A DNA stretch of 64,000 nucleotides from Gemmataceae bacterium. Lineage in GTDB: Bacteria; Planctomycetota; Planctomycetia; Gemmatales; Gemmataceae. The stretch lies in assembly GCA_009692005.1 (NCBI GenBank), contig SHZZ01000005.1:1-64000 (forward strand). Direction: 5' to 3'. Within the stretch, counting starts at the first letter, position 1. Each line of letters opens with the position of its first letter. A program made the position numbers and the translations under genes. Positions 1-64,000 of this stretch are shown here, piece after piece. Below the pieces are notes generated by a model. That model was given only the letters and a program-made list of their open reading frames with translations. It did not search any database and was not told where the DNA came from.

Positions 1-314
1 TTGAGGGTGAGGGGAATGAATTAAACCACCCTTCGCTGACGCTTGGCCCCCGGGTTCTTGCACCCGAGAGGGTGCTCCGGGCTTGGACCCTTTGGCGTTC
101 TCGGTGAATGGTTTGTTCTTCCCTGGGTACGCGGGCCTCTGGCCCGCATGAAGAAGATAAAGAAGATGAAGAAGAAGCGGGCAAGATGCCCGCGCACCCA
201 GGAAGCAAACCCCACAACGCCGCAAACACCCAACGGGCCCGGGGGACCTCTCTGGTACGCGGGAAGCTAACTGGGGACGAGGTAATTGGCAGCGGAAAAA
301 TGAACTGACACTAT
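1..314. other. Non-coding stretch with repeat
   Basis: No credible gene is seen. Short open frames cross the region on both strands, but their translations are Arg/Pro/Lys-rich low-complexity products of GC-rich repeat sequence and have no convincing start context. The one structured feature is the nested inverted repeat at 122-202, with a decayed partial arm at 252-263. The stretch ends at the stop codon of the minus-strand dipeptidase gene. Confidence 0.6.
122..202. repeat. Nested inverted-repeat (REP-like) element
   Basis: The outer arms CCTGGGTACGCGGGC (122-136) and GCCCGCGCACCCAGG (188-202) are inverted copies with a single mismatch. Each arm also carries its own small hairpin: GCGGGCC/GGCCCGC (131-147) and GCGGGCA/TGCCCGC (177-193). 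The spacer between them is a purine-only GAA/GAT-rich run. A partial arm, CTGGTACGCGGG, recurs at 252-263. This is the form expected of a dispersed intergenic repeat that can fold as a cruciform or a double hairpin. Family membership and copy number in the genome cannot be judged from one window. Confidence 0.7.
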
Positions 315-1544
315 TTATCTCTCTAATTCCTGAGCTCTCTTCTCTGCCAGGGTAAGAACGCGCATCAAATTCAAACCGAGGATTTTACGCAGATCCTCTT
401 CTTTATACCCACGGTCAAGCAGCACCTGGGTCAAACGGGGGTAGGTTGAAACATCCTCGAGTTGCAAGGGGACGGAATCGATGCCATCGAAATCCGAGCC
501 GATGCCAACATGGTCAACGCCAGCAATTTTAACTATGCGGTCAATGTGATCAGCAACCTGGTAAATGGTGGCCTTGGGCGCCGGGTGGGCTTTGCGCCAT
601 TGCCCCATGGCAGCTTGAAAGTCGGATTCCTTTTCGTATTTTTTGCGCAATTCGCGGTAGACCTTCATGGTTTCATTCCAGCGAACGCCGCCATCGGGGG
701 AAATAAAGGCGGGGTAAAAATTCACCATGACCACACCGCCGTTTTCCCGGATCAGGTGAAGAACCTCGTCGGGGACATTGCGCGGGTGATCGGCCACCGA
801 GCGGGCGGAGGAATGCGAAGCGATCACCGGCGCCTTGCTGACTTTCAAGGCGTTCTTCATGGTGTCGGGGGAAACATGGGAAATATCCACCAGCATGCCG
901 AGGCGGTTCATCTCCCGCACTACCTCCTCGCCAAATGCGGTCAGGCCCTTGTGCTTGGGTTCATCGGTGGCGGAATCGGCCCAGGGAGTGTTTTCCGTGT
1001 GGGTCAAAGTTAAATAGCGGACCCCCAACTGATAATACATGCGCAACACGCCCAGCGAATTATCAATGGAATGGCCTCCTTCAACCCCAATGAGTGAGGC
1101 GATTTTTCCCTGTTTACGAATGCGCAGGATATCCTCCGCTGTGCGGGCAAAGGCCAAATCGTCCGGGTAGGCCTTGACCATGCGGTGGATGACATCGATC
1201 TGATCAAGAGTTTCGCGGACCGCCGTGCCGCGCTTGGTGGATTCAACGGGAACATAAGCGGCCCAGAACTGGGCGCCTACGCCGCCGGCGCGCAGACGAG
1301 GAATGTCGGTGTGCAATTGCGGCAGGTTTTTGCGCAGGTCGAGTTTCAAAAACGACATGTCATTCTTGGTGCGAAACTGCCAGGGCAGATCATTATGTCC
1401 GTCGATGAGCAAGGCCTCGGCATGCAAGCGTTTAGCCACTGGGCCAACGACCACGGGGCCGCGTTCCTCCCCCAGGGACCAACCAGCCGCCATGGCAAGG
1501 AGAATTACAACGGTGCAGAACTTGAAGGCCTTTAAACCAAGCAT
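315..1544 (-). CDS. Secreted membrane dipeptidase (M19, renal dipeptidase family)
   Basis: 409 aa zinc dipeptidase, expected to cleave dipeptides outside the cytoplasm. The N-terminus is a signal peptide (hydrophobic run [11 protein letters not shown]). M19 hallmarks follow in order: the zinc motif HxD in DGHNDLPW near residue 50, the bridging Glu in [20 protein letters not shown], zinc-binding histidines in DISHVS and ASHSSARSV, and the C-terminal [11 protein letters not shown]. Start: the frame opens with TTG at 1550, but ATG at 1544 has an AAGGCGG ribosome site about 8 bases upstream and gives a cleaner signal peptide. Length is normal for the family. It is transcribed alone, divergent from the nucleoside salvage operon. 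Confidence 0.93.
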
Positions 1545-1727
1545 TGGCAACCGCCTTTCGCAGGAAAATAGAAAGCCCGGGGACCATTTTCCACCTTTGC
1601 CCGGGCCTTGCCAGTACGAATTGGCTCAGGAAGCTCATCTATAAAGGGAAAGCGCCGAATTGCCCGTTTCACTTTTGAAAGAAAAAGTATCTAATTGAAA
1701 CAAGCCAAAAGTAGAGTTGGACTGTTC

Positions 1728-3032
1728 ATGGAAATGCTGGACATCATCCGCAAGAAACGCGACGGCGGGGAATTGAACCTGGAGGAAATCCAGGCTTTCA
1801 TCCGCGGCGCTTCCGACGGCTCCGTGCCAGTTTACCATTTGGCGGCCTTGTTGATGGCCATCTACTTCAAAGGAATGAAATTCCGGGAAACGGGATTGCT
1901 GACCCAGGCCATGGCGCAGTCGGGGAAAATTCTCTCGTGGGAAGGGCTGGACGGTCCCTGCGTAGACAAACACAGCACGGGAGGCGTGGGTGACAAAACC
2001 TCGCTGATCCTGGCGCCGCTGGCTGCCTGCTGCGGAATTTATGTCCCGATGATCTCCGGTCGGGGGCTGGGCCACACCGGTGGCACTCTGGACAAACTGG
2101 AATCGATCCCGGGGTTCCAGGTGCGCCATGACCTGGCCACCTTTCAGAAAATTTTGCGCAAGCACGGCGTGGCCATGATTGGACAGACCCCGGAAATCGC
2201 TCCCGCTGATAAAACCCTTTATGCCCTGCGCGATGTGACCGGAACGGTGGAATCGATCCCGTTGATCACGGCGTCGATCCTCAGCAAGAAAATCGCCGAG
2301 GGACTGGATGCATTGGTCCTGGATGTCAAAACCGGCCTGGGGGCCTTCATGCAGGAAAGGAATATGTCGATTAAACTGGCGCGTTCCCTGGTGCAAACCG
2401 CGAAAAATGCCGGTCTGCCCGCGCAGGCGCTGATCACCAACATGGATCATCCGCTGGGCAACCAGGTGGGCAATTCTCTGGAAATTCTGGAATCGATCGA
2501 AACCCTGCAAGGCAAGGGTCCCAAGGATTTGACCAGCCTTTCACTTGAACTGGCGGGCAGAATGGTGCTGGCGGGGAAAAAGGCGCCCAATTTGAAACAG
2601 GCAATAGCCCTGGTGCGAAAGAAACTGGACAGTGGCGAAGGGCTGGAAAAGTTCCGCGAAATGGTTGAGGCGCAAGGAGGCGATCCTCGCGTGGTGGCCA
2701 ATCCGAAACTTCTCGACCTTTCCCCAGACCTGGAGGTGTTCAGCGCTCCCAGGCGCGGCGTGATCAGCATGATGGATTCTGGGTTGATCGGCCGTGCCGC
2801 TTGCGCCCTCGGCGCGGGGCGGGGAAAAATGGACGACCTGGTCGATCCTGGCGTCGGCCTGACCTTGAAACGCAAGCCCGGAGACAAGGTGCGCCAGGGC
2901 GAAGCCCTGATAGAAATCCGCCATCGCCAGGGAAAAGGGTTGCAAACCGCCAGGGATCTGCTCTCAATGTCGGTCTGTATCGCAGAGACTCGCTTTAAAC
3001 CTGAACCATTAATCTTGGAGGAAATTCAGTGA
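1728..3032 (+). CDS. pdp: Pyrimidine-nucleoside (thymidine) phosphorylase
   Basis: 434 aa enzyme splitting thymidine/uridine plus phosphate into base and (deoxy)ribose-1-phosphate. The glycosyltransferase family 3 N-terminal helical domain begins at MLDIIRKKRDGGELN. The phosphate-binding signature KHSTGGVGDKTSL and the following SGRGLGHTGGTLDKLESIPG are intact, as is the nucleoside-binding stretch ALRDVTGTVESIPLI. The C-terminal domain with GDKVRQGEALIEI is typical of the family. Start: a TTG at 1695 would add an unconserved leader, so ATG 1728 (or 1734) is preferred. The stop overlaps the GTG start of nupC (GTGA). Substrate preference between thymidine and uridine cannot be decided. Confidence 0.95.
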   Translation: MEMLDIIRKKRDGGELNLEEIQAFIRGASDGSVPVYHLAALLMAIYFKGMKFRETGLLTQAMAQSGKILSWEGLDGPCVDKHSTGGVGDKTSLILAPLAACCGIYVPMISGRGLGHTGGTLDKLESIPGFQVRHDLATFQKILRKHGVAMIGQTPEIAPADKTLYALRDVTGTVESIPLITASILSKKIAEGLDALVLDVKTGLGAFMQERNMSIKLARSLVQTAKNAGLPAQALITNMDHPLGNQVGNSLEILESIETLQGKGPKDLTSLSLELAGRMVLAGKKAPNLKQAIALVRKKLDSGEGLEKFREMVEAQGGDPRVVANPKLLDLSPDLEVFSAPRRGVISMMDSGLIGRAACALGAGRGKMDDLVDPGVGLTLKRKPGDKVRQGEALIEIRHRQGKGLQTARDLLSMSVCIAETRFKPEPLILEEIQ

Positions 3033-4396
3033 GCCAACCGATCGCGGGACCCGCGGGCGCTGGGCCCCAGGGAACTCCACTCTCTTGGCGGTTTTTCCTT
3101 TTAGGAACCGTGCTTGCCTTGTGGCTAATCGCCTGGTTTGGCGGGAGCATCCTGGGAACTCGGGGTGTGGCTTTACTAGGTGTCATTGGGTTGATCACGC
3201 TGGCGGCTTCCTGTTCCGAAGACTTGAAATCGGTCAATACCCGCACTCTTGGCTGGGGGATCGGCCTGCAATTGCTTCTGGCCCTTTTTATTTTGAAATT
3301 GGAAGTATTCGGCTACAGGCCGGGGTATGAGTTAATCAGCCTGATAGCCGGCGTCGTGACCAAGTTCCTGGAATTCTCGTCGAAAGGGGCGGAGTTCGTC
3401 TTTGGCAAACTGGCCGACCCTCCCCATATGGGGAAAGTCCTGGGCGAAAATAATGGCTTCATCTTTGCCTTCAACGCACTCCCGACCATCATCTTTGTCT
3501 CCTCCTTTTTCACCATCCTTTATTTCCTCGGGGTGCTGCAATGGGTTGTGCGCATCCTGGCCCGCCTGATGATGGGTTTAATGCGCACCAGCGGCGCGGA
3601 AACCTTGTCCGCCTCGGCCAATGTCTTCATGGGACAGACCGAGGCCCCGCTCATCATCCGCCCCTATGTGGAAAAGATGACGCGCTCGGAATTGCTCGCA
3701 CTCATGGTCGGGGGCATGGCCACCATCTCCGGCGCCTTGATGGCGGTTTACATCCAGATGAAAGCCGACGCGGTGGGGATTTTGGCCACCAGTGTCATGG
3801 CCGCGCCTTGCGGTTTGTACCTGGCCAAGCTGCTAATTCCGGAAAAGGATGTCCCTCAGACAATGGGCCTTGCCCGGGTTCCCTACGAAAAGGAACATGG
3901 GAATATTGTCGACGCTGCCGCGGGGGGCGCCTCCGAGGGCATGAAACTGGCGATCAATGTCGCAGCCATGTTGATTGCCTTTCTCGCCCTTTTGGCCATG
4001 GTGGATGCCTGCATCAAGCTGGCAAACCCGGCCTTGTCGCTGAAGGAAATATTTGGCTGGGTCTTCTGGCCGGTGGCGTATTTCATTGGCGTGCCGGCCG
4101 GGGAATCGACCGCCGTGGGGTCCTTGCTGGGAACGAAACTGGTGGCCAACGAGTTCGTGGCCTTTTTGGAACTCACGGGGCCAGGGAACGCCGGGCTAAG
4201 CCAGCATTCCAAGGTGCTGGCGGCCTTCGCCCTGACTGGTTTTGCCAACATCTCCAGCATTGGCATTCAACTGGGTGGCATTGGAGCCATAGCGCCCAGC
4301 CGCAGGAAGGACCTGGCGGAACTGGGGCCAAAAGCCCTGCTGGCTGGGTTTCTTGCCACTTTAATCAACGCCGCCATCGCCGGCATGCTGTTGTGA
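3029..4396 (+). CDS. nupC: Concentrative nucleoside transporter (NupC/CNT family)
   Basis: 455 aa inner-membrane cation-coupled nucleoside importer with many hydrophobic segments. CNT signatures are clear: MGQTEAPLIIRPYVEKMTRS, GGMATISGALMAVY, and the C-terminal STAVGSLLGTKLVANEF. It starts with GTG inside the stop of the phosphorylase gene and has GGAGG 8 bases upstream, so it is translationally coupled. With the phosphorylase before and cytidine deaminase after it, it supplies substrates to a pyrimidine salvage pathway. Confidence 0.95.
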   Translation: MSQPIAGPAGAGPQGTPLSWRFFLLGTVLALWLIAWFGGSILGTRGVALLGVIGLITLAASCSEDLKSVNTRTLGWGIGLQLLLALFILKLEVFGYRPGYELISLIAGVVTKFLEFSSKGAEFVFGKLADPPHMGKVLGENNGFIFAFNALPTIIFVSSFFTILYFLGVLQWVVRILARLMMGLMRTSGAETLSASANVFMGQTEAPLIIRPYVEKMTRSELLALMVGGMATISGALMAVYIQMKADAVGILATSVMAAPCGLYLAKLLIPEKDVPQTMGLARVPYEKEHGNIVDAAAGGASEGMKLAINVAAMLIAFLALLAMVDACIKLANPALSLKEIFGWVFWPVAYFIGVPAGESTAVGSLLGTKLVANEFVAFLELTGPGNAGLSQHSKVLAAFALTGFANISSIGIQLGGIGAIAPSRRKDLAELGPKALLAGFLATLINAAIAGMLL

Positions 4397-4405
4397 GATG
4401 AAATC

Positions 4406-4813
4406 ATGCACCCACCCAAGGATTTGCTGGACCGGGCAATCGAAGCCATGGGAAAGGCTTACGCTCCCTATTCCAATTTCCGTGTGGGCTGCGCCTTACG
4501 GTGCAGCGAAGGGAAGATTTTCTCTGGCTGCAATGTGGAAAACGCCAGCTACGGGCTGACCATTTGCGCGGAGCGAGTGGCGGTGGGCGCCGCGGTCGCC
4601 CAGGGAGCCAAAAAAATCGTGGAAGCGGTGATTGTGACCGACACGCCCGCGCCTACGCCGCCCTGCGGCGCCTGCAGGCAAGTGCTGCTGGAGTTTTCTG
4701 AAAACTTGAAGTTGTGGTCGGTTAACTTGCAAGGGCAGGGAAATTGCCACACCTTGGAAGAGTTGCTGCCGAAGGCTTTCGGGCCCAAGTCGCTTGGTTT
4801 CCCAAAAGAATAA
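4406..4813 (+). CDS. cdd: Cytidine deaminase
   Basis: 135 aa, the size of the tetrameric bacterial cytidine deaminases. It hydrolyses (deoxy)cytidine to (deoxy)uridine. The catalytic motif TICAERVAV carries the zinc Cys and general-base Glu; PPCGACRQVL supplies the other two zinc cysteines. CNVENASYG is the substrate loop. It follows nupC after 9 bases and completes the import, deamination and phosphorolysis set. The next gene is convergent. Confidence 0.96.
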   Translation: MHPPKDLLDRAIEAMGKAYAPYSNFRVGCALRCSEGKIFSGCNVENASYGLTICAERVAVGAAVAQGAKKIVEAVIVTDTPAPTPPCGACRQVLLEFSENLKLWSVNLQGQGNCHTLEELLPKAFGPKSLGFPKE

Positions 4814-4879
4814 TTAACCCCATCCGCCCACCCGGCTCTGACGGGACGCGAATTAGAGAGGCAAAACCCGCCCTTTGCC

Positions 4880-6085
4880 TTACCAGGCGGCGCGCAAGAT
4901 TCCTTCCAAATCCTCCACGGTCACCGGCCGTGGATTGACGCGAAGAATGCGCTGAATGCCAAACGCTTTCTCCGCGAAGGGCCGCAACTGTTCCTGCTTC
5001 ACCCCAAGGTCGCGAAGCTTTCCCGGGATGCCAATCGCCTCTTTCAGTTTTTCCACAGCCGTGATTCCTACCAGCGCCGCCTGTTCCACCTCAAGCCCCG
5101 CGACATCTTCCCCCAGCCACGAGGCGATGTCGGCCATTGCTTTTTTCCTCACAGGCAAATTGAAACGCATTACATAGGGGAGCAGCAAGCCGTTCCCTTC
5201 GCCATGCGAGCAATGCACCGCTCCTCCGACCGGGTATTCCAACGCGTGCACGGCGGCAACACCGACATTGGAAAAGGCCAGCCCGCCCAGAGTGGCGGCC
5301 AGGGCCATCCCTTCACGCGCCTCCAGGTCGCTCCCATCGAGAACCGCCCGTTTCAAATACTGCCCGCACAGCCGGATGGCTTTCTCCGCCACCATGTCGC
5401 CAAAAAAGTGCCTCCCCTGGTAGACCGAGCTCTGCCCCGCCGGCAAGGGGAAGACCTCGTTATCCACAGCAGTGTAAGCTTCGATGGCATGGGTAAGGGC
5501 GTCGATGCCACTGTCAGCTGTGACTTTCTTCGGACAAGTGGACGACATTTGCGGATCGACGATGGCCACCCTGGGGCGAAGGAAATTGCTCAGGCAACCG
5601 AGCTTGAGGTTGGAGGATGGATCGGTGAAGACATCGGCGCCGGAAACTTCCGACCCCGTGCCGGCCGTGGTGGGAACGCAGATCAGGGGAAGAATCGGGC
5701 CGGGAACTTTGCCATCGCCGACATAATCCATGGGGCTGCCGCCATGAGCCAGAACCTTGGCCACCATCTTGGCCATGTCCATGTTGCTGCCCCCGCCGAG
5801 CCCAATCACGCCATCCGGGCGGAAAATAGTAGCCGCTTCAATGGCCTTTAGAACCGCGGGCAAGGAAGGCTCGGGCTCCCCGCCAGGAAACACCTCCACC
5901 ACGATGCCGCTTTGCCTGAGCGGAACAGCCACCTTTTCCACCAGGCCGATTTTTTCCAAAGTGGGGTCGGCCAGGAGGAACACCCGCTGCAAGCACAGCT
6001 TGCGCGCCGCCTCGGCCGTTTCCAATACCGCCCCCCAGCCAAAGATCAATTCCCCCGCCGAGTGAAACCGCCAAACTGTTCTCAT
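4880..6085 (-). CDS. Iron-containing alcohol dehydrogenase
   Basis: 401 aa group III (Fe-dependent) NAD(P)-linked alcohol dehydrogenase. The Rossmann-like part carries GGGSNMDMAKM. The family signature VPTTAGTGSEVSG follows. Metal ligands are in DALTHAIEAYTA (Asp and His) and further along in HALEYPVGG and CSHGEGN. Substrate cannot be told: the family spans 1,2-propanediol, butanol, 4-hydroxybutyrate and methanol enzymes, and the methanol-type possibility is only suggestive given the C1 genes elsewhere in the window. Single gene, with its 5' end divergent from mog. Confidence 0.9.
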   Translation of the reverse strand: MRTVWRFHSAGELIFGWGAVLETAEAARKLCLQRVFLLADPTLEKIGLVEKVAVPLRQSGIVVEVFPGGEPEPSLPAVLKAIEAATIFRPDGVIGLGGGSNMDMAKMVAKVLAHGGSPMDYVGDGKVPGPILPLICVPTTAGTGSEVSGADVFTDPSSNLKLGCLSNFLRPRVAIVDPQMSSTCPKKVTADSGIDALTHAIEAYTAVDNEVFPLPAGQSSVYQGRHFFGDMVAEKAIRLCGQYLKRAVLDGSDLEAREGMALAATLGGLAFSNVGVAAVHALEYPVGGAVHCSHGEGNGLLLPYVMRFNLPVRKKAMADIASWLGEDVAGLEVEQAALVGITAVEKLKEAIGIPGKLRDLGVKQEQLRPFAEKAFGIQRILRVNPRPVTVEDLEGILRAAW

Positions 6086-6118
6086 GGCAAACCATCCGTT
6101 CTAATTTTCACGCCAGCT

Positions 6119-6127
6119 TGCTATAGT
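6119..6127 (+). promoter_or_regulatory. Extended -10 promoter for mog-pxpA-pxpC
   Basis: TGCTATAGT matches an extended -10 (TGnTATAAT) with one mismatch. It lies about 38 bases before the mog ATG in the divergent gap with the alcohol dehydrogenase gene. The -35 region is poor, as expected when the extended -10 carries recognition. Assignment is by eye only. Confidence 0.35.
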
Positions 6128-6164
6128 GTCATCGCCCGCATTGCCTGTTGAGGGATGAATCTTC

Positions 6165-6698
6165 ATGAGCTTACCGATTCACATTGGCATCGTCACTATT
6201 TCCGACCGGGCCAGCCAGGGAATTTACGAGGACCAGGGCGGGCCCGCCATCCGCAATGCCCTCGAGGAGATTCTTTCTTCCCCCTGGACCCCAATAGCCC
6301 GCATGATCCCCGACGACCGCTCTACCATTGAAGCCACCCTGCGCGACTTGTGCGATACGCAAAATTGCTGCCTGGTGGTGACCACCGGAGGGACTGGCCC
6401 GGCCAAGCGGGATGTCACGCCCGAAGCGACAGAATCGGTTTGCGAGAAGATCCTCGACGGCTTTGGCGAACAGATGCGCGCGGTATCGTTGAAGCTGGTG
6501 CCCACGGCAATTTTGTCGAGGCAAATCGCCGGCATCCGCGGCAAAAGCCTGATTGTCAACTTACCGGGAAAGCCCACCGCTATTCGCGATTGCCTGCTGG
6601 CAGTTTTTCCGGCCATTCCCTACTGCCTCGATCTGCTCGACGGCCCTTACCTGACAACCAAGGATGAAGTGGTTAAAGCGTTTCGCCCTAAAAAATAG
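6165..6698 (+). CDS. mog: Molybdopterin adenylyltransferase (Mog/MoaB family)
   Basis: 177 aa cytoplasmic enzyme of molybdenum cofactor synthesis that adenylylates molybdopterin. It begins IGIVTISDRASQGIYEDQGG, has the MPT-binding TTGGTGPAKRDVTPEAT, and ends with NLPGKPTAIRDCL, all characteristic of Mog rather than MoeA. Length is normal. It is 11 bases upstream of pxpA, so probably cotranscribed, although no functional link to 5-oxoproline is known. Other Moco genes are not in the window. Confidence 0.92.
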   Translation: MSLPIHIGIVTISDRASQGIYEDQGGPAIRNALEEILSSPWTPIARMIPDDRSTIEATLRDLCDTQNCCLVVTTGGTGPAKRDVTPEATESVCEKILDGFGEQMRAVSLKLVPTAILSRQIAGIRGKSLIVNLPGKPTAIRDCLLAVFPAIPYCLDLLDGPYLTTKDEVVKAFRPKK

Positions 6699-6709
6699 GG
6701 AGCAAGTCC

Positions 6710-7408
6710 ATGGAAATTGATCTGAGCTGCGATATGGCGGAAGGCGGCGCCGACGATTTAGAAATCCTGCAATTTATCTCCACGGCCAATGTGGCCTGCT
6801 GCCGCCATGCCGGCGATCCCGGGATGGCGTTGCATGTTTTGCGCGGATCCATCATGGCCAAGGTGGTGGTGGGGGCCCACCCCGGGCACAACGATCCTTT
6901 TGATTTTGGCCGCAAGGAACTGCCTCTTTCCCCCAACGAAATCATGGCCGAATGCATGTTCCAGGTGGGTGGGATGGCGGCGCTGGCGCAAGTCGCTGGC
7001 GTTCCTTTGAAAATTTTGAAACCCCATGGTGGACTTTATCACCAGGCCGGCAAGAACCCGCCCATCGCCAGGATGCTGGTGGGTGTGGCCACGCGCTTTA
7101 ATTTGGCGCTGGTTGGCCTGCCTGGCTCCGCCCTGGAAAGCGCCTGCGTCGGCAATGTCCCTTACATCCCGGAAGGCTTTGCTGACCGCAAGTACACCCC
7201 CGCCGGCCAGCTCATCCCCCGCGATCAGCCCAACGCCTTCATTGAGGATCCCAAGGAAGGGGCGCGCCAGGCCCTGGACCTTATCCGCCAAGGCAAGGTG
7301 AAAACCATCTGCTTCCATGGTGAACAACCGAGGGCCCTGGCCTTTGCCCGCGGCCTGCGCGAGGAACTGAACCGCCATGGGGTCAAAGTCCGAGCGGCCG
7401 TTCCATGA
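6710..7408 (+). CDS. pxpA: 5-oxoprolinase subunit A (LamB/YcsF family)
   Basis: 232 aa, slightly shorter than the usual ~250. PxpA works with PxpB and PxpC in ATP-dependent opening of 5-oxoproline to glutamate. Family motifs: the N-terminal DLSCDMAEG (usually DLNxDxGE), NVACCRHAGDP, AHPGHNDPFDFGR, and LKPHGGLYHQAG. AGGGAG precedes the ATG by about 8 bases. The stop overlaps the pxpC start (ATGA), showing coupling. The PxpB gene that normally sits between A and C is absent. Confidence 0.9.
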   Translation: MEIDLSCDMAEGGADDLEILQFISTANVACCRHAGDPGMALHVLRGSIMAKVVVGAHPGHNDPFDFGRKELPLSPNEIMAECMFQVGGMAALAQVAGVPLKILKPHGGLYHQAGKNPPIARMLVGVATRFNLALVGLPGSALESACVGNVPYIPEGFADRKYTPAGQLIPRDQPNAFIEDPKEGARQALDLIRQGKVKTICFHGEQPRALAFARGLREELNRHGVKVRAAVP

Positions 7409-8313
7409 GTTTATTGGTTAAAGCAAAAGGCGCCTGGGATTTGATCGTGGATGAGGGCAGGTTCGGCCAACGCCATCAAGGGCTCCCCTGGAGCGGGCCC
7501 GCCGATGCCGATTCTTACCACTTGGCCAACGCTCTCCTGGGCAATCCAGCCAACTGCCCGGCGCTGGAAATCAGCTTGTCGGGACCTGTCCTGCATGCTC
7601 AATGCGACCTGGCCCTTGGCCTTTTTGGCGCGCCTTTTCCCGCCTTGATTGATGGGGCGCCCCTGACTCGCCAGGGCTCCTTCACCCTAAAAAAAAACCA
7701 GACCCTGGAACTTCAGGCTTGCAAAACGGGTATGCGCGCCTACCTGGCCGTTCCAGAAGGGTTTCAGCAACTTCCTGTCCTCGACAGCCATTCATCCCTG
7801 GCGCCCTTGAAAAAAGGCGAAGCGCTCAATTGCAAAAAAGGTTCAATCCCCCGGCGGTTTCTCCCCCAAGAATGGGCCTGGCAGCCCGACTCGACCCCCC
7901 TGCGCGTCCTGGCTGGGCCGGAATCGGCCTGTTTCTCCTTGAATGAATTGGCCAACCAGCAATTCACGGTTCAACCGGCCAGCAACCGCATGGGGTTGCG
8001 CTTGGGGGGGAAGCCCTTCACTTTGAATGGCCTGGAAATGCTGTCCGAGCCTGTTTGCCCGGGAACCGTGCAAGTGGCGCGCGATGGCCAACTGCTTGTC
8101 CTGGGCGTTGATGGTCAGACCATTGGCGGTTACCCGCGGGTGGCCCAGGTCATCCGCGCCGACCTGCCCCGGCTGGGCCAGTTGCGCCCGGGGGACTCCA
8201 TCACTTTTTCCCTGGTCACCTTGGACGAGGCGGAGCAAACGGCGTTGGACAAAAATCGCCGTTGGGAAATCATCTCACTTCATCTGCATACCTTGGCGGC
8301 CGGTTTTTTCTAA
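7405..8313 (+). CDS. pxpC: 5-oxoprolinase subunit C (biotin-dependent carboxylase-like, AHS2 family)
   Basis: 302 aa member of the KipA/PxpC/allophanate-hydrolase subunit 2 family. Recognised by the N-terminal GRFGQRHQGLPWSGPADADS, the ALEISLSGP segment, NRMGLRLGG and DGQTIGGYPRVAQVI near the C-terminus. ATGA overlap with pxpA. In other bacteria subunits B and C form the complex acting on the phosphorylated intermediate; here no B subunit is fused or adjacent, since the N-terminus starts directly with the C-type domain. The function without B in cis is uncertain. Confidence 0.88.
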   Translation: MSLLVKAKGAWDLIVDEGRFGQRHQGLPWSGPADADSYHLANALLGNPANCPALEISLSGPVLHAQCDLALGLFGAPFPALIDGAPLTRQGSFTLKKNQTLELQACKTGMRAYLAVPEGFQQLPVLDSHSSLAPLKKGEALNCKKGSIPRRFLPQEWAWQPDSTPLRVLAGPESACFSLNELANQQFTVQPASNRMGLRLGGKPFTLNGLEMLSEPVCPGTVQVARDGQLLVLGVDGQTIGGYPRVAQVIRADLPRLGQLRPGDSITFSLVTLDEAEQTALDKNRRWEIISLHLHTLAAGFF

Positions 8314-8353
8314 GATAATTCCTTTCCTGGTCCCTTAACTGCCGGAGTTTCAC

Positions 8354-9328
8354 ATGGCCAATATTCTGGTTGCTCCTTCCTCCCTCGACGGCATCGACGG
8401 GGATTTTGTTCATGTCTTGAAAAAAGCCGGCCACCAATTGGTCTTCCACAAAAAAGGGGAGCAACTCAACGAAGAGGAAATCATCCACTGGTTGGGAAAA
8501 GTCGATGCCGTCCTGGCCGGTTCGGAACCTTATTCCGCCAAGGTTCTGCAAACGGCGCCGAAGCTGAAGGCCATCGCCCGAGTTGGCGTGGGCTACGATG
8601 CCGTCGATCTGAATGCCGCTACCGCTAACAAAACCATTGTCACCATTACCCCGGGTACCAATCACGGGGCGGTCGCTGAGCATGCCTTTTGTCTGATCCT
8701 GGCCTTGGCGAAAAAATTGGTCGTGCAGCACAAGGCCATGGAAGCGGGAAAATTCCCCCGGGGCACCAACTTTCCGGTGCGCGGCAAAGTTCTCGGTATC
8801 GCCGGCCTTGGCCGCGCCGGCAAGGCCCTCGCCACACGCGCACTTGCCTTTGAAATGAAAGTCATCGCCTTTGAACCTTTTCCCGATCAGGAGTTTCTCA
8901 AAAAGCACAGCATCCCTTTGGTTTCCCTCGACGAGATCCTGGGGCAATCCGATTACCTTTCCCTGCATATGCCTTACAGCAAAGAATCGCACCATTTCAT
9001 CAACAAAAACACTCTGGCCAAAATGAAACCGACGGCGTTTGTGGTCAACACCTCCCGCGGCGGAGTGATTAACACCGTTGACCTCCAGGAAGCTTTGGAA
9101 AAGGGAGTTATTGCAGGCGCGGGCCTGGATGTTTTCGAAATTGAACCCCCGGGAAAGTTGCCGATTTTTTCCTCGGAAAAAGTCGTGCTGACACCCCATG
9201 AGGCTGGCGTGGACATTCAATCCCGGGATGACATGGCCTTGTCTGCGGCCCATGCCCTGATTGACATTTTCAACGGCCGCTGGCCAGAGGACAAAGTGGT
9301 TAACAAGGAACTCAAGGACCGGCTGTAA
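8354..9328 (+). CDS. D-isomer-specific 2-hydroxyacid dehydrogenase
   Basis: 324 aa NAD(P)-dependent dehydrogenase of the phosphoglycerate-dehydrogenase-like group. The coenzyme motif is GIAGLGRAGKALATRALAF. Catalytic segments are ARVGVGYDAVDL, VNTSRGGVIN (Arg), LDVFEIEPPG (Glu) and LTPHEAGV (His). There is no C-terminal ACT domain, so it is not classical long SerA; glyoxylate/hydroxypyruvate reductase or a D-lactate-type enzyme is equally possible. It lies 40 bases after pxpC on the same strand. Confidence 0.9.
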   Translation: MANILVAPSSLDGIDGDFVHVLKKAGHQLVFHKKGEQLNEEEIIHWLGKVDAVLAGSEPYSAKVLQTAPKLKAIARVGVGYDAVDLNAATANKTIVTITPGTNHGAVAEHAFCLILALAKKLVVQHKAMEAGKFPRGTNFPVRGKVLGIAGLGRAGKALATRALAFEMKVIAFEPFPDQEFLKKHSIPLVSLDEILGQSDYLSLHMPYSKESHHFINKNTLAKMKPTAFVVNTSRGGVINTVDLQEALEKGVIAGAGLDVFEIEPPGKLPIFSSEKVVLTPHEAGVDIQSRDDMALSAAHALIDIFNGRWPEDKVVNKELKDRL

Positions 9329-9681
9329 CCAATCTTCTTAAAGTTACCGGCTGGCCAGCAATTTGGCGAAGAGTTTAATTCGCCAACCTATTCAACAAAG
9401 TTTGATCGCTCAAAAAGCCAATATATAGGGGCGCATTCTTTTCCCACGATGGGGTAGCTCATTGATATAGGGCCTTTCCCAAGAACAAGACTGGCGATTG
9501 AACTTTGCCCACCAGGGTTGCCAACTTTGAAAAAAGGCCGGTTCACTTGCCTTTATCATTCAGTCATTAATTAATTTGTACACAATTTATCATTATTCAC
9601 TAATTTTTCCTTTTGCTTTCCCACTTATCTCTCATTAAACTTTAATCGATCCTCTTTCCTTCCTTCTCCAAGGAGCTTCCC
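9329..9681. other. Intergenic region, no gene seen
   Basis: 353 bases between the dehydrogenase and the first DUF1559 gene. The last ~130 bases are notably AT-rich (9555-9660) and pyrimidine-rich close to the start codon, as expected of a leader. A TTGAAA at 9527-9532 and TATCAT-like sequence near 9554 are too far apart for a confident promoter. No hairpin terminator or RNA gene was recognised. Confidence 0.5.
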
Positions 9682-10733
9682 ATGTCTCGCGTTCCTTCAA
9701 ACAGGGGGTTTACCCTCATTGAACTTCTCGTCGTCATCGCCATCATCGCCATTCTCATCGGCCTGCTTTTGCCTGCGGTGCAAAAAGTGCGCGAGGCCGC
9801 GGCGCGCTCCACTTGCGCTAACAACCTCAAGCAGATCGCCTTGGCCGCACATAATTTTGAAAGCACCTACGGCATTCTGCCACCAGGCCAATTGGGCGCT
9901 TACCCCGGTTCCAGCGCCACCGACCCTTTGCGCAGCACCGGGGTGTTTGACGCACAATGCTTTGGCAGCCTGGTTTTCCTTCTCCCCTATGTGGAACAGG
10001 AAAACATCTACAAGAAATTCACCATTGGCTTCGACCTGAAATCCAAGGGGCCTGGTGGACCCGCAACTCAGATTGGTCCATGGCTTGGTCCAGGATCAAA
10101 GGATTCATGTGCCCCAGCGACGATATCATTAGCGCCGGGGAAACCGTTAATGGCTGTGTGATTGTTTTGCAACCCGACCCGTTGAACCCTGGCACCAACG
10201 CCGTTACCTTCGGCTGGTTTACCAGTGGCAACACCTACGACCTGGGCAAAACCAATTACACCGGCGTGGCTGGCGCCCTTGGAGATAATGTTAGCGCCAA
10301 CTCAGCCGCCGATGGACCCGGGGCGGATCTGCAATTGTTTGCCGGGCTGCTTACCAACCGGTCCTCCAATAAGCTGGCCAATTGCAAAGACGGAACTTCT
10401 AACACCCTGTTGTTTGGGGAAAGCCTTGGAAGCAATTTGGTCAAACCACGGGATTATATTTGGTCCTGGGCCGGGGTGGGATCATTGGGCACCAAGTTCG
10501 GATTGGCTCCAGGTTCAGGCGGTAACACCGTTGCGGGCGGGCCCATTTGCTTTTCCAGCCGCCACACCGGGGTTGTGAATTTTGCTTTCGCTGATGGGTC
10601 CATTAAGGGGCTCCGCCAGGGGAGCACCGGCCAGCGGAATCCCACCTCAGCCGGAAGCGATTGGTATGTCTTGCAATCTCTGGCCGGGCAAAGGGACGGT
10701 TATGTATTGCAAAACACCCTGTCAGGCAATTAA
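9682..10733 (+). pseudogene. DUF1559 pseudopilin-like protein, frameshifted
   Basis: Planctomycete-type DUF1559 protein. It has an N-terminal type II/IV pilin-like methylation motif and helix ([20 protein letters not shown]), then [20 protein letters not shown], a PYVEQEN segment, [12 protein letters not shown] and a C-terminal FSSRHTGVVNFAFADGS. The frame changes in the run GGGG at 10047-10050: codons upstream read in one frame, downstream in the -1 frame. One extra G would give a continuous 350-aa protein with the expected [11 protein letters not shown] junction. No slippery heptamer fits, so this is a deletion or a sequencing error in a homopolymer. Ribosome site AGGAGCTTCC sits at 9671. 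Confidence 0.85.
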
Positions 10734-10742
10734 GGAGTCAGC

Positions 10743-10934
10743 ATGAAATGGATTAAAGGTCCGATAGCAATCCTCATTTTGAGTTGTTTTTTGGCAAGTT
10801 TGGGGTGCGGGGATACTAAACCTGGCCCTGCCAATGTGCCGGATAATCTCAACCAGCCATTGCCGCCACCACCAGTTGGTTCAGGCGGTGAAGGCAAGGG
10901 TAAGCAACCCGCATCCACGGGGAAAGTGGATTAA
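10743..10934 (+). CDS. Small lipoprotein paired with DUF1559
   Basis: 63 aa. Hydrophobic signal (IAILILSCFLASLG) with lipobox LASLGC, then a short Pro/Gly/Lys-rich tail without a folded domain. It begins 9 bases after the DUF1559 stop, with AAGGAG just upstream. The same arrangement recurs at 12138-12317, which supports it being a real gene. Probably anchored by lipid in a membrane; function unknown. Confidence 0.75.
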   Translation: MKWIKGPIAILILSCFLASLGCGDTKPGPANVPDNLNQPLPPPPVGSGGEGKGKQPASTGKVD

Positions 10935-11091
10935 TTCGGTTATTAGGTTTAACCTTTGAAACGGCTTTTAGTGAGTTTAAACTCATTTGGAGGCGTTTTT
11001 TGTTAATTAATTCTTGATTTAACCTTCCCCAATCCCCTAAAATCAACATTGCCTATTTTTTTTCGTTACTTGGCTTTTTTAGGAGCTTCCA

Positions 11092-12111
11092 ATGCGAAGG
11101 CCTTTCCCCAAGGGTGGTTTCACCCTAATCGAGCTATTGGTGGTTATCGCCATCATTGCCATATTAATTGGTTTGCTATTGCCAGCGGTTCAAAAGGTGC
11201 GTGAAGCTGCGGCTCGCGCCACCTGCCAAAACAACATCAAGCAGTTATGCCTGGCTGCGCATAATTTTGAAGGCAGCAACAAAGTGTTGCCTCTGGGTCA
11301 GCAAGCAAGTACTAAATCAACAGCCGGGGCAGCCACCACCGGGACCAAAGCCGGCCCACTTGTGCCCTTGTTGCCCTATGTGGAACAAGAAAATCTCTTC
11401 AAAAAATTCAAACCGGAAATTTATACCATCAGAGCCATCAAGAATGACAATAATGATTGGGTTAACTACGATTGGCCCAATTCCTTTTCTGCTTCGAGAA
11501 ACCGGGTCAAGACCTTTGAATGCCCGAGTGCGATTTATAATTTAACTGGCAATGATGCCATTATCAACGCGCTGAATTTTACACCAACCGGCATTGGCGG
11601 AGGTGGTTATTTGTGCTCCGTCCTGGATGGGGCTGGCGGGCGTCCGGGGCTTTCCAATTATGTCCCCTGTGGCGGGACCATTGGTCGCTTTGCCGCGGGG
11701 GCAACGGCAGTTTCCCAGTACTATGCATCCCATGAGGGGATTTTCATCGCCGATGATCAAACTACCATGACCCATATTAAAGATGGCACTTCCAACACGA
11801 TCCTGTTTGGCGAATACACCGGCGGGATCAATGGCGGGCGGTTTTGGGCCATGGCTTGGATGGCGGCGCCCTCCTTCCCCACCTACTGGACCGTGGAAAC
11901 CGGAACAGGCGGCGCGGCTATTTACTCCATGAACAGTTACCACAGCCAAGCCTTCGGCCTGGGAATGGCGGATGGATCTGTTCGGCAAATGAAAACCGGG
12001 TACACTAAGCCCACTACTGCCGCGGAGATTGTCGCCAAGACACAAGTCACTTGGGCAGCTTTGCAAGCCGCGGCCGGCAAAGCCGACAGCGATATAGAGG
12101 CTTTGGAATAA
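11092..12111 (+). CDS. DUF1559 pseudopilin-like protein
   Basis: 339 aa, intact paralogue of the preceding broken gene. Pilin-like start [20 protein letters not shown], then [42 protein letters not shown], a glycine-rich middle part, [13 protein letters not shown] and the C-terminal [16 protein letters not shown]. The N-terminal Gly-Phe-Thr-Leu-Ile-Glu is the prepilin peptidase site. Such proteins occur in many copies in planctomycete genomes and are thought to be surface or pseudopilus-related; no role is proven here. The leader AGGAGCTTCC is identical to that of the first copy. A lipoprotein gene follows after 26 bases. Confidence 0.92.
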
Positions 12112-12137
12112 TTAACCACCACGAGAAAGGACATTTC

Positions 12138-12317
12138 ATGAGCAAGTTAAGTCGATGGGTTTTTGGAATAGCGCTTCTGGCCTTGGTTCAAGGTTGTGGC
12201 GATCCCACCAAAACCCACAATGACAACCTCCCCCCGGTTGATGTCAGCAAAAAGGATACGCTTAAGCCAATTGATGCCGGCGGACCAAAAGTCGGGGGTG
12301 GCGACATCGCCAAGTAG
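12138..12317 (+). CDS. Small lipoprotein paired with second DUF1559
   Basis: 59 aa. Signal WVFGIALLALVQG followed by lipobox cysteine (LVQGCGD), then an acidic/lysine-rich tail ending in GGPKVGGGDIAK. The start ATG 12138 is chosen because GAGAAAGG lies 8 bases upstream; an upstream in-frame start would add 29 residues overlapping the end of the DUF1559 gene. Both small proteins share the Cys-Gly-Asp lipobox end. A rho-independent terminator follows 20 bases after the stop. Confidence 0.75.
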   Translation: MSKLSRWVFGIALLALVQGCGDPTKTHNDNLPPVDVSKKDTLKPIDAGGPKVGGGDIAK

Positions 12318-12337
12318 TGGTTTGAATTTCCAAAACA

Positions 12338-12376
12338 ACCGAAGCGATGGGATAATCCCCGCGCTTCGGTTTTTTT
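12338..12376 (+). terminator. Rho-independent terminator of DUF1559 block
   Basis: Stem ACCGAAGCG (12338-12346) pairs with CGCTTCGGT (12362-12370), with a secondary GGGAT/ATCCC pairing in the loop, followed by a run of seven T (12370-12376). It closes the DUF1559-lipoprotein transcript. Confidence 0.85.
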
Positions 12377-12472
12377 ATTCATCAGAAAGCTCTTAAAAAA
12401 CCTGGGTCTTGATTACACTAAAAAGTTTTTGAAACCGCAATTCCTCTTAATAATGCCATTGGACAAGGGTGG

Positions 12473-13429
12473 TTAAAAATAAAACTGGGCGGGGCCCCAG
12501 GAACTCTGGCCGCAATACTCCAGGCCGGAGGGGATGGGCTTGGTGCTATTCTTGCCTCGGTTTACAGCCTCTCCATTGAACTGCTCAAACACTTGCCCGG
12601 TGCGAGTATTCATATCGCGGACAAATTTCCTGGCAGCGGCCAAGTTTCTTTGGGCCACGGCGGGCAATATCCCCAGCAAAACATTCCGCGAGTTGGCTTC
12701 CAGGATTTCCTGGTTACGATCCCCCATGGCCAAAGTTTGAAAAACCTCCGACTCCTGTTCCCCATGCACCCCGGGCTCCTCCAAGGGAAAATCCAAATGG
12801 ATCGGCCACTCCCTGGGCCACTCCAGGTGAGCCACCAGGGGAGCGATTTCCTGGGAAAGTTTCCCTCCTTCGACAATCAGGCCGCCTACATCGAATCCAT
12901 GAATGCCAATGGCGGAACGCTTCCCCCGTTCCAGGACAAGCGCCAGGTCTATAGCGCGCATGTCGAGTTCCCAGGAAAGCAAAAGGGCCTTGCCCACGGC
13001 CAAAGCTAGTTGCGTTCCGGCGCCCAGGCCGGAATGAAACGGCAAAGACTCCTCGATGGTGATTTTCCTCGCAGGCAAGTGGCAGCCTTTCCCCTCAAGG
13101 AATTGGCAAAGGCGTTGCGCGTAATCGATCAGGCGGTTATTTGGCTGGCCTTGAAATTCCCAATGGGAAGAGGGCTCGGCCAGAAGGGAAAACCCAGGCT
13201 TGGGAATCATCAAGCCAGCGCCACCATAGCGCCGAGCAGGAAGCGTTGGTTGAGAACTGACATCAAGCCAGTAAGGGTCCGTTGCGCCCGGCAGCGAGAG
13301 AAAACCGAAATGAATGCGCGCGCCGGTGCAAACCCGGACTCGGCCTTTACCAAGAAGCTGAAATTGCGCGCTGCCAGGATACCTGGGGCCAGGAACTGGG
13401 GCGAGCGGGTCAAAGGGGATAACCGGCAT
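12473..13429 (-). CDS. mptG: Beta-ribofuranosylaminobenzene 5'-phosphate synthase (H4MPT biosynthesis)
   Basis: 318 aa GHMP-kinase-fold protein. Beta-RFAP synthase joins p-aminobenzoate to PRPP with CO2 release, the committed step of methanopterin synthesis. Seen: VCTGARIHFGFLS near the N-terminus, GGAGLMIPKPG, and the GHMP glycine-rich loop LPFHSGLGAGTQLALAVG, all characteristic of the beta-RFAP synthase branch. FDVGGLIVEGG and the C-terminal GLEYCGQSSWGP also fit. The start at 13429 overlaps the upstream DUF447 gene by 20 bases; about 30 residues before the conserved region are unconserved to my eye, so the true start could be internal. The neighbours support an H4MPT role. Confidence 0.88.
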   Translation of the reverse strand: MPVIPFDPLAPVPGPRYPGSAQFQLLGKGRVRVCTGARIHFGFLSLPGATDPYWLDVSSQPTLPARRYGGAGLMIPKPGFSLLAEPSSHWEFQGQPNNRLIDYAQRLCQFLEGKGCHLPARKITIEESLPFHSGLGAGTQLALAVGKALLLSWELDMRAIDLALVLERGKRSAIGIHGFDVGGLIVEGGKLSQEIAPLVAHLEWPREWPIHLDFPLEEPGVHGEQESEVFQTLAMGDRNQEILEANSRNVLLGILPAVAQRNLAAARKFVRDMNTRTGQVFEQFNGEAVNRGKNSTKPIPSGLEYCGQSSWGPAQFYF

Positions 13430-14012
13430 TCCGGGACTCCCGTTTGTTTTTCAAGGGAAACTGGTCGCGCAGGTAACGCTCAAGAAGGGAAAAGGCCGCG
13501 GCCTCCGCTTCGCCACCGGTTTTCTGCACCAGCACGGAAAGTTTTTTAAATTCCGCGCTGATTTCTTCCAAGGGAAGGAGGGCCGTGCGCGAAGCCAATA
13601 TGGCTGCTTCCACCACCGCGTGACGGGCGCGGTTGAATCCGAGAAAATCCCGGAAGCGGTGCACCTTCACCACCTCGCACTCCAGCCGGGCCCTATCCTC
13701 ACTGGTGTCGCGATGCGTCACTTTGAACTCGTAGGCCCTGCAGGCCCCGGAAAGCACCAGGCCGCGAACCACGGAAGCCGAAACCGCGGGCGGGTTGGCG
13801 AGTATCCCGATCGCCCCCTGGGCTACTTGAAGAACATCGTCGGTGACATGGAAGACGCCTTCGGGATGACGGGTCAGGTTTTGGAAAGTGTTCGAAGTGG
13901 GATAGGGACGAAGTTGAAAGCGCAGCAATTCCGGCTCCACGCGCGGGCCCATTGGCGCCACATGCAGGCGATCCTCGGGCCCCAGGGTAGTAACTAATCC
14001 TTCCAGGATCAT
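13410..14012 (-). CDS. DUF447 family protein
   Basis: 200 aa. Begins MILEGLVTTLG and continues with HVAPMGPRVEP and TSNTFQNLTRHPEGVFHVTDDVL, the flavin-reductase-like split-barrel style of the DUF447 family, which recurs next to H4MPT genes in archaea and C1-using bacteria. The biochemical role is not established. It precedes and overlaps mptG on the same strand, so the two are probably translated together. Upstream it is divergent from the MBL hydrolase. Confidence 0.8.
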   Translation of the reverse strand: MILEGLVTTLGPEDRLHVAPMGPRVEPELLRFQLRPYPTSNTFQNLTRHPEGVFHVTDDVLQVAQGAIGILANPPAVSASVVRGLVLSGACRAYEFKVTHRDTSEDRARLECEVVKVHRFRDFLGFNRARHAVVEAAILASRTALLPLEEISAEFKKLSVLVQKTGGEAEAAAFSLLERYLRDQFPLKNKRESRNAGYPL

Positions 14013-14114
14013 GTAATTCCGGGCTGAAAGCCCGCCGTCTTCTTGGTTTTACCTTCCATTATTTTTATAGTGACTTTTGACCCCTGGGATCCTCCGGGCC
14101 AGTGCGAGATCAAC

Positions 14115-14954
14115 ATGGTGGATAACGCGCCCTATTTGAGCTGGAAACACGGCGGCTTGACCATCGAAGGATACTCGCGGGCCGCGGTGCAATCTTATTT
14201 TCGCATCCCTGAATTGAAAATCGGCTTCGACCTGGGCGCGCACCCTTGGGATTTCATGGGCACCCCCTCCTGGTGCGTGACCCACGCGCACCTCGATCAC
14301 ATTGCGGCCTTGGCAGTTTATGTCGCACGCAGGCGCATGATGAAAATGTCCCCGCCCGACATCTACCTGCCCAATGAAGCCGTGGAAGATGTCAAGAAAC
14401 TTCTCTGGGTGTTTCAACGCCTCGACCGGGGCAGACTCCCATGCAACCTTCATGGCCTGGATGCCAACCAGGAGTTCCCCTTGTCGAGGGAACATGTGGT
14501 GACAACTTTCGCCACCTCGCACACCATCCCGTCACTTGGGTTTCTGGTTTGGGGTAGGAAGAACAAACTCAAGGAGGAGTACCAGCCTCTGTCGGGCGAC
14601 CAAATCCGCGACCTGCGCCTTTCAGGAACCGCGGTGACACAGGAAGTGCGAACCCCCCTGGTGGCCTACACCGGCGACACCAGCCCCGCCGCCCTCGATG
14701 CCTTTCCCACCGTGTACGAAGCGCAAATCCTCATTACCGAAATGAGTTTCATCCGCTCGCGCCATCGACGCGAAAAAATTCACAAGTACGGCCACATGCA
14801 CCTCGATGACTTTGTGGAACGGGAGCGATTATTCAAAAATGAATTGATTATCGTCGGGCACCAAAGTACCCGCTACCATTCGGAAGAAGTCAGGCGGGTA
14901 ACGGAAAAGAAGATCCCCCCCTCGCTGCTAGCGAAGATGAAAATCTGGATCTGA
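14115..14954 (+). CDS. MBL-fold hydrolase, RNase Z-like
   Basis: 279 aa metallo-beta-lactamase-fold protein. Zinc motif THAHLDHIAAL, later TSHTIPSLGF, YTGDTSP (bridging Asp) and VGHQSTRYH (last His). The pattern and the order of motifs resemble short tRNase Z-like proteins, including a KYGHMHLDDF segment matching the HST-like motif region. The start ATG 14115 (MVDNAPYL) is preferred because the 24 codons before it look non-coding. tRNA 3' processing is possible but another hydrolase role cannot be excluded. Confidence 0.8.
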   Translation: MVDNAPYLSWKHGGLTIEGYSRAAVQSYFRIPELKIGFDLGAHPWDFMGTPSWCVTHAHLDHIAALAVYVARRRMMKMSPPDIYLPNEAVEDVKKLLWVFQRLDRGRLPCNLHGLDANQEFPLSREHVVTTFATSHTIPSLGFLVWGRKNKLKEEYQPLSGDQIRDLRLSGTAVTQEVRTPLVAYTGDTSPAALDAFPTVYEAQILITEMSFIRSRHRREKIHKYGHMHLDDFVERERLFKNELIIVGHQSTRYHSEEVRRVTEKKIPPSLLAKMKIWI

Positions 14955-15055
14955 AGTCTGCCCGCAACCACTATTCCACCCACCTTTACTTTAAATCCCA
15001 TTGACCAATCCCACATCCTGGAGTATTGGCACCCCTCTTTTCAACCTGACCTGGG

Positions 15056-16183
15056 ATGGTGAAGATGGGCCGCGGACTTCCTCAAGTCGTTTTCTTTCTC
15101 CTCTTCATGGCTAGTGGCTGCGCCAGCTTCTTTCCCTATTCCCATTTAGTTCTGGTGCCCGCCAACGAGGTGGAAAAAACGCTGGAGTTGGCTCCAAGCA
15201 AGGATGTCGAAAGCTTCCAAGAGGCGGCTCACAAGGGAAAAAAAGAAACCGAAGCAAAGGAACAATACAATCCGGGTGGGGAAACCAAGACATTGAATGT
15301 GCGGGATTTGCCCCCGGTTTTGCAACTGATGGAGGCAAGGGCCGAGGAGAGAAAAACCGAGGAGGAAAAAGGCCAACCCTGCGTGACACCCTTCATTCTG
15401 CCACCCCCCTTGTCCACCCCCGATGAGAAAGTAGAAACCAAAGTAAAACTGTCAGAGGCACAAAACCCTGACCCGAGTAAAGCCGAAGCAACTCCTGAGG
15501 GAATTAATTCGCCCTTGGCAAAAGAGGTCCAGGCTTACCGGGAATTCTTGAAAGGTCAAAACGAACAAGGGGAAAAGTTATTAAGGGAAATCGCTTCGCC
15601 CTACAAAGATTCCCTGCAATTCCTGCTTCCTTTTGCCGCCAGGCTCTCGCAGGCCGGGCCATTAAGCAAAAAGGAAGCCGCGAACTATTTGGAAGGGTTG
15701 AAAAAAGTTCAGAAAACACTGCGCGGCAATACCGACCTGGGGTTGGCCAACCTGCATTTCTGCAAGCAAGTCCATGGGTATGGGGCCTTCGACCCTGTTC
15801 CCAAGGGGCATGAATTTCACCAGGGGCAGGGTTCCTCCCCGGGGGAAAAAGTTCTCTTGTATGTGGAAGTGGAAAATGTTGAAGCCAAAAAAATGCCCCA
15901 CGGGTATGAAACGATTTTGTCCAGTTCGCTGGAGATTCATGATTCCAAGGGAAAAATCATCGGCATGGCTTTCCCCGCCAAAATTGATGTCAGCAAAACC
16001 CCGCGAAACGACTTCCACCTGACCTTTCACTACCGGGTTCCGCCAAAACTGCCCACCGGCCTTTACACCCTGTGGATTACTGTGGAGGAGTCTCCTGCCC
16101 CGGACGCCATCGAGAGGAAACCGCGGATTTGCAAACGCTCGCTGGATTTCCGCGTTGGCTTGCCCTCCTTGACCCGGGATTAA
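15056..16183 (+). CDS. Putative lipoprotein, unknown function
   Basis: 375 aa. Hydrophobic N-terminus ending in the lipobox FMASGC. Residues about 40-160 are Lys/Glu-rich and probably disordered. The second half (from about residue 170) looks folded: a helical stretch, then a beta-rich end with KVLLYVEVENVE, SSSLEIHDSKGKIIG and a FHYRVPPKLPTGLYTLWITV segment. This kind of protein is frequent in planctomycetes, but I do not recognise a named family with certainty. Likely membrane-anchored and extracytoplasmic. It stands alone on the + strand. Confidence 0.75.
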   Translation: MVKMGRGLPQVVFFLLFMASGCASFFPYSHLVLVPANEVEKTLELAPSKDVESFQEAAHKGKKETEAKEQYNPGGETKTLNVRDLPPVLQLMEARAEERKTEEEKGQPCVTPFILPPPLSTPDEKVETKVKLSEAQNPDPSKAEATPEGINSPLAKEVQAYREFLKGQNEQGEKLLREIASPYKDSLQFLLPFAARLSQAGPLSKKEAANYLEGLKKVQKTLRGNTDLGLANLHFCKQVHGYGAFDPVPKGHEFHQGQGSSPGEKVLLYVEVENVEAKKMPHGYETILSSSLEIHDSKGKIIGMAFPAKIDVSKTPRNDFHLTFHYRVPPKLPTGLYTLWITVEESPAPDAIERKPRICKRSLDFRVGLPSLTRD

Positions 16184-16300
16184 GGCTGGCTCAGCTTCAG
16201 TCGCAAGAAAAAAATTCTCACGGCAATTCTGGAATTTCCCCCGCATTTCGCTAAAAAATGATTTCCAAAGTTGAGCTTTTTTCACGAGAAGGATTTATCC

Positions 16301-16915
16301 ATGACCGACACCAACAAGGCAACCAATATCACCTGGCACGAAGGGCATGTCACCCGGGAAGCCAGGACTCAATTACTGAAACAACAGGGAGCGACCTTGT
16401 GGTTTACTGGGTTGAGCGCCTCGGGAAAAAGCACCATGGCTTTTACCCTGGAACACGCCCTGGTGCAAATGGGGCGCCTGGCCTATGTCTTGGATGGGGA
16501 TAATATCCGCCACGGGATGAACAAGAACCTGGGGTTTTCTCCCGAAGACCGTGAAGAGAACATCCGCCGAATTGGCGAAGTCGCCAAGCTCTTTGCAGAC
16601 ACGGGGGTTATTACCATGACCAGCTTTATCAGCCCCTACCGGAAGGATCGCGACAATGTCCGCGCCTTGCACCTGGCGGGGAATATTCCCTTTATTGAAG
16701 TGTTCGTGAATACCCCCATCGCCACTTGCGAGCAGCGCGATCCCAAGGGCTTATACAAGAAGGCCCGGGCCGGCCAGTTGAAGAACTTCACCGGCATCGA
16801 TGATCCTTATGAAGAGCCGTTGAACCCGGAAATCACGCTCGACGCCACCAACACCAACCCACATGAGGCGGCAATTCAATTGGTGGAGTACTTAAAGAAC
16901 AAGAAGTTAATTTAA
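16301..16915 (+). CDS. cysC: Adenylylsulfate (APS) kinase
   Basis: 204 aa. Phosphorylates APS to PAPS for sulfate assimilation or sulfation. Begins ITWHEGHVTREAR, has the P-loop FTGLSASGKST, LDGDNIRHGMNKNLGFSP, the substrate lid region DREENIRRIGEVAKLF, then FISPYRKDRDNVR and the C-terminal TGIDDPYEEP. Start ATG 16301 has GAGAAGG 9 bases upstream; an upstream in-frame codon would add ten unconserved residues. No sulfate adenylyltransferase gene is adjacent, unlike many cysDNC loci; in a genome rich in sulfatases it may feed sulfotransferases, which is an inference. Confidence 0.93.
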   Translation: MTDTNKATNITWHEGHVTREARTQLLKQQGATLWFTGLSASGKSTMAFTLEHALVQMGRLAYVLDGDNIRHGMNKNLGFSPEDREENIRRIGEVAKLFADTGVITMTSFISPYRKDRDNVRALHLAGNIPFIEVFVNTPIATCEQRDPKGLYKKARAGQLKNFTGIDDPYEEPLNPEITLDATNTNPHEAAIQLVEYLKNKKLI

Positions 16916-17219
16916 GGGCAATGGTTAAAATAAACTGATTTGTTAACTGTTTCATGGGCATCATGGTTGGATTTTTCGTTAGACTTCGCCAAAGTATCCA
17001 AAATCGCCCTTATCGAACTACTCCACCCAATCGGTTCACCCGGCAAAAAATACACCTAAACTATAAAAAACCAGGGACTTAGCTCAAGTCTTTCATTGAC
17101 CCAACCGCGCGTGAAACATAGACTTGGCCCATCGGATGGTTGTAACTTTTTCCTTTCCCACGAGTTGACTATCAACCAATTGGGAAAGATGGGATGTATA
17201 AGTCAATCCAGGTGTTCAT
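16916..17219. other. Intergenic region with possible promoter
   Basis: 304 bases without a credible gene. TTGACC (17096-17101), a 17-base spacer and TAGACT (17119-17124) form a plausible sigma-70-like promoter about 95 bases before the hydrolase gene. No terminator hairpin or RNA gene was recognised after cysC. Confidence 0.4.
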
Positions 17220-17969
17220 ATGACTCCCTCCCACATATCCTCGTATCAGCAGTCTACCGAAGGTTTTTATACCTCCAAAGTTAATTCACCTTCCAACCTG
17301 CCCGTCAAAACTTTCCTCCCGGTTTATTACGAACCGAACTACGCTTATCCACTCCTGGTTTTTTTGCATGGACATGGAAGCAGCGAGGATTCTGTCCTCC
17401 GCTATGCACCCCATATTAGCCGCAGGAATTTTATCGCCATTTCTCTGCGCGGCCGCCAGGAAGTCACAATTCAAAAAAACGGAAAATTCGAAGAGGGTTA
17501 CTCGTGGGGCAGTCAGGCGCAGTCCGATGCCTGGGTGGAAGATTATCTATTCAACGCCATTGAAAAAACACGCGACTTCTACCACATCCATTCCCGCAGA
17601 ATCTACCTGGTGGGCTTTTGTGAAGGCGCAACCCTTGCCTACCGGATGGCGCTGCAATTTCCCGAACAGTTCGCAGGGATGGTTTCCCTCAACGGCTGCC
17701 TGCCCAGACAGCAAAGGCCGCTGTGGCGAGTGAATCAAATGCGCCACATAAAATTGTTTATGGGCCATGGGGTGGCCAATTCCGTCATTCCCATGGGAAT
17801 GGCTCTGGAAGACAGGCTGCAGTTTCAAATGGCCGGCGTAGAACCCTGCTGGCGGACCTATGGCACCAACCACCGCTTGCATGTGGAAATGTTCAAGGAC
17901 ACCAACCGCTGGATCATGGGACATGTGGAAAAGGACTGGCACGGCACGCCCTCCTTTTTCAAAGGATAA
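17220..17969 (+). CDS. Alpha/beta hydrolase with Cys at the nucleophile position
   Basis: 249 aa, similar in layout to phospholipase/carboxylesterase-type esterases and dienelactone hydrolases. Oxyanion segment VFLHGHGSS (about residues 47-54), nucleophile elbow VGFCEGATLAYRMA with Cys134 instead of the usual Ser, then MGHGVANSVIP where the acid position is Asn187 instead of Asp, and His218 in TNHRLHVEM. The fold length is complete, so this is not truncation. The substrate is unknown. Its 3' end overlaps the convergent hslU gene by 11 bases. No signal peptide, so cytoplasmic. Confidence 0.82.
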   Translation: MTPSHISSYQQSTEGFYTSKVNSPSNLPVKTFLPVYYEPNYAYPLLVFLHGHGSSEDSVLRYAPHISRRNFIAISLRGRQEVTIQKNGKFEEGYSWGSQAQSDAWVEDYLFNAIEKTRDFYHIHSRRIYLVGFCEGATLAYRMALQFPEQFAGMVSLNGCLPRQQRPLWRVNQMRHIKLFMGHGVANSVIPMGMALEDRLQFQMAGVEPCWRTYGTNHRLHVEMFKDTNRWIMGHVEKDWHGTPSFFKG

Positions 17970-19293
17970 AGCGGGCCAGATCTTCTCGCGGCAGCACCTC
18001 TTTTAATTTTTCCCGGACATAAGCGGCGTCGATACACACTTCCTTGTTTTCCAGGTCGCTTCCCTGGAAACTGATTTCTTCAACCACCTTTTCCAAAATA
18101 GTATGCAGCCTGCGCGCACCGATGTTTTGCATCGAGGAATTCACCTCAAAGGCAATGTCGGCCAGAGCGCCGAGGCCGTCGGGGCTGAATTCCAGTTTCA
18201 CTCCCTCGGTGGCAAGCAAACCGGCGTACTGGCGGGTCAGAGAGTTTTTCGGTTCCGTGAGGATTTTCAGGAAGTCGTCGCGGCCAAGATCGGTCAACTC
18301 CACGCGGATGGGGAAACGGCCCTGAAGTTCCGGCATCAGATCTGAAGGTTTTGAAGTATGAAAGGCGCCTGCGGCAATAAACAGAATATGGTCGGTTTTC
18401 ACCGGGCCGTAACGGGAATTCACCGTGGTGCCCTCGACCACAGGCAAGAGGTCGCGCTGGACGCCCTGGCGGGAAACATCCGGGCCATGCCCCTGCCCCG
18501 TGGCACAAACCTTGTCGAGTTCATCGAGAAAAATTATGCCATGATTCTCCACCAGATCGACCGCTTTTTCGTTCACCGCCTGACGGTCAATCAGGGCCTC
18601 GGTCTCCTGTTCCAGGAGGATTTTTCGCGCATCCGAGATTTTCACCTGGCGCGTGTGGCTTTGCTTGGGCAAGATTTTTTCGAACATGGTTTGGAAGTCG
18701 GCATCCATGTTTTCCATGCCGCCGGTTGATAACACCTGCACCGGCACGATCTTCTGCTCAACCGTCATTTCCACCGTGCGGTCTTCCAGTTCCAAAGCGA
18801 CAAGCCTTTTGCGCAACCTTTCTCTGGCGCGGCCGGATTTCTCATTTGCCTCCGGATTTTCCGGGTTCCAGGAACCGGTCCCAGGAAGCAACAGGTCCAG
18901 CAGTTTTTCCTCCACTCTTTCCTTGGCACGAGTTTCCACGGATTTTCTTTGTTCCTGCCTGATCATGCCGCCGGCAATTTCCACCAGGTCGCGGATCATG
19001 CTTTCCACATCCCGGCCGTGGTAGCCCACTTCCGTGTACTTGGTCGCTTCCACCTTGAGAAAAGGCGCGCCCACCAATTGGGCCAGGCGGCGGGCGATTT
19101 CTGTTTTCCCAACCCCGGTTGGCCCGATCATGATTATGTTTTTTGGCGTGACATCCTTGCGCATTTCTAGGGGGAGGTTTTGCCTGCGCCAGCGGTTGCG
19201 AATGGCGATGGCGACGGCTTTTTTCGCCGCCCCCTGGCCGACGATGTACTTATCCAGTTCCTGCACCACTTGCTTGGGAGTCAATTCAGCCAC
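17959..19293 (-). CDS. hslU: ATP-dependent protease ATPase subunit HslU
   Basis: 444 aa AAA+ unfoldase that feeds proteins to HslV. Begins TPKQVVQELDKYIVGQ, Walker A GPTGVGKT (residues 57-64), Walker B in IIFLDELDKV, sensor/arginine region GRFPIRVEL, and the C-terminal tail EDLARFIL that docks into HslV. The pore-loop motif normally read GYVG is GYHG here (residues 90-93). Middle I-domain is present, and length is normal. It follows hslV after a gap of 33 bases on the same strand. Confidence 0.96.
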   Translation of the reverse strand: MAELTPKQVVQELDKYIVGQGAAKKAVAIAIRNRWRRQNLPLEMRKDVTPKNIIMIGPTGVGKTEIARRLAQLVGAPFLKVEATKYTEVGYHGRDVESMIRDLVEIAGGMIRQEQRKSVETRAKERVEEKLLDLLLPGTGSWNPENPEANEKSGRARERLRKRLVALELEDRTVEMTVEQKIVPVQVLSTGGMENMDADFQTMFEKILPKQSHTRQVKISDARKILLEQETEALIDRQAVNEKAVDLVENHGIIFLDELDKVCATGQGHGPDVSRQGVQRDLLPVVEGTTVNSRYGPVKTDHILFIAAGAFHTSKPSDLMPELQGRFPIRVELTDLGRDDFLKILTEPKNSLTRQYAGLLATEGVKLEFSPDGLGALADIAFEVNSSMQNIGARRLHTILEKVVEEISFQGSDLENKEVCIDAAYVREKLKEVLPREDLARFIL

Positions 19294-19326
19294 AGGCGCT
19301 CCTTCACGATGCTTTCGCAGGGAAAA

Positions 19327-19857
19327 TCACGAATCGAGGGATTCCACCACGATATTGCGATTAGTGTAAATGCACAGGTCGGCGGCAATTTCCAGGGAGG
19401 CGCGGACAATACCTGCGGCGTCCAGTTGAGAATGTGCAGCCAATGCCCGTGCGGCGGCCATGGCGTAGGCGCCTCCCGACCCCGTGGCCGCGATGCCGTC
19501 GTTGGGTTGAATCACATCACCGTTGCCGCTGATCACCAGGACATTTTCCCGGTCGACGACCACCAGCATGGCTTCCAGGCGGCGCAGCATGCGGTCGGTG
19601 CGCCAATCCTTGGCCAGTTCGATTGCTGCCCGCGGCACCACGCCCTGAAAATCCTTCAGCCGGGCCTCAAACCTTTCCAACAGGGCGAAGGAATCGGCCG
19701 CCGAGCCCGCAAACCCCGCCAGGACTTTCCCCTGGTGCAGCTTGCGGATTTTCATGGCATCGGGTTTCATCACTATGCTTCCCAGGGTGACCTGCCCGTC
19801 ACCGCCGATGGCAGTTTTCCCCTGGTGGCGGATCGCCAGAATTGTGGTTCCATGCAT
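19327..19857 (-). CDS. hslV: ATP-dependent protease peptidase subunit HslV
   Basis: 176 aa, proteasome beta-like threonine protease. The start at 19857 gives [11 protein letters not shown], in which the short propeptide Met-His-Gly must be removed to expose the catalytic Thr; [16 protein letters not shown] and [17 protein letters not shown] are family signatures. The open frame continues upstream to 19980, but that extension has no counterpart in the family and would bury the N-terminal Thr. Operon order hslV-hslU is the usual one. Confidence 0.95.
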
Positions 19858-19997
19858 GGTTTCAGGATTCACGGCAGCCCCCGATAAGATTCTGGAAAAT
19901 AGTTTGCTGCATCCGCGAAAAATGATCAATTCACCGTCCCCGTCAGCGAATAGTTTATAATAAGACACTGTGAGAACCACCCCAGGGAGGATTTCCC

Positions 19998-21080
19998 ATG
20001 AATAGGTTAGTTTCGCTTGGCCTGCTTCCGATCAGTCTGGCCGCGTGCCTTTGGCTTGCCCCCCTGGCGCGGGCGGAATTCCGCGCGGTTCAAGATCAAG
20101 CCGGTTTCTTCTCTGCCAACGCGGTTTCCGAAGCCAACCGCCGCATCGCCGACATTGAACGAAAGTTTAAAAAAGACCTCGTTGTCGAAACCTTTGCGGA
20201 ACCGGCCAAGGAATTTTTCAAGGATGTCAATCACGCCGACAAAGGCGCCATGAACAAGGCCTACCAAAATTGGGCCAGGCAAAGGGCAACCGAGCTCAAG
20301 GTCAACGGGATTTTTGTTGTCATAACCAAGAAACCGGGCCATGTGCAGGTGGCCATTGGCAATTCCACCAGCCTGGGGGCCTTTAACCAGACCAAGCGTG
20401 ATGAACTTTCCCATTTAATCACCGAACGCTTCTCCCAAAAAAAATTCGATGAGGCCCTTTTGGAAGGTGTCAATTTTGTCTTGACGACTTTTGAAGGGCG
20501 GACTGCCCGCAAGGCGGTCGCAGCACCGGTTCCGACACAGCCCGCGGATCAACAGGTTCCGACACAGTCCGGGGATCAACAAGGGCAGTTCTCAATGATG
20601 GGCTGGCTTTGCCCATTGGTAATAATCGTTGGAGTTGTTTGGCTGGTGATTGGATTATTCCGCAGCATGGCGGGCGGCGGCGCTGGCGCTGGTGCCGGCG
20701 GAGGCGGCATGGCGCCGGGTTATGGCGGTGGTGGAGGCGGCGGGTTCTTCAGTTCCCTCATGGGCGGCATGTTTGGCGCTGCCGCCGGCATGTGGATGTA
20801 TAGCCACTTCATGGGCGGGAACTCTCCTTCCGCTTGGGGTGGCGATCAAAGCAGCCTCGGCTCCTCCGGCGGACCCGCAGATACGGATTATACCAGCAGC
20901 GGTGGGGATTTTGATTCCGGCGACGCTGGTGCTGGCGGAGATGCCGGCGGCGGTGGCGGCTGGTTTGGTGGCGGCGGTGATGACGGCGGTGGCGGCGGCG
21001 GTGGTTGGTTTGGGGGCGGTGGAGACGGCGGGGGAGGCGACTTCGGCGGCGGAGGAGACGGGGGCGGCGGGGGCGATTAA
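19998..21080 (+). CDS. TPM-domain protein with Gly-rich C-terminus
   Basis: 360 aa. Signal peptide ([16 protein letters not shown] type), then a TPM domain of about residues 27-170 ([54 protein letters not shown]). A membrane segment around residue 205 ([19 protein letters not shown]) and a long tail made almost only of Gly, Asp, Ala and Trp ([15 protein letters not shown]) follow. Architecture resembles YgcG/Psb32-like membrane proteins; function unknown. AGGGAGG lies 7 bases before the ATG. A terminator follows. Confidence 0.88.
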
Positions 21081-21108
21081 TTTCCTCTCCTGACTATTTT
21101 AATTCCTT

Positions 21109-21139
21109 GGGAACCGTGAAGGCGGTTCCCTATCTTTTT
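21109..21139 (+). terminator. Rho-independent terminator after TPM gene
   Basis: Stem GGGAACCG (21109-21116) and CGGTTCCC (21123-21130) with a 6-base loop, followed by TATCTTTTT. It lies directly before the HIT gene, which makes the TTG start of that gene inside the T-run unlikely. Confidence 0.8.
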
Positions 21140-21152
21140 GGAATCTAAGGCC

Positions 21153-21626
21153 GTGAACTCTTGTCCTTTTTGCCTGAAAATCCAGACACTGGCACAGCAG
21201 CTCGCTCCAGATTGCGTTTGGGAATTTCCCCATAGCCACTTATTTCTCGGCAAATGGCAGTTTTATCACGGCTATTGCGTCCTGGTTACAAAAACTCATG
21301 CTCGCGAATTGTTTGACCTGGCCACGGAGGAACGGGCCGCCCTGTTTGAGGAACTCACCCTGGCGGCCAAAGCCATTCACCTCGCCGTCACGCCCCTCAA
21401 AATGAACTATGAACTACTGGGAAACCAGGTCCCCCACCTTCATTGGCACCTCTTTCCCCGTTTTGAATCCGATCCGGAAAAACTGCAACCCGCCTGGCTG
21501 CGTCTGGCGCGAGCGGAGCAGGATCCTCATGCCCTGGCGCAAGCCATGGCTGGCCCTGAAACGCCAGAGAAAACCAGGGCGCGCATTCGAAACCAACTGC
21601 AACAACTGGGCGCCAATAGCTCATGA
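21153..21626 (+). CDS. HIT-family nucleotide-binding hydrolase/transferase
   Basis: 157 aa from GTG 21153 (NSCPFC). An in-frame TTG at 21138 is in the T-run of the preceding terminator and is less likely. HIT-family: CPFCLKI at the N-terminus, a central helix-strand fold, MNYELLGNQVPHLHWHLFPRF with the HxHxH triad. Expected to act on AMP-linked or dinucleotide substrates (Fhit/Hnt-type); the substrate is not predictable. The stop overlaps the hemC start (ATGA), so the two are coupled. Confidence 0.88.
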   Translation: MNSCPFCLKIQTLAQQLAPDCVWEFPHSHLFLGKWQFYHGYCVLVTKTHARELFDLATEERAALFEELTLAAKAIHLAVTPLKMNYELLGNQVPHLHWHLFPRFESDPEKLQPAWLRLARAEQDPHALAQAMAGPETPEKTRARIRNQLQQLGANSS

Positions 21627-22546
21627 ATACTTTGCGCATCGGCACACGAGGAAGCCCGCTGGCCCTATGGCAGGCGCGCTTTGTTCAGGAACAACTGCGT
21701 CTGACGCATGCTGAACTCCAGACCCACCTGGTTATCCTGGAAACTCTGGGGGACCAGATCCGCGATCGGGCCCTGAGCCAGATCGGCGGCGACGGATTGT
21801 TCACCAAGGAAATCCAAAACGCCCTGTTGGGCAACCTCGTCGACCTTGGGGTTCACAGCTTGAAGGATTTGCCCACTGCCCCGGTCGCCGGACTGACACT
21901 CGGCGCTGTCCCCGCTCGCGGGCCGGTTGGCGACGCCTTTGTCTCCAATACCGTGGCACGATTCGATAAACTTCCCCCCGGCGCCCGGCTGGGAACCACC
22001 AGCCTGCGGCGCAGGTCGCAGGCAATTGCCCGCCGCCCAGACTTGCAACTGGTCCACTTGCGGGGCAATATTGATACCAGGCTGAATAAAATCGAGACAG
22101 ATAAACTGGATGGCATCATCCTGGCCGAGGCTGGCTTGTTGCGGCTCGGTTTTCAAAACAGGATTCGGGAAATTCTCGACCCGGCGTGGATGCTGCCCGC
22201 CGTGGGGCAAGGCGCGCTCGGGTTAGAGTGCCGCGACAACGACTTGGCCACTCTGGCAGCTATCCAGCCCCTGGAAGACTCGGTCACGCGGGCCGCCGTG
22301 GCCGCCGAGCGGGCCTTTTTACTCACCTTGGGCGGCGGCTGCCTGATCCCTGTTGGGGTTCGCACCACCATTCAGGGCAACCAGCTACAGATTCAAGGCT
22401 TGGTCCTATCCCTGGATGGCCTGGAGAAAGTGGCGGGGACAATGGTTGGCGACATCGGTGAGGGAGAAAAAACCGGCGCGGAACTGGCGCGGTCCTTTTT
22501 GCAACAAGGCGCCGATAAAATTCTCCAACAGCTCCGCCCTGGCTAA
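21623..22546 (+). CDS. hemC: Hydroxymethylbilane synthase (porphobilinogen deaminase)
   Basis: 307 aa cytoplasmic enzyme of tetrapyrrole synthesis joining four porphobilinogens. Begins LRIGTRGSPLALWQARFV, contains SLKDLPT, GTTSLRRRSQ, LRGNIDTRLNKI, and the dipyrromethane cofactor Cys in LGGGCLIPVG. Length is normal. Haem supply would be needed by the pentaheme cytochrome at 46.6 kb, although nothing links them directly. Confidence 0.97.
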   Translation: MNTLRIGTRGSPLALWQARFVQEQLRLTHAELQTHLVILETLGDQIRDRALSQIGGDGLFTKEIQNALLGNLVDLGVHSLKDLPTAPVAGLTLGAVPARGPVGDAFVSNTVARFDKLPPGARLGTTSLRRRSQAIARRPDLQLVHLRGNIDTRLNKIETDKLDGIILAEAGLLRLGFQNRIREILDPAWMLPAVGQGALGLECRDNDLATLAAIQPLEDSVTRAAVAAERAFLLTLGGGCLIPVGVRTTIQGNQLQIQGLVLSLDGLEKVAGTMVGDIGEGEKTGAELARSFLQQGADKILQQLRPG

Positions 22547-22555
22547 TTCAATTCA

Positions 22556-23209
22556 TTATTCCCGTTTCTTACCCAGCAGCTTTATCGCGCTCCAATCGCC
22601 GGTGTCGTCGAATGACCCCACTCCCACCGTTCCCCAGGTGAATGCTTTATCGTTTGCGGTCATGACGGGGGTTTTCATGTCATCGAAGAAAACCTCGATG
22701 CTGCCGGATGCGGCGTCCCTGCGGACGCGGACCTGGTGCCAGTTGTCGTCCCAATTGGTGCCTGGAGTTGTTTTCGTCGAGATCTTTTTTCTATCCGCGC
22801 CCTTGACGATGAAAATCTGGTTGGCGTGGTCATCGGTTTTCTTTCCCAGGTGGACATAGTAGAAATGGGAATTATCCTGATAGCCGAAAAAGAGGCAAAG
22901 GTCGCGGTGGCCGTAATCCTTCACCGTGCTGCGCAAACGCGCATCAAGAACAAAATCCTCCACCTTGAGATCCTTGACCAGGGCAAAATGAAAAGGGCTT
23001 CGTTGAGGCGGTTTGAATCCGCTTTTCTTGTCAAACTGGCTGAGGGCCTTGCCCCCCTCAAAGTCGATAATTTTCCACGCTTTCGGGTCGCTGAACCGCC
23101 AATTCGAGCTTCCCTTGGTAAAATCATCATGGAAGGCCGTGGGCAGCTCCCCAGCCTGTACCGACAGTCCCAGAACGGCAACAGTAAAGAGAATAAGCGC
23201 TTTTTTCAT
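22556..23209 (-). CDS. Secreted concanavalin-like (jelly-roll) domain protein
   Basis: 217 aa. Signal peptide ALILFTVAVLGLSVQAG, then a single beta-sandwich domain: FHDDFTKGSSNWRFSD, DFVLDARLRSTVKDYGHRDLCLFFGY, SHFYYVHLGKKTDDHANQIFIV, and WHQVRVRRDAASGSIEVFFDD. It resembles 3-keto-disaccharide hydrolase (DUF1080)/LamG-type sandwiches abundant in planctomycetes; no catalytic residues can be assigned. GGGAGG is 8 bases upstream of the ATG. Convergent with hemC and divergent from the U32 gene. Confidence 0.8.
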   Translation of the reverse strand: MKKALILFTVAVLGLSVQAGELPTAFHDDFTKGSSNWRFSDPKAWKIIDFEGGKALSQFDKKSGFKPPQRSPFHFALVKDLKVEDFVLDARLRSTVKDYGHRDLCLFFGYQDNSHFYYVHLGKKTDDHANQIFIVKGADRKKISTKTTPGTNWDDNWHQVRVRRDAASGSIEVFFDDMKTPVMTANDKAFTWGTVGVGSFDDTGDWSAIKLLGKKRE

Positions 23210-23304
23210 GGCAGCCTCCCACTCTGGAATAAATGGGCCAAGTTAAAAGACAAGCTACCGAACAGGCCCCTGGCGGGCAAGGATTTCCCGTTTACGGAAA
23301 ACGC

Positions 23305-25818
23305 ATGAATGAAATGCCAAACAAAGTGGAACTCCTCTCCCCTGCCGGGGATTGGGAGTGTTTAAAAGCGGCCTGCGCCAACGGCGCTGACGCGGTTTAT
23401 TTTGGCCTGGACAAGTTCAACGCCCGACATCGCGCCGCCAACTTCGCCCTGCAAGAACTTCCCCAGGTGATGGAATACCTTCACCAGAGGAATGTCCGCG
23501 GCTTCGTGGCTTTCAACATCCTGATATTCCCCAGCGAACTGCAAGAAGCAGGGCAATACTTGCAGGAAATAGCCAGGGCAGGCGCCGATGCCATTATTAT
23601 TCAGGACCCGGCCTTGGCGCTTCTTGCGAAAAGAATCGCCCCCTCGCTAGAGATTCACGCCAGCACGCAGATGACTATTGCTGACTTTCACGGAACAGAG
23701 TTCGCCCGGGAATTGGGCGCCTCGCAAGTGGTGCTGGCCAGAGAACTGTCCATCGAACAAGTGGCGCGCATCGGCCAGGAAGCCCAAATCCCCCTCGAGG
23801 TCTTTGTCCATGGCGCCTTGTGCGTCGCTTACAGCGGCCAGTGTCTCACGAGCGAGGCCCTTGGCGGGCGCAGCGCCAATCGCGGCCAGTGCGCTCAGGC
23901 TTGCAGGCTTCCCTATGAAATGCTGGTGGATGGGGGAAAACTAGACCTGGGCGACCGAGCCTATTTGCTCAGTCCGCAAGATTTAGCCGGGCATGAACAG
24001 ATCCCGGAACTGATCCAGGCGGGGGTGCGCTGTTTCAAAATTGAAGGGCGGATGAAGGGCCCGGCCTATGTCGCGGCCACCACCAAATTTTATCGCGAAG
24101 CCATCGATAAGGCGCTGGCCTCGCAACCCTTTTCACCTACCTTTCAAAGCCAGCACGATTTATCTCTGGCCTTCTCACGCGGATTCACACCCGGATTCTT
24201 CCAAGGCAATGATCATCAGCGTTTGGTTCAAGGCCGCTTCCCCAAAAACCGCGGATTGCTCCTGGGAACTGTGATTAAAGTACAGGGCGCCATGCTGGTG
24301 TTTTCTCCACACGCCGGTCTGCCCCTCAACCCCTTTCCCCTGCAAACTGGCGACGGCATCGTCATCGACTTGGGGAAGCCCGCGGAAAACGAGCCCGGTG
24401 GGCGGGTGGAGCGAGTCGTCGTTTTAGAAAAAGCCAACCAGGTGGAGATTCACTTCAACTCGCGCAGCCATGATGTGGAACTGGCCACCAAGGGAAGCCT
24501 GGTGTGGAAAACCGACGATCCAGAATTCAAGCGCCGCATGGCTTCTTCCTTTGCCCGCGAAGCCATTCACCACCGAGAGAAACTGCGCTTTCACTTACGG
24601 GGAAAAACGGGAGGCGCGCTCACGCTTGAAGGGCTGACCGCCAAAGGCCAGGCCCAGGCGGAATGGTCAGGGCCCCTGGAAACCGCCCGCACCCTGCCCT
24701 TGCAAGAATCTCAGGCAAGGCAACTCCTCGGCCGTTTGGGAAATACTCCTTTTGAATTGGCAGAGTTGACACTCGAGTTGGAAGAAAGCCCCATGGTTCC
24801 CGCGGGGGTATTGAATTCCCTTCGCAGGGAAGTGGTAGAAAAAATTCTGGCGCAAAAAAAAGCCTCTGCCTCGCATGCCCTGGTTGATCCGGATCCTCTG
24901 GCAACATTGCGGCAGGAATTGGCTGCACTGCCCCGCCAATCCGAAGGACAAGACGCCCAGTTGACAATTCTGGTTCGGACTCTCCAGCAACTGGAATCGG
25001 TGTTGCAATGGGCTGCGGAGCAGTCCTCTTCTTGTGTGAAAATGATTTACTGTGATTTTGAAAACACCCGCCTCTACCCCGAGGCCGTGGCCCTGGCAAG
25101 AGAAGCGGGTATACCCCTTGGCCTGGCAACTTTAAGGATTCAGAAACCGGGCGAAGAGGGGTTCCTCAACCAGGTGCTTCGCTGCCAACCCGACGGACTG
25201 CTTATTCGGAATATCAGCGCCCTGAGGGAGGCCCGCCTGGCCGCGCCACAAATTCCATTGATTGGCGACTGGTCCTTGAACGCCGTCAATGACATTACCT
25301 GCCGTTTGTTGTTGAAGGAGGGTTTGGTGCGGCTATCGCCCGGGAACGACTTGAACGCCACGCAGTTGCTGGAACTGCTCCAGCAGATCAATCCGGAGGA
25401 TTTGGAAATTCCCGCGCACCTGCACATGCCGATGTTTCACATGGAGCATTGCGTTTACGCCGCCTTTCTTTCGAAGGGGAAGGACCACCGTGACTGCGGG
25501 CGCCCGTGTGAAAAGCACAGGGTGACTTTACGCGACCGCGTGGGTGCGGAATTCCCCGTGGGTGTTGACGCTGGTTGCAGAAACACGGTTTATAACTCGG
25601 TGGCACAATCGGCGGCGGAATTTTTAAAGCGCTTCACTGCCCTGGGGGCCCGCTTTTTCCGGCTGGAGCTCCTGCAACAAAATAAAGAAGAAACCTGGCA
25701 ATTGCTCGATGGCTACGCCGGGTGTTTGGCCGGGAAAACTTCGGGCAAGAAACTGTGGCAAAGCCTGCGGGCGACCAATCAATTCGGCCTGACCCGCGGA
25801 ACTCTCAACTTGTTGTAA
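23305..25818 (+). CDS. U32 family protein with second U32-like module
   Basis: 837 aa from ATG 23305 (ATG 23314 also possible). The first part is a U32 domain: ELLSPAGDWECLKAACANGAD, FVHGALCVAYSGQCLTSEAL and SANRGQCAQACRLPYE, followed by a DUF3656-like middle (to about residue 540). This is the RlhA/TrhP-type layout, the known members of which are RNA-hydroxylation factors rather than peptidases. A further ~290 residues add a second module with LIGDWSLNAVN, HMPMFHMEHCVYAAF and DCGRPCEKHRVTLRDR, itself U32-like and Cys-rich. Substrate RNA is unknown. RlhA-like is my best guess; the double module is longer than the E. coli protein. Confidence 0.88.
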   Translation: MNEMPNKVELLSPAGDWECLKAACANGADAVYFGLDKFNARHRAANFALQELPQVMEYLHQRNVRGFVAFNILIFPSELQEAGQYLQEIARAGADAIIIQDPALALLAKRIAPSLEIHASTQMTIADFHGTEFARELGASQVVLARELSIEQVARIGQEAQIPLEVFVHGALCVAYSGQCLTSEALGGRSANRGQCAQACRLPYEMLVDGGKLDLGDRAYLLSPQDLAGHEQIPELIQAGVRCFKIEGRMKGPAYVAATTKFYREAIDKALASQPFSPTFQSQHDLSLAFSRGFTPGFFQGNDHQRLVQGRFPKNRGLLLGTVIKVQGAMLVFSPHAGLPLNPFPLQTGDGIVIDLGKPAENEPGGRVERVVVLEKANQVEIHFNSRSHDVELATKGSLVWKTDDPEFKRRMASSFAREAIHHREKLRFHLRGKTGGALTLEGLTAKGQAQAEWSGPLETARTLPLQESQARQLLGRLGNTPFELAELTLELEESPMVPAGVLNSLRREVVEKILAQKKASASHALVDPDPLATLRQELAALPRQSEGQDAQLTILVRTLQQLESVLQWAAEQSSSCVKMIYCDFENTRLYPEAVALAREAGIPLGLATLRIQKPGEEGFLNQVLRCQPDGLLIRNISALREARLAAPQIPLIGDWSLNAVNDITCRLLLKEGLVRLSPGNDLNATQLLELLQQINPEDLEIPAHLHMPMFHMEHCVYAAFLSKGKDHRDCGRPCEKHRVTLRDRVGAEFPVGVDAGCRNTVYNSVAQSAAEFLKRFTALGARFFRLELLQQNKEETWQLLDGYAGCLAGKTSGKKLWQSLRATNQFGLTRGTLNLL

Positions 25819-25870
25819 CTAGTTTTTTGAAAAAAACCGATGAAAAAGAGAATCTCATGCCAATCTCGGG

Positions 25871-25898
25871 TTGATTTACCCTAGAGGTAAGGGATAAT
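25871..25898 (+). promoter_or_regulatory. Promoter of kinase gene with internal inverted repeat
   Basis: TTGATT (25871-25876) and GATAAT (25893-25898) are separated by 16 bases. The spacer contains TTACC-CTAGA-GGTAA (25876-25890), an inverted repeat that could bind a repressor. About 60 bases upstream of the kinase ATG. Assignment is by eye only. Confidence 0.45.
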
Positions 25899-25958
25899 CA
25901 ATGAAGATTCCGCAAGGGCGCGGAAGACTTGCGATAATTTGATCGTTGGGGAAACGGC

Positions 25959-28900
25959 ATGAGCGAAAAACCCACTGATCCGCCCACGCCCCAGGCGGTT
26001 CCGCCTGGTATCACGCCACTACCCAATCCCCCCGTTGATCTTGACTCTTCTGATCCGGCCAACCTGGTGTTCGCCAATATTCCCCCCTCGGATGATGTGC
26101 CCACGCAAATCTCCAGGCGCGGGCCTGAAAAATTCCTGCCCCCCGCCGATCAACAGGCTCCAGGCAACTGGCAGGGGAAAAAACTGGCCCACTATGAGTT
26201 GATTGAACCCCTCGGCCGAGGAGGCATGGCCACGGTCCTCAAGGCCCGCGACACCATCCTCGACCGCCTGGTGGCCTTGAAAATTCTCCCGCCCGACATG
26301 GCTGTTGAAGCGGACCATGTGCAGCGCTTTAGTCAGGAAGCGCGCGCCGCCGCCAAGTTGGATCATGAAAACATCGCCCGCGTGTTTTTCTGCGGCCAGG
26401 ATCAGAAACTCCACTTCATCGCTTTTGAATTTGTTGAAGGAACCACGCTTAAATCGGTTCTGGAAGCCAGGGGGCGCTTGCCCTATTTGGAAGCGCTGCA
26501 AGTGATGATCCAGGTGGCCCGCGGCCTGACGCACGCGGCTTCCCGCGGGGTGGTTCACCGCGACATTAAGCCTTCCAATATCATCATCACGCCGGAACAA
26601 CGGGCCAAGATTGTCGATATGGGTTTGGCCCGGTCCCTGGGGCCGGCAGAAGGCGGGTTGACCCAATCCGGAGTGACCCTTGGCACCTTCGATTACATCT
26701 CGCCCGAACAGGCGCTGGAACCGCGCGACGCAGACCACCGCAGCGATATTTATTCCCTCGGCTGCACCTTCTATCACGCCCTGACCGGAAAATGCCCGGT
26801 GCCGGAAGGAACCGCCGCCAGGAAGCTCTACCACCATCAGCATGTCAAACCGGCCGACCCGCGGCTGATCCTCCCTGATATTCCCCCCTCGATCATCGCA
26901 GTTCTTGACCGAATGATGGCGAAAAAGCAGGAAGACCGCTTTCAATCTCCGGGTGAAATGCTTCTGGCCATGGAACGGGCCGGGCAGGAACTCGGCATGG
27001 AATTTACCCCCAGCCAGCCTGCCGCCACGCTACCAGCGCCGACCATCGCGCCAGACAATTCACGGGCCTGGATTCCCCTGGCGGCCTTTGCCCTTTTGGC
27101 TCTGGTGATCCTGATCGATTCTTTCGGCGGACCATCGGGGCAAGCGCCCTCGGGGTGGTTGACTCAACAAACGGCGGCGAAAAACAGTCCTGCAGTGGTA
27201 AAAGACCCGGGAAATACCACGGGCAAGGAGGGGATGGGCAACCCGCCGGGCATGATTGATAACCCGCAGGCGGCCGCCCTTTTTGACAAGGAAGAATTCA
27301 CCCTGGCGGAGTTGCTCGATTGGCTGGATAAGAACAAGAACGCCGCGGAAATCGAAATCGTCCTTTCCAAAGATCTCGACCTTTCCCCTGGCGAGGGCCG
27401 CAATGACCCGGGGTTGCTCATCGCCGGGAAAAAAGTCACCCTGCGGGGAAAAGACCCTTCCCGCCCGCCGGTATTGAAACTGAATTATGACGGACGCGCC
27501 GCGGTGAATTCCTGGGCCCTCTTGGCCTTTGAAGCCGACGAAGTCACTGTGCAAGACTTAAAACTGGTCATGGATGCCCGCTTGTCCGACACGCGCATGC
27601 AAGGGCTGTTAATTAAAGGCGGGAAAAACCACATGGTGCGTCGATGCCAGGTGGTGCAAGCCCAGGCCTCCCCTGGGGAAACCCCTTCTCTGGTTTCGCT
27701 GGCGCTAGAAAACAGCGGCAGCACCCGCCCTTCCCTGGTTGTGGATGGTTGCTGTTTCCTGGGGTTTGAGCAATCCAGCCCGGCGCCCGAGGCACCAGGC
27801 AAGCCCGATGGGATGAAATTCCGCCAGGCGGAAAACGGCGGCCAGGCCGCCATCCATCTGGCAGGCAATGGCTCGCTTTTAGTTCGCGATTGTGTGTTCA
27901 GTCCGCATGACTCGGTCATTCATGTCACTGGCAGCGCCGATCAAGAAAACAAAATCATTCTGCAACACTGTTCCATCCTGGCCGCCAATGGCACGACCCT
28001 GGTAAAATCCGACCGGGCGATCACGCCAGCAATTGAAATGCGCCAGAGTATTTACGCCCGCGCCACCGATGCCTCCGCCCCTCAGGAAAACGACGGCGCT
28101 TCCTTGATGAAACTCGCCAACGCCGGGAATACTCTTCGCTTTTCCGGACAGGACAACCGCTATTTCCAGATCGAGCCTTTTCTTGCCCTTCCCTTCGAGC
28201 AGGAAACTCTTCGCGACCTGGGTTCTTTTCAAAAATACCTGGCCCGAAATAGCACGGGTAAGGATGAATCACGGATTTTGGAACTTCCTCCCTGGAAGGA
28301 TGAACAACCCCTGAAGCTGCTTGAGGAAAACCGCCTTGGCCAGGCCTTCCAGGTGAAGGACGCCTTCCGCGATACGCGTTTGCCATCCAGCCCGGCCGAC
28401 CGCTTGCTGGGGGCGGAGCGCTTTCTGCAATTCTCGTATTTATCCAGCCCGCTGCCTGCTCTGGAAACCCGGCCGGATGACCCGGTGGCCAAAGTCCGCA
28501 TGGTTGATCCGGGGCGCGACGAACCGGCGGGGATGGTATTCAAATCGCTGGAACAAGCTCTTGCCACCGCGAAAAATGGCGAGACCATTCTGCTGAACTG
28601 GGATGGGGATCAAATTGTATCCCCCATTCGCCTGGAGAAGTCCGGCGTGGAAATCACTCTGAAGCCAGCCCCGGGAAAGAAACCGGTCCTCGTTCCCGCC
28701 AGCCCCAAGGAAGGTGAATCCGGCGCCCTGTTCCAGGTTGTTGATTCGACTCTCCGTTTGGATGGGTTGGAATTTCATATCCGCCCGAACGCCGAGGGGC
28801 GGACCCATTCGCTCGGCATCGTGGGCAAAAGCGGCAGCCTGATTATCCGCAATTGCTCCATCACCATGGAAAAAGGAACCAACACCAACCTTCCCGCCTT

Positions 28901-29600
28901 GTTCGCGCAAGCGGGGGAATCCAACCTGATGATGATGGATGCCATGCCTGGGAAACCCCCGGCGCCTCCTTCTTCCCTGGTGGTCGATTCCTCGAAGATA
29001 CGCGGTGAGTGCCACCTCTTTCGCAACCGCACCAATAAACCGTGCGACTTGCAAATAACTGGAAGCCTGGTGGCCATCACAGGGTCAATCGTGCGGGTCG
29101 AGGGTCCGGCGTCGCCTGGCGCCACGGCCGGGGTGGTTTCCGCCCGCTTTTCCCAATCCACCCTTTGTACTGCCGCCGAATCTATCCACTTTTCCAACCT
29201 GCGGAAAACCGCCGCCCCGTTTCCGTTGCGTGCCGCCGACTGCCTCTTCATCCCCTTGAACAAGAACCCCCTGGTCAAGCTGTTGGAAACCGAGGTGGAT
29301 TCGGCCTGGATCCGGGAGGCGGTCCGGTATGAGGGGCAGCGCAACACCTATGTTCAGGTGGACACGCCGCTTGTCCTCGGCGCGGTGCGCGAAGATGTGC
29401 CGCCGTTTTCTCTTTCAAAAGACGAATGGCAGGAAATGTTTCAAGAGGCGCAGCCGCGGCATGTCAGCCAGCCGCCAGAGGCGATGCAATTCAAGCCGGG
29501 GCCATTCTGGATGGCGCCGCCGGTGCAATTCCGCCTGGAGTCTGCGCCCAACGCAGGGGTCATGGAGAACAGTCTTTTAATGGCAAAACCCGGATCGTAA
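25959..29600 (+). CDS. Transmembrane Ser/Thr protein kinase with beta-helix-like sensor domain
   Basis: 1213 aa. A Pro-rich leader (1-75) precedes a Hanks-type kinase domain (about 78-345): glycine loop LGRGGMATVLKA, Lys108 in VALKIL, HRDIKPSN with catalytic Asp202, DMG (in place of DFG) at 220, GTFDYISPEQA. A transmembrane helix (about 370-388, IPLAAFALLALVILID) is followed by some 800 residues outside the cytoplasm, with repeated short strands (LVVDGCCFLGFE, LIIRNCSITME, KVTLRGKD, VEITLKPAPGKKPVLV) that look like right-handed parallel beta-helix rungs. The long C-terminus probably senses a surface ligand; not tested. Alone in its transcription unit with its own promoter. Confidence 0.9.
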   Translation: MSEKPTDPPTPQAVPPGITPLPNPPVDLDSSDPANLVFANIPPSDDVPTQISRRGPEKFLPPADQQAPGNWQGKKLAHYELIEPLGRGGMATVLKARDTILDRLVALKILPPDMAVEADHVQRFSQEARAAAKLDHENIARVFFCGQDQKLHFIAFEFVEGTTLKSVLEARGRLPYLEALQVMIQVARGLTHAASRGVVHRDIKPSNIIITPEQRAKIVDMGLARSLGPAEGGLTQSGVTLGTFDYISPEQALEPRDADHRSDIYSLGCTFYHALTGKCPVPEGTAARKLYHHQHVKPADPRLILPDIPPSIIAVLDRMMAKKQEDRFQSPGEMLLAMERAGQELGMEFTPSQPAATLPAPTIAPDNSRAWIPLAAFALLALVILIDSFGGPSGQAPSGWLTQQTAAKNSPAVVKDPGNTTGKEGMGNPPGMIDNPQAAALFDKEEFTLAELLDWLDKNKNAAEIEIVLSKDLDLSPGEGRNDPGLLIAGKKVTLRGKDPSRPPVLKLNYDGRAAVNSWALLAFEADEVTVQDLKLVMDARLSDTRMQGLLIKGGKNHMVRRCQVVQAQASPGETPSLVSLALENSGSTRPSLVVDGCCFLGFEQSSPAPEAPGKPDGMKFRQAENGGQAAIHLAGNGSLLVRDCVFSPHDSVIHVTGSADQENKIILQHCSILAANGTTLVKSDRAITPAIEMRQSIYARATDASAPQENDGASLMKLANAGNTLRFSGQDNRYFQIEPFLALPFEQETLRDLGSFQKYLARNSTGKDESRILELPPWKDEQPLKLLEENRLGQAFQVKDAFRDTRLPSSPADRLLGAERFLQFSYLSSPLPALETRPDDPVAKVRMVDPGRDEPAGMVFKSLEQALATAKNGETILLNWDGDQIVSPIRLEKSGVEITLKPAPGKKPVLVPASPKEGESGALFQVVDSTLRLDGLEFHIRPNAEGRTHSLGIVGKSGSLIIRNCSITMEKGTNTNLPALFAQAGESNLMMMDAMPGKPPAPPSSLVVDSSKIRGECHLFRNRTNKPCDLQITGSLVAITGSIVRVEGPASPGATAGVVSARFSQSTLCTAAESIHFSNLRKTAAPFPLRAADCLFIPLNKNPLVKLLETEVDSAWIREAVRYEGQRNTYVQVDTPLVLGAVREDVPPFSLSKDEWQEMFQEAQPRHVSQPPEAMQFKPGPFWMAPPVQFRLESAPNAGVMENSLLMAKPGS

Positions 29601-29656
29601 TACCCGGGTTCGCCATGGAATATTCAGTCAGGAAAAAACCTCGGCGGCTAACCAAA

Positions 29657-29800
29657 CTACTTTTTCTTGCTCTTCTTTTTCACCGGCTTCTTTTTGCCGC
29701 CCTTGGCCGCGGCCTTGGCGCTTTTCTTTTTCCCAAAGATCGCATCATACCCCGATGAAAAATTCTTCGTCTCAGATAAACCAATTCGCACAATACTCAT
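29657..29800 (-). CDS. 47-aa Lys-rich small protein
   Basis: Starts ATG 29800 (MSIVRIGLSETKNFSSGYD) with AGAGGA 8 bases upstream; an in-frame upstream start is possible but lacks such a site. After AIFGKKK the tail is almost pure Lys/Ala/Gly/Pro (ends VKKKSKKK), pI extremely high. The structured N-terminus plus basic tail suggests a nucleic-acid or chromatin-type binder. Similar tiny proteins seem to recur in planctomycetes from memory. No function assigned. Confidence 0.7.
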   Translation of the reverse strand: MSIVRIGLSETKNFSSGYDAIFGKKKSAKAAAKGGKKKPVKKKSKKK

Positions 29801-29977
29801 GGCACATCCTCTTGGGCTACATCCGTTGGCAAGGCAGTTATTCATACGGCCCTTTTTCATTTTCCTATTTTAGGACCGCAGGCAGTTTCTGTCGATACCT
29901 GGTGGTTTTAGAGTTATGGGAAAAGGCCGAAATTAGCCCGCTGCTTGAAGAAGCAGTCGCAACACCAAGTCATCAAA

Positions 29978-31147
29978 CTAATTCAAGGATTTACCTTCCA
30001 CCAGCAAGATGAGAATCTCCATGGCTTTGTAAAGCTGGTCCGTTTCAATCCACTCATCCTTGGTATGCGCTTGCGCGATGTTTCCAGGGCCGAAAACCAC
30101 GGCGGGGATTCCCAAATCGCCCAGCGTGGCCGCGTCAGTGCCATAAGGAACCGCCTCGACCACGGACTGCCCCAGGACTTTCCTCAGGCAATCGCCCAGG
30201 CCTTGCACCAGTTCGGCGGAATGCTCGTCGCCCAGGGCAGGCGCCGCCAGCCAAGGCTCGGTAACTTCAAACCAATCGCCTGGGCAAGAGCTGTGTAGGT
30301 AGGAACGAAAATCCTCCACCGCCGCCAGCGGAGCTTCCCCAGGCAAAAGTCTGCGGTCAAATTGCGCCGTACAGGAATCAGGCACGGTGTTCACGCTGGT
30401 CCCTCCCTTGATCATTCCCATGCTGAGGGAGGCGGAGCCAAGTCTTGGGTGGCGCGGGCCCTGCGCCAGTTTTTTCGCGTAGGCTTCCACCACGGGAACC
30501 AAGGCCCCCATGCGGTAAATGGCGTTCTCGCCCAGGTGCGGCGTGGAACTGTGGCACGATTTTCCACGCGTGATCAAGTCCCAACGCACCGCCCCTTTAT
30601 GAGCGTTTACGATGCGCAATTGAGTTGGTTCAGCAATCACGGCCCAAATGGACTTGGGATCTTTCTCCCTCACCCAGGAACTTCCCGCTATTTTTTGAAT
30701 GCCATGAAAGCCATGCTCTTCGTCCACCGTGCAAGCCATGACCACCTGGGGCATGCCGCTTTTCTTTTTCTGGTGCAAGCGAAGAAACGCCGCCAGCATG
30801 GAGGCCATGCCGCCTTTCACATCGCAAGCGCCCCGGCCAAAAAGTTTTCCCCCTTCCACCCGGCCGCCAAATGGGTCGATGGTCATGCCGTCAATGGGAA
30901 CCGTATCTTGGTGGGCCTCAAAGAGAATGGTTGATGACGCGGGCCCGGGGGGATCGAGGAAGGCCACAATATTCTCCCGGCCCGGCAAGGCCATGGAGCG
31001 CAGGCAGCGAAGGCCATGGGAGGTAAACAACTTTTCCAAATAGGCGGTCACCCGCGATTCATGAATCAGTTCCGGCGGCAGGTCGCGGCCCATGGGATTG
31101 ATACTGGGAAGCTGCACCAGGTCGGCAAGGATTCGCACGGGGTCCAT
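29978..31147 (-). CDS. M20 family metallopeptidase (ArgE/DapE-like)
   Basis: 389 aa. Di-zinc amidohydrolase with LFEAHQDTVP (first zinc His/Asp), RGACDVKGGMASML, CTVDEEHGFHG (catalytic Glu), VIAEPTQLRI, and a dimerisation domain with HSSTPHLGENAIYRM. VFGPGNIAQAH near the C-terminus holds the last zinc His. Start at ATG 31147 (MDPVRILADLVQLPSIN) because the 18 residues before it look unconserved. Acetylornithine deacetylase or succinyl-diaminopimelate desuccinylase cannot be told apart by eye. Divergent from sucC. Confidence 0.9.
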   Translation of the reverse strand: MDPVRILADLVQLPSINPMGRDLPPELIHESRVTAYLEKLFTSHGLRCLRSMALPGRENIVAFLDPPGPASSTILFEAHQDTVPIDGMTIDPFGGRVEGGKLFGRGACDVKGGMASMLAAFLRLHQKKKSGMPQVVMACTVDEEHGFHGIQKIAGSSWVREKDPKSIWAVIAEPTQLRIVNAHKGAVRWDLITRGKSCHSSTPHLGENAIYRMGALVPVVEAYAKKLAQGPRHPRLGSASLSMGMIKGGTSVNTVPDSCTAQFDRRLLPGEAPLAAVEDFRSYLHSSCPGDWFEVTEPWLAAPALGDEHSAELVQGLGDCLRKVLGQSVVEAVPYGTDAATLGDLGIPAVVFGPGNIAQAHTKDEWIETDQLYKAMEILILLVEGKSLN

Positions 31148-31194
31148 GGCGCCATCTCCCAAAAAAGGTTTACTTTTCCTGGCCCGGCTGGCTA

Positions 31195-31223
31195 CTGGCA
31201 TCCCACAGAGTTCATCCTATAAA
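31195..31223 (+). promoter_or_regulatory. Promoter of sucCD
   Basis: CTGGCA (31195-31200), a 17-base spacer, and TATAAA (31218-31223) lie in the divergent gap, some 70 bases upstream of the sucC ATG. Spacing is optimal and the -10 differs from consensus by one base. Confidence 0.45.
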
Positions 31224-31291
31224 GACACCATCGTGTTCCGAAAGGAAATCTCGCCGAGGGCCAACTGGCCGCCGCTTTGCACGGAGAATCC

Positions 31292-32479
31292 ATGAAGATT
31301 CATGAGTACCAGGCCAAGGAGTTGCTTTCAAAAGAAGGGGCGGCCATTCCCCTGGGCATTCCCGTCAACACTCCAGGGGAAGCGGTGGCTGCCTTCGACA
31401 AACTGGGCGGCAAGCCGGTGGTTTTGAAGTGCCAGATCCACGCCGGCGGTCGGGGCAAAGGCCGGTTCAAAGACAGCGGCAAGGATTTTGGCGGAGTCAA
31501 ATACCTCACGCGCAGGGAAGATATTCTACCCGTCGCGGAGGTCATGTTTCGTTTTCCTCTCGTCACCGCTCAAACGGGTCCTCTAGGCCAAAAAGTTTCC
31601 AAGGTGCTGGTGCAAAGCGCCGCGGACATCGCCAGGGAGATTTACCTGGGCGTCGTTCTCGACCGTGCCAGTGGCATGCCGGTGATGATGGCCTGCGCCG
31701 AGGGGGGCGTGGAAATTGAAGAACTGGCTCGCACCCACCCGGAAAAAATCCTCAAGACAGCAATTTCCCCGGAAGCAGGTTTGCAGCCTTTTCAAGCGAG
31801 AAAAATGGCCTTCGCCCTTGGCTTCACCCCGGAGCAGGCGCCGCATGCTGAGTCCATCATGATGGCCCTGGCCAAGGTTTTCCTGGAAAAAGATTGCTCG
31901 CTCGCGGAGATCAACCCACTGGTAGTCACCCCCACGGGTGAAGTCGTCGCTCTCGACGCCAAGATCACCTTCGATGACAACGGCCTGTTCCGGCACCCGG
32001 AGCTGGAATCCCTGCGCGACCTGACGGAGGAAAACCCGGCCGAGGTTCGTGCCGCCAAGGCAGGGTTAAGTTTCGTGCAAATGGACGGCAACATCGGCTG
32101 CCTGGTCAATGGAGCCGGATTGGCCATGAGTACCATGGACATTATCAAGCACCATGGAGGTGAACCGGCCAACTTTCTTGATGTCGGCGGCGGTGCCAAC
32201 AAGGACCAGGCCACCGAAGCCTTCCGCATCCTCCTTGCCGACACCAAGGTCAAAGCCGTGCTGGTCAACATTTTTGGCGGCATCATGAAGTGCGACACCA
32301 TCGCCCAGGCCATTCTCGCAGCCTACAAGGAAGTCGGCTTCCATGTCCCCTTGGTTGTGCGGCTGGAAGGGACCAATGTCCAGGAAGGGAAAAAGATTCT
32401 GTCCGAGAGCGGGTTGAAGATCATCACCGCCGACGGGTTGACCGAGGCGGCCAAGAAAGTTGTCGCTGCCGCTGGCTGA
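31292..32479 (+). CDS. sucC: Succinyl-CoA synthetase (ADP-forming) beta subunit
   Basis: 395 aa ATP-grasp subunit of the TCA-cycle enzyme. Begins [12 protein letters not shown], with [34 protein letters not shown], and the CoA-ligase domain ending [18 protein letters not shown] and [15 protein letters not shown]. The upstream in-frame codons (five residues) are ignored because GGAG precedes ATG 31292. SucD follows after 39 bases. Confidence 0.97.
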
Positions 32480-32518
32480 AAATTACCAATATTACGGGCA
32501 TTCAAGGGAGTTGTTGGC

Positions 32519-33397
32519 ATGAGCATTCTGGTGGACAAAAACACTAAGGTATTATGCCAGGGCCTGGGCAAGGCGGGAACTTTCCACGCCATCCAGTGCC
32601 GCGAGTACGGCACCCAAGTGGTTGGCGGCGTGGTTCCAGGCAAGGGAGGCACGGTCAAGGAAGGCTTTGCCCTGTTCAACACGGTTGCGGAGGCGGTTAG
32701 CAAAACTGGCGCCGACGCCACCATGATCTTTGTCCCCCCCCCTGCTGCCGCTGATGCTATTCTTGAAGCTGCCGACGCTGGCATTCGCGTCATCGTCGCC
32801 ATTACCGAAGGCATCCCAGTTTTAGACATGGCCCGGGTGAAACGGTTTCTGGAAAGCAAACCCAATAGCCGGCTCATCGGCCCCAACTGCCCAGGCATCA
32901 TCACCCCAGGGCAGTGCAAGATCGGCATCATGCCCGGTTACATTCACAAACCGGGAACGGTCGGCGTCATTTCCCGTAGCGGCACACTTACCTATGAAGC
33001 CGTTTGGCAGCTCACCAACCTCGGCCTCGGGCAATCCACCTGCGTGGGCATCGGCGGCGACCCCATTATCGGCACGAACCAAATCGACTTGTTGAAAATG
33101 TTTCAGGATGACCCAGGCACCGAGGCCATTTTGCTGATGGGGGAAATCGGCGGCACAGCCGAGGAGGAAGCTGCGGCTTTCGTGCAAAAGCATGTGACCA
33201 AGCCAGTGGCGGCGTTTATCGCTGGCCAGACCGCCCCGCCGGGAAAGCGCATGGGGCATGCAGGGGCGATCATCAGCGGCGGCACCGGCTCGGCTCAGGA
33301 CAAAATCGCCGCCTTGAAAAAAGCCGGCATCCTTGTGGCCGAAAGTCCAGCCGACCTCGGCAGCACATTGCAAAAAGCTATCCAGGCGAAAAAATAA
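32519..33397 (+). CDS. sucD: Succinyl-CoA synthetase alpha subunit
   Basis: 292 aa, the CoA-binding partner of SucC. Begins [19 protein letters not shown], contains [36 protein letters not shown], and the phospho-histidine loop [20 protein letters not shown] near the C-terminus. Length is normal. With sucC forms a two-gene operon. Confidence 0.97.
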
Positions 33398-33457
33398 CTC
33401 CCGAGTTTAGTTCACTTCAATCCTGCTTTCCCTCTCCGCCCCTGATACCATGGGGGC

Positions 33458-34888
33458 ATGAATGACATTATGAACTCACTGAACCGCAGGGATTTCCTGC
33501 GCCACCCGATGGGTCCATGCGGCACCCTGGCCCTTTCCTGGCTGCTTACCCAGGACGGCTTTGCCGACACCACCGCCCGCGACCCCAAACGGCCGCTGGC
33601 CCCACGAATGCCTCATCACAAACCCCGGGCCAAGTCGGTCATTTTCATGTTCATGACTGGCGGGCCCAGCCAGATGGACCTCTTCGACCCCAAGCCCGAA
33701 CTGGCCCGTTTAAATGGCCAACCATTGCCACCCAGCTTTGGCAAACCGATCAGCCAGTTCACCAAGGGCGACACCGCCATTCTCGCCTCCACAAGAAAAT
33801 TCAAAAAGCATGGGAAGTCGGGCATGTGGATGTCCGATCTGCTGCCCAACCTGGCCACTTGCGCCGACGATCTTTGCTACCTCAACTCTTGCTTTTGCAC
33901 CAGCACGGTGCATGCCCCGGCCATGTACGAACTTCACTCGGGCCGAACCTTGATGGGTTACCCCAGCCTTGGGTCGTGGGTGACCTATGGCCTGGGGACC
34001 AGTAATGAAAACCTTCCCGCCTACTGTGTCATGATTCAGCCCGAAGGCACGCCGGAAGGCGGCGCCCCTTGCTGGTCCAACGCCTTTCTCCCCTCGGTCT
34101 ACCAGGGCACGCTTCTGCGCAAAGGGAAAAACCCAATCCTGCATTTGAAGCCCCCGGCGGATGTTTCCCCCGAGAGGCAAAAATCCACCCTCGACTTCCT
34201 CAAGACGCTTAATGAAAAGGACCTCGATCCCTCGCGCAGCGATCTGGCCGCGCGCATCGCTTCTTATGAGCTGGCCTTTCGCATGCAAAGCCATGCGCCC
34301 GAGGCGGTGGACCTTGCCAAGGAAACGCAGGTCACCCGCGATAACTACGGATTAGAGGACAAAAAAACCGCGGACTTCGGCACCCGCTGCCTTTTGGCCA
34401 GGCGTCTGGTGGAACGCGGCGTGCGCTTCGTGCAAATTTATTCTGGCGGCGGACCTTTGATCACCCAGTGGGACGCCCACGACGATGTCAATTCCAACCA
34501 CGAGAGAATGTGCGGGCATGTCGACAAACCCATTGCAGCGTTGCTCAAGGATTTGAAACACCGCGGACTTCTCGATTCCACCCTGGTGGTTTGGGCCAGC
34601 GAATTCGGCCGACTGCCCAACACCCAGGGCGGCTACGGCCGCGACCACAACCCCCACGGCTTTACCATGTGGATGGCGGGAGGCGGGGTGCGCGGCGGCG
34701 CCGCCATCGGACAAACCGATGAACTTGGACTGCACGCCATTGACAAACGCATCTCCGTCAACGATTTTCACGCCACTCTCCTTCACCTGTTGGGCCTCGA
34801 CCACGAAAAACTTATCTACCCTCATGGCGGGCGCGACGAACGCCTGACCGATGTTTCAGGCCGAGTAGTGGAAGAGGTTTTGGCCTAA
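33458..34888 (+). CDS. DUF1501 protein with Tat signal
   Basis: 476 aa. A twin-arginine signal (NRRDFLRHP) followed by a metal-dependent phosphatase/sulfatase-like fold: [27 protein letters not shown]-like [30 protein letters not shown] and [16 protein letters not shown]1501 proteins are a planctomycete hallmark, usually beside DUF1553 cytochrome-domain genes, with no assigned reaction; none is adjacent here. Start could also be at ATG 33470. Export through Tat implies it folds in the cytoplasm, probably with a metal. Confidence 0.88.
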
Positions 34889-34905
34889 GTTTCAGGAACC
34901 GCCTC

Positions 34906-35676
34906 ATGATCCTGCCGCTTTTCGATGACAATTCCGACCGCCGGACCTTGCCCCTGGTCAACTACGCGTTGATCGCACTCAACATTTTTGTCTTCGTTTT
35001 TTGCCAGCACATGGCAGAGGACGCCCGCTTTACCATGACTTGGTCCACTGTCCCCAAGGAAATCCTTACGGGCCAGGACATTCAAACCGAACCCAAAGTC
35101 ATTGGGAAACTTCGCAACGGTGAACAGGTCATCATGCCGGGGCTGGAGCAAACCCCGATTTCTGTCTACCTCACCTTGTTTACTTCCATGTTCATGCATG
35201 GCGGCCTGGGGCACATTCTTGGCAACATGCTTTTTCTTTGGATCTTTGGCGACAATGTTGAAGACCGCCTGGGCCACGCCCGCTATTTACTTTTTTACCT
35301 GGCCTGCGGCATCGCCGCCTCACTGGCCCATGTCGCCGTTTGTGTGATGTTTCAAACCAACCTGCTGACCCCAAGCCTGGGCGCGAGCGGCGCCATTTCC
35401 GGCGTCATGGGAGCCTATGCCTTCTTCTTCCCCAACAAAAGCGTCACCGTTCTTATGTTTCGCTTTATCACCACGGTTCCGGCTTTCGTCGCGGTTGGCC
35501 TGTGGTTTCTTTTCCAGGTGATCAGCGGGTCGACCGCCGTGGGAGGGAAGCAAGGAGGCGGAGTGGCCTACGGCGCGCACATCGGCGGTTTTCTCTTCGG
35601 CATCCCCTTGGGAATCCTACTCGATGCCCGCAGAAAAAATCCTCAGCCGGAATGGCTTGAACAGAACCGCCCATAA
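34906..35676 (+). CDS. Rhomboid-family intramembrane serine protease
   Basis: 256 aa with several transmembrane helices. Active-site Ser in LGASGAISGVMGAY and His in AYGAHIGGFLFG, plus the conserved GHILGNMLFLWIFGDNVEDRLGH loop. The N-terminal extension before the first catalytic helix (about 90 residues) is common in rhomboids with a PROTEINASE-like loop. 17 bases after the DUF1501 gene, so cotranscribed. Substrate unknown. Confidence 0.92.
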   Translation: MILPLFDDNSDRRTLPLVNYALIALNIFVFVFCQHMAEDARFTMTWSTVPKEILTGQDIQTEPKVIGKLRNGEQVIMPGLEQTPISVYLTLFTSMFMHGGLGHILGNMLFLWIFGDNVEDRLGHARYLLFYLACGIAASLAHVAVCVMFQTNLLTPSLGASGAISGVMGAYAFFFPNKSVTVLMFRFITTVPAFVAVGLWFLFQVISGSTAVGGKQGGGVAYGAHIGGFLFGIPLGILLDARRKNPQPEWLEQNRP

Positions 35677-35716
35677 ACTTGAGCAAGTTCAAAAGAAAGA
35701 AAGCGCACCGAGCCGA

Positions 35717-36910
35717 TTAGGCAAGTGCGGCAATGGGGTTGGCATCGGCCAGAGGCAGCCGGGTGCCAGGGACCAAGCTGGCTGGATCGTAACCTAGCGT
35801 TTTGAATATTGTCGCCGCCAGCATCCCTGGGGAAACCGGTTGATCCTTGGGCTCATCGCCATGGTCATCGGAGGAACCGATGATGGCGCCACCGGCCAGG
35901 CCAGCGCCCGCGAGGATGCCTGTCCAGACCCCGTTGTGGTGGTCGCGCCCGCCCCGGTTATTCAAATAAGGGGTGCGGCCAAACTCGCCCACCGCCACCA
36001 CCAGGGTGGAGGCCAGCAAGCCTTTTTCCTCGAGGTCGTCGAGAAGGGCGGAGAAAGCCAGGTCAAACATGGGACAAATGCGAGTGCGATAATCTTGCAG
36101 CGTGGTGGAAAGCGCCCCGCCATCCGCGTGACAATCCCAGGTCGGCTCGTTGAATACCGTTTCGAACATATTGACCAGGGCAAAGCGGGTTCCTTTTTCA
36201 ACCAGGGCCCGCGCCGCCTGGCAGGCCTCGCCAAACAGGCTGCTGCCATATCGGGGATCGGGTTTGATTCCCGCCAGGGTGGAGCGCACAGCGCTCGCAT
36301 TACGCCTTGGGGATGGATGCTGAATGCTTTGGATATCCCGGAAACTTTTGCGGCTGGATGTAACCACCACGGGCGAGTTAAATTCGCCCAGGTAGCCTGC
36401 GTCCTGCCCTTGGTACATGGTCACGCCGGTATTACCCAGTTTTCCCGGCAGGACCACGAAGGGGGCCATGGCGTTGTCGCCACCGCCGGCAAGGGAAGAA
36501 ATAATAGCGCCAAAATGCGGATGATCCAGGGAACCGCTGGCCAGCCTTCCCGTCTGTAGAAGTTGCTGCCCGGTTTCGTGGATGGGGGCTTCCTGGTGAT
36601 TCAACGACCGGACCAGGCAAAAGCGATTGGCCCGGGCGGCCATTTCCGGCAAAGTTTCCGACAGAAGCATGCCGGGAACTTTAGTTTGAATGGCCTTGAA
36701 GGGCCCGCGGATCTCTTCGGGTGCGTTGGGCTTGGGATCGAAAGTGTCGAGCTGGCTTGGCCCGCCAGTGAGGAAAAGGAAAATGCAATTCTTTGGGCTC
36801 TTTCCTTTTTCCTGACCTTGGGAACCGCCCAGGAAGGTGAGTGCGCCAGTGGTAGCTGCCGACTGCTTGAGAAATTCCCTTCGGCCGGTTACCCGTTGTT
36901 CCTTGCTCAT
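35717..36910 (-). CDS. DUF1501 protein with Tat-like signal
   Basis: 397 aa paralogue of the gene at 33.5 kb, on the other strand. Signal region GRREFLKQSAATTGALTF; then NCIFLFLTGGPSQLDTFDPK, PIHETGQQLLQTGRL, LLASTLVVAVGEFGRTPYLN, and GRDHHNGVWTGILAGAGL. AGGAGGA is 8 bases upstream of the ATG. Convergent with the rhomboid gene. Same unknown metal-dependent fold. Confidence 0.88.
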   Translation of the reverse strand: MSKEQRVTGRREFLKQSAATTGALTFLGGSQGQEKGKSPKNCIFLFLTGGPSQLDTFDPKPNAPEEIRGPFKAIQTKVPGMLLSETLPEMAARANRFCLVRSLNHQEAPIHETGQQLLQTGRLASGSLDHPHFGAIISSLAGGGDNAMAPFVVLPGKLGNTGVTMYQGQDAGYLGEFNSPVVVTSSRKSFRDIQSIQHPSPRRNASAVRSTLAGIKPDPRYGSSLFGEACQAARALVEKGTRFALVNMFETVFNEPTWDCHADGGALSTTLQDYRTRICPMFDLAFSALLDDLEEKGLLASTLVVAVGEFGRTPYLNNRGGRDHHNGVWTGILAGAGLAGGAIIGSSDDHGDEPKDQPVSPGMLAATIFKTLGYDPASLVPGTRLPLADANPIAALA

Positions 36911-37054
36911 GTTCTGTTCCTCCTAAACCAAGCCAAAAAACCTGTCTCTATGGTAATGAACAAGGGGTGAAACGCAACCTTAAACCGGGCTGCCGCCGCG
37001 AGTTTTCCTTCCTTCCTTGACACTTTGGACCCGAGAGCTAAAATTCGAATCTAC

Positions 37055-37127
37055 GCCCCCATCGTCTAGTGGCCTAGGACATAGCCCTCTCACGGCTAAG
37101 ACAGGGGTTCGAGTCCCCTTGGGGGTA
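37055..37127 (+). tRNA. tRNA-Glu (anticodon CUC)
   Basis: Cloverleaf can be drawn: acceptor GCCCCCA/TGGGGGT, D arm after TCGTCTAGTGGCCTAGGACA, anticodon stem TAGCC/GGCTA with loop CTCTCAC (anticodon CTC, decoding GAG), T stem ACAGGGG..CCCCT with TTCGAGT loop. The first pair is G1-U72 and the discriminator is A, both atypical for tRNA-Glu (usually G-C and G73). CCA is not encoded. A strong terminator follows at 37150. Confidence 0.92.
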
Positions 37128-37149
37128 GTGGGTATTGTTTATACCAAAT

Positions 37150-37186
37150 GCCTACAATTGCCGACGCCTGCAATTGTAGGCTTTTT
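37150..37186 (+). terminator. Rho-independent terminator after tRNA-Glu
   Basis: Perfect 12-bp stem GCCTACAATTGC (37150-37161) and GCAATTGTAGGC (37170-37181) with loop CGACGCCT and tail TTTTT. Confidence 0.9.
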
Positions 37187-37328
37187 CGTTTCTTAACTGA
37201 TTTTTCTGCCATGACCTGACTAAGTCATTTCGACCTAAGCCGCTGTTGACTGAGCCGCTTAATGCGCCGCATTGGGTCGAGTGTAATTAAGCGGGAAAGC
37301 AAAACGCTCTTCGATTACCATCAGGCAC

Positions 37329-37547
37329 ATGGGATTTTGGAGCAAACACAACCCGCGAGCGACCGTAAAAAGCGCGCTGGCCTGGGCCATTGGCGGCGGG
37401 TTGATCGGCGGCTTGAGCGGTTTTTTCGGCTGGTATCGCTCGGATTTGCCGCACTGGGCCGCCTTTTTCTTAATTCCCTGGATGCTGATCGGCCGCGGCC
37501 TGATCGGCTGGGCTATCGAATGGCAGGTTCCCTGCGACACGGAATAA
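37329..37547 (+). CDS. Small membrane protein
   Basis: 72 aa with two hydrophobic segments: ALAWAIGGGLIGGLSGFFGW (glycine-zipper-like) and HWAAFFLIPWMLIGRGLIGWA, separated by a short charged loop. Positively charged N-terminus (KHNPRATVKS). Located between the tRNA terminator and the convergent hydrolase gene. No family recognised; hydrophobicity pattern argues that it is real. Function unknown. Confidence 0.55.
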   Translation: MGFWSKHNPRATVKSALAWAIGGGLIGGLSGFFGWYRSDLPHWAAFFLIPWMLIGRGLIGWAIEWQVPCDTE

Positions 37548-37564
37548 TTCATCCCCTGACTAAA

Positions 37565-38806
37565 TCACGGGAGAAATGAACTGGCGATAATGTTGGAAAG
37601 GTGGACCAGCCGCCAGGGGGCGCGGGAGCGCAAGTAATTGGTCAAGAGAATACAAAACCCGCCGGTGGCTGGGTTCATCCAAACCAGGTTGCCCGACGAC
37701 CCCGAGTGGCCAAAAACTTTTCGATCGAGAAGGTCGCCCCAACTATCTGAGTGCCCCAGGTGGTTCAACTTCCAGCCCAGACCCCAGGGTTGAGTCCGCC
37801 GGATGGCCTCCGGCATCTCGGGCATTTCTTCCAGCCGATTGCTCGTCATCATGCGCACCGTGGCCGGGGAAAGCAACTGCCCCTTGATCCCCTTCCCCTG
37901 GTTAAGCATGAGGGCGCAGACCACGGCAAGGTCGCCTGGGTTGCTGAACATTCCCCCGGCGGGGGATCCGAATTCCTGCCAGTATTTGCTGTTCCAACTA
38001 AAATCGGAACCGGCCTGGTATTCAGGCACGGTGCAGCGAACGAGTCGGTTTCTATCAAACCCCTGGGAACCCAGGCCGGAGGATTTCAGGTCTAAGGGGT
38101 CGATGATTTCTTTTTTGACAAACTCGCGAATGGACATTTTGCCAAGGCGCTGGACAATTTCCGCCACCAGGATGGTGGCCAAGCTGGAGTAGGATTGGCG
38201 CGTGCCGGGCTGGAATGCCGCCTCGGATTTTAACGCTTCACTTACAAAGGAGCTCAAGGGAGCGTGCTGTTTGCGCAAGTCGGCATTGTTGGGTAGCTCA
38301 TCGGCCAGACCGGAAGTGTGCGTGAAAAGATGCAAGACCTGAGTGGCCTCCTTGTTCTTCCCCGTGAATTCAGGAAGGTAACGGGAAACTTTGTCCGAGA
38401 GATTCAACAGCCCGCGCTCCACCAAGATCATGCCACAAGTGTAAATGATCGGTTTGGTCACGCTGGCGAGGTAGAACATGGCATCGGTGCGCAGAGGTTC
38501 AGAATTTGCTTCCGGCCCCTGTTTGCCGAAGAAGCGGGGGGCCACGGTTTTGCCATGCCGACCAACCAGAATGGCGCCTCCCGGCACCGGAGCGTTGGCC
38601 CCTTGAGTCCAGGATTGTAGCAGGTCGTAAGCTTTTTCCAGTTTTCGCGGGTCAAGGCCAAGCGCCTCTGGATTGGTTTCTGGAAGCAAGGGATTATCCT
38701 TGGCCATGAGTGTAGCGGAAGAAAAAGGGGGAATAGCCAGGCCCGTCGCCGAAGTAGCGCAAAGGGTTAACATTTCTCGGCGAGACATGGGACCAAACAA
38801 TTTCAT
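37565..38806 (-). CDS. Serine hydrolase, class C beta-lactamase family
   Basis: 413 aa from ATG 38806. A Tat-like N-terminus (SRREMLTLCATSATGLAIPP) precedes a beta-lactamase/transpeptidase domain: ASVTKPIIYTCG carries the SxxK motif, RQSYSSLATILVAEIV the Tyr-x-Ser motif and VFGHSGSSGNLV the HxG motif replacing KTG. Such proteins are esterases or DD-peptidase-like enzymes more often than antibiotic-degrading ones. Probably exported. Convergent with the small membrane gene. Confidence 0.88.
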   Translation of the reverse strand: MKLFGPMSRREMLTLCATSATGLAIPPFSSATLMAKDNPLLPETNPEALGLDPRKLEKAYDLLQSWTQGANAPVPGGAILVGRHGKTVAPRFFGKQGPEANSEPLRTDAMFYLASVTKPIIYTCGMILVERGLLNLSDKVSRYLPEFTGKNKEATQVLHLFTHTSGLADELPNNADLRKQHAPLSSFVSEALKSEAAFQPGTRQSYSSLATILVAEIVQRLGKMSIREFVKKEIIDPLDLKSSGLGSQGFDRNRLVRCTVPEYQAGSDFSWNSKYWQEFGSPAGGMFSNPGDLAVVCALMLNQGKGIKGQLLSPATVRMMTSNRLEEMPEMPEAIRRTQPWGLGWKLNHLGHSDSWGDLLDRKVFGHSGSSGNLVWMNPATGGFCILLTNYLRSRAPWRLVHLSNIIASSFLP

Positions 38807-39321
38807 GAAAATCATCCGACGGTTTTTAAGTGTCCGCCCCAGTGTAAAACCACAGGCCGAAAACACCAAAATAATTATCTTTCAAGTGTCTTCCGCATTT
38901 AGAAATGTCCCCTTTTCCGGGGTGGTGTAAGGACGAATCGGAGGCCCAGCGTAGCGGGGGGTTCTTCTTTTAAAAATGGCCCCCTCCCCCAACCCTCACT
39001 GCTTCGCAGCGGGGAGAGGGCGAAAAAAGACGGGCAGTGCATCCGCGGACTTGATATTGCGTTCAAAAGCTTCAGAAAAATGTGCCAGGGCGGTTTTAAA
39101 CTTTCCCTCCTGATTGGCTTTCAACCTTTCTTGAATTCGCTCTCAGCATCCTGAGCCTGGGCAGCCAAACAGAAAAGAAACAAATCTGACACACAAAGCT
39201 GGGACAAATGCGCGCGCATTGGGCATTCTTTGAAAAGGGATTTCGAGCATTTGGGAAAATTACTTTTGCCCTCTCCCATTGTCAAATATTTAACTGGATA
39301 TTTTTAATATTATTTCTCTGG
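38807..39321. other. Intergenic region with repeat
   Basis: 515 bases without a gene between the hydrolase start and the end of the PQQ-repeat gene. The only recognisable feature is the REP-like element at 38981-39020. The rest shows short open frames only; nothing resembling an RNA gene or promoter pair was found with confidence. Confidence 0.5.
38981..39020. repeat. REP-like intergenic repeat
   Basis: Sequence of the CCCTCTCCCCGCTGCG type on the minus strand: C-tract at 38981-38990, CCCTC (38993-38997) matching GAGGG (39016-39020), inner hairpin CTGC-TTC-GCAG (38999-39009). This pattern of a G/C tract plus hairpin resembles dispersed intergenic repeats common in bacteria. Copy number in this genome unknown. 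Confidence 0.6.
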
Positions 39322-40638
39322 CTATTCCCCTAGCGGGAAGCAGGCCAGTTCCTTGTCATTACGCCAATAAATGCATTTGTTGGCAAAGGCTGGGTGACAC
39401 CAAAGGACATCGCGGCCGAAGGCGGAGTTGGTCGGTTCCAACAGCTTAACCCGTGAAACTTCTTCATAACCGGCAGCGGACAATTTGGCGCAAATCAAGT
39501 GGCCGGTTTCCGAAGCGAGATAATAATGGTCGCCATTTTTCACGATCATGGCGGTGCCATGCGTGGCCCTTTTTCCTGTGGTGGGGCGAAAGTCTTCCCA
39601 CAGCCTTTTTCCAGTGGCCAATTCAAAAGCGCCCAGCCAGCCGGCGTGGCAATCGCATCCATAAACAATGCCTTTAGAAATAAAGGGGGTGCTGTTGGCG
39701 GGGGAAACCGCAGTGTTGCGGTCGCTGCGCCAAACGACCTCGGCGGCGGGCTTGTCCTTGGCCAGGCGAATGCAAGCGGCCTTGCTGCCGATGCCACCGG
39801 CAAAGAGCAGGTCGCCTTCCAGCCGCGGGGCGCAAATCGACATGCCATAAAGGGGCTCGAGTGGAATTGTCCAAAAGGCTTTCCCGGTTTTTGGGTCGAG
39901 GCTATTAAGGGCTTCGGCGTGCCAAATCAGCAATTGATCCACGCCGCCGGCATGGATCAAAGTAGGGGGGCAATAGCCAGATTCCTTGGCGGACAGCGCC
40001 CGCCAGATTTCTTTGCCGGTGTTTTTATCGAGGGCGACCGCCATGCTGCCGGGGCCGCCGACCAGGCAATAAACCACATCCCCAACCACCAGGGGGTGGC
40101 CGCAAAATCCCCACAGTGGAGTGGGGGCGGCGAAATCCTTTTTGAAATCCTTTTGCCAAATCACCGAACCATCTTTGAGGGAAAGGCAGAAGAAGTTCCC
40201 CTCGGCGCCGAGGGTGTAAACCTTTTCCTGGGAAACGGTAGGGGTAACCCGTGGCCCGGAAGCGTAGGAGATCTTGTAAACCGCGTTGTATTCCTTTTTC
40301 CAAAGGAGTTTGCCATTAGCCGCATCCAGACAGAGGATGCGTTCCAAACCGGCCCTTTCATCCCGCTTGTTAAAATCGTTGGTGCTTTGGCCCGCGCTAG
40401 CCAGGTAATCGCTGACAAGGACTTTTCCGTCGGCGACGGCGGGCCCGGCAAATCCCCCCCCGATGGCAACTTTCCATTTGGGTTGAATCCCCGCGGAAGG
40501 AAAAGCAGACCGGATTCCTTTTTCGTTCCAGACACCATCGCGGTTGGGCCCCATCCACTGGGGCCAATCTTCCGCTTGAGCGGGAAGTGACATGGCCAAG
40601 AGAGTGGCAAGCAAGATGAGAGAATAAAACCGAGCCAT
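39322..40638 (-). CDS. Secreted PQQ-like beta-propeller repeat protein
   Basis: 438 aa. Signal ILLATLLAMSLPAQAE, then WPQWMGPNRDGVW typical of planctomycete outer-layer PQQ-repeat proteins. Repeated strands follow: ILCLDAANGKLLWKKEY, FFCLSLKDGSVIWQKDF, MAVALDKNTGKEIWR and GAFELATGKRLWEDF, consistent with a seven- or eight-bladed propeller. These lack quinoprotein catalytic residues that I can identify, so a binding or structural role is more likely. ATG 40638 has AGGGA upstream. Confidence 0.88.
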   Translation of the reverse strand: MARFYSLILLATLLAMSLPAQAEDWPQWMGPNRDGVWNEKGIRSAFPSAGIQPKWKVAIGGGFAGPAVADGKVLVSDYLASAGQSTNDFNKRDERAGLERILCLDAANGKLLWKKEYNAVYKISYASGPRVTPTVSQEKVYTLGAEGNFFCLSLKDGSVIWQKDFKKDFAAPTPLWGFCGHPLVVGDVVYCLVGGPGSMAVALDKNTGKEIWRALSAKESGYCPPTLIHAGGVDQLLIWHAEALNSLDPKTGKAFWTIPLEPLYGMSICAPRLEGDLLFAGGIGSKAACIRLAKDKPAAEVVWRSDRNTAVSPANSTPFISKGIVYGCDCHAGWLGAFELATGKRLWEDFRPTTGKRATHGTAMIVKNGDHYYLASETGHLICAKLSAAGYEEVSRVKLLEPTNSAFGRDVLWCHPAFANKCIYWRNDKELACFPLGE

Positions 40639-40900
40639 GAACAATCCCTGGATAGGAGAAAAGGGGAATTCAACTTTACGGCGAGGATTATTTTAACAGG
40701 TTCAAAGTGAATGATAAGTGGAAACGGTAAATCAGAAAATGCAGAGGGAGGTGGTTATTTTAAAACAGGTGGTTGAGGTCTGCAGGTGGCCAGTTTTAAA
40801 CAACCTGGGGCCAAGTGGGGAAGTGAATGCAAGGGCCAGAAATCTATGCTAGGATTCGTTTCTCGCATGGAAACCAGGGAAAACGCAGGAAGGGGAAAAA

Positions 40901-41467
40901 ATGGCCGAGGACAAATTTCACATTGTGATAAACAAGGCGCAACAGGGACCTTTTGGGGTTTCGCAAATTCAGGCCATGATCCGCGAGGGGAAAGTCGCCC
41001 CGGATGCCCTAGCCTGGGCCCCTACCCTGGCCGGATGGAAACCGTGGAAGGAAATCCCCGCCATCGCCCAGGGAATGGAGACCAAGCCGGAGGCCCAAGT
41101 TCCCACTTTCACCATTCCAAACGCCCCGGCGCCAAAAGCAGAACCCGCGGGCGGCCTTGCCATTTCCCTGCAAACTGGGTGGCTGCATGATTTTATTTTT
41201 TTCCGCAAGATGATCACACCATGGCTGATCATGAGGGCCGGTTGGATTCTGACCGGCCTCTGTTTGCTAGGCGGAGCGGGACTGTTTTTTAAGTCGCTGT
41301 ATCCTTGGAATGCAATGGAACTGCTTTCAGGCTTGGGCTTGTTGGTAATCGGCCCAGTCGTCATCCGGATTTATTCGGAAGTCACCATTTTGTTTTTTCA
41401 AATAAATGAGACTCTGACGGACATTGCCAATCAGCAAAAGCAGGGCAAAGGCACTGTTATTCCTTGA
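40901..41467 (+). CDS. GYF-like and DUF4282 membrane protein
   Basis: 188 aa. An N-terminal GYF_2-type domain (about 1-60: NKAQQGPFGVSQIQAMIREG and AWAPTLAGWKPWKEIP) is followed by a Pro/Ala linker and a DUF4282 module with two membrane helices (AGWILTGLCLLGGAGLFF and LLSGLGLLVIGPVVIRIY). Probably an inner-membrane protein with the GYF domain in the cytoplasm, acting as a scaffold. AGGAAGGGG precedes the start. Its stop overlaps the convergent helicase-associated gene by 11 bases. Confidence 0.82.
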   Translation: MAEDKFHIVINKAQQGPFGVSQIQAMIREGKVAPDALAWAPTLAGWKPWKEIPAIAQGMETKPEAQVPTFTIPNAPAPKAEPAGGLAISLQTGWLHDFIFFRKMITPWLIMRAGWILTGLCLLGGAGLFFKSLYPWNAMELLSGLGLLVIGPVVIRIYSEVTILFFQINETLTDIANQQKQGKGTVIP

Positions 41468-43625
41468 GAGAAAGGCCGATTTTGGCCATGGCCTCGCGAA
41501 GGGAAGGAAGGTTTTGCTCGGCCACCGCCAAGGCGGTCGGCCCCAGTCGGCGCGAGATCCATTGCGCCGTTTCCGGCCACTGCGCCAGCCCGTTGGCCAT
41601 TTCCTCATTGGCCACCAGAACCACATGCATTTTTTCCACTTGCGGAGCAGCCTCCCCCCCAGGGCCAAGGATCAACCTGCAAGCGCTGGTCATTGGATGG
41701 CCTAAACGGGATTGAAACCAATCCTCGAGGAGCGGAACAGTCAAGCCAGATTGAATCCCCCTATTCAAAGACTCAGGGCTCAGGGTGAAGACGCGGAGCT
41801 GCTGAGTGGACTGCCCGGGATCGAAGTCGGCAAAGCGAGGCAGTTCGGTTTCCAGAATTAAATCGGAGGACGCCACATCCTCCAGCAGGGTAACGCCATC
41901 TTCGCGGGCCTCCACGCAAACGGTTGGCGCCAGGCCATAGTCTCGAGTGGCGGTTAGCTTGTAATGGGAAAAGTCGATTCCTTCCTCGCTGGTGGCGACG
42001 GCAAAGCGGCCGGAGATTCGCAAAGCGGGCAGGCCGCGGGCCAGGGCTTCTTCCATTTCCTTTTCCGAAGGAAATTCCAACAGGGTGGCCGAGGCGTAAA
42101 TGGCAATCCGCTCATGCTTGTTGGCCCAGGTTTGCAAGGAATCCAAAACGGCTTGAGGCAATGGCCGAGTGGAATGCCTTTCCAAAAGAGCGCGGATTTC
42201 CTCGTGGCGCATGCCGCCTTCCAACGCCTGGTAAACCGATTCCGGCTGCAAAATAAGCTGGCAAGCGGGGCCAATGATTTTCCAGGCAGCCAATTGGGTC
42301 AAGCCGGAAATCAACTCCGGTGTAAGGCCCTGTCGAAAGGCCACGATTTCCAAATTGGGCTGAACCAGCAAAGTGCGGGAAAAATCCGGGCCGGGAGGGA
42401 CATTCGAGTCCAGGCGCATGATACGGCGGCCCATCGCGGTTAGCCGGATCCATTCGCCTCCCTCCGCCTTGGCGGTCTCCACCATTCCCAATTGAAAAGC
42501 CACGCCGAGCAAAAACGGTCGCAACCATCCATCTTTTCTCGAAGGTCGGACATTTTCCAAATCGGCCCAGTAGGGATGGCGGGAGATCACCAGGGCTTCC
42601 ACCGCAGCGAGATTCGCCCAGCAATTTTCCTTCAACCGGCCGAGCGCCACCATGGCCAGGAAGGAGGCCATGGGGAAAGGGTTGGCTCCATTCTGAAAAT
42701 CCTCGCGGAACCCCTCGGCAGGGTTCCATAGTTCCAGGGTGGAGAGCGAGTCCCAGAGGCTGGTGGAAAGCGCGAGCAGGCCATTTTTCCAGGGGGTGGA
42801 AAACCCTGTGAAATGCAGATCGCCCTCGACCCTTTTCAACAGCCCGGATTTCTCCGCCAGTTCAGCAATAAAGACGCCGAAGTCGGGGATTTCGCACTGG
42901 GCATCGGCCGGGGCCTGAGCCAAGAGGGAGTCGGCTCGAAATCTTTCCAGATCTCTTTTGAAGAATGTCCCCTGCTGATTGATGCGCGGCGGATTTTCCC
43001 GGGCAATCTGCGCCAGCACTGCCAGCCTCAGCGGAATCTCCAGGCCATCCACCTGGATCCCGCCTTTTAGTAAAGGATCATTCTCCTTCAAGGCCTCAGG
43101 GGGAAAGTCAAGCGCCGCAGGCAACTCAAACGGGCGGGCCCGCTCCACCACGGTTTCAGGAACAAAAAGCGCCAGGCCGGCGGAGCCAGCAAAGCCCAGC
43201 CAATGATCAAAACCCCTGAGGAGCGGTTTTTTGCAAGGAGGAGGCGGTTCCCCTTCCAAATCCAGGCCTGCGATATCGGGAAAGAGGAAACCGGTTTCCA
43301 AAAGGTCAAAGATCGGCGCGATGCCATCTGGCATCCCCAGGGCCATGGCCAACTCCACGAGCTGCCCCAGGGTCCAACGCCTTTGACCAGAGCGGCCCAG
43401 CGCCGACAGCAGCCAGCCACGGGAGAGGTCAAGGTCTTTCAGACGGCGGTCGATCAAAACCGGGTTGGCCAGAGTATCCACGCAGCGGTCAATGAGATCT
43501 TCCACCGGCCAGGTGTTTCTCGGGCGGACGAGTTTTTGCGCCACCTCGCGCAGCAGGCGCTCGTCAAACCGCCCAAGGGTCAGGCGGACTTGTTTTTCCC
43601 AAGGGTGTGGTTGGCTTTCAGGCAT
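41457..43625 (-). CDS. Helicase-associated protein with XPB N-terminal-like domain
   Basis: 722 aa. The region around residues 410-620 (SRTLLVQPNLEIVAFRQGL, LTQLAAWKIIGPACQLILQP, YASATLLEFPSEKEMEEAL) matches the XPB/Ssl2 N-terminal helicase-associated domain. The N-terminal part begins LTLGRFDERLLREVAQKLV and looks alpha-helical. It follows the 79-aa gene after only 3 bases and so belongs to the XPB operon. A neighbouring helicase-associated gene is also known beside XPB in mycobacteria (Rv0862c next to Rv0861c). It likely supports the helicase, but this is inferred from context. Confidence 0.85.
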   Translation of the reverse strand: MPESQPHPWEKQVRLTLGRFDERLLREVAQKLVRPRNTWPVEDLIDRCVDTLANPVLIDRRLKDLDLSRGWLLSALGRSGQRRWTLGQLVELAMALGMPDGIAPIFDLLETGFLFPDIAGLDLEGEPPPPCKKPLLRGFDHWLGFAGSAGLALFVPETVVERARPFELPAALDFPPEALKENDPLLKGGIQVDGLEIPLRLAVLAQIARENPPRINQQGTFFKRDLERFRADSLLAQAPADAQCEIPDFGVFIAELAEKSGLLKRVEGDLHFTGFSTPWKNGLLALSTSLWDSLSTLELWNPAEGFREDFQNGANPFPMASFLAMVALGRLKENCWANLAAVEALVISRHPYWADLENVRPSRKDGWLRPFLLGVAFQLGMVETAKAEGGEWIRLTAMGRRIMRLDSNVPPGPDFSRTLLVQPNLEIVAFRQGLTPELISGLTQLAAWKIIGPACQLILQPESVYQALEGGMRHEEIRALLERHSTRPLPQAVLDSLQTWANKHERIAIYASATLLEFPSEKEMEEALARGLPALRISGRFAVATSEEGIDFSHYKLTATRDYGLAPTVCVEAREDGVTLLEDVASSDLILETELPRFADFDPGQSTQQLRVFTLSPESLNRGIQSGLTVPLLEDWFQSRLGHPMTSACRLILGPGGEAAPQVEKMHVVLVANEEMANGLAQWPETAQWISRRLGPTALAVAEQNLPSLREAMAKIGLSLKE

Positions 43626-43628
43626 TTA

Positions 43629-43868
43629 TTAGCGTTGGATAACCTGAGGAGTGTGCCCCATGCGTTGCAGTTCCTCGACGATGTTTTCCAGGCGACCGGG
43701 GCGGACAAGGAGCGCCTGACCCGTCAGGCGGCCACAGAAATCCTGGGCGATTTTCTTGTGCGCCAGAATTTCCTCGGCCAAGATGGCATCGGTGGCCAAC
43801 ACCAGGCAGACACGCCGGTGCAATTTGACCGGGATCCGGGCGAGAACGGCTTTGCGTGGTGGAAACAT
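43629..43868 (-). CDS. 79-aa protein in XPB operon
   Basis: Begins MFPPRKAVLARIPVKLHRRV; a short protein with alternating helix/strand pattern, SerThr-poor, containing EEILAHKKIAQDFCGRL. It has no recognised family. Its reality is supported by its position 21 bases after XPB and 3 bases before the helicase-associated gene, all in one strand and in frame with good spacing. Function unknown; a cofactor or adaptor for XPB is possible. Confidence 0.7.
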   Translation of the reverse strand: MFPPRKAVLARIPVKLHRRVCLVLATDAILAEEILAHKKIAQDFCGRLTGQALLVRPGRLENIVEELQRMGHTPQVIQR

Positions 43869-43889
43869 GAACTGGCCATCCGTGGTTAA

Positions 43890-45605
43890 TTAGCAGGCTT
43901 CCGCCCGCAAGCTGGAACCGTCCAGCACGCGGTAACTGTATCCTTGTTCGGTCAAAAACATTTGACGCCGGTGGGCAAAGTCTTGTTCCTTGGTGTCGCG
44001 GGTGACCAGGGAGAAAAAGTGCGCGATCTCGCCAGAGGGTTTTGGGCGCAAGATTCTACCCAGCCGTTGAGCCTCTTCCTGCCGCGAACCAAAGGTGCCC
44101 GACACCTGGATCAGCAAATTGGCATCCGGAAGGTCGAGGGCAAAATTCCCCACCTTGGACAGGATTAACTGGCTGATCTTCCCCTGACGGAACTTACCGT
44201 ATAATTCTTCGCGCTCCTCGCTTTTCGTCTGCCCAGTGATCAGGGGAATGTTGAACCGTTTTTTCAACTGGCGCAACTGTTTCAAATACTGGCCAATGAT
44301 CAGGACTTTGTTCCCCTGATACTGGCCGAGCAAGCGCTCGATGACTTCTTCCTTGGCCGGGTTCTCGCTGGCCAGGCGGTGCTTGTGCCTGAGTTCCGCG
44401 ACCGCGTATTCCAGGCGCAAGGGGTCGGGCAACGCCACGCGGATCTCGGTGCAGGTGGCCTCGGCAATCCAGCCTTTGGTTTCCAGTTCACGCCAGGGAA
44501 CATCGTACTTTTTCGGGCCAATCAGGCTGAAGACATCCCCCTCGCAGCCGTCTTCGCGGACGAGGGTGGCGGTCATTCCGAGTCGGCGGCGAGCCTGAAT
44601 TTGCGCGGTCACGCGGAAAACCGGGGCCGGCAGCAAATGCACCTCGTCGTAAATGATCAGGCCCCAATCGCGCCCGTCGAATATTTTGAAGTGGGGAAAT
44701 TCCTCGGACTTTTCCGGCCGGTAGGTGAGGATCTGGTAGGTGGCGATGGTGACCGGGGAGATCTGCTTGATTTCACCAGTGTATTCACCGATCTGATCGC
44801 CAGTCAAGTTGGTTTTGTCGAGGAGTTCCCGATGCCATTGCTTCACGGCGGTGATGCCGGTGGAAAGGATGAGGGTGTTTTTCTTCAGGAGAGACATGGC
44901 GACGATGCCGACAATGGTTTTCCCGGCGCCGCAGGGGAGAACAATAACGCCGCTGCCACCGCGCACATCGCCGCCGGCGTGAAAGACTTCGCAAGCTTCC
45001 TGCTGGTAGTCGCGGATATTAAAGGGCGCCCCGCTTAAGCAAACTTTTCTCAAACTGATTTCCAGCCCGGCGCCTTCGGTGTACCCAGCCAGGTCTTCCG
45101 CAGGATAACCCACCTGCACCAGCGCTTGCTTTAACATGCCACGGAAGGCCGGGTCAATCAAATAGGTGGAGGCGTTGAGGCGGTTTTTTAGATATTCCCG
45201 AAGCTTGGGCTGGCGAGACAACTCTTCCATCAAGGGAAGGTCTTTACAAACCAGGCGCAACGGTTTCACCTGATCGACCACCTCTTCGTCAAGGCATTTT
45301 TCCAAACGCACGCGCCCATAGCGCAATACGGTTTCCTCAATGTCGGTGGGCAGGTTGACCGGCAAGGGAAACTTGGAATAGGTTTTCAGCGTCTCAATCA
45401 TCGAGAGGGCGGAAATCCCGGCGGCCGCCGCATTCCACAGCGATAAATTGCTCAGGCGGTAGGTGTGAATGTGCTCGGGGCTTTTTTCCAACTCGGCGAA
45501 GGGGGCCAAGGCATTTCTGGCCTCGGCATATTTGGGGTTGTCCACCTCCACCAGGATAGAACGATCCCCCTGGACGATAAGTGGATTGGCAGGATCATAA
45601 TTCAT
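43890..45605 (-). CDS. xpb: DNA helicase of the XPB/ERCC3 type
   Basis: 571 aa SF2 helicase from ATG 45605 (an upstream in-frame start at 45728 is possible). Walker A LPCGAGKTIVGI, motif II IIYDEVHLLPAP, motif III LGMTATLVREDG, later ILRPKPSG (motif VI, QRLGRILR). A helicase-N-terminal region with YGRVRLEKCLDEE precedes the ATPase. Bacterial XPB proteins (Mycobacterium and others) act in DNA unwinding linked to repair. This gene starts the three-gene minus-strand operon. Divergent from the DJ-1-like gene. Confidence 0.93.
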   Translation of the reverse strand: MNYDPANPLIVQGDRSILVEVDNPKYAEARNALAPFAELEKSPEHIHTYRLSNLSLWNAAAAGISALSMIETLKTYSKFPLPVNLPTDIEETVLRYGRVRLEKCLDEEVVDQVKPLRLVCKDLPLMEELSRQPKLREYLKNRLNASTYLIDPAFRGMLKQALVQVGYPAEDLAGYTEGAGLEISLRKVCLSGAPFNIRDYQQEACEVFHAGGDVRGGSGVIVLPCGAGKTIVGIVAMSLLKKNTLILSTGITAVKQWHRELLDKTNLTGDQIGEYTGEIKQISPVTIATYQILTYRPEKSEEFPHFKIFDGRDWGLIIYDEVHLLPAPVFRVTAQIQARRRLGMTATLVREDGCEGDVFSLIGPKKYDVPWRELETKGWIAEATCTEIRVALPDPLRLEYAVAELRHKHRLASENPAKEEVIERLLGQYQGNKVLIIGQYLKQLRQLKKRFNIPLITGQTKSEEREELYGKFRQGKISQLILSKVGNFALDLPDANLLIQVSGTFGSRQEEAQRLGRILRPKPSGEIAHFFSLVTRDTKEQDFAHRRQMFLTEQGYSYRVLDGSSLRAEAC

Positions 45606-45917
45606 TCGCGACAATCCCCGTGTATTGCGGGCCGGGCCCAGGGGCCATTTTTCCAAGACCCCGCAGTTTAGTGGTTTATAGGGAGTGAAAGCAAGGTAAA
45701 CAACCGGGTTTTCATACCCCTGTAACAAATGCGGGAATTACCCATTTTCTCAACCGGTTCCCACAATCCCTTGCTTTATTTAGTCTTTTGGGAATAAACC
45801 GGCTTTCTGGAGAAGGGATTGTCCAAATGGTCAAAATTCTTTTTCCCAGAAAATGCCATTCTCGGGTTTCAGGGATATAATTCATGTATCTCGATCCTTT
45901 CTGCCGCGGAAAATCTC
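45606..45917. other. Divergent intergenic region, XPB and DJ-1-like
   Basis: 312 bases holding the promoters for both directions. A perfect TATAAT at 45876-45881 lies 37 bases before the DJ-1-like ATG without a good -35. No RNA gene or hairpin terminator was found. Confidence 0.5.
45876..45881 (+). promoter_or_regulatory. Possible -10 box for DJ-1-like gene
   Basis: Consensus TATAAT 37 bases upstream of ATG 45918. The -35 position (45853-45858) reads ATGCCA, which is weak, so this is a tentative call. Confidence 0.3.
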
Positions 45918-46427
45918 ATGAACGCGTTAATCCTGGCTGCCAATGGTTTTGAGGATTTGGAACTGTTCTATCCCTGGTTCCGCCTGCGGGAGGAAGGGTT
46001 CGAGGTCCATGTGGCTGGGGCCAACTTGGAACCGTTGACCGGAGCGCATGGGTACAAAGTTCACCCGGACTTATCCGTGGAAGAAATCAATGAGCCGGCC
46101 TGGGATTTGTTGATCATCCCAGGCGGAACCGGAATCGACGCCTTGGCGGAAAACCCTACCGCACTGACTCTGGTGAGAACTTTCTTGAAAGATGAAAGAC
46201 GGGTGGTGGCGCTGGGAAAAGGCGTACAGCTTTTGGCGCGAGCGGGAATGGTGGCCAAAAGGCGAATTGCCTGCACGCAATCGCTGGTGGGGGAAATGAC
46301 CAAGGCCGGCGCCCGGGCCAAAATCGACACCGTCATCTTCGATGGCAATCTCATCACATGCCAGGGCCCGGCATGGCTGCCCGAACTGACTTCACAACTC
46401 CTCGCCTCCTTCGGCCTGAAGGCCTGA
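45918..46427 (+). CDS. DJ-1/PfpI family protein lacking the catalytic Cys
   Basis: 169 aa from ATG 45918 (longer frame from 45819 exists but lacks support). Class I glutamine amidotransferase-like fold: ALILAANGFEDLEL (with the family Glu12), WDLLIIPGGTG, VVALGKGVQLLARAGMV. In the position where the family has the nucleophile (usually ICHG) the sequence is LGKG, so Cys is Gly100 and the following His is Lys101. The fold is otherwise complete, so catalysis by the known mechanism is excluded. A chaperone or binding role remains open. Confidence 0.85.
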   Translation: MNALILAANGFEDLELFYPWFRLREEGFEVHVAGANLEPLTGAHGYKVHPDLSVEEINEPAWDLLIIPGGTGIDALAENPTALTLVRTFLKDERRVVALGKGVQLLARAGMVAKRRIACTQSLVGEMTKAGARAKIDTVIFDGNLITCQGPAWLPELTSQLLASFGLKA

Positions 46428-46595
46428 GGGTTTTTCCTCTTCACTGGATAATTCCACTCGCCATTTGCCGACCGGTTGCAGCGGGGTGATGCTTGCTAGT
46501 CCAATTTACCCCCTTGGCTTGCTTTTGCCACGAGCTATTAACGCATCGCTTTGCTTAAAAGACTAACTCCAATTTGCGCCAGGGTAATTGCTGAA

Positions 46596-48110
46596 CTATT
46601 GCAAGATTTTTTCCAGCACGACTTGATCGCCATCAGGCCACCCTTTCACTTTTTCTTGCTCTTTCCAGAACTTGCGGTAAATCAGCTTCAACTTTACCTG
46701 CTTGGTTCCCTGGGGAAATTCCCATTCCAAAGCCTGGGGTTTACCAGGCTCGAGCCGGGTATCTTTCACCGTTGGCCCCACGGTCCAAAAAGGAAGCGGC
46801 CCTTCCACCCCTTTCACCTGAAGCACTTTGGCGAAAAGAAAACCCGGATGGCCATGCCATTCCTGGCCTGCGTGAACCGGCAGCAAGGGGCCGCGCACCG
46901 AGGAGATCTTTTTCCCCAAAGCATCTTGCGCTTCAACCAAGAGGACCAAGTGCCGATCAATAAATCCTGTTGGCACGCGATGCCCCACGCCTGTAGCTGT
47001 CAGGTGGGCATGGATTCGCACGGCGCCCTCCACGGTTTCACGGGAAACATCCATGCGCAAACTAAGCCGCAGCATGGCCAAGATGCCACCTGGCAAAAGT
47101 TGGTGAGAAGAAATCGCATCAGGCCTGCGGTTGATTCCTCCGTGGCCGGGGGCAAAGTTGATTTCTCCCGCTGGCGCCATGTGGCACTGCTGGCAGGATT
47201 TCCCTTCCTTTGCCGCCGGGCTTTCTTTCCATTCCGACCAGGTGGTGTACACCGGCACGCCAAAAAGGGTTCCTTCATGGCAGGCGGCGCAATAAAGGCT
47301 TTCCTTGAATACCGGAGCGAAGGAATTGTCGTCGCGTGAGGCATCGCGAATTGGCCCGAAAAAGACCTGATCAACGCCAGGCCGCTGGATTTGAAAAAAA
47401 TCCCGGCCATGGGTCAGCCCTGCATCCTGCTTGCGAACACCAGAGATCTTGTGGCAGAAATCACAATGCACTCCCAGGCCATCCACCCCTCTCGCCAGGG
47501 TTGGATCCTCCAGGGCGGGGTCTTTTTCCTTGACCCCGGGGGCATGGCACGCAGCGCACACACCCTTACCTTCGGGATATTCGTGTGACAAGCTCCACCC
47601 TGCAGGTTTGCCTCCCGCCCCTTCCCTGGCTTTGAACATCTCCTTGAAACCTCGAGAACTCGCCGAGTGCGAATGCCCGCTTCTTTCCCAATCCTCGACA
47701 ATCTTTTCGTGGCATTGAAAGCAATTCCCCTCCCCTTCCCGGGGGTGGACCCAGGAATAATCCAGGTTGTCTTGGGTGGGAACAGAGCGCATATTGATGC
47801 GAAGAAACTCACGGGTGACTTGACTATTGGCGATGAAAAAGCCCGGTTTGGCAATCGAAAGTGGTTCCCCTTCCCTGGCATTTTTCAGAAGGAACTCCCC
47901 TTTGGGGTCCGACACGACCTGCAAACCCTTGCCTTGAATGAGGACTTGGGCATTCTCCACCGGTCCGCCTGGAGATTGGACCACTCCGCGGTATTCCGCA
48001 CTTTCCTTCGGTTTCGTCAGCTTTGGTAAAAAAAGCAAAAGTGTCAACAATCCAGCCAGAACCAGGACCAGCTTTTTTGAATGTGGAAAGCTTTCCCAGG
48101 CGCGGAACAT
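46596..48110 (-). CDS. Pentaheme cytochrome c with N-terminal beta-sandwich
   Basis: 504 aa. N-terminal membrane anchor (VLVLAGLLTLLLFLPK), then a carboxypeptidase-regulatory-like domain (SAEYRGVVQSPGGPVENAQV, about residues 37-110). Five CXXCH haem sites follow at 130-134, 185-189, 216-220, 274-278 and 306-310 (CFQCH, CAACH, CDFCH, CAACH, CQQCH), the spacing of cytochrome c554/hydroxylamine-oxidoreductase-like proteins. The C-terminal 180 residues are beta-rich with VGHRVPTGFIDRHLVL. Likely periplasmic electron carrier or oxidoreductase. It begins 2 bases after pyrF, so it is in the same operon. Confidence 0.88.
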   Translation of the reverse strand: MFRAWESFPHSKKLVLVLAGLLTLLLFLPKLTKPKESAEYRGVVQSPGGPVENAQVLIQGKGLQVVSDPKGEFLLKNAREGEPLSIAKPGFFIANSQVTREFLRINMRSVPTQDNLDYSWVHPREGEGNCFQCHEKIVEDWERSGHSHSASSRGFKEMFKAREGAGGKPAGWSLSHEYPEGKGVCAACHAPGVKEKDPALEDPTLARGVDGLGVHCDFCHKISGVRKQDAGLTHGRDFFQIQRPGVDQVFFGPIRDASRDDNSFAPVFKESLYCAACHEGTLFGVPVYTTWSEWKESPAAKEGKSCQQCHMAPAGEINFAPGHGGINRRPDAISSHQLLPGGILAMLRLSLRMDVSRETVEGAVRIHAHLTATGVGHRVPTGFIDRHLVLLVEAQDALGKKISSVRGPLLPVHAGQEWHGHPGFLFAKVLQVKGVEGPLPFWTVGPTVKDTRLEPGKPQALEWEFPQGTKQVKLKLIYRKFWKEQEKVKGWPDGDQVVLEKILQ

Positions 48111-48112
48111 AC

Positions 48113-49018
48113 TTATTGTCCCTTGAGCAAACTCCCCAACTGGCTGGCCGCGGACCGGGCCGCTTCAACCACCGCCTGCTTCCAGTTAACATCCTCAGGC
48201 TTGGTGGGAAAGAGAATTCCCCTGGAGCTGTTGACGATGGCGCCAAGTCCATCGGCGCGGAAAGCCGGGCGGACTTCCTCAACTCCACCGCCCTGGGCGC
48301 CAAACCCCGGCACGAGAAACCAAACATGAGGAAACGCCTGCCGCAGTTCAGCCGCTTCGCTGGGATAAGTTGCGCCGACCACCATGCCGGCGTCTCCCAG
48401 CCCGCAGGCGCCGATGTGCCCCTCGTTCCATTTGGCCACCGCCTCGGCCACGCGGAAATAAAGCGGCTTGCCGGAACAATCGAGATCCTGGAACAAGCGG
48501 GCGCCTGGGTTGCTGGTGCGCACCAAGAGGAAGATGCCGCCGTCGGCTTTTCTGGCGGAGTCCAGAAAGGGCTCGACAGCATCGGCGCCGAGGTAGGGGT
48601 TGATGGTCATGGCATCCGCCGGCCAGGCTGCATATTTTTTTCCATCAAGCTCGCGGCCAAAAACGGCTTCCGCGTAGGCCTGCCCCGTGCTGGCAATGTC
48701 GTTGCGTTTGTTATCTAAAATGGTAATCAATCCAAGGGCCCTGGCATGACCCAGCAGCGACTGAAGAACTTTCATACCCTCCGGGCCGCAATTCTCGAAA
48801 AAAGCGCTTTGCGGTTTCACCACCCCGACGAATGGAACGACTAGTTCAAGCGCTTCCTGACAAAATTCGCCGTAGGCCGCCGCTTCACCTTCAGGCGTTC
48901 GCGGCCCATGTTTTTTCCTGATCGCCAGGGGAATATTTTCCCAGCGGGGGTCGAGCCCCACGCACAACGGGGCGCCCTTTTTCCGAATCGTTTCTGCCAG
49001 GCGGTCGGAGAAATTCAT
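48113..49018 (-). CDS. pyrF: Orotidine 5'-phosphate decarboxylase (type 2)
   Basis: 301 aa, the longer type 2 form. Decarboxylates OMP to UMP. Motifs: LCVGLDPRWENIP, VGVVKPQSAFFE, ITILDNKRNDIASTGQAYAEA (catalytic Lys/Asp), MTINPYLGADAVEPFLD, and FLVPGFGAQGG (phosphate site). Start ATG 49018 is chosen with AAGG upstream; an earlier in-frame start would overlap the epimerase gene. Middle gene of the minus-strand epimerase-pyrF-cytochrome operon. Confidence 0.96.
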   Translation of the reverse strand: MNFSDRLAETIRKKGAPLCVGLDPRWENIPLAIRKKHGPRTPEGEAAAYGEFCQEALELVVPFVGVVKPQSAFFENCGPEGMKVLQSLLGHARALGLITILDNKRNDIASTGQAYAEAVFGRELDGKKYAAWPADAMTINPYLGADAVEPFLDSARKADGGIFLLVRTSNPGARLFQDLDCSGKPLYFRVAEAVAKWNEGHIGACGLGDAGMVVGATYPSEAAELRQAFPHVWFLVPGFGAQGGGVEEVRPAFRADGLGAIVNSSRGILFPTKPEDVNWKQAVVEAARSAASQLGSLLKGQ

Positions 49019-49022
49019 GCGC

Positions 49023-50030
49023 TTACCTTGCCAGCGGCCCGGGTCGTTTGCCCTGGCCAAAAAACCAATTGAGTGTGGTCTGGAGCGCGGCGCTCAAAGT
49101 AGTGGTCGGCTGCCAGCCGATTTCTTTTTTGGCCCTCTCGATGCTGAAGCGGGTGCTGCGAAGCATGAGTCCAACGGTATAGCGGGTTAAATTGGGAGGG
49201 CGATTCAGCAGCAGACATTTGCCTGCAAGTTCGGAGAAAAAACCGGCCATGTAGGCCGCCCAAATGGAATACTTTTTCTTCACCGTGGGAAAGCCGAGTT
49301 CACCCGCCACCAGCGCCAGAAACTCCTTTTGCGTCAATTCCCCGGGGTTGGTCAGGTTGTAGGTCCGGCCAGCAGCCTGGGGGCTTTGGCCGGCGCGAAC
49401 GACGCCATCGGCAATATCGCCTACGTAAAGTAGGTTTATTAAATTAGACCCGTCGCCCACCTGGGCGATTTTTTTGGAGGAAAAGGCGAAGAGCACCCTG
49501 GGAAGAGTGGTTCGATCACGGGGGCCGAAAAACCAAGTAGGTCGCAAGATGGCCACCTCGCCGGGGTGGCTTCGCGCCAATTCTTCGGTTTGAATTTTGG
49601 CGCGGATGTAGTGGTCCCAGCGCCACAGGTTTTGCCCCACCGGAGCATCCTCATTCTCCGGGAATTGAGCTTCCTTCGGATGGCCATACACGGTGATGGA
49701 GCTGACATGAACAATGCGGCGGACTTTGCTTTCCCTGGCCGCCGCCACCAAATATTTCACCGGGTGAACGATATTCTCAAGGAATTGCCTCCAGGGTCCC
49801 CATTCGCCGACCTTGGCGGCGGTGTGGTACACCGTGTCGCAATCTTTTAAAAACCGAGAATGGAAAGAGGGGTCAAGCAAACTGCCGCGGACAATTTCCA
49901 CCCCCAGCGATTCCAGGAAAGCCGTGTTGCTGCTTTCGCGAACCACCGCCCGCACCTGGCGTCCCTGGGAAACCAATTTTTCCACCACATGGCTTCCCAA
50001 GAGTCCCGTGGCGCCGGTCACGACATCCAA
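49023..50030 (-). CDS. NAD-dependent epimerase/dehydratase (3-beta-HSD-like)
   Basis: 335 aa extended SDR. Coenzyme site VVTGATGLLGSHVVEKL, catalytic YIRAK (YxxxK), and the family stretch ILRPTWFFGPRDRT. The C-terminal region resembles 3-beta-hydroxysteroid dehydrogenase/isomerase-like proteins. Frame begins with TTG at 50030, with GGGGAG about 8 bases upstream; no better ATG is seen. First gene of its operon. Substrate is unknown: sugar nucleotide, sterol or lipid are all possible. Confidence 0.87.
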   Translation of the reverse strand: MDVVTGATGLLGSHVVEKLVSQGRQVRAVVRESSNTAFLESLGVEIVRGSLLDPSFHSRFLKDCDTVYHTAAKVGEWGPWRQFLENIVHPVKYLVAAARESKVRRIVHVSSITVYGHPKEAQFPENEDAPVGQNLWRWDHYIRAKIQTEELARSHPGEVAILRPTWFFGPRDRTTLPRVLFAFSSKKIAQVGDGSNLINLLYVGDIADGVVRAGQSPQAAGRTYNLTNPGELTQKEFLALVAGELGFPTVKKKYSIWAAYMAGFFSELAGKCLLLNRPPNLTRYTVGLMLRSTRFSIERAKKEIGWQPTTTLSAALQTTLNWFFGQGKRPGPLAR

Positions 50031-50259
50031 CTTCAGTTCTCCCCTGGGGCTGGTTTACCTTGGGTCAAACGGCAGGCAGTTCCTCTTCATCATAAGGATA
50101 TTCCGGATTTATGGATTGCAAGGAAGAGGTGGATTGCATGGACTTTCGCAGGAGCACCAGGGGGAATTGCCGACAGAGGGCAGGATTGAAGGTGAAGGAA
50201 GGGTGGGTTCAGATTATTTTGGAGGAATAGGGTTACTTTCAAAGGAGCAAACCGAGGCG

Positions 50260-51066
50260 ATGAATAGGGAAATGAAAAACCGCCGTTGGCTTATCACCGG
50301 CGCTTCGAGTGGGATCGGGAGGGAATTGGCGCGACTGGCTGCAAGGGAAGGCGCGCGCCTGGCCTTGGTGGCCCGCTCCGTTGAGGACTTGCAATCCCTG
50401 GAAAGTGAACTCCGCGGCCAAGGGGCGGATGCCAGGGCCTTTCCCACCGACATCACCAGCGAGGAACAGCGACACAACCTTTTTCGCCAGGTGAAGGAGC
50501 ATTTTGGCGAACTCGACATCCTGGTGAATAATGCCGGCAGCGGAGCCTGGAACCACTTTGTCGATGGGACCGAGAAATTGGCCCGGGACATCATGGAAGT
50601 AAACTTTTTCGCCCCGGCGGAAATGATCCGCCAGGCAATTCCTCTTTTGGAACTGGGGCAGCAACCGGCCATTGTCAACATCGCCTCCATGACAGGCCGA
50701 CGGGCCATGCCCTCCTGGCCGGAGTACTCCGCCAGCAAACACGCCCTGGTAGGGCTCACCGAGGCGCTGCGGGGAGAGATGGTCCGCTTTGGCATCGATG
50801 TCTTGCTGATCCTTCCGGGGTTAACCCGCACGCCGTTCTGGGACCGGTTATTAAAAAAAACAGGCCGGGCCAACCTGCATGTAGAAAAAGTGATGGCTCC
50901 AGGGGAAGTGGCGGCAGCGGTACTGCACGCGATCCGGAAAAATCGCACCGAAACCGTCGTGGGCTGGGACGCCAAGTGGATGCTCAGGCTGCAAAAGTTC
51001 TTCCCGTCGCTTTTGAACCGGCTCTTGGCCAGGCGGGTAAAGAAACTCTATGCCAGCGGCCCGTGA
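50260..51066 (+). CDS. SDR-family NAD(P)-dependent oxidoreductase
   Basis: 268 aa classical short-chain dehydrogenase. Glycine motif LITGASSGIGRELARLA, NNAGSGAWNHF, catalytic Ser in NIASMTGR and YSASKHAL (Tyr/Lys). ATG 50260 or 50272 are both possible. The C-terminal end is basic and hydrophobic, which may be peripheral membrane association. Upstream gap is divergent with the epimerase gene. Substrate unknown. About 110 bases before asnB on the same strand. Confidence 0.9.
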   Translation: MNREMKNRRWLITGASSGIGRELARLAAREGARLALVARSVEDLQSLESELRGQGADARAFPTDITSEEQRHNLFRQVKEHFGELDILVNNAGSGAWNHFVDGTEKLARDIMEVNFFAPAEMIRQAIPLLELGQQPAIVNIASMTGRRAMPSWPEYSASKHALVGLTEALRGEMVRFGIDVLLILPGLTRTPFWDRLLKKTGRANLHVEKVMAPGEVAAAVLHAIRKNRTETVVGWDAKWMLRLQKFFPSLLNRLLARRVKKLYASGP

Positions 51067-51177
51067 GGGGTTTTTCCCGGGTCCGGGGCGGCGGCCGAGC
51101 CTCGGTAAGGCCGCAGAAAACCCGGCAATTCCCGGTAAAAATCCCTAGAATAAGTGATCCTGACAGGAGAAGACTTC

Positions 51178-53187
51178 ATGTGCGGTATTGCTGGCATCAT
51201 TGACCTTGCGGGCCAAAGAAGCCCCGAACCCGGCCGGTTGCGAAACATGGCGGCAGCCATTGTTCACCGCGGACCGGACGAGGATGGCTTTTTTGACACC
51301 CCAGGCCTGGCCTTCGCCAACCGCAGGTTGAGCATCGTCGGCCTGGCCGACGGGCGCCAGCCCATTTTCAATGAAGACCGTTCCATTGCCACCGTTTTCA
51401 ATGGCGAATTCTTCGACTACCCTTCTTTGAAACAGCAGTTGGAAGGCCGTGGCCACCGCTTTGCCACACATTGCGACACCGAACTCATCCCGCACCTTTA
51501 CGAAGATTATCAGGAAGGGATGCTGGACCATTTGGAAGGCCAGTTCGGCATTGCCATGTGGGACAGCAGAAGAAGGCGGGTGATTCTCGCCCGCGACCGT
51601 TTTGGCATCTGCCCCATGTACTACACCCGGGTGCGCTGGGACGGAACCGACTGGATGATATTCGGCTCGGAGATCAAGGCCATTCTGGCCTCCGGCATGG
51701 TGGAGGCAAAACCGGACCCGCTCGGGATCAACCACCTGTTCACCTTTATTGGCATGCCTGGCCCGCAGACTTGCTTCAAAGGCATCCGCGCTTTGGAGCC
51801 GGGGCACTTTCTCGATATTCACCTGGGACAATCTCCGCGAGTAGAAGACAGGCTTTACTGGCGCATGGACTTTCCCACGCAGGGGGAGGAAGTTCGCGGC
51901 CCGGATTTGAAAACTTTGGTCGATGGCCTCGAGCATGAGTTGCTAACCTCGGTGGAAAAACGCCTCCGCGCTGATGTCCCGGTCGTTTCTTACCTGAGCG
52001 GCGGGGTTGACTCCAGCGTTGTGGTGGCCATGGCATCGCGGATACGCGGCAACCCAATACCTTCGTTCACTATTCGCATCAAGGCTCCCAAGCTCGATGA
52101 AACGGCTGAAGCCACCGTCGTTGCAAAACATATTGGCACCACCCCCATTGTGGTTGATGTCGGAGCGGAAGAAGTTCTCAACACCTACCCAACCCTGATA
52201 CGGGCGGCGGAAGCCCCGGTGGTGGACACTTCTTGCGCGGCGCTCCTTCTCCTGGCCAAGGAAGTCAACAAGCATGGATATAAAGTAGCGCTTACCGGCG
52301 AAGGGTCGGATGAATGGATGGCCGGTTACCCCTGGCACAAAGTCCACCGCGTGGCGAGTTGGTTCGACCAAATTCCTGGGCTAAAGGTCAGCCAGTGGAT
52401 GCGCCGATTCTTCATGTGGATTACCAGGTCGCCCAGGCACAACCAAGAACTGCAGAAAAGGGCCATCAGCGCCATCGGTGGTTACAACGGCTGGATGGAT
52501 TTTTACAACTTGTTCAGCCTGTCGAAATTGCGCCTCTTCAGCGCCGACATGCTCAGCCAAGTACGGGATCATTCTCCTTTTGAGGACATGAATTTCCCCA
52601 CGGAACAGATGAGGAAATGGCACCCGCTGAACCGCGAACTCTATATGAGCGGCCGTTGCCACCTGGCGGGACTTTTGATTAATGCCAAGGGCGACCGGGT
52701 GGCCATGAATTCCTCGGTGGAAACCCGCTATCCTTTCCTCGATGTCAATGTGTTCAATTACCTGGCCAAATTGCATCCGAAGTGGAAGTTCCGGGGGCTG
52801 AGAGACAAGTATATCCTCAGGCACCTGGCGGACCGCTATTTGCCTTCCAGCATTTCCTGGCGCAAGAAGGCGATGTTCCGCGCGCCTTTCGACAGTTTCC
52901 ACCTGGACAAAGTCCCACCCTTCGTCGACCAGTTGCTTAGCCAAGAATCGCTTTTGAAGACCGGGTATTTCGACGCGGCGCAGGTCAAGCATTGGCGGAC
53001 GGGGTTCAAAAAACTGCCCTCCTGGAGTTTGGCGCGAATATCGATTGAAATGGGGTTGGTGGGTGTGTTGGCCACACAACTCTGGCACCAGACTTACATC
53101 GATTCCAGCCTGGCAGACCTGCCCGCCTGGGATGGGGCAAATGGTTCACAAAAGGTTAATATTTTTCCGACTAAAGTGAACGCTTGA
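51178..53187 (+). CDS. asnB: Asparagine synthase (glutamine-hydrolysing)
   Basis: 669 aa. Starts MCGIAGII, so Cys2 is the glutaminase nucleophile after Met removal, and has AGGAGA about 8 bases upstream. Glutaminase part: AIVHRGPDEDGFF, ATVFNGEFFDY. Synthetase part: SYLSGGVDSSVVVAMAS (ATP pyrophosphatase loop), LTGEGSDEWMAGYPW, and SVETRYPFLDVNVF. Slightly long and of the type found in cell-surface or secondary-metabolite loci, where it may amidate something other than aspartate. Followed by an exporter, which makes that possibility worth checking. Confidence 0.93.
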   Translation: MCGIAGIIDLAGQRSPEPGRLRNMAAAIVHRGPDEDGFFDTPGLAFANRRLSIVGLADGRQPIFNEDRSIATVFNGEFFDYPSLKQQLEGRGHRFATHCDTELIPHLYEDYQEGMLDHLEGQFGIAMWDSRRRRVILARDRFGICPMYYTRVRWDGTDWMIFGSEIKAILASGMVEAKPDPLGINHLFTFIGMPGPQTCFKGIRALEPGHFLDIHLGQSPRVEDRLYWRMDFPTQGEEVRGPDLKTLVDGLEHELLTSVEKRLRADVPVVSYLSGGVDSSVVVAMASRIRGNPIPSFTIRIKAPKLDETAEATVVAKHIGTTPIVVDVGAEEVLNTYPTLIRAAEAPVVDTSCAALLLLAKEVNKHGYKVALTGEGSDEWMAGYPWHKVHRVASWFDQIPGLKVSQWMRRFFMWITRSPRHNQELQKRAISAIGGYNGWMDFYNLFSLSKLRLFSADMLSQVRDHSPFEDMNFPTEQMRKWHPLNRELYMSGRCHLAGLLINAKGDRVAMNSSVETRYPFLDVNVFNYLAKLHPKWKFRGLRDKYILRHLADRYLPSSISWRKKAMFRAPFDSFHLDKVPPFVDQLLSQESLLKTGYFDAAQVKHWRTGFKKLPSWSLARISIEMGLVGVLATQLWHQTYIDSSLADLPAWDGANGSQKVNIFPTKVNA

Positions 53188-53344
53188 ACATTGAACCAAT
53201 ATAATCACCCTGCCAGATTTTCTCGTGTATTCTTTGGGTTGCTTTGATTCAACCCTTATTATTTATTCCCTGCCCGACCTGAGAGGTTCTGTTTTCATCA
53301 ATTAATCCTTCCCTCAATTTTCGCAAACAGGTAACCTTTCTTTC

Positions 53345-54460
53345 ATGTCTTACGCGCTTACTATCTTATGGTACGACAGACAAAGGTACCTGCCCGGCGT
53401 TCTCGCAGTGAGTTTTAGCGCCCTTTTGATAGCCCTCCAATGTGGGCTGTTGCTGGGCTTGTTTTCCATTACCTCCCTCCCCATCGACCACACCAATGCC
53501 GACATCTGGATTGGCGCCCCGGGTGTATTAAGCGTGGACTTGGGCCGCCCCATTCGCGAGGCCACACTGGCCAGGCTGGAAAACCAGCCTGAAATTGAAC
53601 GCACGGAAATCTACCTTCAGGGGTTTTCTTATTGGTCCAAAAGCGATGGCGGGACGGAACTCTGCATGGTTATTGGCTCCCGTTTGGATGAAAACGCCCT
53701 GGGAAAGGTCAATGAATTAACCAAGGATCTCTATGAAAAACTGGAGGAACCCGGGGCCATTGTCATTGATGAATCAGACATGGAAAGGCTTTCAATCAAG
53801 GCAATTGGAGATGTGGCCGAGGTGGCGGGCAACCGGGTCCGCGTGGTGGGAATGACCAAAACTCTAAAAAGCCTGGCCGGCCCCTATGTTTTTTGCTCGG
53901 TCACGACGGCCCGGCCGCTCCTGCGGGTCTTTCCCGACCAAATCACTTATGTATTGGGAAAATGCAAAGACCCGGCGGATGCCAAGACCGTGGTGGCCCG
54001 ACTGCGAGAAAACAACAACTTCTCCGCCTTTACCTCGGCGGAGTTCTCTTTTCGCTCGCGCTGGCATTGGCTGACAAAAACCAAGGCTGGAATTGCCCTG
54101 GGTTACGCCGCCGCCTTGGGGTTGCTGGTTGGAGCAGTGGTTACCAGCCAAACCCTCTACTCCGCAACCATGGCCTCTTTAAAGGAATTCGCGGTGTTGC
54201 GCGCCATGGGGATACCCAAATGGCGCATGCAACTGCTGGTCATGACGCAATCTTTTTGGGTCGGGATTTCGGGGATAGTTTTGGCCTTTCCCGCCGTGCA
54301 TGGATTGGCGGAGTTGGCAGACCGGCTAGGAGTTCGGGTGGAATTGCCCTTCTGGCTTTTGGGAGGGGCTGCGACGGTAACCATATCCATGGCGCTCTTT
54401 GCAGGGTTGTTGGCCTTGAGGTCCTTAAAGAGCATGGAACCAGCGGCACTGCTCCGATAG
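53345..54460 (+). CDS. ABC exporter permease (DevC/MacB/FtsX type)
   Basis: 371 aa with an N-terminal transmembrane helix (VSFSALLIALQCGLLLGLF), a large extracytoplasmic loop (about 45-245, HTNADIWIGAPGVLS onward), and three C-terminal membrane segments (ALGYAAALGLLVGAVV, VGISGIVLAFPAVHG, LLGGAATVTISMALFAGLLAL). FtsX-like arrangement of the DevC group. First gene of a permease-ATPase-adaptor trio; no outer-membrane channel gene is seen. Substrate unknown. Confidence 0.87.
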   Translation: MSYALTILWYDRQRYLPGVLAVSFSALLIALQCGLLLGLFSITSLPIDHTNADIWIGAPGVLSVDLGRPIREATLARLENQPEIERTEIYLQGFSYWSKSDGGTELCMVIGSRLDENALGKVNELTKDLYEKLEEPGAIVIDESDMERLSIKAIGDVAEVAGNRVRVVGMTKTLKSLAGPYVFCSVTTARPLLRVFPDQITYVLGKCKDPADAKTVVARLRENNNFSAFTSAEFSFRSRWHWLTKTKAGIALGYAAALGLLVGAVVTSQTLYSATMASLKEFAVLRAMGIPKWRMQLLVMTQSFWVGISGIVLAFPAVHGLAELADRLGVRVELPFWLLGGAATVTISMALFAGLLALRSLKSMEPAALLR

Positions 54461-54487
54461 CGGTGAAAATTGGGTTCAAGGAAAACC

Positions 54488-55312
54488 ATGAGCATCGGCC
54501 ATAAGAGTATTTCTGATAATGGTTTACGGAATCCAGCCGGGGCTTATTCCATTCAGTGCCGGGATTTGATGAAGTCGTTTGGCACAGGCGAAATGTTGAC
54601 TGTGGCGATAAACCAGGTGAGCCTGGAAATCAAACATGGCGAAATAGCCCTGATGATGGGGCCATCTGGCAGCGGGAAAAGCACTCTTTTGGCCATGCTT
54701 TCTGGCCTTTTGCACCCGGATTCTGGTAAAGTAGTGGCGTTAGGGCAAGAAATTTGGAAATTGCCTGAAACTGAATTAGAGCGATTCCGATTAAGACATT
54801 GCAGCTTTATCTTTCAGGGGTACAACCTTTTTGCATCGTTGACGGCCCGACAGCAACTGGAACTGGTTGCTGAATGGGGAGATGGAGCGACGAAGAAAGA
54901 GGCGCGCAAGAAGACCGATGAGATTTTGTGCCTCTTGGATTTGGCAAAAAAGGGCCACCTCCAGCCGGGAGAGCTTTCCGGCGGGGAAAAGCAGAGGGTG
55001 GCCATTGGGCGGGCCCTGATTAAGTGCCCAGATTTCTGCTTTGCGGATGAACCCACCAGCGCTTTGGATTGGGCTCATGGTGAACAAGTAATTGATTTGT
55101 TGCGCACCGCTGCCCATAAACGCGGTTGCACTGTGCTAATTGTCGCCCATGATGCTAGAATAATTCCTTATGTGGATAAGGTGTTCTATTTGGAGGATGG
55201 GAAGCTCCAAGATAGTAATCCCGAGGGTTTGACGCGGGTTTTTGGCCATCAAACGGGTACCGGCTCCAAGCCGGAAATCCCTGGCCACGATGCTCAGACC
55301 GGCACTATTTAA
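54488..55312 (+). CDS. ABC transporter ATP-binding protein (DevA/MacB-ATPase type)
   Basis: 274 aa from ATG 54488. Walker A MGPSGSGKSTLLAMLSGL, Q-loop FIFQGYNLF, signature LSGGEKQRVAIGRAL, Walker B FADEPTSALD, switch His IVAHDARI. LolD/MacB-like group, partner of the FtsX-like permease upstream (27 bases from its stop). AAGGA 9 bases before the start. The Walker-B Asp-Glu is intact, so hydrolysis is expected. Confidence 0.94.
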   Translation: MSIGHKSISDNGLRNPAGAYSIQCRDLMKSFGTGEMLTVAINQVSLEIKHGEIALMMGPSGSGKSTLLAMLSGLLHPDSGKVVALGQEIWKLPETELERFRLRHCSFIFQGYNLFASLTARQQLELVAEWGDGATKKEARKKTDEILCLLDLAKKGHLQPGELSGGEKQRVAIGRALIKCPDFCFADEPTSALDWAHGEQVIDLLRTAAHKRGCTVLIVAHDARIIPYVDKVFYLEDGKLQDSNPEGLTRVFGHQTGTGSKPEIPGHDAQTGTI

Positions 55313-55322
55313 AGGAAAGTGA

Positions 55323-56495
55323 ATGGAAAAGCTTTTTCAGCCTATTACGGTTTCCAAGTGGACCCAGTTTTTCCGACGGGTCTTTTCCCTGGTCTTTACC
55401 GCTGGATTGATTTTCACTGCACTGGTAGTTTGGGGCATTTACCAGCCTCCCATGTTGCAAATTGGCCAAAAACCGGCCAATCCACAAGTTAGTTCCCAAC
55501 CCGCAAACTCCGCTCCCTCCAAGGTAAAAAAGGAAGAAGATCCTTCTGACCGCAGAGCCGTTTGCATTGCCTATGTCGATGTGGAAGGGGGTGTGACCCC
55601 GCTTTACCCTTTGCAACCAGGCCGGGTAGTGGCCATTCCAGTCCGCGAAAACCAGGAAGTGGAATCGGGGGATGTCCTGATTCGCCTGGACGACACCCTA
55701 CAGAAGGCGCAGTTGGAAGAAGCCAGAGCCGATGTGCAGGCGGGCAGCGCCCAATTAGACCAGGCTAAACTGCTTTACTCACAACATGATTTGAAGTTGA
55801 AGGGGCAGAAAGCGGCCATCACCGCGAAAAAAGAGGAAACTGCCGCCGTCATTGCCAAAAGGGATCAGGCTGAACGGCTGGAAAAGAACAAGCTGGTCAG
55901 CATCGAAGATGTAAAAGCCGCCCAGGCCTTTGTCAGAGCCTTGGAAGCGGCGGTTGAAGGTGAAACCGCCAAGCTTAAGGCCTTGGAGTCGATGGACCCT
56001 CAATTGAGCGTCAACATGGCGCAAAACGATTTGCAAGCGAGGAAAGCCCGGCTGCAAAAGGCTGAGTTCGCTTTGAAAGAATGCGCGGTGTCGGCGCCGT
56101 TTAAGGGGTCGGTTTTGCGCATCAACACCACCGTGGGAGAAACCCTTGGGCCGAACCCAAGGCTCCCTGCCATCATGTTCTCCCCGGCAGGGAAGCGCAT
56201 AATTCGGGCCGAGGTGGAACAGGAATTCGCCAGTAAAATCTCCTTAAACCAGCTCGCCTTGATTCAAGACGATTGCAGTTCTTCCCCGGCTAATTGGAAA
56301 GGCAAAGTGGTGCGGATTTCTGAATGGTTCACTCACCGGCGGTCCATTTTGTTGGAACCGTTGCAGTTTAACGATGTCAGAACCTTGGAGTGCATTGTGG
56401 AACTCGACCCTGGGCAGCCGCCATTGCGGATTGGCCAAAGGGTGCGGGTACAACTGGCCGCGGCGGAAACCACGCCAACAGTCAAGGCGAAATAA
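55323..56495 (+). CDS. Membrane fusion (HlyD/DevB-type) protein
   Basis: 390 aa. N-terminal transmembrane helix (FSLVFTAGLIFTALVVWGI), lipoyl halves VIPVRENQEVESGDVLIRLDD and AVSAPFKGSVLRINTTVGE, with a long coiled-coil between (residues about 120-240, Lys/Glu/Ala-rich). The C-terminal beta-barrel carries IRAEVEQEFASKISLNQLA and IGQRVRVQL. Adapter of the exporter; starts 10 bases after the ATPase gene. Like DevB, it would link the inner-membrane pump to an outer-membrane exit. Confidence 0.9.
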   Translation: MEKLFQPITVSKWTQFFRRVFSLVFTAGLIFTALVVWGIYQPPMLQIGQKPANPQVSSQPANSAPSKVKKEEDPSDRRAVCIAYVDVEGGVTPLYPLQPGRVVAIPVRENQEVESGDVLIRLDDTLQKAQLEEARADVQAGSAQLDQAKLLYSQHDLKLKGQKAAITAKKEETAAVIAKRDQAERLEKNKLVSIEDVKAAQAFVRALEAAVEGETAKLKALESMDPQLSVNMAQNDLQARKARLQKAEFALKECAVSAPFKGSVLRINTTVGETLGPNPRLPAIMFSPAGKRIIRAEVEQEFASKISLNQLALIQDDCSSSPANWKGKVVRISEWFTHRRSILLEPLQFNDVRTLECIVELDPGQPPLRIGQRVRVQLAAAETTPTVKAK

Positions 56496-56648
56496 CCCCC
56501 TTTTTCCCTTAAATCCGGTTTTTCTGTTCCAATAATTGAGGCTTTTCCTCTGATCCCTTGCCTCTGGGGTTCATTTCACTGCTTGCCCATTTTAATATAA
56601 TAATACTTCCCAATCCCTGACTCGCACTGCAAGAATTTACGGTTACCC

Positions 56649-58037
56649 ATGGCCACGGTGGAACTCGAACACAGAAAACTCAACGATGCCCATTTGATTC
56701 AGCAGTTGCAGATTCTCCGCCAAGCCGACAATTTCACCAACCTCTTTTACATCCTGCGCACTTACCTTTTTCTCACCATGATCCTCGGCGGGACCATTGT
56801 CTTTTACTACCACCGCGAATCTTGGGGATTGCCCTGGTGGACCAATGTGCCCATCTCGGTAATGGCCATCTTCCTTGTTGGCGGCGGTCAGCATCAACTC
56901 ACCGGACTCGGCCACGAGGGATCGCACCACATCCTCTTCAAGACCAAGAAATGGAATGAACTGGCTTCCGACTGGCTCTGCATGTTTCCCGTTTACAGCA
57001 CCACCCATTTTTACCGCTTGCAGCACCTGGCCCACCATCAGTTCGTCAACGACCCAGAGCGCGACCCGGATGTTTCTCAACTGGTGACCAGCGGCCACTG
57101 GCTCGGATTCCCGGCCACGGCGAAAAAGTTTTACGGCTTCCTGTTCAAGCAACTCTGGCTTCCCAACTTGGTAAAATTCATGGGTGTGCGGGCAGCCTAC
57201 AACGCCACTGGAACTGACAAAAACCCCTATGTAAAGAAAATCACCTCCACCAACAAGTGGGGCATCCGCATCGCCATGATTTATCTCTTTTCCCTTATCC
57301 CCATCCTGAGCGCCTTGGTCTGGTGGCAAAACTTGCTCATTCTGGCCGTTGTTCCCCCTGCCCTATTAGCTTTCATTTCCGCGGTCTATTTGCTGCTCAG
57401 CGCTGAGTGCTTTCAAAAAGCCAGGGTTCACCCGATTTTCTCGGCCCGGGCAACTTCAATAATGCGCCTAACCTATGTCACCCTGATTTTCACTTCCCTG
57501 GCCTGGCTGCAGGCGGTTGTGGATCCCTGGGCTCCCCTTTATTATTTCACCCTCTGGCTGGTCCCTATCTTTACTTCCTTTTCGTTTTTCATGATCCTCA
57601 GGCAAGTGGTGCAGCATGGCAATGGCGACCGCGGCTGGCTGACCAACACCCGCGTCTTCTTCACCAACCCCTTGATCAACTTTTGCGTCTTCCCCATGGG
57701 GCAGGATTTTCATCTCCCCCACCACCTCTATGCCACCGTGCCTCATTACCGGCTCAGGAAACTTCATGAGGTTCTCGTGGAGTACCCGGAATACCAGGCC
57801 CAGGCGCTGGAAGTGCATGGTTACATCGTTTCACCCGAGAAACCCAAGGTCCACCCCACCGTGGTAGATGTACTTGGGCCGGAATACGCCAGCAAAGAAT
57901 TTCACGGCGTCCACATTGACAACACCGTGCTTGATGGCTGCGAGGTGGAAGAGAAACAGATCATTCTGCAAGCGGGGGAAGAAGAGGTCAGAAAAGGGCT
58001 TGAGACTGCGGCAGCGGTTGCAGCCAAGCCCGATTAA
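56649..58037 (+). CDS. Membrane fatty acid desaturase family protein
   Basis: 462 aa with several transmembrane segments. Histidine boxes: GHEGSHH, LQHLAHHQ and LPHHLYATVPHYRL, the three-box di-iron pattern of desaturases/hydroxylases. The substrate (fatty acyl, carotenoid, sterol or aldehyde) cannot be told by eye. 153 bases after the membrane fusion gene on the same strand; convergent with the antiporter. The ~80-residue C-terminal extension after the last box is basic/acidic and has no recognised domain. Confidence 0.87.
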   Translation: MATVELEHRKLNDAHLIQQLQILRQADNFTNLFYILRTYLFLTMILGGTIVFYYHRESWGLPWWTNVPISVMAIFLVGGGQHQLTGLGHEGSHHILFKTKKWNELASDWLCMFPVYSTTHFYRLQHLAHHQFVNDPERDPDVSQLVTSGHWLGFPATAKKFYGFLFKQLWLPNLVKFMGVRAAYNATGTDKNPYVKKITSTNKWGIRIAMIYLFSLIPILSALVWWQNLLILAVVPPALLAFISAVYLLLSAECFQKARVHPIFSARATSIMRLTYVTLIFTSLAWLQAVVDPWAPLYYFTLWLVPIFTSFSFFMILRQVVQHGNGDRGWLTNTRVFFTNPLINFCVFPMGQDFHLPHHLYATVPHYRLRKLHEVLVEYPEYQAQALEVHGYIVSPEKPKVHPTVVDVLGPEYASKEFHGVHIDNTVLDGCEVEEKQIILQAGEEEVRKGLETAAAVAAKPD

Positions 58038-58047
58038 CCCGTGGGAC

Positions 58048-59361
58048 TTACTTGGTTCCGCGGCCCAGGTAAGGTTCCAGTTCCGTCCCATTCGCCAGCC
58101 GGGTTATTAACGGCGTGGTCATCACGGTGGTCAACAGGGCCATCATCACCAGCATGCAAAAAACCGAATCGGGAATCACGCCTAGGTCCTTCCCCAGGTT
58201 GATGACGATCAATTCCATCAGGGCGCGGGTATTCATCAACACGCCGATGCAGGCGGCTTCCCTGGTGGAAAACCCGGTCCATCGAGCGGCCAGACCGCAG
58301 CCAGCGGCCTTGCCAACTATGGAAGCGCCAATGACCGCGGCGGCCACGCCCCACAATTGCCAGGTATCCAGCATGCCAATGTTGGTCCGCAGCCCCGTGT
58401 AGGCGAAGAAGATGGGCAAAAAGAAGGCGGTGACAAAATCCCGCAGCCGTTTTTGCACCGCCAGCCGGAGTTCCCTTTCATCGCATAAGCAGGCGCCAAA
58501 GAGAAAGGCGCCGAAGATGCCAAAGACCCCGATAAGATTTGTGGCAATTGCCGAGAGAAACAGCAAAGTCAAAATGACCGCCAGGCCAGTGACAGACAAT
58601 TCACCATCTTTGAGAAACCAGGGCAAAATTCTTTTAAGGCACGGTCTGACCAGAAAAACCATGGCCAGGCCGAAGGCCAAAGCGCTCAATACCATCACCA
58701 GCGATTGCTTCAATTCAAATCCGGTGGTGACGCCGGCTGCCACTCCGGCCAGAAGAATCCACCCCGCGGCATCATCGATGGCCGCCGCCGTGATCGTCAC
58801 CACAGCCAGACGCGTCCGCGGGATATCCCACTCGACCATCATTCTTCCCAGGATCGGCAGCGCCGTGATGGCCATGGCGGTGCCAAGGAAAAGGGCAAAG
58901 CCCCAGAAACTGGCGCCATTCCCATTATCTGGAAACACAACGGGGAAAAAACTCCAGGCCAGGAGCATCCCCAGGCCAAAAGGGACTACGATTCCTGACA
59001 GGGAAATGACCGCGGTCGAGGCGCCAACCACTTTTAAATGGCCGAAATCGAATTCCATTCCCACCAGGAAGAGAAGCAGCACGAGGCCGATCTGGCTGAT
59101 CACGGTGAAGATCCAGTGGAGTGTTCCCGGGGGAAGCCCTTGCACTTCGGGTTGAAAAATGGCTCGCGACCACTCGGGGAAAAAGAGGCCAAAAAAGCTG
59201 GGGCCAAGAAGCAGCCCAGCGGTGATTTCACCCACCACTTCCGGCTGGCCGAATTTGCGAAACAGCACGCCGACGGCGCGGGCCGCGATAATGATCAAGG
59301 CGAGCTGCCACAAGAGCGGCAACATAAGCTGCTCGACCTGCATGGAGGCAAACTCAATCAT
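58048..59361 (-). CDS. Cation:proton antiporter (CPA2 family)
   Basis: 437 aa with about twelve hydrophobic segments. Hallmarks: GEITAGLLLGPSFFG, LVGMEFDFGHL, and ITAAAIDDAAGWILLA (the ion-binding Asp pair). Start ATG 59361 overlaps the marR stop by 8 bases; later ATGs exist. Monovalent cation/proton antiport or glutathione-regulated K+ efflux type; no KTN domain, so not KefB/C-like with regulator. Last gene of the long minus-strand string. Confidence 0.93.
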   Translation of the reverse strand: MIEFASMQVEQLMLPLLWQLALIIIAARAVGVLFRKFGQPEVVGEITAGLLLGPSFFGLFFPEWSRAIFQPEVQGLPPGTLHWIFTVISQIGLVLLLFLVGMEFDFGHLKVVGASTAVISLSGIVVPFGLGMLLAWSFFPVVFPDNGNGASFWGFALFLGTAMAITALPILGRMMVEWDIPRTRLAVVTITAAAIDDAAGWILLAGVAAGVTTGFELKQSLVMVLSALAFGLAMVFLVRPCLKRILPWFLKDGELSVTGLAVILTLLFLSAIATNLIGVFGIFGAFLFGACLCDERELRLAVQKRLRDFVTAFFLPIFFAYTGLRTNIGMLDTWQLWGVAAAVIGASIVGKAAGCGLAARWTGFSTREAACIGVLMNTRALMELIVINLGKDLGVIPDSVFCMLVMMALLTTVMTTPLITRLANGTELEPYLGRGTK

Positions 59362-59866
59362 GGGTGCCCTTTTTGCCTGGCCTGGCTTTAGTTGGCGGTT
59401 TTTTCTCATGCGGGGCCCGGGCCAGGCGCAGCAGGCCGACCAGGGTTTTCAACCGGGCAGGGCTGAGGTGGCCCAGTTGCTGCAAGTTGCATTCCCGCAC
59501 CAGGGGGTCGAGCCGGGTCAACAAGTTCAACCCCGCGGCAGTAATGCCCACCAGGACGACACGGCGATTCTCCTCGGGCCTTTCACGGGCCACCAGCTTG
59601 CGTTTCTCCAGCCGGTCGATTAGCCGGGTGATGTCCGGTGCCCGGGAGACGAGTTGCCCGGCCAGCGCCAGGGTATGGAGTTTCCCGGGGTGGTTGCGGC
59701 GGAGAAGGCGCAAGGCGTTGTACTGTTGGGCCGAGATATCAAAGGGTGAAAAGAGGGCGTCCTCGAGTGCCTTGAGGGTGTCATAAGCGCGCCAGAGGTT
59801 GAGAAAGGCCTCCTGCTGGGGAGAGTCGAAGCGGCTGGCTGGGCGAGCTTGGCTGGCGGGCGGCAT
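59354..59866 (-). CDS. MarR-family transcriptional regulator
   Basis: 170 aa winged-helix regulator. NLWRAYDTLKALEDALF, FDISAQQYNALRLLRRN, SRAPDITRLIDRLEKRKLVARER (recognition helix and wing), and NLLTRLDPLVRECN. AGGAGGA precedes its ATG, and the 42-base palindrome starts inside that ribosome site. It probably controls itself and the downstream antiporter, which overlaps it. The C-terminal tail (PHEKKPPTKARPGKKG) is basic. Confidence 0.92.
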   Translation of the reverse strand: MPPASQARPASRFDSPQQEAFLNLWRAYDTLKALEDALFSPFDISAQQYNALRLLRRNHPGKLHTLALAGQLVSRAPDITRLIDRLEKRKLVARERPEENRRVVLVGITAAGLNLLTRLDPLVRECNLQQLGHLSPARLKTLVGLLRLARAPHEKKPPTKARPGKKGTHD

Positions 59867-59877
59867 GGCGCATCCTC

Positions 59878-59919
59878 CTGGTTAAACAATAGTTGTTTTA
59901 ACAACTATTGTTTAACCAG
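59878..59919. promoter_or_regulatory. Palindromic operator upstream of marR
   Basis: Two 20-base arms (59878-59897 and 59900-59919) are perfect inverted copies around a central TT; the core reads AGTTGTT-TT-AACAACT, a typical MarR-box shape. It begins in the ribosome-binding site of marR and ends inside the preceding gene, supplying its last six codons and stop. Autorepression by the MarR protein is likely. The RNA could also form a long hairpin, but no T-run follows, so a terminator role is less likely. Confidence 0.75.
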
Positions 59920-60278
59920 GACAGGGCAAGTTGCGGCAAAGTAGCGGCAAATCGGCTGCGCGGCAGCACCGGCGTGCAACCCGCCTCACGCGCCCTTTGC
60001 AAGCTTTCCACATCCACATGCGATCCAAACCCCAGGACCGAAACCCCCGCCCCGGCTACCTCGCGCCACTTTTCCATGATGCCAACCAGCGACTCCCCCG
60101 CCGTGTCGAGGTCTATGGCCGCCCCCACCACACCGGCGGTTGCCGCCAATTCCAGAAATTTCTCCCCCGTCTTCACTTGACGGCAGACGCCTCCCAGGGC
60201 GCGCACTTCACCGCCAATCCGGCTGCCAAACATCAAGTCATCGCATAGCACCAATACCGTTTTTTTCACTTCCTCCAT
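59898..60278 (-). CDS. Receiver-like (pseudo-receiver) protein
   Basis: 126 aa from ATG 60278 (AAAGGA 8 bases upstream). Alternating strand/helix pattern like CheY: KTVLVLCDDLMFGSRIG with an acidic pair, VGAAIDLDTAGES in the phospho-acceptor region, VSVLGFGSH and PVLPRSRF, where the conserved Lys before Pro is replaced by Arg-context. So it may be a degenerate receiver. Its last codons (W L N N S C stop) are part of the palindrome. Between the Nudix gene and marR. Confidence 0.65.
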   Translation of the reverse strand: MEEVKKTVLVLCDDLMFGSRIGGEVRALGGVCRQVKTGEKFLELAATAGVVGAAIDLDTAGESLVGIMEKWREVAGAGVSVLGFGSHVDVESLQRAREAGCTPVLPRSRFAATLPQLALSWLNNSC

Positions 60279-60289
60279 GACATTCCTTT

Positions 60290-60868
60290 CTAACTGATCT
60301 TGCCAAGCCTTTGGAACATGTGCAGCGTTGCCCACAACTTGGCGTCGATGGGCAAGCCGGGATTATCACACAGGGCGCAAACTCCGGCGAAATCGAGGAG
60401 CACCACTTCAATATCCTCGGTAGCTTCGTTCGCCGCCACCGAGCCCTTCACTTTTTTCACATCGGCGTAAACTAGCGCCACCGCTTCATCGGTCAGGCCC
60501 ATGGAGGAATGCAAGGGTGAAGTCACTTTCCTGATACGGCTGATATGAAGACCGGTTTCCTCGATCATTTCACGGCGCACCGCGCTTTCGACAGACTCCC
60601 CCTCATCCACCAGGCCGGCGGGAAAGCCATAGGTATACCCGCCCACGGGGACGCGGAATTCCTTGATGACCACCAGCCGGTTGGCCAGCCCCTTCTCCTT
60701 GAGAACGGGAACAATGATCACGGCTTCAGGTCCGGCCGCTCCCTTGGATGTCTGCTTCTTTCGCGAGGCGTAGACCCACTGACCCCGGTGGCCGTTGTGG
60801 GAATACTCCGCCCGATAGAGGTTGAGCCACTTTTCACGCGTCAGGGAAACGGTCTTGTGCAGTTTCAC
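60290..60868 (-). CDS. Nudix hydrolase
   Basis: 192 aa from a GTG start (GTG 60868). Nudix box GLVDEGESVESAVRREMIEETGL is complete (GX5EX7REUXEEXGU). The preceding EFRVPVGGYTYGFPAG and position of a Pro 15 or so residues later suggest ADP-ribose/ADP-sugar pyrophosphatase type. Substrate not confirmed. Gaps to its neighbours are 12 bases, so cotranscribed. Confidence 0.9.
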   Translation of the reverse strand: MKLHKTVSLTREKWLNLYRAEYSHNGHRGQWVYASRKKQTSKGAAGPEAVIIVPVLKEKGLANRLVVIKEFRVPVGGYTYGFPAGLVDEGESVESAVRREMIEETGLHISRIRKVTSPLHSSMGLTDEAVALVYADVKKVKGSVAANEATEDIEVVLLDFAGVCALCDNPGLPIDAKLWATLHMFQRLGKIS

Positions 60869-60880
60869 AGTTAACTCCAG

Positions 60881-61228
60881 TTAAATGGCTTCCGGCCCGC
60901 GCTCGCCGGTGCGGATCCGGATGCAGTCTTCCAGGGGCAGGATAAAAATCTTGCCGTCGCCAATCCTGCCTTCCGGCCCGGTTCGCCCCGCTTCCATGAT
61001 GGCTTTCACCGTGGGCTCGACAAAGTCTTCATTGACGGCGATTTGCATCTGCACCTTGGGCAGCAATTGCACCGTCAACTCATGCCCGCGATAAACTTCC
61101 GTGTGCCCTTTCTGTCGGCCGAACCCTTGCACATCGACAATTGTCAGGCGAAAGACCTCCACCTTGTTAAGAGCTTCCTTCACAGCTTCCAGCTTGGAAG
61201 GCTGGATAATCGCCAGGATCAATTTCAT
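60881..61228 (-). CDS. glnB: P-II family nitrogen regulatory protein, non-standard T-loop
   Basis: 115 aa, the trimeric P-II signal protein. IDVQGFGRQKGHTEVYRG, LLPKVQMQI and GKIFILPLEDCIRIRTGERG are family signatures. In the T-loop the usual uridylylation site Tyr51 (RGAEY) is Leu (RGHEL), and the stretch before IGDGK has three extra residues (GPEGR). So it can bind ATP/2-oxoglutarate but not be uridylylated at that site. It is 23 bases after fhcA in a fhc transcript, not next to amtB or glnA. Confidence 0.9.
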   Translation of the reverse strand: MKLILAIIQPSKLEAVKEALNKVEVFRLTIVDVQGFGRQKGHTEVYRGHELTVQLLPKVQMQIAVNEDFVEPTVKAIMEAGRTGPEGRIGDGKIFILPLEDCIRIRTGERGPEAI

Positions 61229-61251
61229 GCGGATTTCTCCAGACCGGCGGG

Positions 61252-62916
61252 TCAGGACCGGCTGCCGCAGGAGGAACGAACTCCTCCCCCGGCCAGATAT
61301 TCCTCGCCCACAGGGTAATTGGCGAATTGAATGGTGTAGAACGATTCAAACCATTTTTGAATATCGTTCACCCCAGCGGAGTCGAATTCGGGGTGGACAT
61401 AATAAGTTCTGCCACCCTCGGCCTCGCGGATTTCCCCCTGGTCCACCACCACCACACCGTCCTTGATCACCTTCCAGGGCATTTCAAACATGGCGCGAAT
61501 GTCGGCAGATTCATTGTAAATGGTAATGTCGGCGTCGGCGCCCGGACCCAGGTGACCTTTGTTTTTTAATCCCAGGCAGCGCGCGGGGCCCGCTCGCGTG
61601 ATGATGGCGATTTCCTCCAGCGAATATTCCCGGTCGAGATCCCACAACTGGCTCCGCTCCAACACGCGGGGGTTCACTCGTTTCAAAACTTCCCGACGGC
61701 AATTTCTGTCCATCAGCAGCTGAATGATCTGCGGGTAAGCCAGGAACGACCCGCCATTCGGATGGTCGGTGCTCATGGCCACGCGCCATGGGTCCTTCAC
61801 CAAGAGGTACCATTCCAGCCCGATGGCCCATTGCAAGGCGTTAACAAAACTTTTCTCGCGGTAAGTGACCGGGACAATGCCGCAGCCGGCTTCCATTTCG
61901 GTGTCGGCATTGGTCCACTTGCCACCGGTTACCTTGTGCAGATAGTAGCCAAGGGGCCCGTCACCGGTCATGGAAGTGGTGTTGCCAAAGAGGACCTGCC
62001 CGACATCGACGGTCAGATTGGGGTGGTCATTGACATACTCTGCAAGTTCTAGAGTCTTGGAGGAAAACAGATCCTGGCGATCGGGTTCGCCTCCATAGCT
62101 GTGGAATTGCACATGGGTGAGATGAGCGCGGCGGCCTTCCAGCGCTTCCATGGTGGCCAGGGTGGTGCGCCAATTCCCGGGCAGGCCGAGGTTATTGCAA
62201 TGGACATGGACCGGGTGTGGCAATTCCAGGTCCATGGCGGTCTGGGCGAGCCCCTGAATAATTTGTCTGGGAGTGCAGGAGAAATGTCCAACCTGTTCGT
62301 CCAGTTCGTGGATATTCCCGCCTCCGCTCTTCCACACTTCCACCCCGCCGGGGTTCACCAGCTTGATGGCGTATCCCTTGGATGCCTGCAGCAGCCAGGC
62401 GGTAAAGTCGCGAAGCCGACCCGGCTCATTCGCCGCAATTTGCTTCAAGGCGTAGTGATTATTTCCCATCAGAACATAAAAGCCCTTGTCCAACAGGGGG
62501 GTGTCTTGCAGTTCTTCGTGGGCATGACGCGCACCCAGAGGAGGGACGGCAGCATCAAAGGCGGTGGTGTAGCCAAGCCCGGCGTAAAGGTAGCCGGTTG
62601 CGAAAGTGCTGGGCACGCTACCGCCGGTGCCGGAACGGGTGAGAAGAGTCCGTTGCACGGGGCGGGCATTGCGCTTGTCCTCGGGGCGCATTTTTCGCGC
62701 CAGGTTCACCTTGGGCCCGGCGATGTGGCAATGCATATCCACACCCCCGGCCATGATGAGCCTGCCTGAAGCGTCGATTACTTTGTCCGGGGTTTCCTCG
62801 GGGTTGGCGGGCTTCGCGATGATTACCCCATCGCGGATCCATAGGTCAAGGACTTCGCCCTTTATCCCGTGCACCGGATCAACTACTTTTCCGCCGCTGA
62901 TTTTCAGCAGTGTCAT
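61252..62916 (-). CDS. fhcA: Formyltransferase/hydrolase complex subunit A
   Basis: 554 aa amidohydrolase-fold homologue of formylmethanofuran dehydrogenase subunit A. Part of the FhcABCD complex, which moves formyl from H4MPT via a methanofuran analogue and hydrolyses it to formate. Metal site HCH in VDMHCHIAGPKVN, HVHCNNLG, THVQFHSYGGEP, and the late Asp in MSTDHPNGGSF. The substrate lobe FATGYLYAGLGYTTAFDAAV and NNHYALKQIAANEP match subunit A. fhcB is 18 bases upstream; C and D subunits, normally nearby, are beyond the window or elsewhere. Confidence 0.93.
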   Translation of the reverse strand: MTLLKISGGKVVDPVHGIKGEVLDLWIRDGVIIAKPANPEETPDKVIDASGRLIMAGGVDMHCHIAGPKVNLARKMRPEDKRNARPVQRTLLTRSGTGGSVPSTFATGYLYAGLGYTTAFDAAVPPLGARHAHEELQDTPLLDKGFYVLMGNNHYALKQIAANEPGRLRDFTAWLLQASKGYAIKLVNPGGVEVWKSGGGNIHELDEQVGHFSCTPRQIIQGLAQTAMDLELPHPVHVHCNNLGLPGNWRTTLATMEALEGRRAHLTHVQFHSYGGEPDRQDLFSSKTLELAEYVNDHPNLTVDVGQVLFGNTTSMTGDGPLGYYLHKVTGGKWTNADTEMEAGCGIVPVTYREKSFVNALQWAIGLEWYLLVKDPWRVAMSTDHPNGGSFLAYPQIIQLLMDRNCRREVLKRVNPRVLERSQLWDLDREYSLEEIAIITRAGPARCLGLKNKGHLGPGADADITIYNESADIRAMFEMPWKVIKDGVVVVDQGEIREAEGGRTYYVHPEFDSAGVNDIQKWFESFYTIQFANYPVGEEYLAGGGVRSSCGSRS

Positions 62917-62934
62917 ACTTGCATCCCAATTGGC

Positions 62935-64000
62935 TTAGCGGGCCGCCGCGCTGGCCCGTTGCAGAGCGCGCACGCGCTTTTCAATCCCGCGAAGAACCAA
63001 TTCGTCGCTGGGGTGAGGAGAATCAAAGGCAGCCCGAAGGGGAATGGGAACATCATCCATGCGGTAAACGGTCCCCGGCACATTGATGCCATAGGTGGCT
63101 GTGGTAAAGGCAACTGTGGCGGCAGCAGTAGTGGCGGTTTCCTTGGGGTCGAGGGCAATATAAGGAATGGTGCCAAGGTGATCCCGCGCCGCTTGCGAAA
63201 AATTACCCATAGGGTCAGAAGCGATAATCATGGCGGCATCGGCTTCCTTTCGAGCCAGGGTGTCCGTGGTGGTGAACTCGCCCGGATTAAAGCGGGGAAA
63301 GCCCTTTCCAAGGTGAACGCCAAACGGGTAGCCAGTCTGCCAGCTCACGACATTGTCGGCGCCGGTGACATTCCCATGCCCGCGCATGGGCGCGGCGTAA
63401 AAGCGCGTGAAATCGTTGAGATCCCGGGTCAGCGCCAGCGCCGCTTCCACATTCAGATGTTTTCCCCTTGTCATGGAAAGGCCCATGCCGAAAAACAGCA
63501 CGCCGAACTTGCAGGACTTCATTTTCCCGGCCAGATCTTCGAGCTGTTGCAATGACACGCCGGTATCGGCCAAATCGGCCGGGTCGAGTTTCAAACCTTT
63601 GACCAGGGCGCGAAGGACCCACAAGACCTCGAAATCCATGCGCGGTCGGATTTGCAGAAAGATGTCCGCAGCGGGAGCGCTCTTGGTTTTTCTCACATCC
63701 ACCAACACCACGGTGCGGTCTTTCCGGCCTCTGGGAACGAACAACCCCTTGGGCATGGTGGAATACCGGGTCCAGTGGCGCGGATGCGATTCCGCCGGGT
63801 TGCAACCCCAAAAGATTACCAGGTCGGCGCGGTTTTTCACCTCGCCCAAAGAGCAGGTGACCTCCCCCACACCTTGAAAGGCCATCCCGGACGGACCATG
63901 GCAAACGGAGGTGGTGGTGTCGATGCAGGCGCCAACCCAGTCGGCAATGGCAACTGCAACTCGCTGGGCCTCGCAGGTGGTGTCGGAAAGGCCGTAAACA
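62935..64000 (-). CDS. fhcB: Formyltransferase/hydrolase complex subunit B (partial)
   Basis: The 5' end lies outside the window; about 355 residues are visible. Molybdopterin-oxidoreductase-like homologue of FwdB/FmdB: the segment YGLSDTTCEAQRVAVAIADW, TSVCHGPSGMAFQG, VIFWGCNPAESHPRHWTRY, and MRGHGNVTGADNVVSWQTGY. The Cys in SVCHGPSG is in the region of the archaeal active-site Cys/Sec, although bacterial FhcB is reported not to carry the metal cofactor, so its role is best called structural until tested. Continues beyond 64000. Confidence 0.9.
   Translation of the reverse strand, partial: VYGLSDTTCEAQRVAVAIADWVGACIDTTTSVCHGPSGMAFQGVGEVTCSLGEVKNRADLVIFWGCNPAESHPRHWTRYSTMPKGLFVPRGRKDRTVVLVDVRKTKSAPAADIFLQIRPRMDFEVLWVLRALVKGLKLDPADLADTGVSLQQLEDLAGKMKSCKFGVLFFGMGLSMTRGKHLNVEAALALTRDLNDFTRFYAAPMRGHGNVTGADNVVSWQTGYPFGVHLGKGFPRFNPGEFTTTDTLARKEADAAMIIASDPMGNFSQAARDHLGTIPYIALDPKETATTAAATVAFTTATYGINVPGTVYRMDDVPIPLRAAFDSPHPSDELVLRGIEKRVRALQRASAAAR

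Follow-up and report, generated by a model that had tools for sequence, protein, structure and literature searches.

A long palindrome in front of marR as a probable MarR operator that overlaps the tail of a receiver-like gene in a Gemmataceae bacterium

What does a long perfect palindrome do when it covers both the end of one gene and part of the ribosome site of the next? This question is raised by the 64,000-nucleotide stretch analyzed here (the window), which is positions 1 to 64,000 of contig SHZZ01000005.1 of a Gemmataceae bacterium with a genome of 4.19 Mb in 99 contigs. Its minus strand carries a closely spaced run of genes for a PII protein, a Nudix hydrolase, a receiver-like protein, a MarR regulator, and an antiporter, and the palindrome lies where the receiver-like gene meets marR. 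The genes around it are as follows.

58048..59409, minus strand: CPA2-type cation/proton antiporter gene (PF00999), downstream of marR and its probable target
59354..59866, minus strand: marR (PF01047), ATG at 59866, encoding the candidate binder of the palindrome site
59898..60278, minus strand: degenerate receiver-like gene; the reading frame is open to 60335, and the ATG at 60278 is preferred
60290..60868, minus strand: Nudix hydrolase gene, tightly spaced, upstream in the same run

The antiporter frame has a second in-frame ATG at 59361 as a possible start. The Nudix hydrolase gene is also present in all three loci examined in the genus labeled g20 here. Farther upstream, positions 60881 to 63885 hold a gene for formylmethanofuran dehydrogenase subunit A (TIGR03121) and the PII protein gene, in the same same-strand run.

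The preliminary description of this DNA reported arms of 20 nucleotides at 59878 to 59919. The perfect match and the 2-base center were as described, but the repeat was longer, with two more bases on each side: the arms at 59876 to 59897 and 59900 to 59921 are 22 nucleotides each and 100% complementary. Such arms are far beyond chance. The runner-up among perfect inverted repeats in the window (arms of at least 10, spacers of 0 to 8) has 12-nucleotide arms, and in 20 first-order Markov surrogates of the window the longest arm was 8 to 10. A dispersed repeat element was considered and rejected, as a 16-base arm without mismatch is unique to this place in its own genome. The sites within and next to the palindrome are listed below.

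59874..59879, minus strand: AGGAGG, ribosome site of marR, with 4 of its 6 bases in the palindrome
59876..59921, unstranded: palindrome with 22-nucleotide arms and a 2-nucleotide center, the arm exceeding the next in the window by 10 nucleotides
59886..59889, minus strand: third half-site TTGT, N3 away from the core box toward marR, recognized by column conservation in 57 relatives
59886..59914, minus strand: candidate weak promoter-like pair inside the palindrome (8/12), TAAACA (59914-59909), 17 bp, TATTGT (59891-59886)
59890..59907, unstranded: core box TAGTTGTT-AA-AACAACTA, which contains TTGT-N4-ACAA and is the part kept in relatives
59898..59900, minus strand: stop codon TAA of the receiver-like gene, in the N4 spacer of the box
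59901..59921, minus strand: last seven codons of the receiver-like gene (S W L N N S C), NNSC lying in the box

Both gene overlaps noted in the preliminary description were borne out. Since AGGAGG occupies 59879 to 59874, four of its bases, AGGA, fall inside the left arm. At the other end, the right arm reads TCC TGG TTA AAC AAT AGT TGT on the minus strand, closing the receiver-like gene with its TAA at the center of the palindrome. The third half-site is mirrored by ACAA at 59908 to 59911 (minus strand).

The regulator encoded next to the site belongs to the MarR family, scoring 38.7 bits against PF01047 (cut-off, 24.6). It has a close solved homologue in PDB entry 3u2r, which we take to come from Planctomyces limnophilus; the match covers residues 7 to 155 (E = 2.8e-49), and the next match is at 1.6e-7. 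A literature search for 3u2r found no paper. HpaR-, SlyA-, and OhrR-type regulators share the winged-helix MarR domain with it, but their family scores were weak: none of the NCBIfam equivalogs for HpaR, SlyA, OhrR, and MarR reached its cut-off, the best being HpaR with 47.6 bits versus 121.2.

To see what part of the palindrome is kept, marR homologues were collected from 41 loci on named contigs and from 99 related genomes, 81 of which matched at E ≤ 0.001 (the best 30 marR loci of these genomes plus more taken by place). Removal of nine duplicates left 86 distinct marR loci. A box pattern, TTGT-N4-ACAA-N3-TTGT, with 12 fixed positions, all present in the window, was defined after inspection of the window and its relatives, and the flanking and shuffle controls therefore carry the weight. 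As a class, MarR operators are pseudo-palindromes of about 16 to 20 bp in front of marR that are conserved with the orthologous regulator, and this is what was found: where the flank sufficed (78 loci), the box preceded marR with at most 2 mismatches in 60, versus 1/78 at 700 bp further upstream and 1/78 at 400 bp downstream. At the stricter level of 1 mismatch, 54 of the 86 loci had it within 150 bp upstream, where mononucleotide shuffles lead one to expect 0.05. No recognizable box at 2 mismatches or fewer was seen in the remaining 18 of the 78 loci.

In contrast to the box, the full palindrome of 42 to 46 bp was found in no relative, so that the longer repeat described at the outset does not hold as the conserved unit; the central box and the third half-site are the conserved part. 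Column conservation was read from 57 loci with the box, more than 45% identity, and no receiver gene in front of marR. Constancy is highest in GT, AC-AA, and T-GT of the three half-sites and in an AC at +23/+24, the latter in keeping with a second box displaced by 15 bp. This bears on the earlier proposal that two dimers bind: relatives do have an overlapping, half-conserved second box at the 15-bp shift, but in the window only half of it is present on each side.

These data indicate that the site is very probably an operator of the adjacent MarR, judging from the box kept at marR orthologues and at a second probable regulon gene (below). A regulator other than the neighboring MarR might be the one that reads the site, and MarR binding here is indeed a prediction only; against this, the box accompanies marR orthologues and a single unlinked gene, itself often next to marR, and we regard such a regulator as very improbable. 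A MarR dimer would most likely grip TTGT-N4-ACAA within 59890 to 59907, with the extra half-site 3 bp off.

How bound MarR could act is suggested by the promoters of the relatives. A sigma70-like promoter (at least 9/12) lies on the box in 34 of the 57 relatives without a receiver gene in front, and in all 34 the -35 hexamer starts at box position +5 and is followed by a 17-bp spacer. It is this fixed position of the -35 hexamer, rather than the count, that makes the argument. In many relatives the box thus covers the -35 region and spacer of the marR promoter, and MarR bound there would therefore be expected to repress by blocking RNA polymerase.

Of the receiver-linked loci, four came through the filter on box and identity (the window, two of g20, and one of the group labeled g26), and none of them had a promoter at 9/12 or better. 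The promoter scan of the window region gave none at threshold (shuffles give 0.5). The usual place of the -10 hexamer in relatives, 59876 to 59871, is overlapped by AGGAGG, the receiver gene ends in the box, and the site sits within the closely spaced same-strand gene run. The weak pair TAAACA-17-TATTGT lies 15 bp upstream of the usual promoter place and below the 9/12 threshold. Since the window has no promoter at threshold, we infer the mode of repression at this copy: MarR may act on this weak shifted promoter or as a roadblock to transcription from upstream. Transcriptional roadblocks are among the subjects of PMC4132739 and PMC10310618.

We then considered the degenerate receiver-like gene. 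At E ≤ 1, PF00072 matched 16 of 23 aligned family members (best, 4.9e-7), and the window member had no match. In a profile search against solved chains, the top match was a designed TIM barrel over a short stretch (3.5e-9), followed mostly by receivers (best, 1.2e-5). A receiver-like gene stands in front of marR in 12 of the 86 loci. In the family set, its stop lies inside the box in the window, in 7/7 genomes of g20, and in 3/3 genomes of another genus, g23. The half-site and spacer are filled by TGT-TAA-A in the window, TGT-TAG-A in g20, and TGT-TGA-A in g23, so each genus uses a different stop; in the third g23 genome, the second half of the box is changed. An exact-pattern search of 95 family genomes hit 14 places (reversed control, 2), of which 10 were at a receiver-marR junction, including all seven of g20; the other four lie away from marR, one of them, by eye, inside a coding region (L138). 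In the linked loci of g26 and of a further group, g2, a box-like stretch or a full box follows the receiver stop. As a separate observation, the three g15 loci (L122, L123, and L124) have a receiver adjoining marR without a box; the tail there is GCCS, and the stop overlaps a possible marR ATG.

The preliminary description proposed that the shared DNA constrains the protein tail and suggested comparing palindrome and codons in homologues. In that comparison the outcome named as refuting, codons kept without the palindrome, did not occur for the core: the core box and its codons were kept together, and the stop type changed within the spacer. Receivers were compared as the best 30 matches plus the marR-linked ones, with matches in 83 of 95 family genomes. 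A Cys codon directly before the stop was found in 11/11 receivers with the overlap versus 0/26 readable ones without it; the latter derive from 28 non-overlap receivers (23 unlinked and 5 linked, 0/28 with Cys-stop) by omission of L098 and L103, in which the frame is masked or shifted. Throughout g20 (7/7) the end is AAC AAT AGT TGT with stop TAG, and the constancy extends 8 bases beyond it. Just outside the box, the codon differs in every g20 genome, with 7 codons for 6 residues. It is this abrupt boundary, together with the continuation into noncoding DNA, that we find telling in the g20 sequences. Between the window and g20, codons at same-residue sites are identical in 39 to 49% of cases outside the tail and in 4/4 within it.

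A pure coding coincidence, in which the receiver protein itself needs NNSC and the palindrome is a by-product, has some points in its favor: the arm encodes W-L, a motif that the protein family conserves (of 20 aligned homologues that have a residue at the W position, 18 have W), and elsewhere in the g20 receiver gene the codon, too, is constant at 36 of 86 degenerate constant residues, so that four constant codons in a row are not by themselves rare. It was rejected nonetheless on the Cys-stop counts, the identity of AAC AAT AGT TGT between the window and g20, and codon usage, as TTA (80/1870), AGT (62/918), and TGT (36/214) are minority codons among the 42 open reading frames of the window. 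Moreover, the box stands before marR and the FAD gene described below in many genomes without a receiver gene there. We give this reading hardly any credence. The protein tail, then, appears to be under constraint from the operator: as the stop codon falls in the N4 spacer, the half-site would dictate the last receiver codons. A conserved MarR operator whose coding overlap shapes the tail of the receiver-like protein is very probable from these comparisons.

Whether the overlap arose once was approached with two trees. In the MarR tree, overlap occurs in two clades split by supported branches, with a bootstrap that had not settled; rows dropped or to be dropped are the distant Bacteroidota L046 and L047 and five whose translated stretch contains a stop. 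The receiver tree, from which duplicates, L098, and L103 are dropped or to be dropped, is compatible with a single origin.

A gene for an FAD-dependent oxidoreductase is among the nearest open reading frames of marR in at least 33 of the 86 loci (once upstream on the other strand), and the antiporter is near marR in at least 19 of 86; these are lower bounds, because the flank of many loci extends to just 1.5 kb. The models that come closest to the oxidoreductase are those of CmlS flavin halogenase and geranylgeranyl-reductase, and it stays under the cut-off of each. In the genome of the window the FAD gene is unlinked, on contig C31 (11954-13238), and a box with 1 mismatch stands 40 bp ahead of its start; this site shares TATTGT with the weak pair of the window. 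Of 30 FAD loci, 28 had readable upstream DNA, and 23 of these had no marR within 1.5 kb; left out were L167, which was truncated, and L171, whose match begins at the edge of its locus. Allowing at most 4 mismatches of 20 fixed positions, we found the box at 12 of these 23 unlinked genes versus 1/1450 mononucleotide shuffles. The 12 genes belong to the window genome, five g20, three g15, and two g23 genomes, and G021, and every readable FAD locus of g20, g15, and g23 had the box. In g15, whose receiver-marR junction has none, the box of the FAD gene elsewhere in the genome carries 3 to 4 mismatches (L158-L160).

At the same threshold, 11 of the 23 unlinked FAD genes had no box. Three of the genomes concerned (G004, G006, and G056) have no close marR orthologue, and G043 has a distant one (46%) with an internal stop. 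A close orthologue is present in G008, G025, and G059, where the FAD upstream DNA shows 5 to 7 mismatches. The boxless gene of G050 is a second copy, and G103, G113, and G125 were outside the marR homologue search. Within the window's own genome, box matches at 3 mismatches are noise (12 per strand versus 55 in the reversed control).

The FAD gene thus looks, from its upstream sequence, like a regulon member kept though apart from marR, and a candidate regulon would comprise marR, the antiporter, and the FAD-dependent oxidoreductase. We consider it very likely that the palindrome site is the operator of the neighboring MarR: the bound protein would repress marR together with the antiporter gene that follows, and most likely also the unlinked FAD-dependent oxidoreductase gene with the same box, and a ligand would release it.

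The outer arms of the palindrome call for another explanation, as among the receiver-marR junctions compared, only the window has the full repeat. On the coding side, the outer arm contains TGG TTA, codons of the Trp-Leu conserved in the receiver family (Trp in 18/20 and Leu in 13/19 homologues with a residue there). Because of this conservation, the coding side probably came first, and the noncoding side would mirror the Trp-Leu codons. Template-switch correction of an imperfect palindrome would yield such mirroring. Template switching at quasipalindromes is treated, e.g., in PMC7202029. Since they leave the second MarR box no better, the outer arms are in our view a by-product and not a site for a second dimer.

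The same DNA might, however, act as RNA. In the window, the transcript folds into a 21-bp hairpin (-34.9 kcal/mol; z, -7.6), the stem of which includes AGGA of AGGAGG and the loop of which holds the stop codon. With genes closely spaced on one strand, a readthrough transcript could carry this hairpin with the marR ribosome site at its base, coupling marR translation to that of the receiver gene, possibly in addition to the operator. Still, a perfect DNA palindrome of that length always folds in this way, and where the box coincides with a promoter, as it does in many relatives, it does not have to be part of any transcript. Two relatives' junctions, one of g20 and one of g23, fold no better than shuffles (z, -0.75 and -0.41), while their DNA box is kept. 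A conserved function of the RNA hairpin was rejected for its absence from these two junctions, and we consider translational coupling in the window unlikely, though worth keeping in mind.

An intrinsic terminator of the receiver gene was rejected as well. The strong hairpin at the stop codon would suit it, but the stem is AT rich, no T run follows on the coding strand, and same-strand genes lie directly downstream; the terminator scan did not list the site, which lacks the GC-containing stem with T run of this class. As the two folded relatives also keep the box and not the hairpin, the chance of a terminator is negligible. A broader proposal joins several of these elements, with the 46-bp sequence working on three levels: as MarR operator, as an obligatory C-terminus of the receiver-like protein, and, in this species, as a stop-loop hairpin hiding part of the marR ribosome site so that receiver translation gates the repressor, the outer arms having come from template-switch copying of the Trp-Leu codons. 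Taken as a whole, we hold this proposal to be distinctly improbable.

Seen as the operator of its neighboring MarR, the site can be compared with marO of Escherichia coli, where the palindrome TTGC-N4-GCAA occurs at two separated sites, one on the promoter and one near the marR ribosome site. The regulators belong to the same family, and TTGT-N4-ACAA has the same half-site order and spacing. In contrast to marO, the window has a single core box plus an extra half-site of a box shifted by 15 bp, and the upstream gene ends in the box; marO is not known to have a coding overlap. Operators that overlap the end of an upstream gene, where one stretch of DNA serves regulation and coding, are known. 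What differs here is that the stop codon falls in the N4 spacer, with another stop in each of three genera. The kind of site is thus known, and the arrangement is an unusual variant; a literature search over titles and the openings of abstracts returned nothing describing it. It offers a clean natural example of a regulatory DNA site that appears to take precedence over protein sequence, the site of one protein writing the tail of another, and this is seen in two MarR clades that lie apart and with three stop codons. For a MarR group that is widespread in planctomycetes and has a solved structure, it also supplies an operator open to testing and a small set of candidate regulon genes.

Two further features of the marR loci are worth recording. 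In ten of them (L014, L017, L020, L035-L039, L045, and L049) the box is kept, and another gene family follows marR in place of the FAD gene, a PQQ-type beta-propeller by our reading of the sequence; none of the ten reaches 9/12 for a promoter. Two loci on contigs labeled Armatimonadota (L016 and L023) have marR, box, promoter, FAD gene, and antiporter arranged as in planctomycetes, possibly through transfer or mis-binning.
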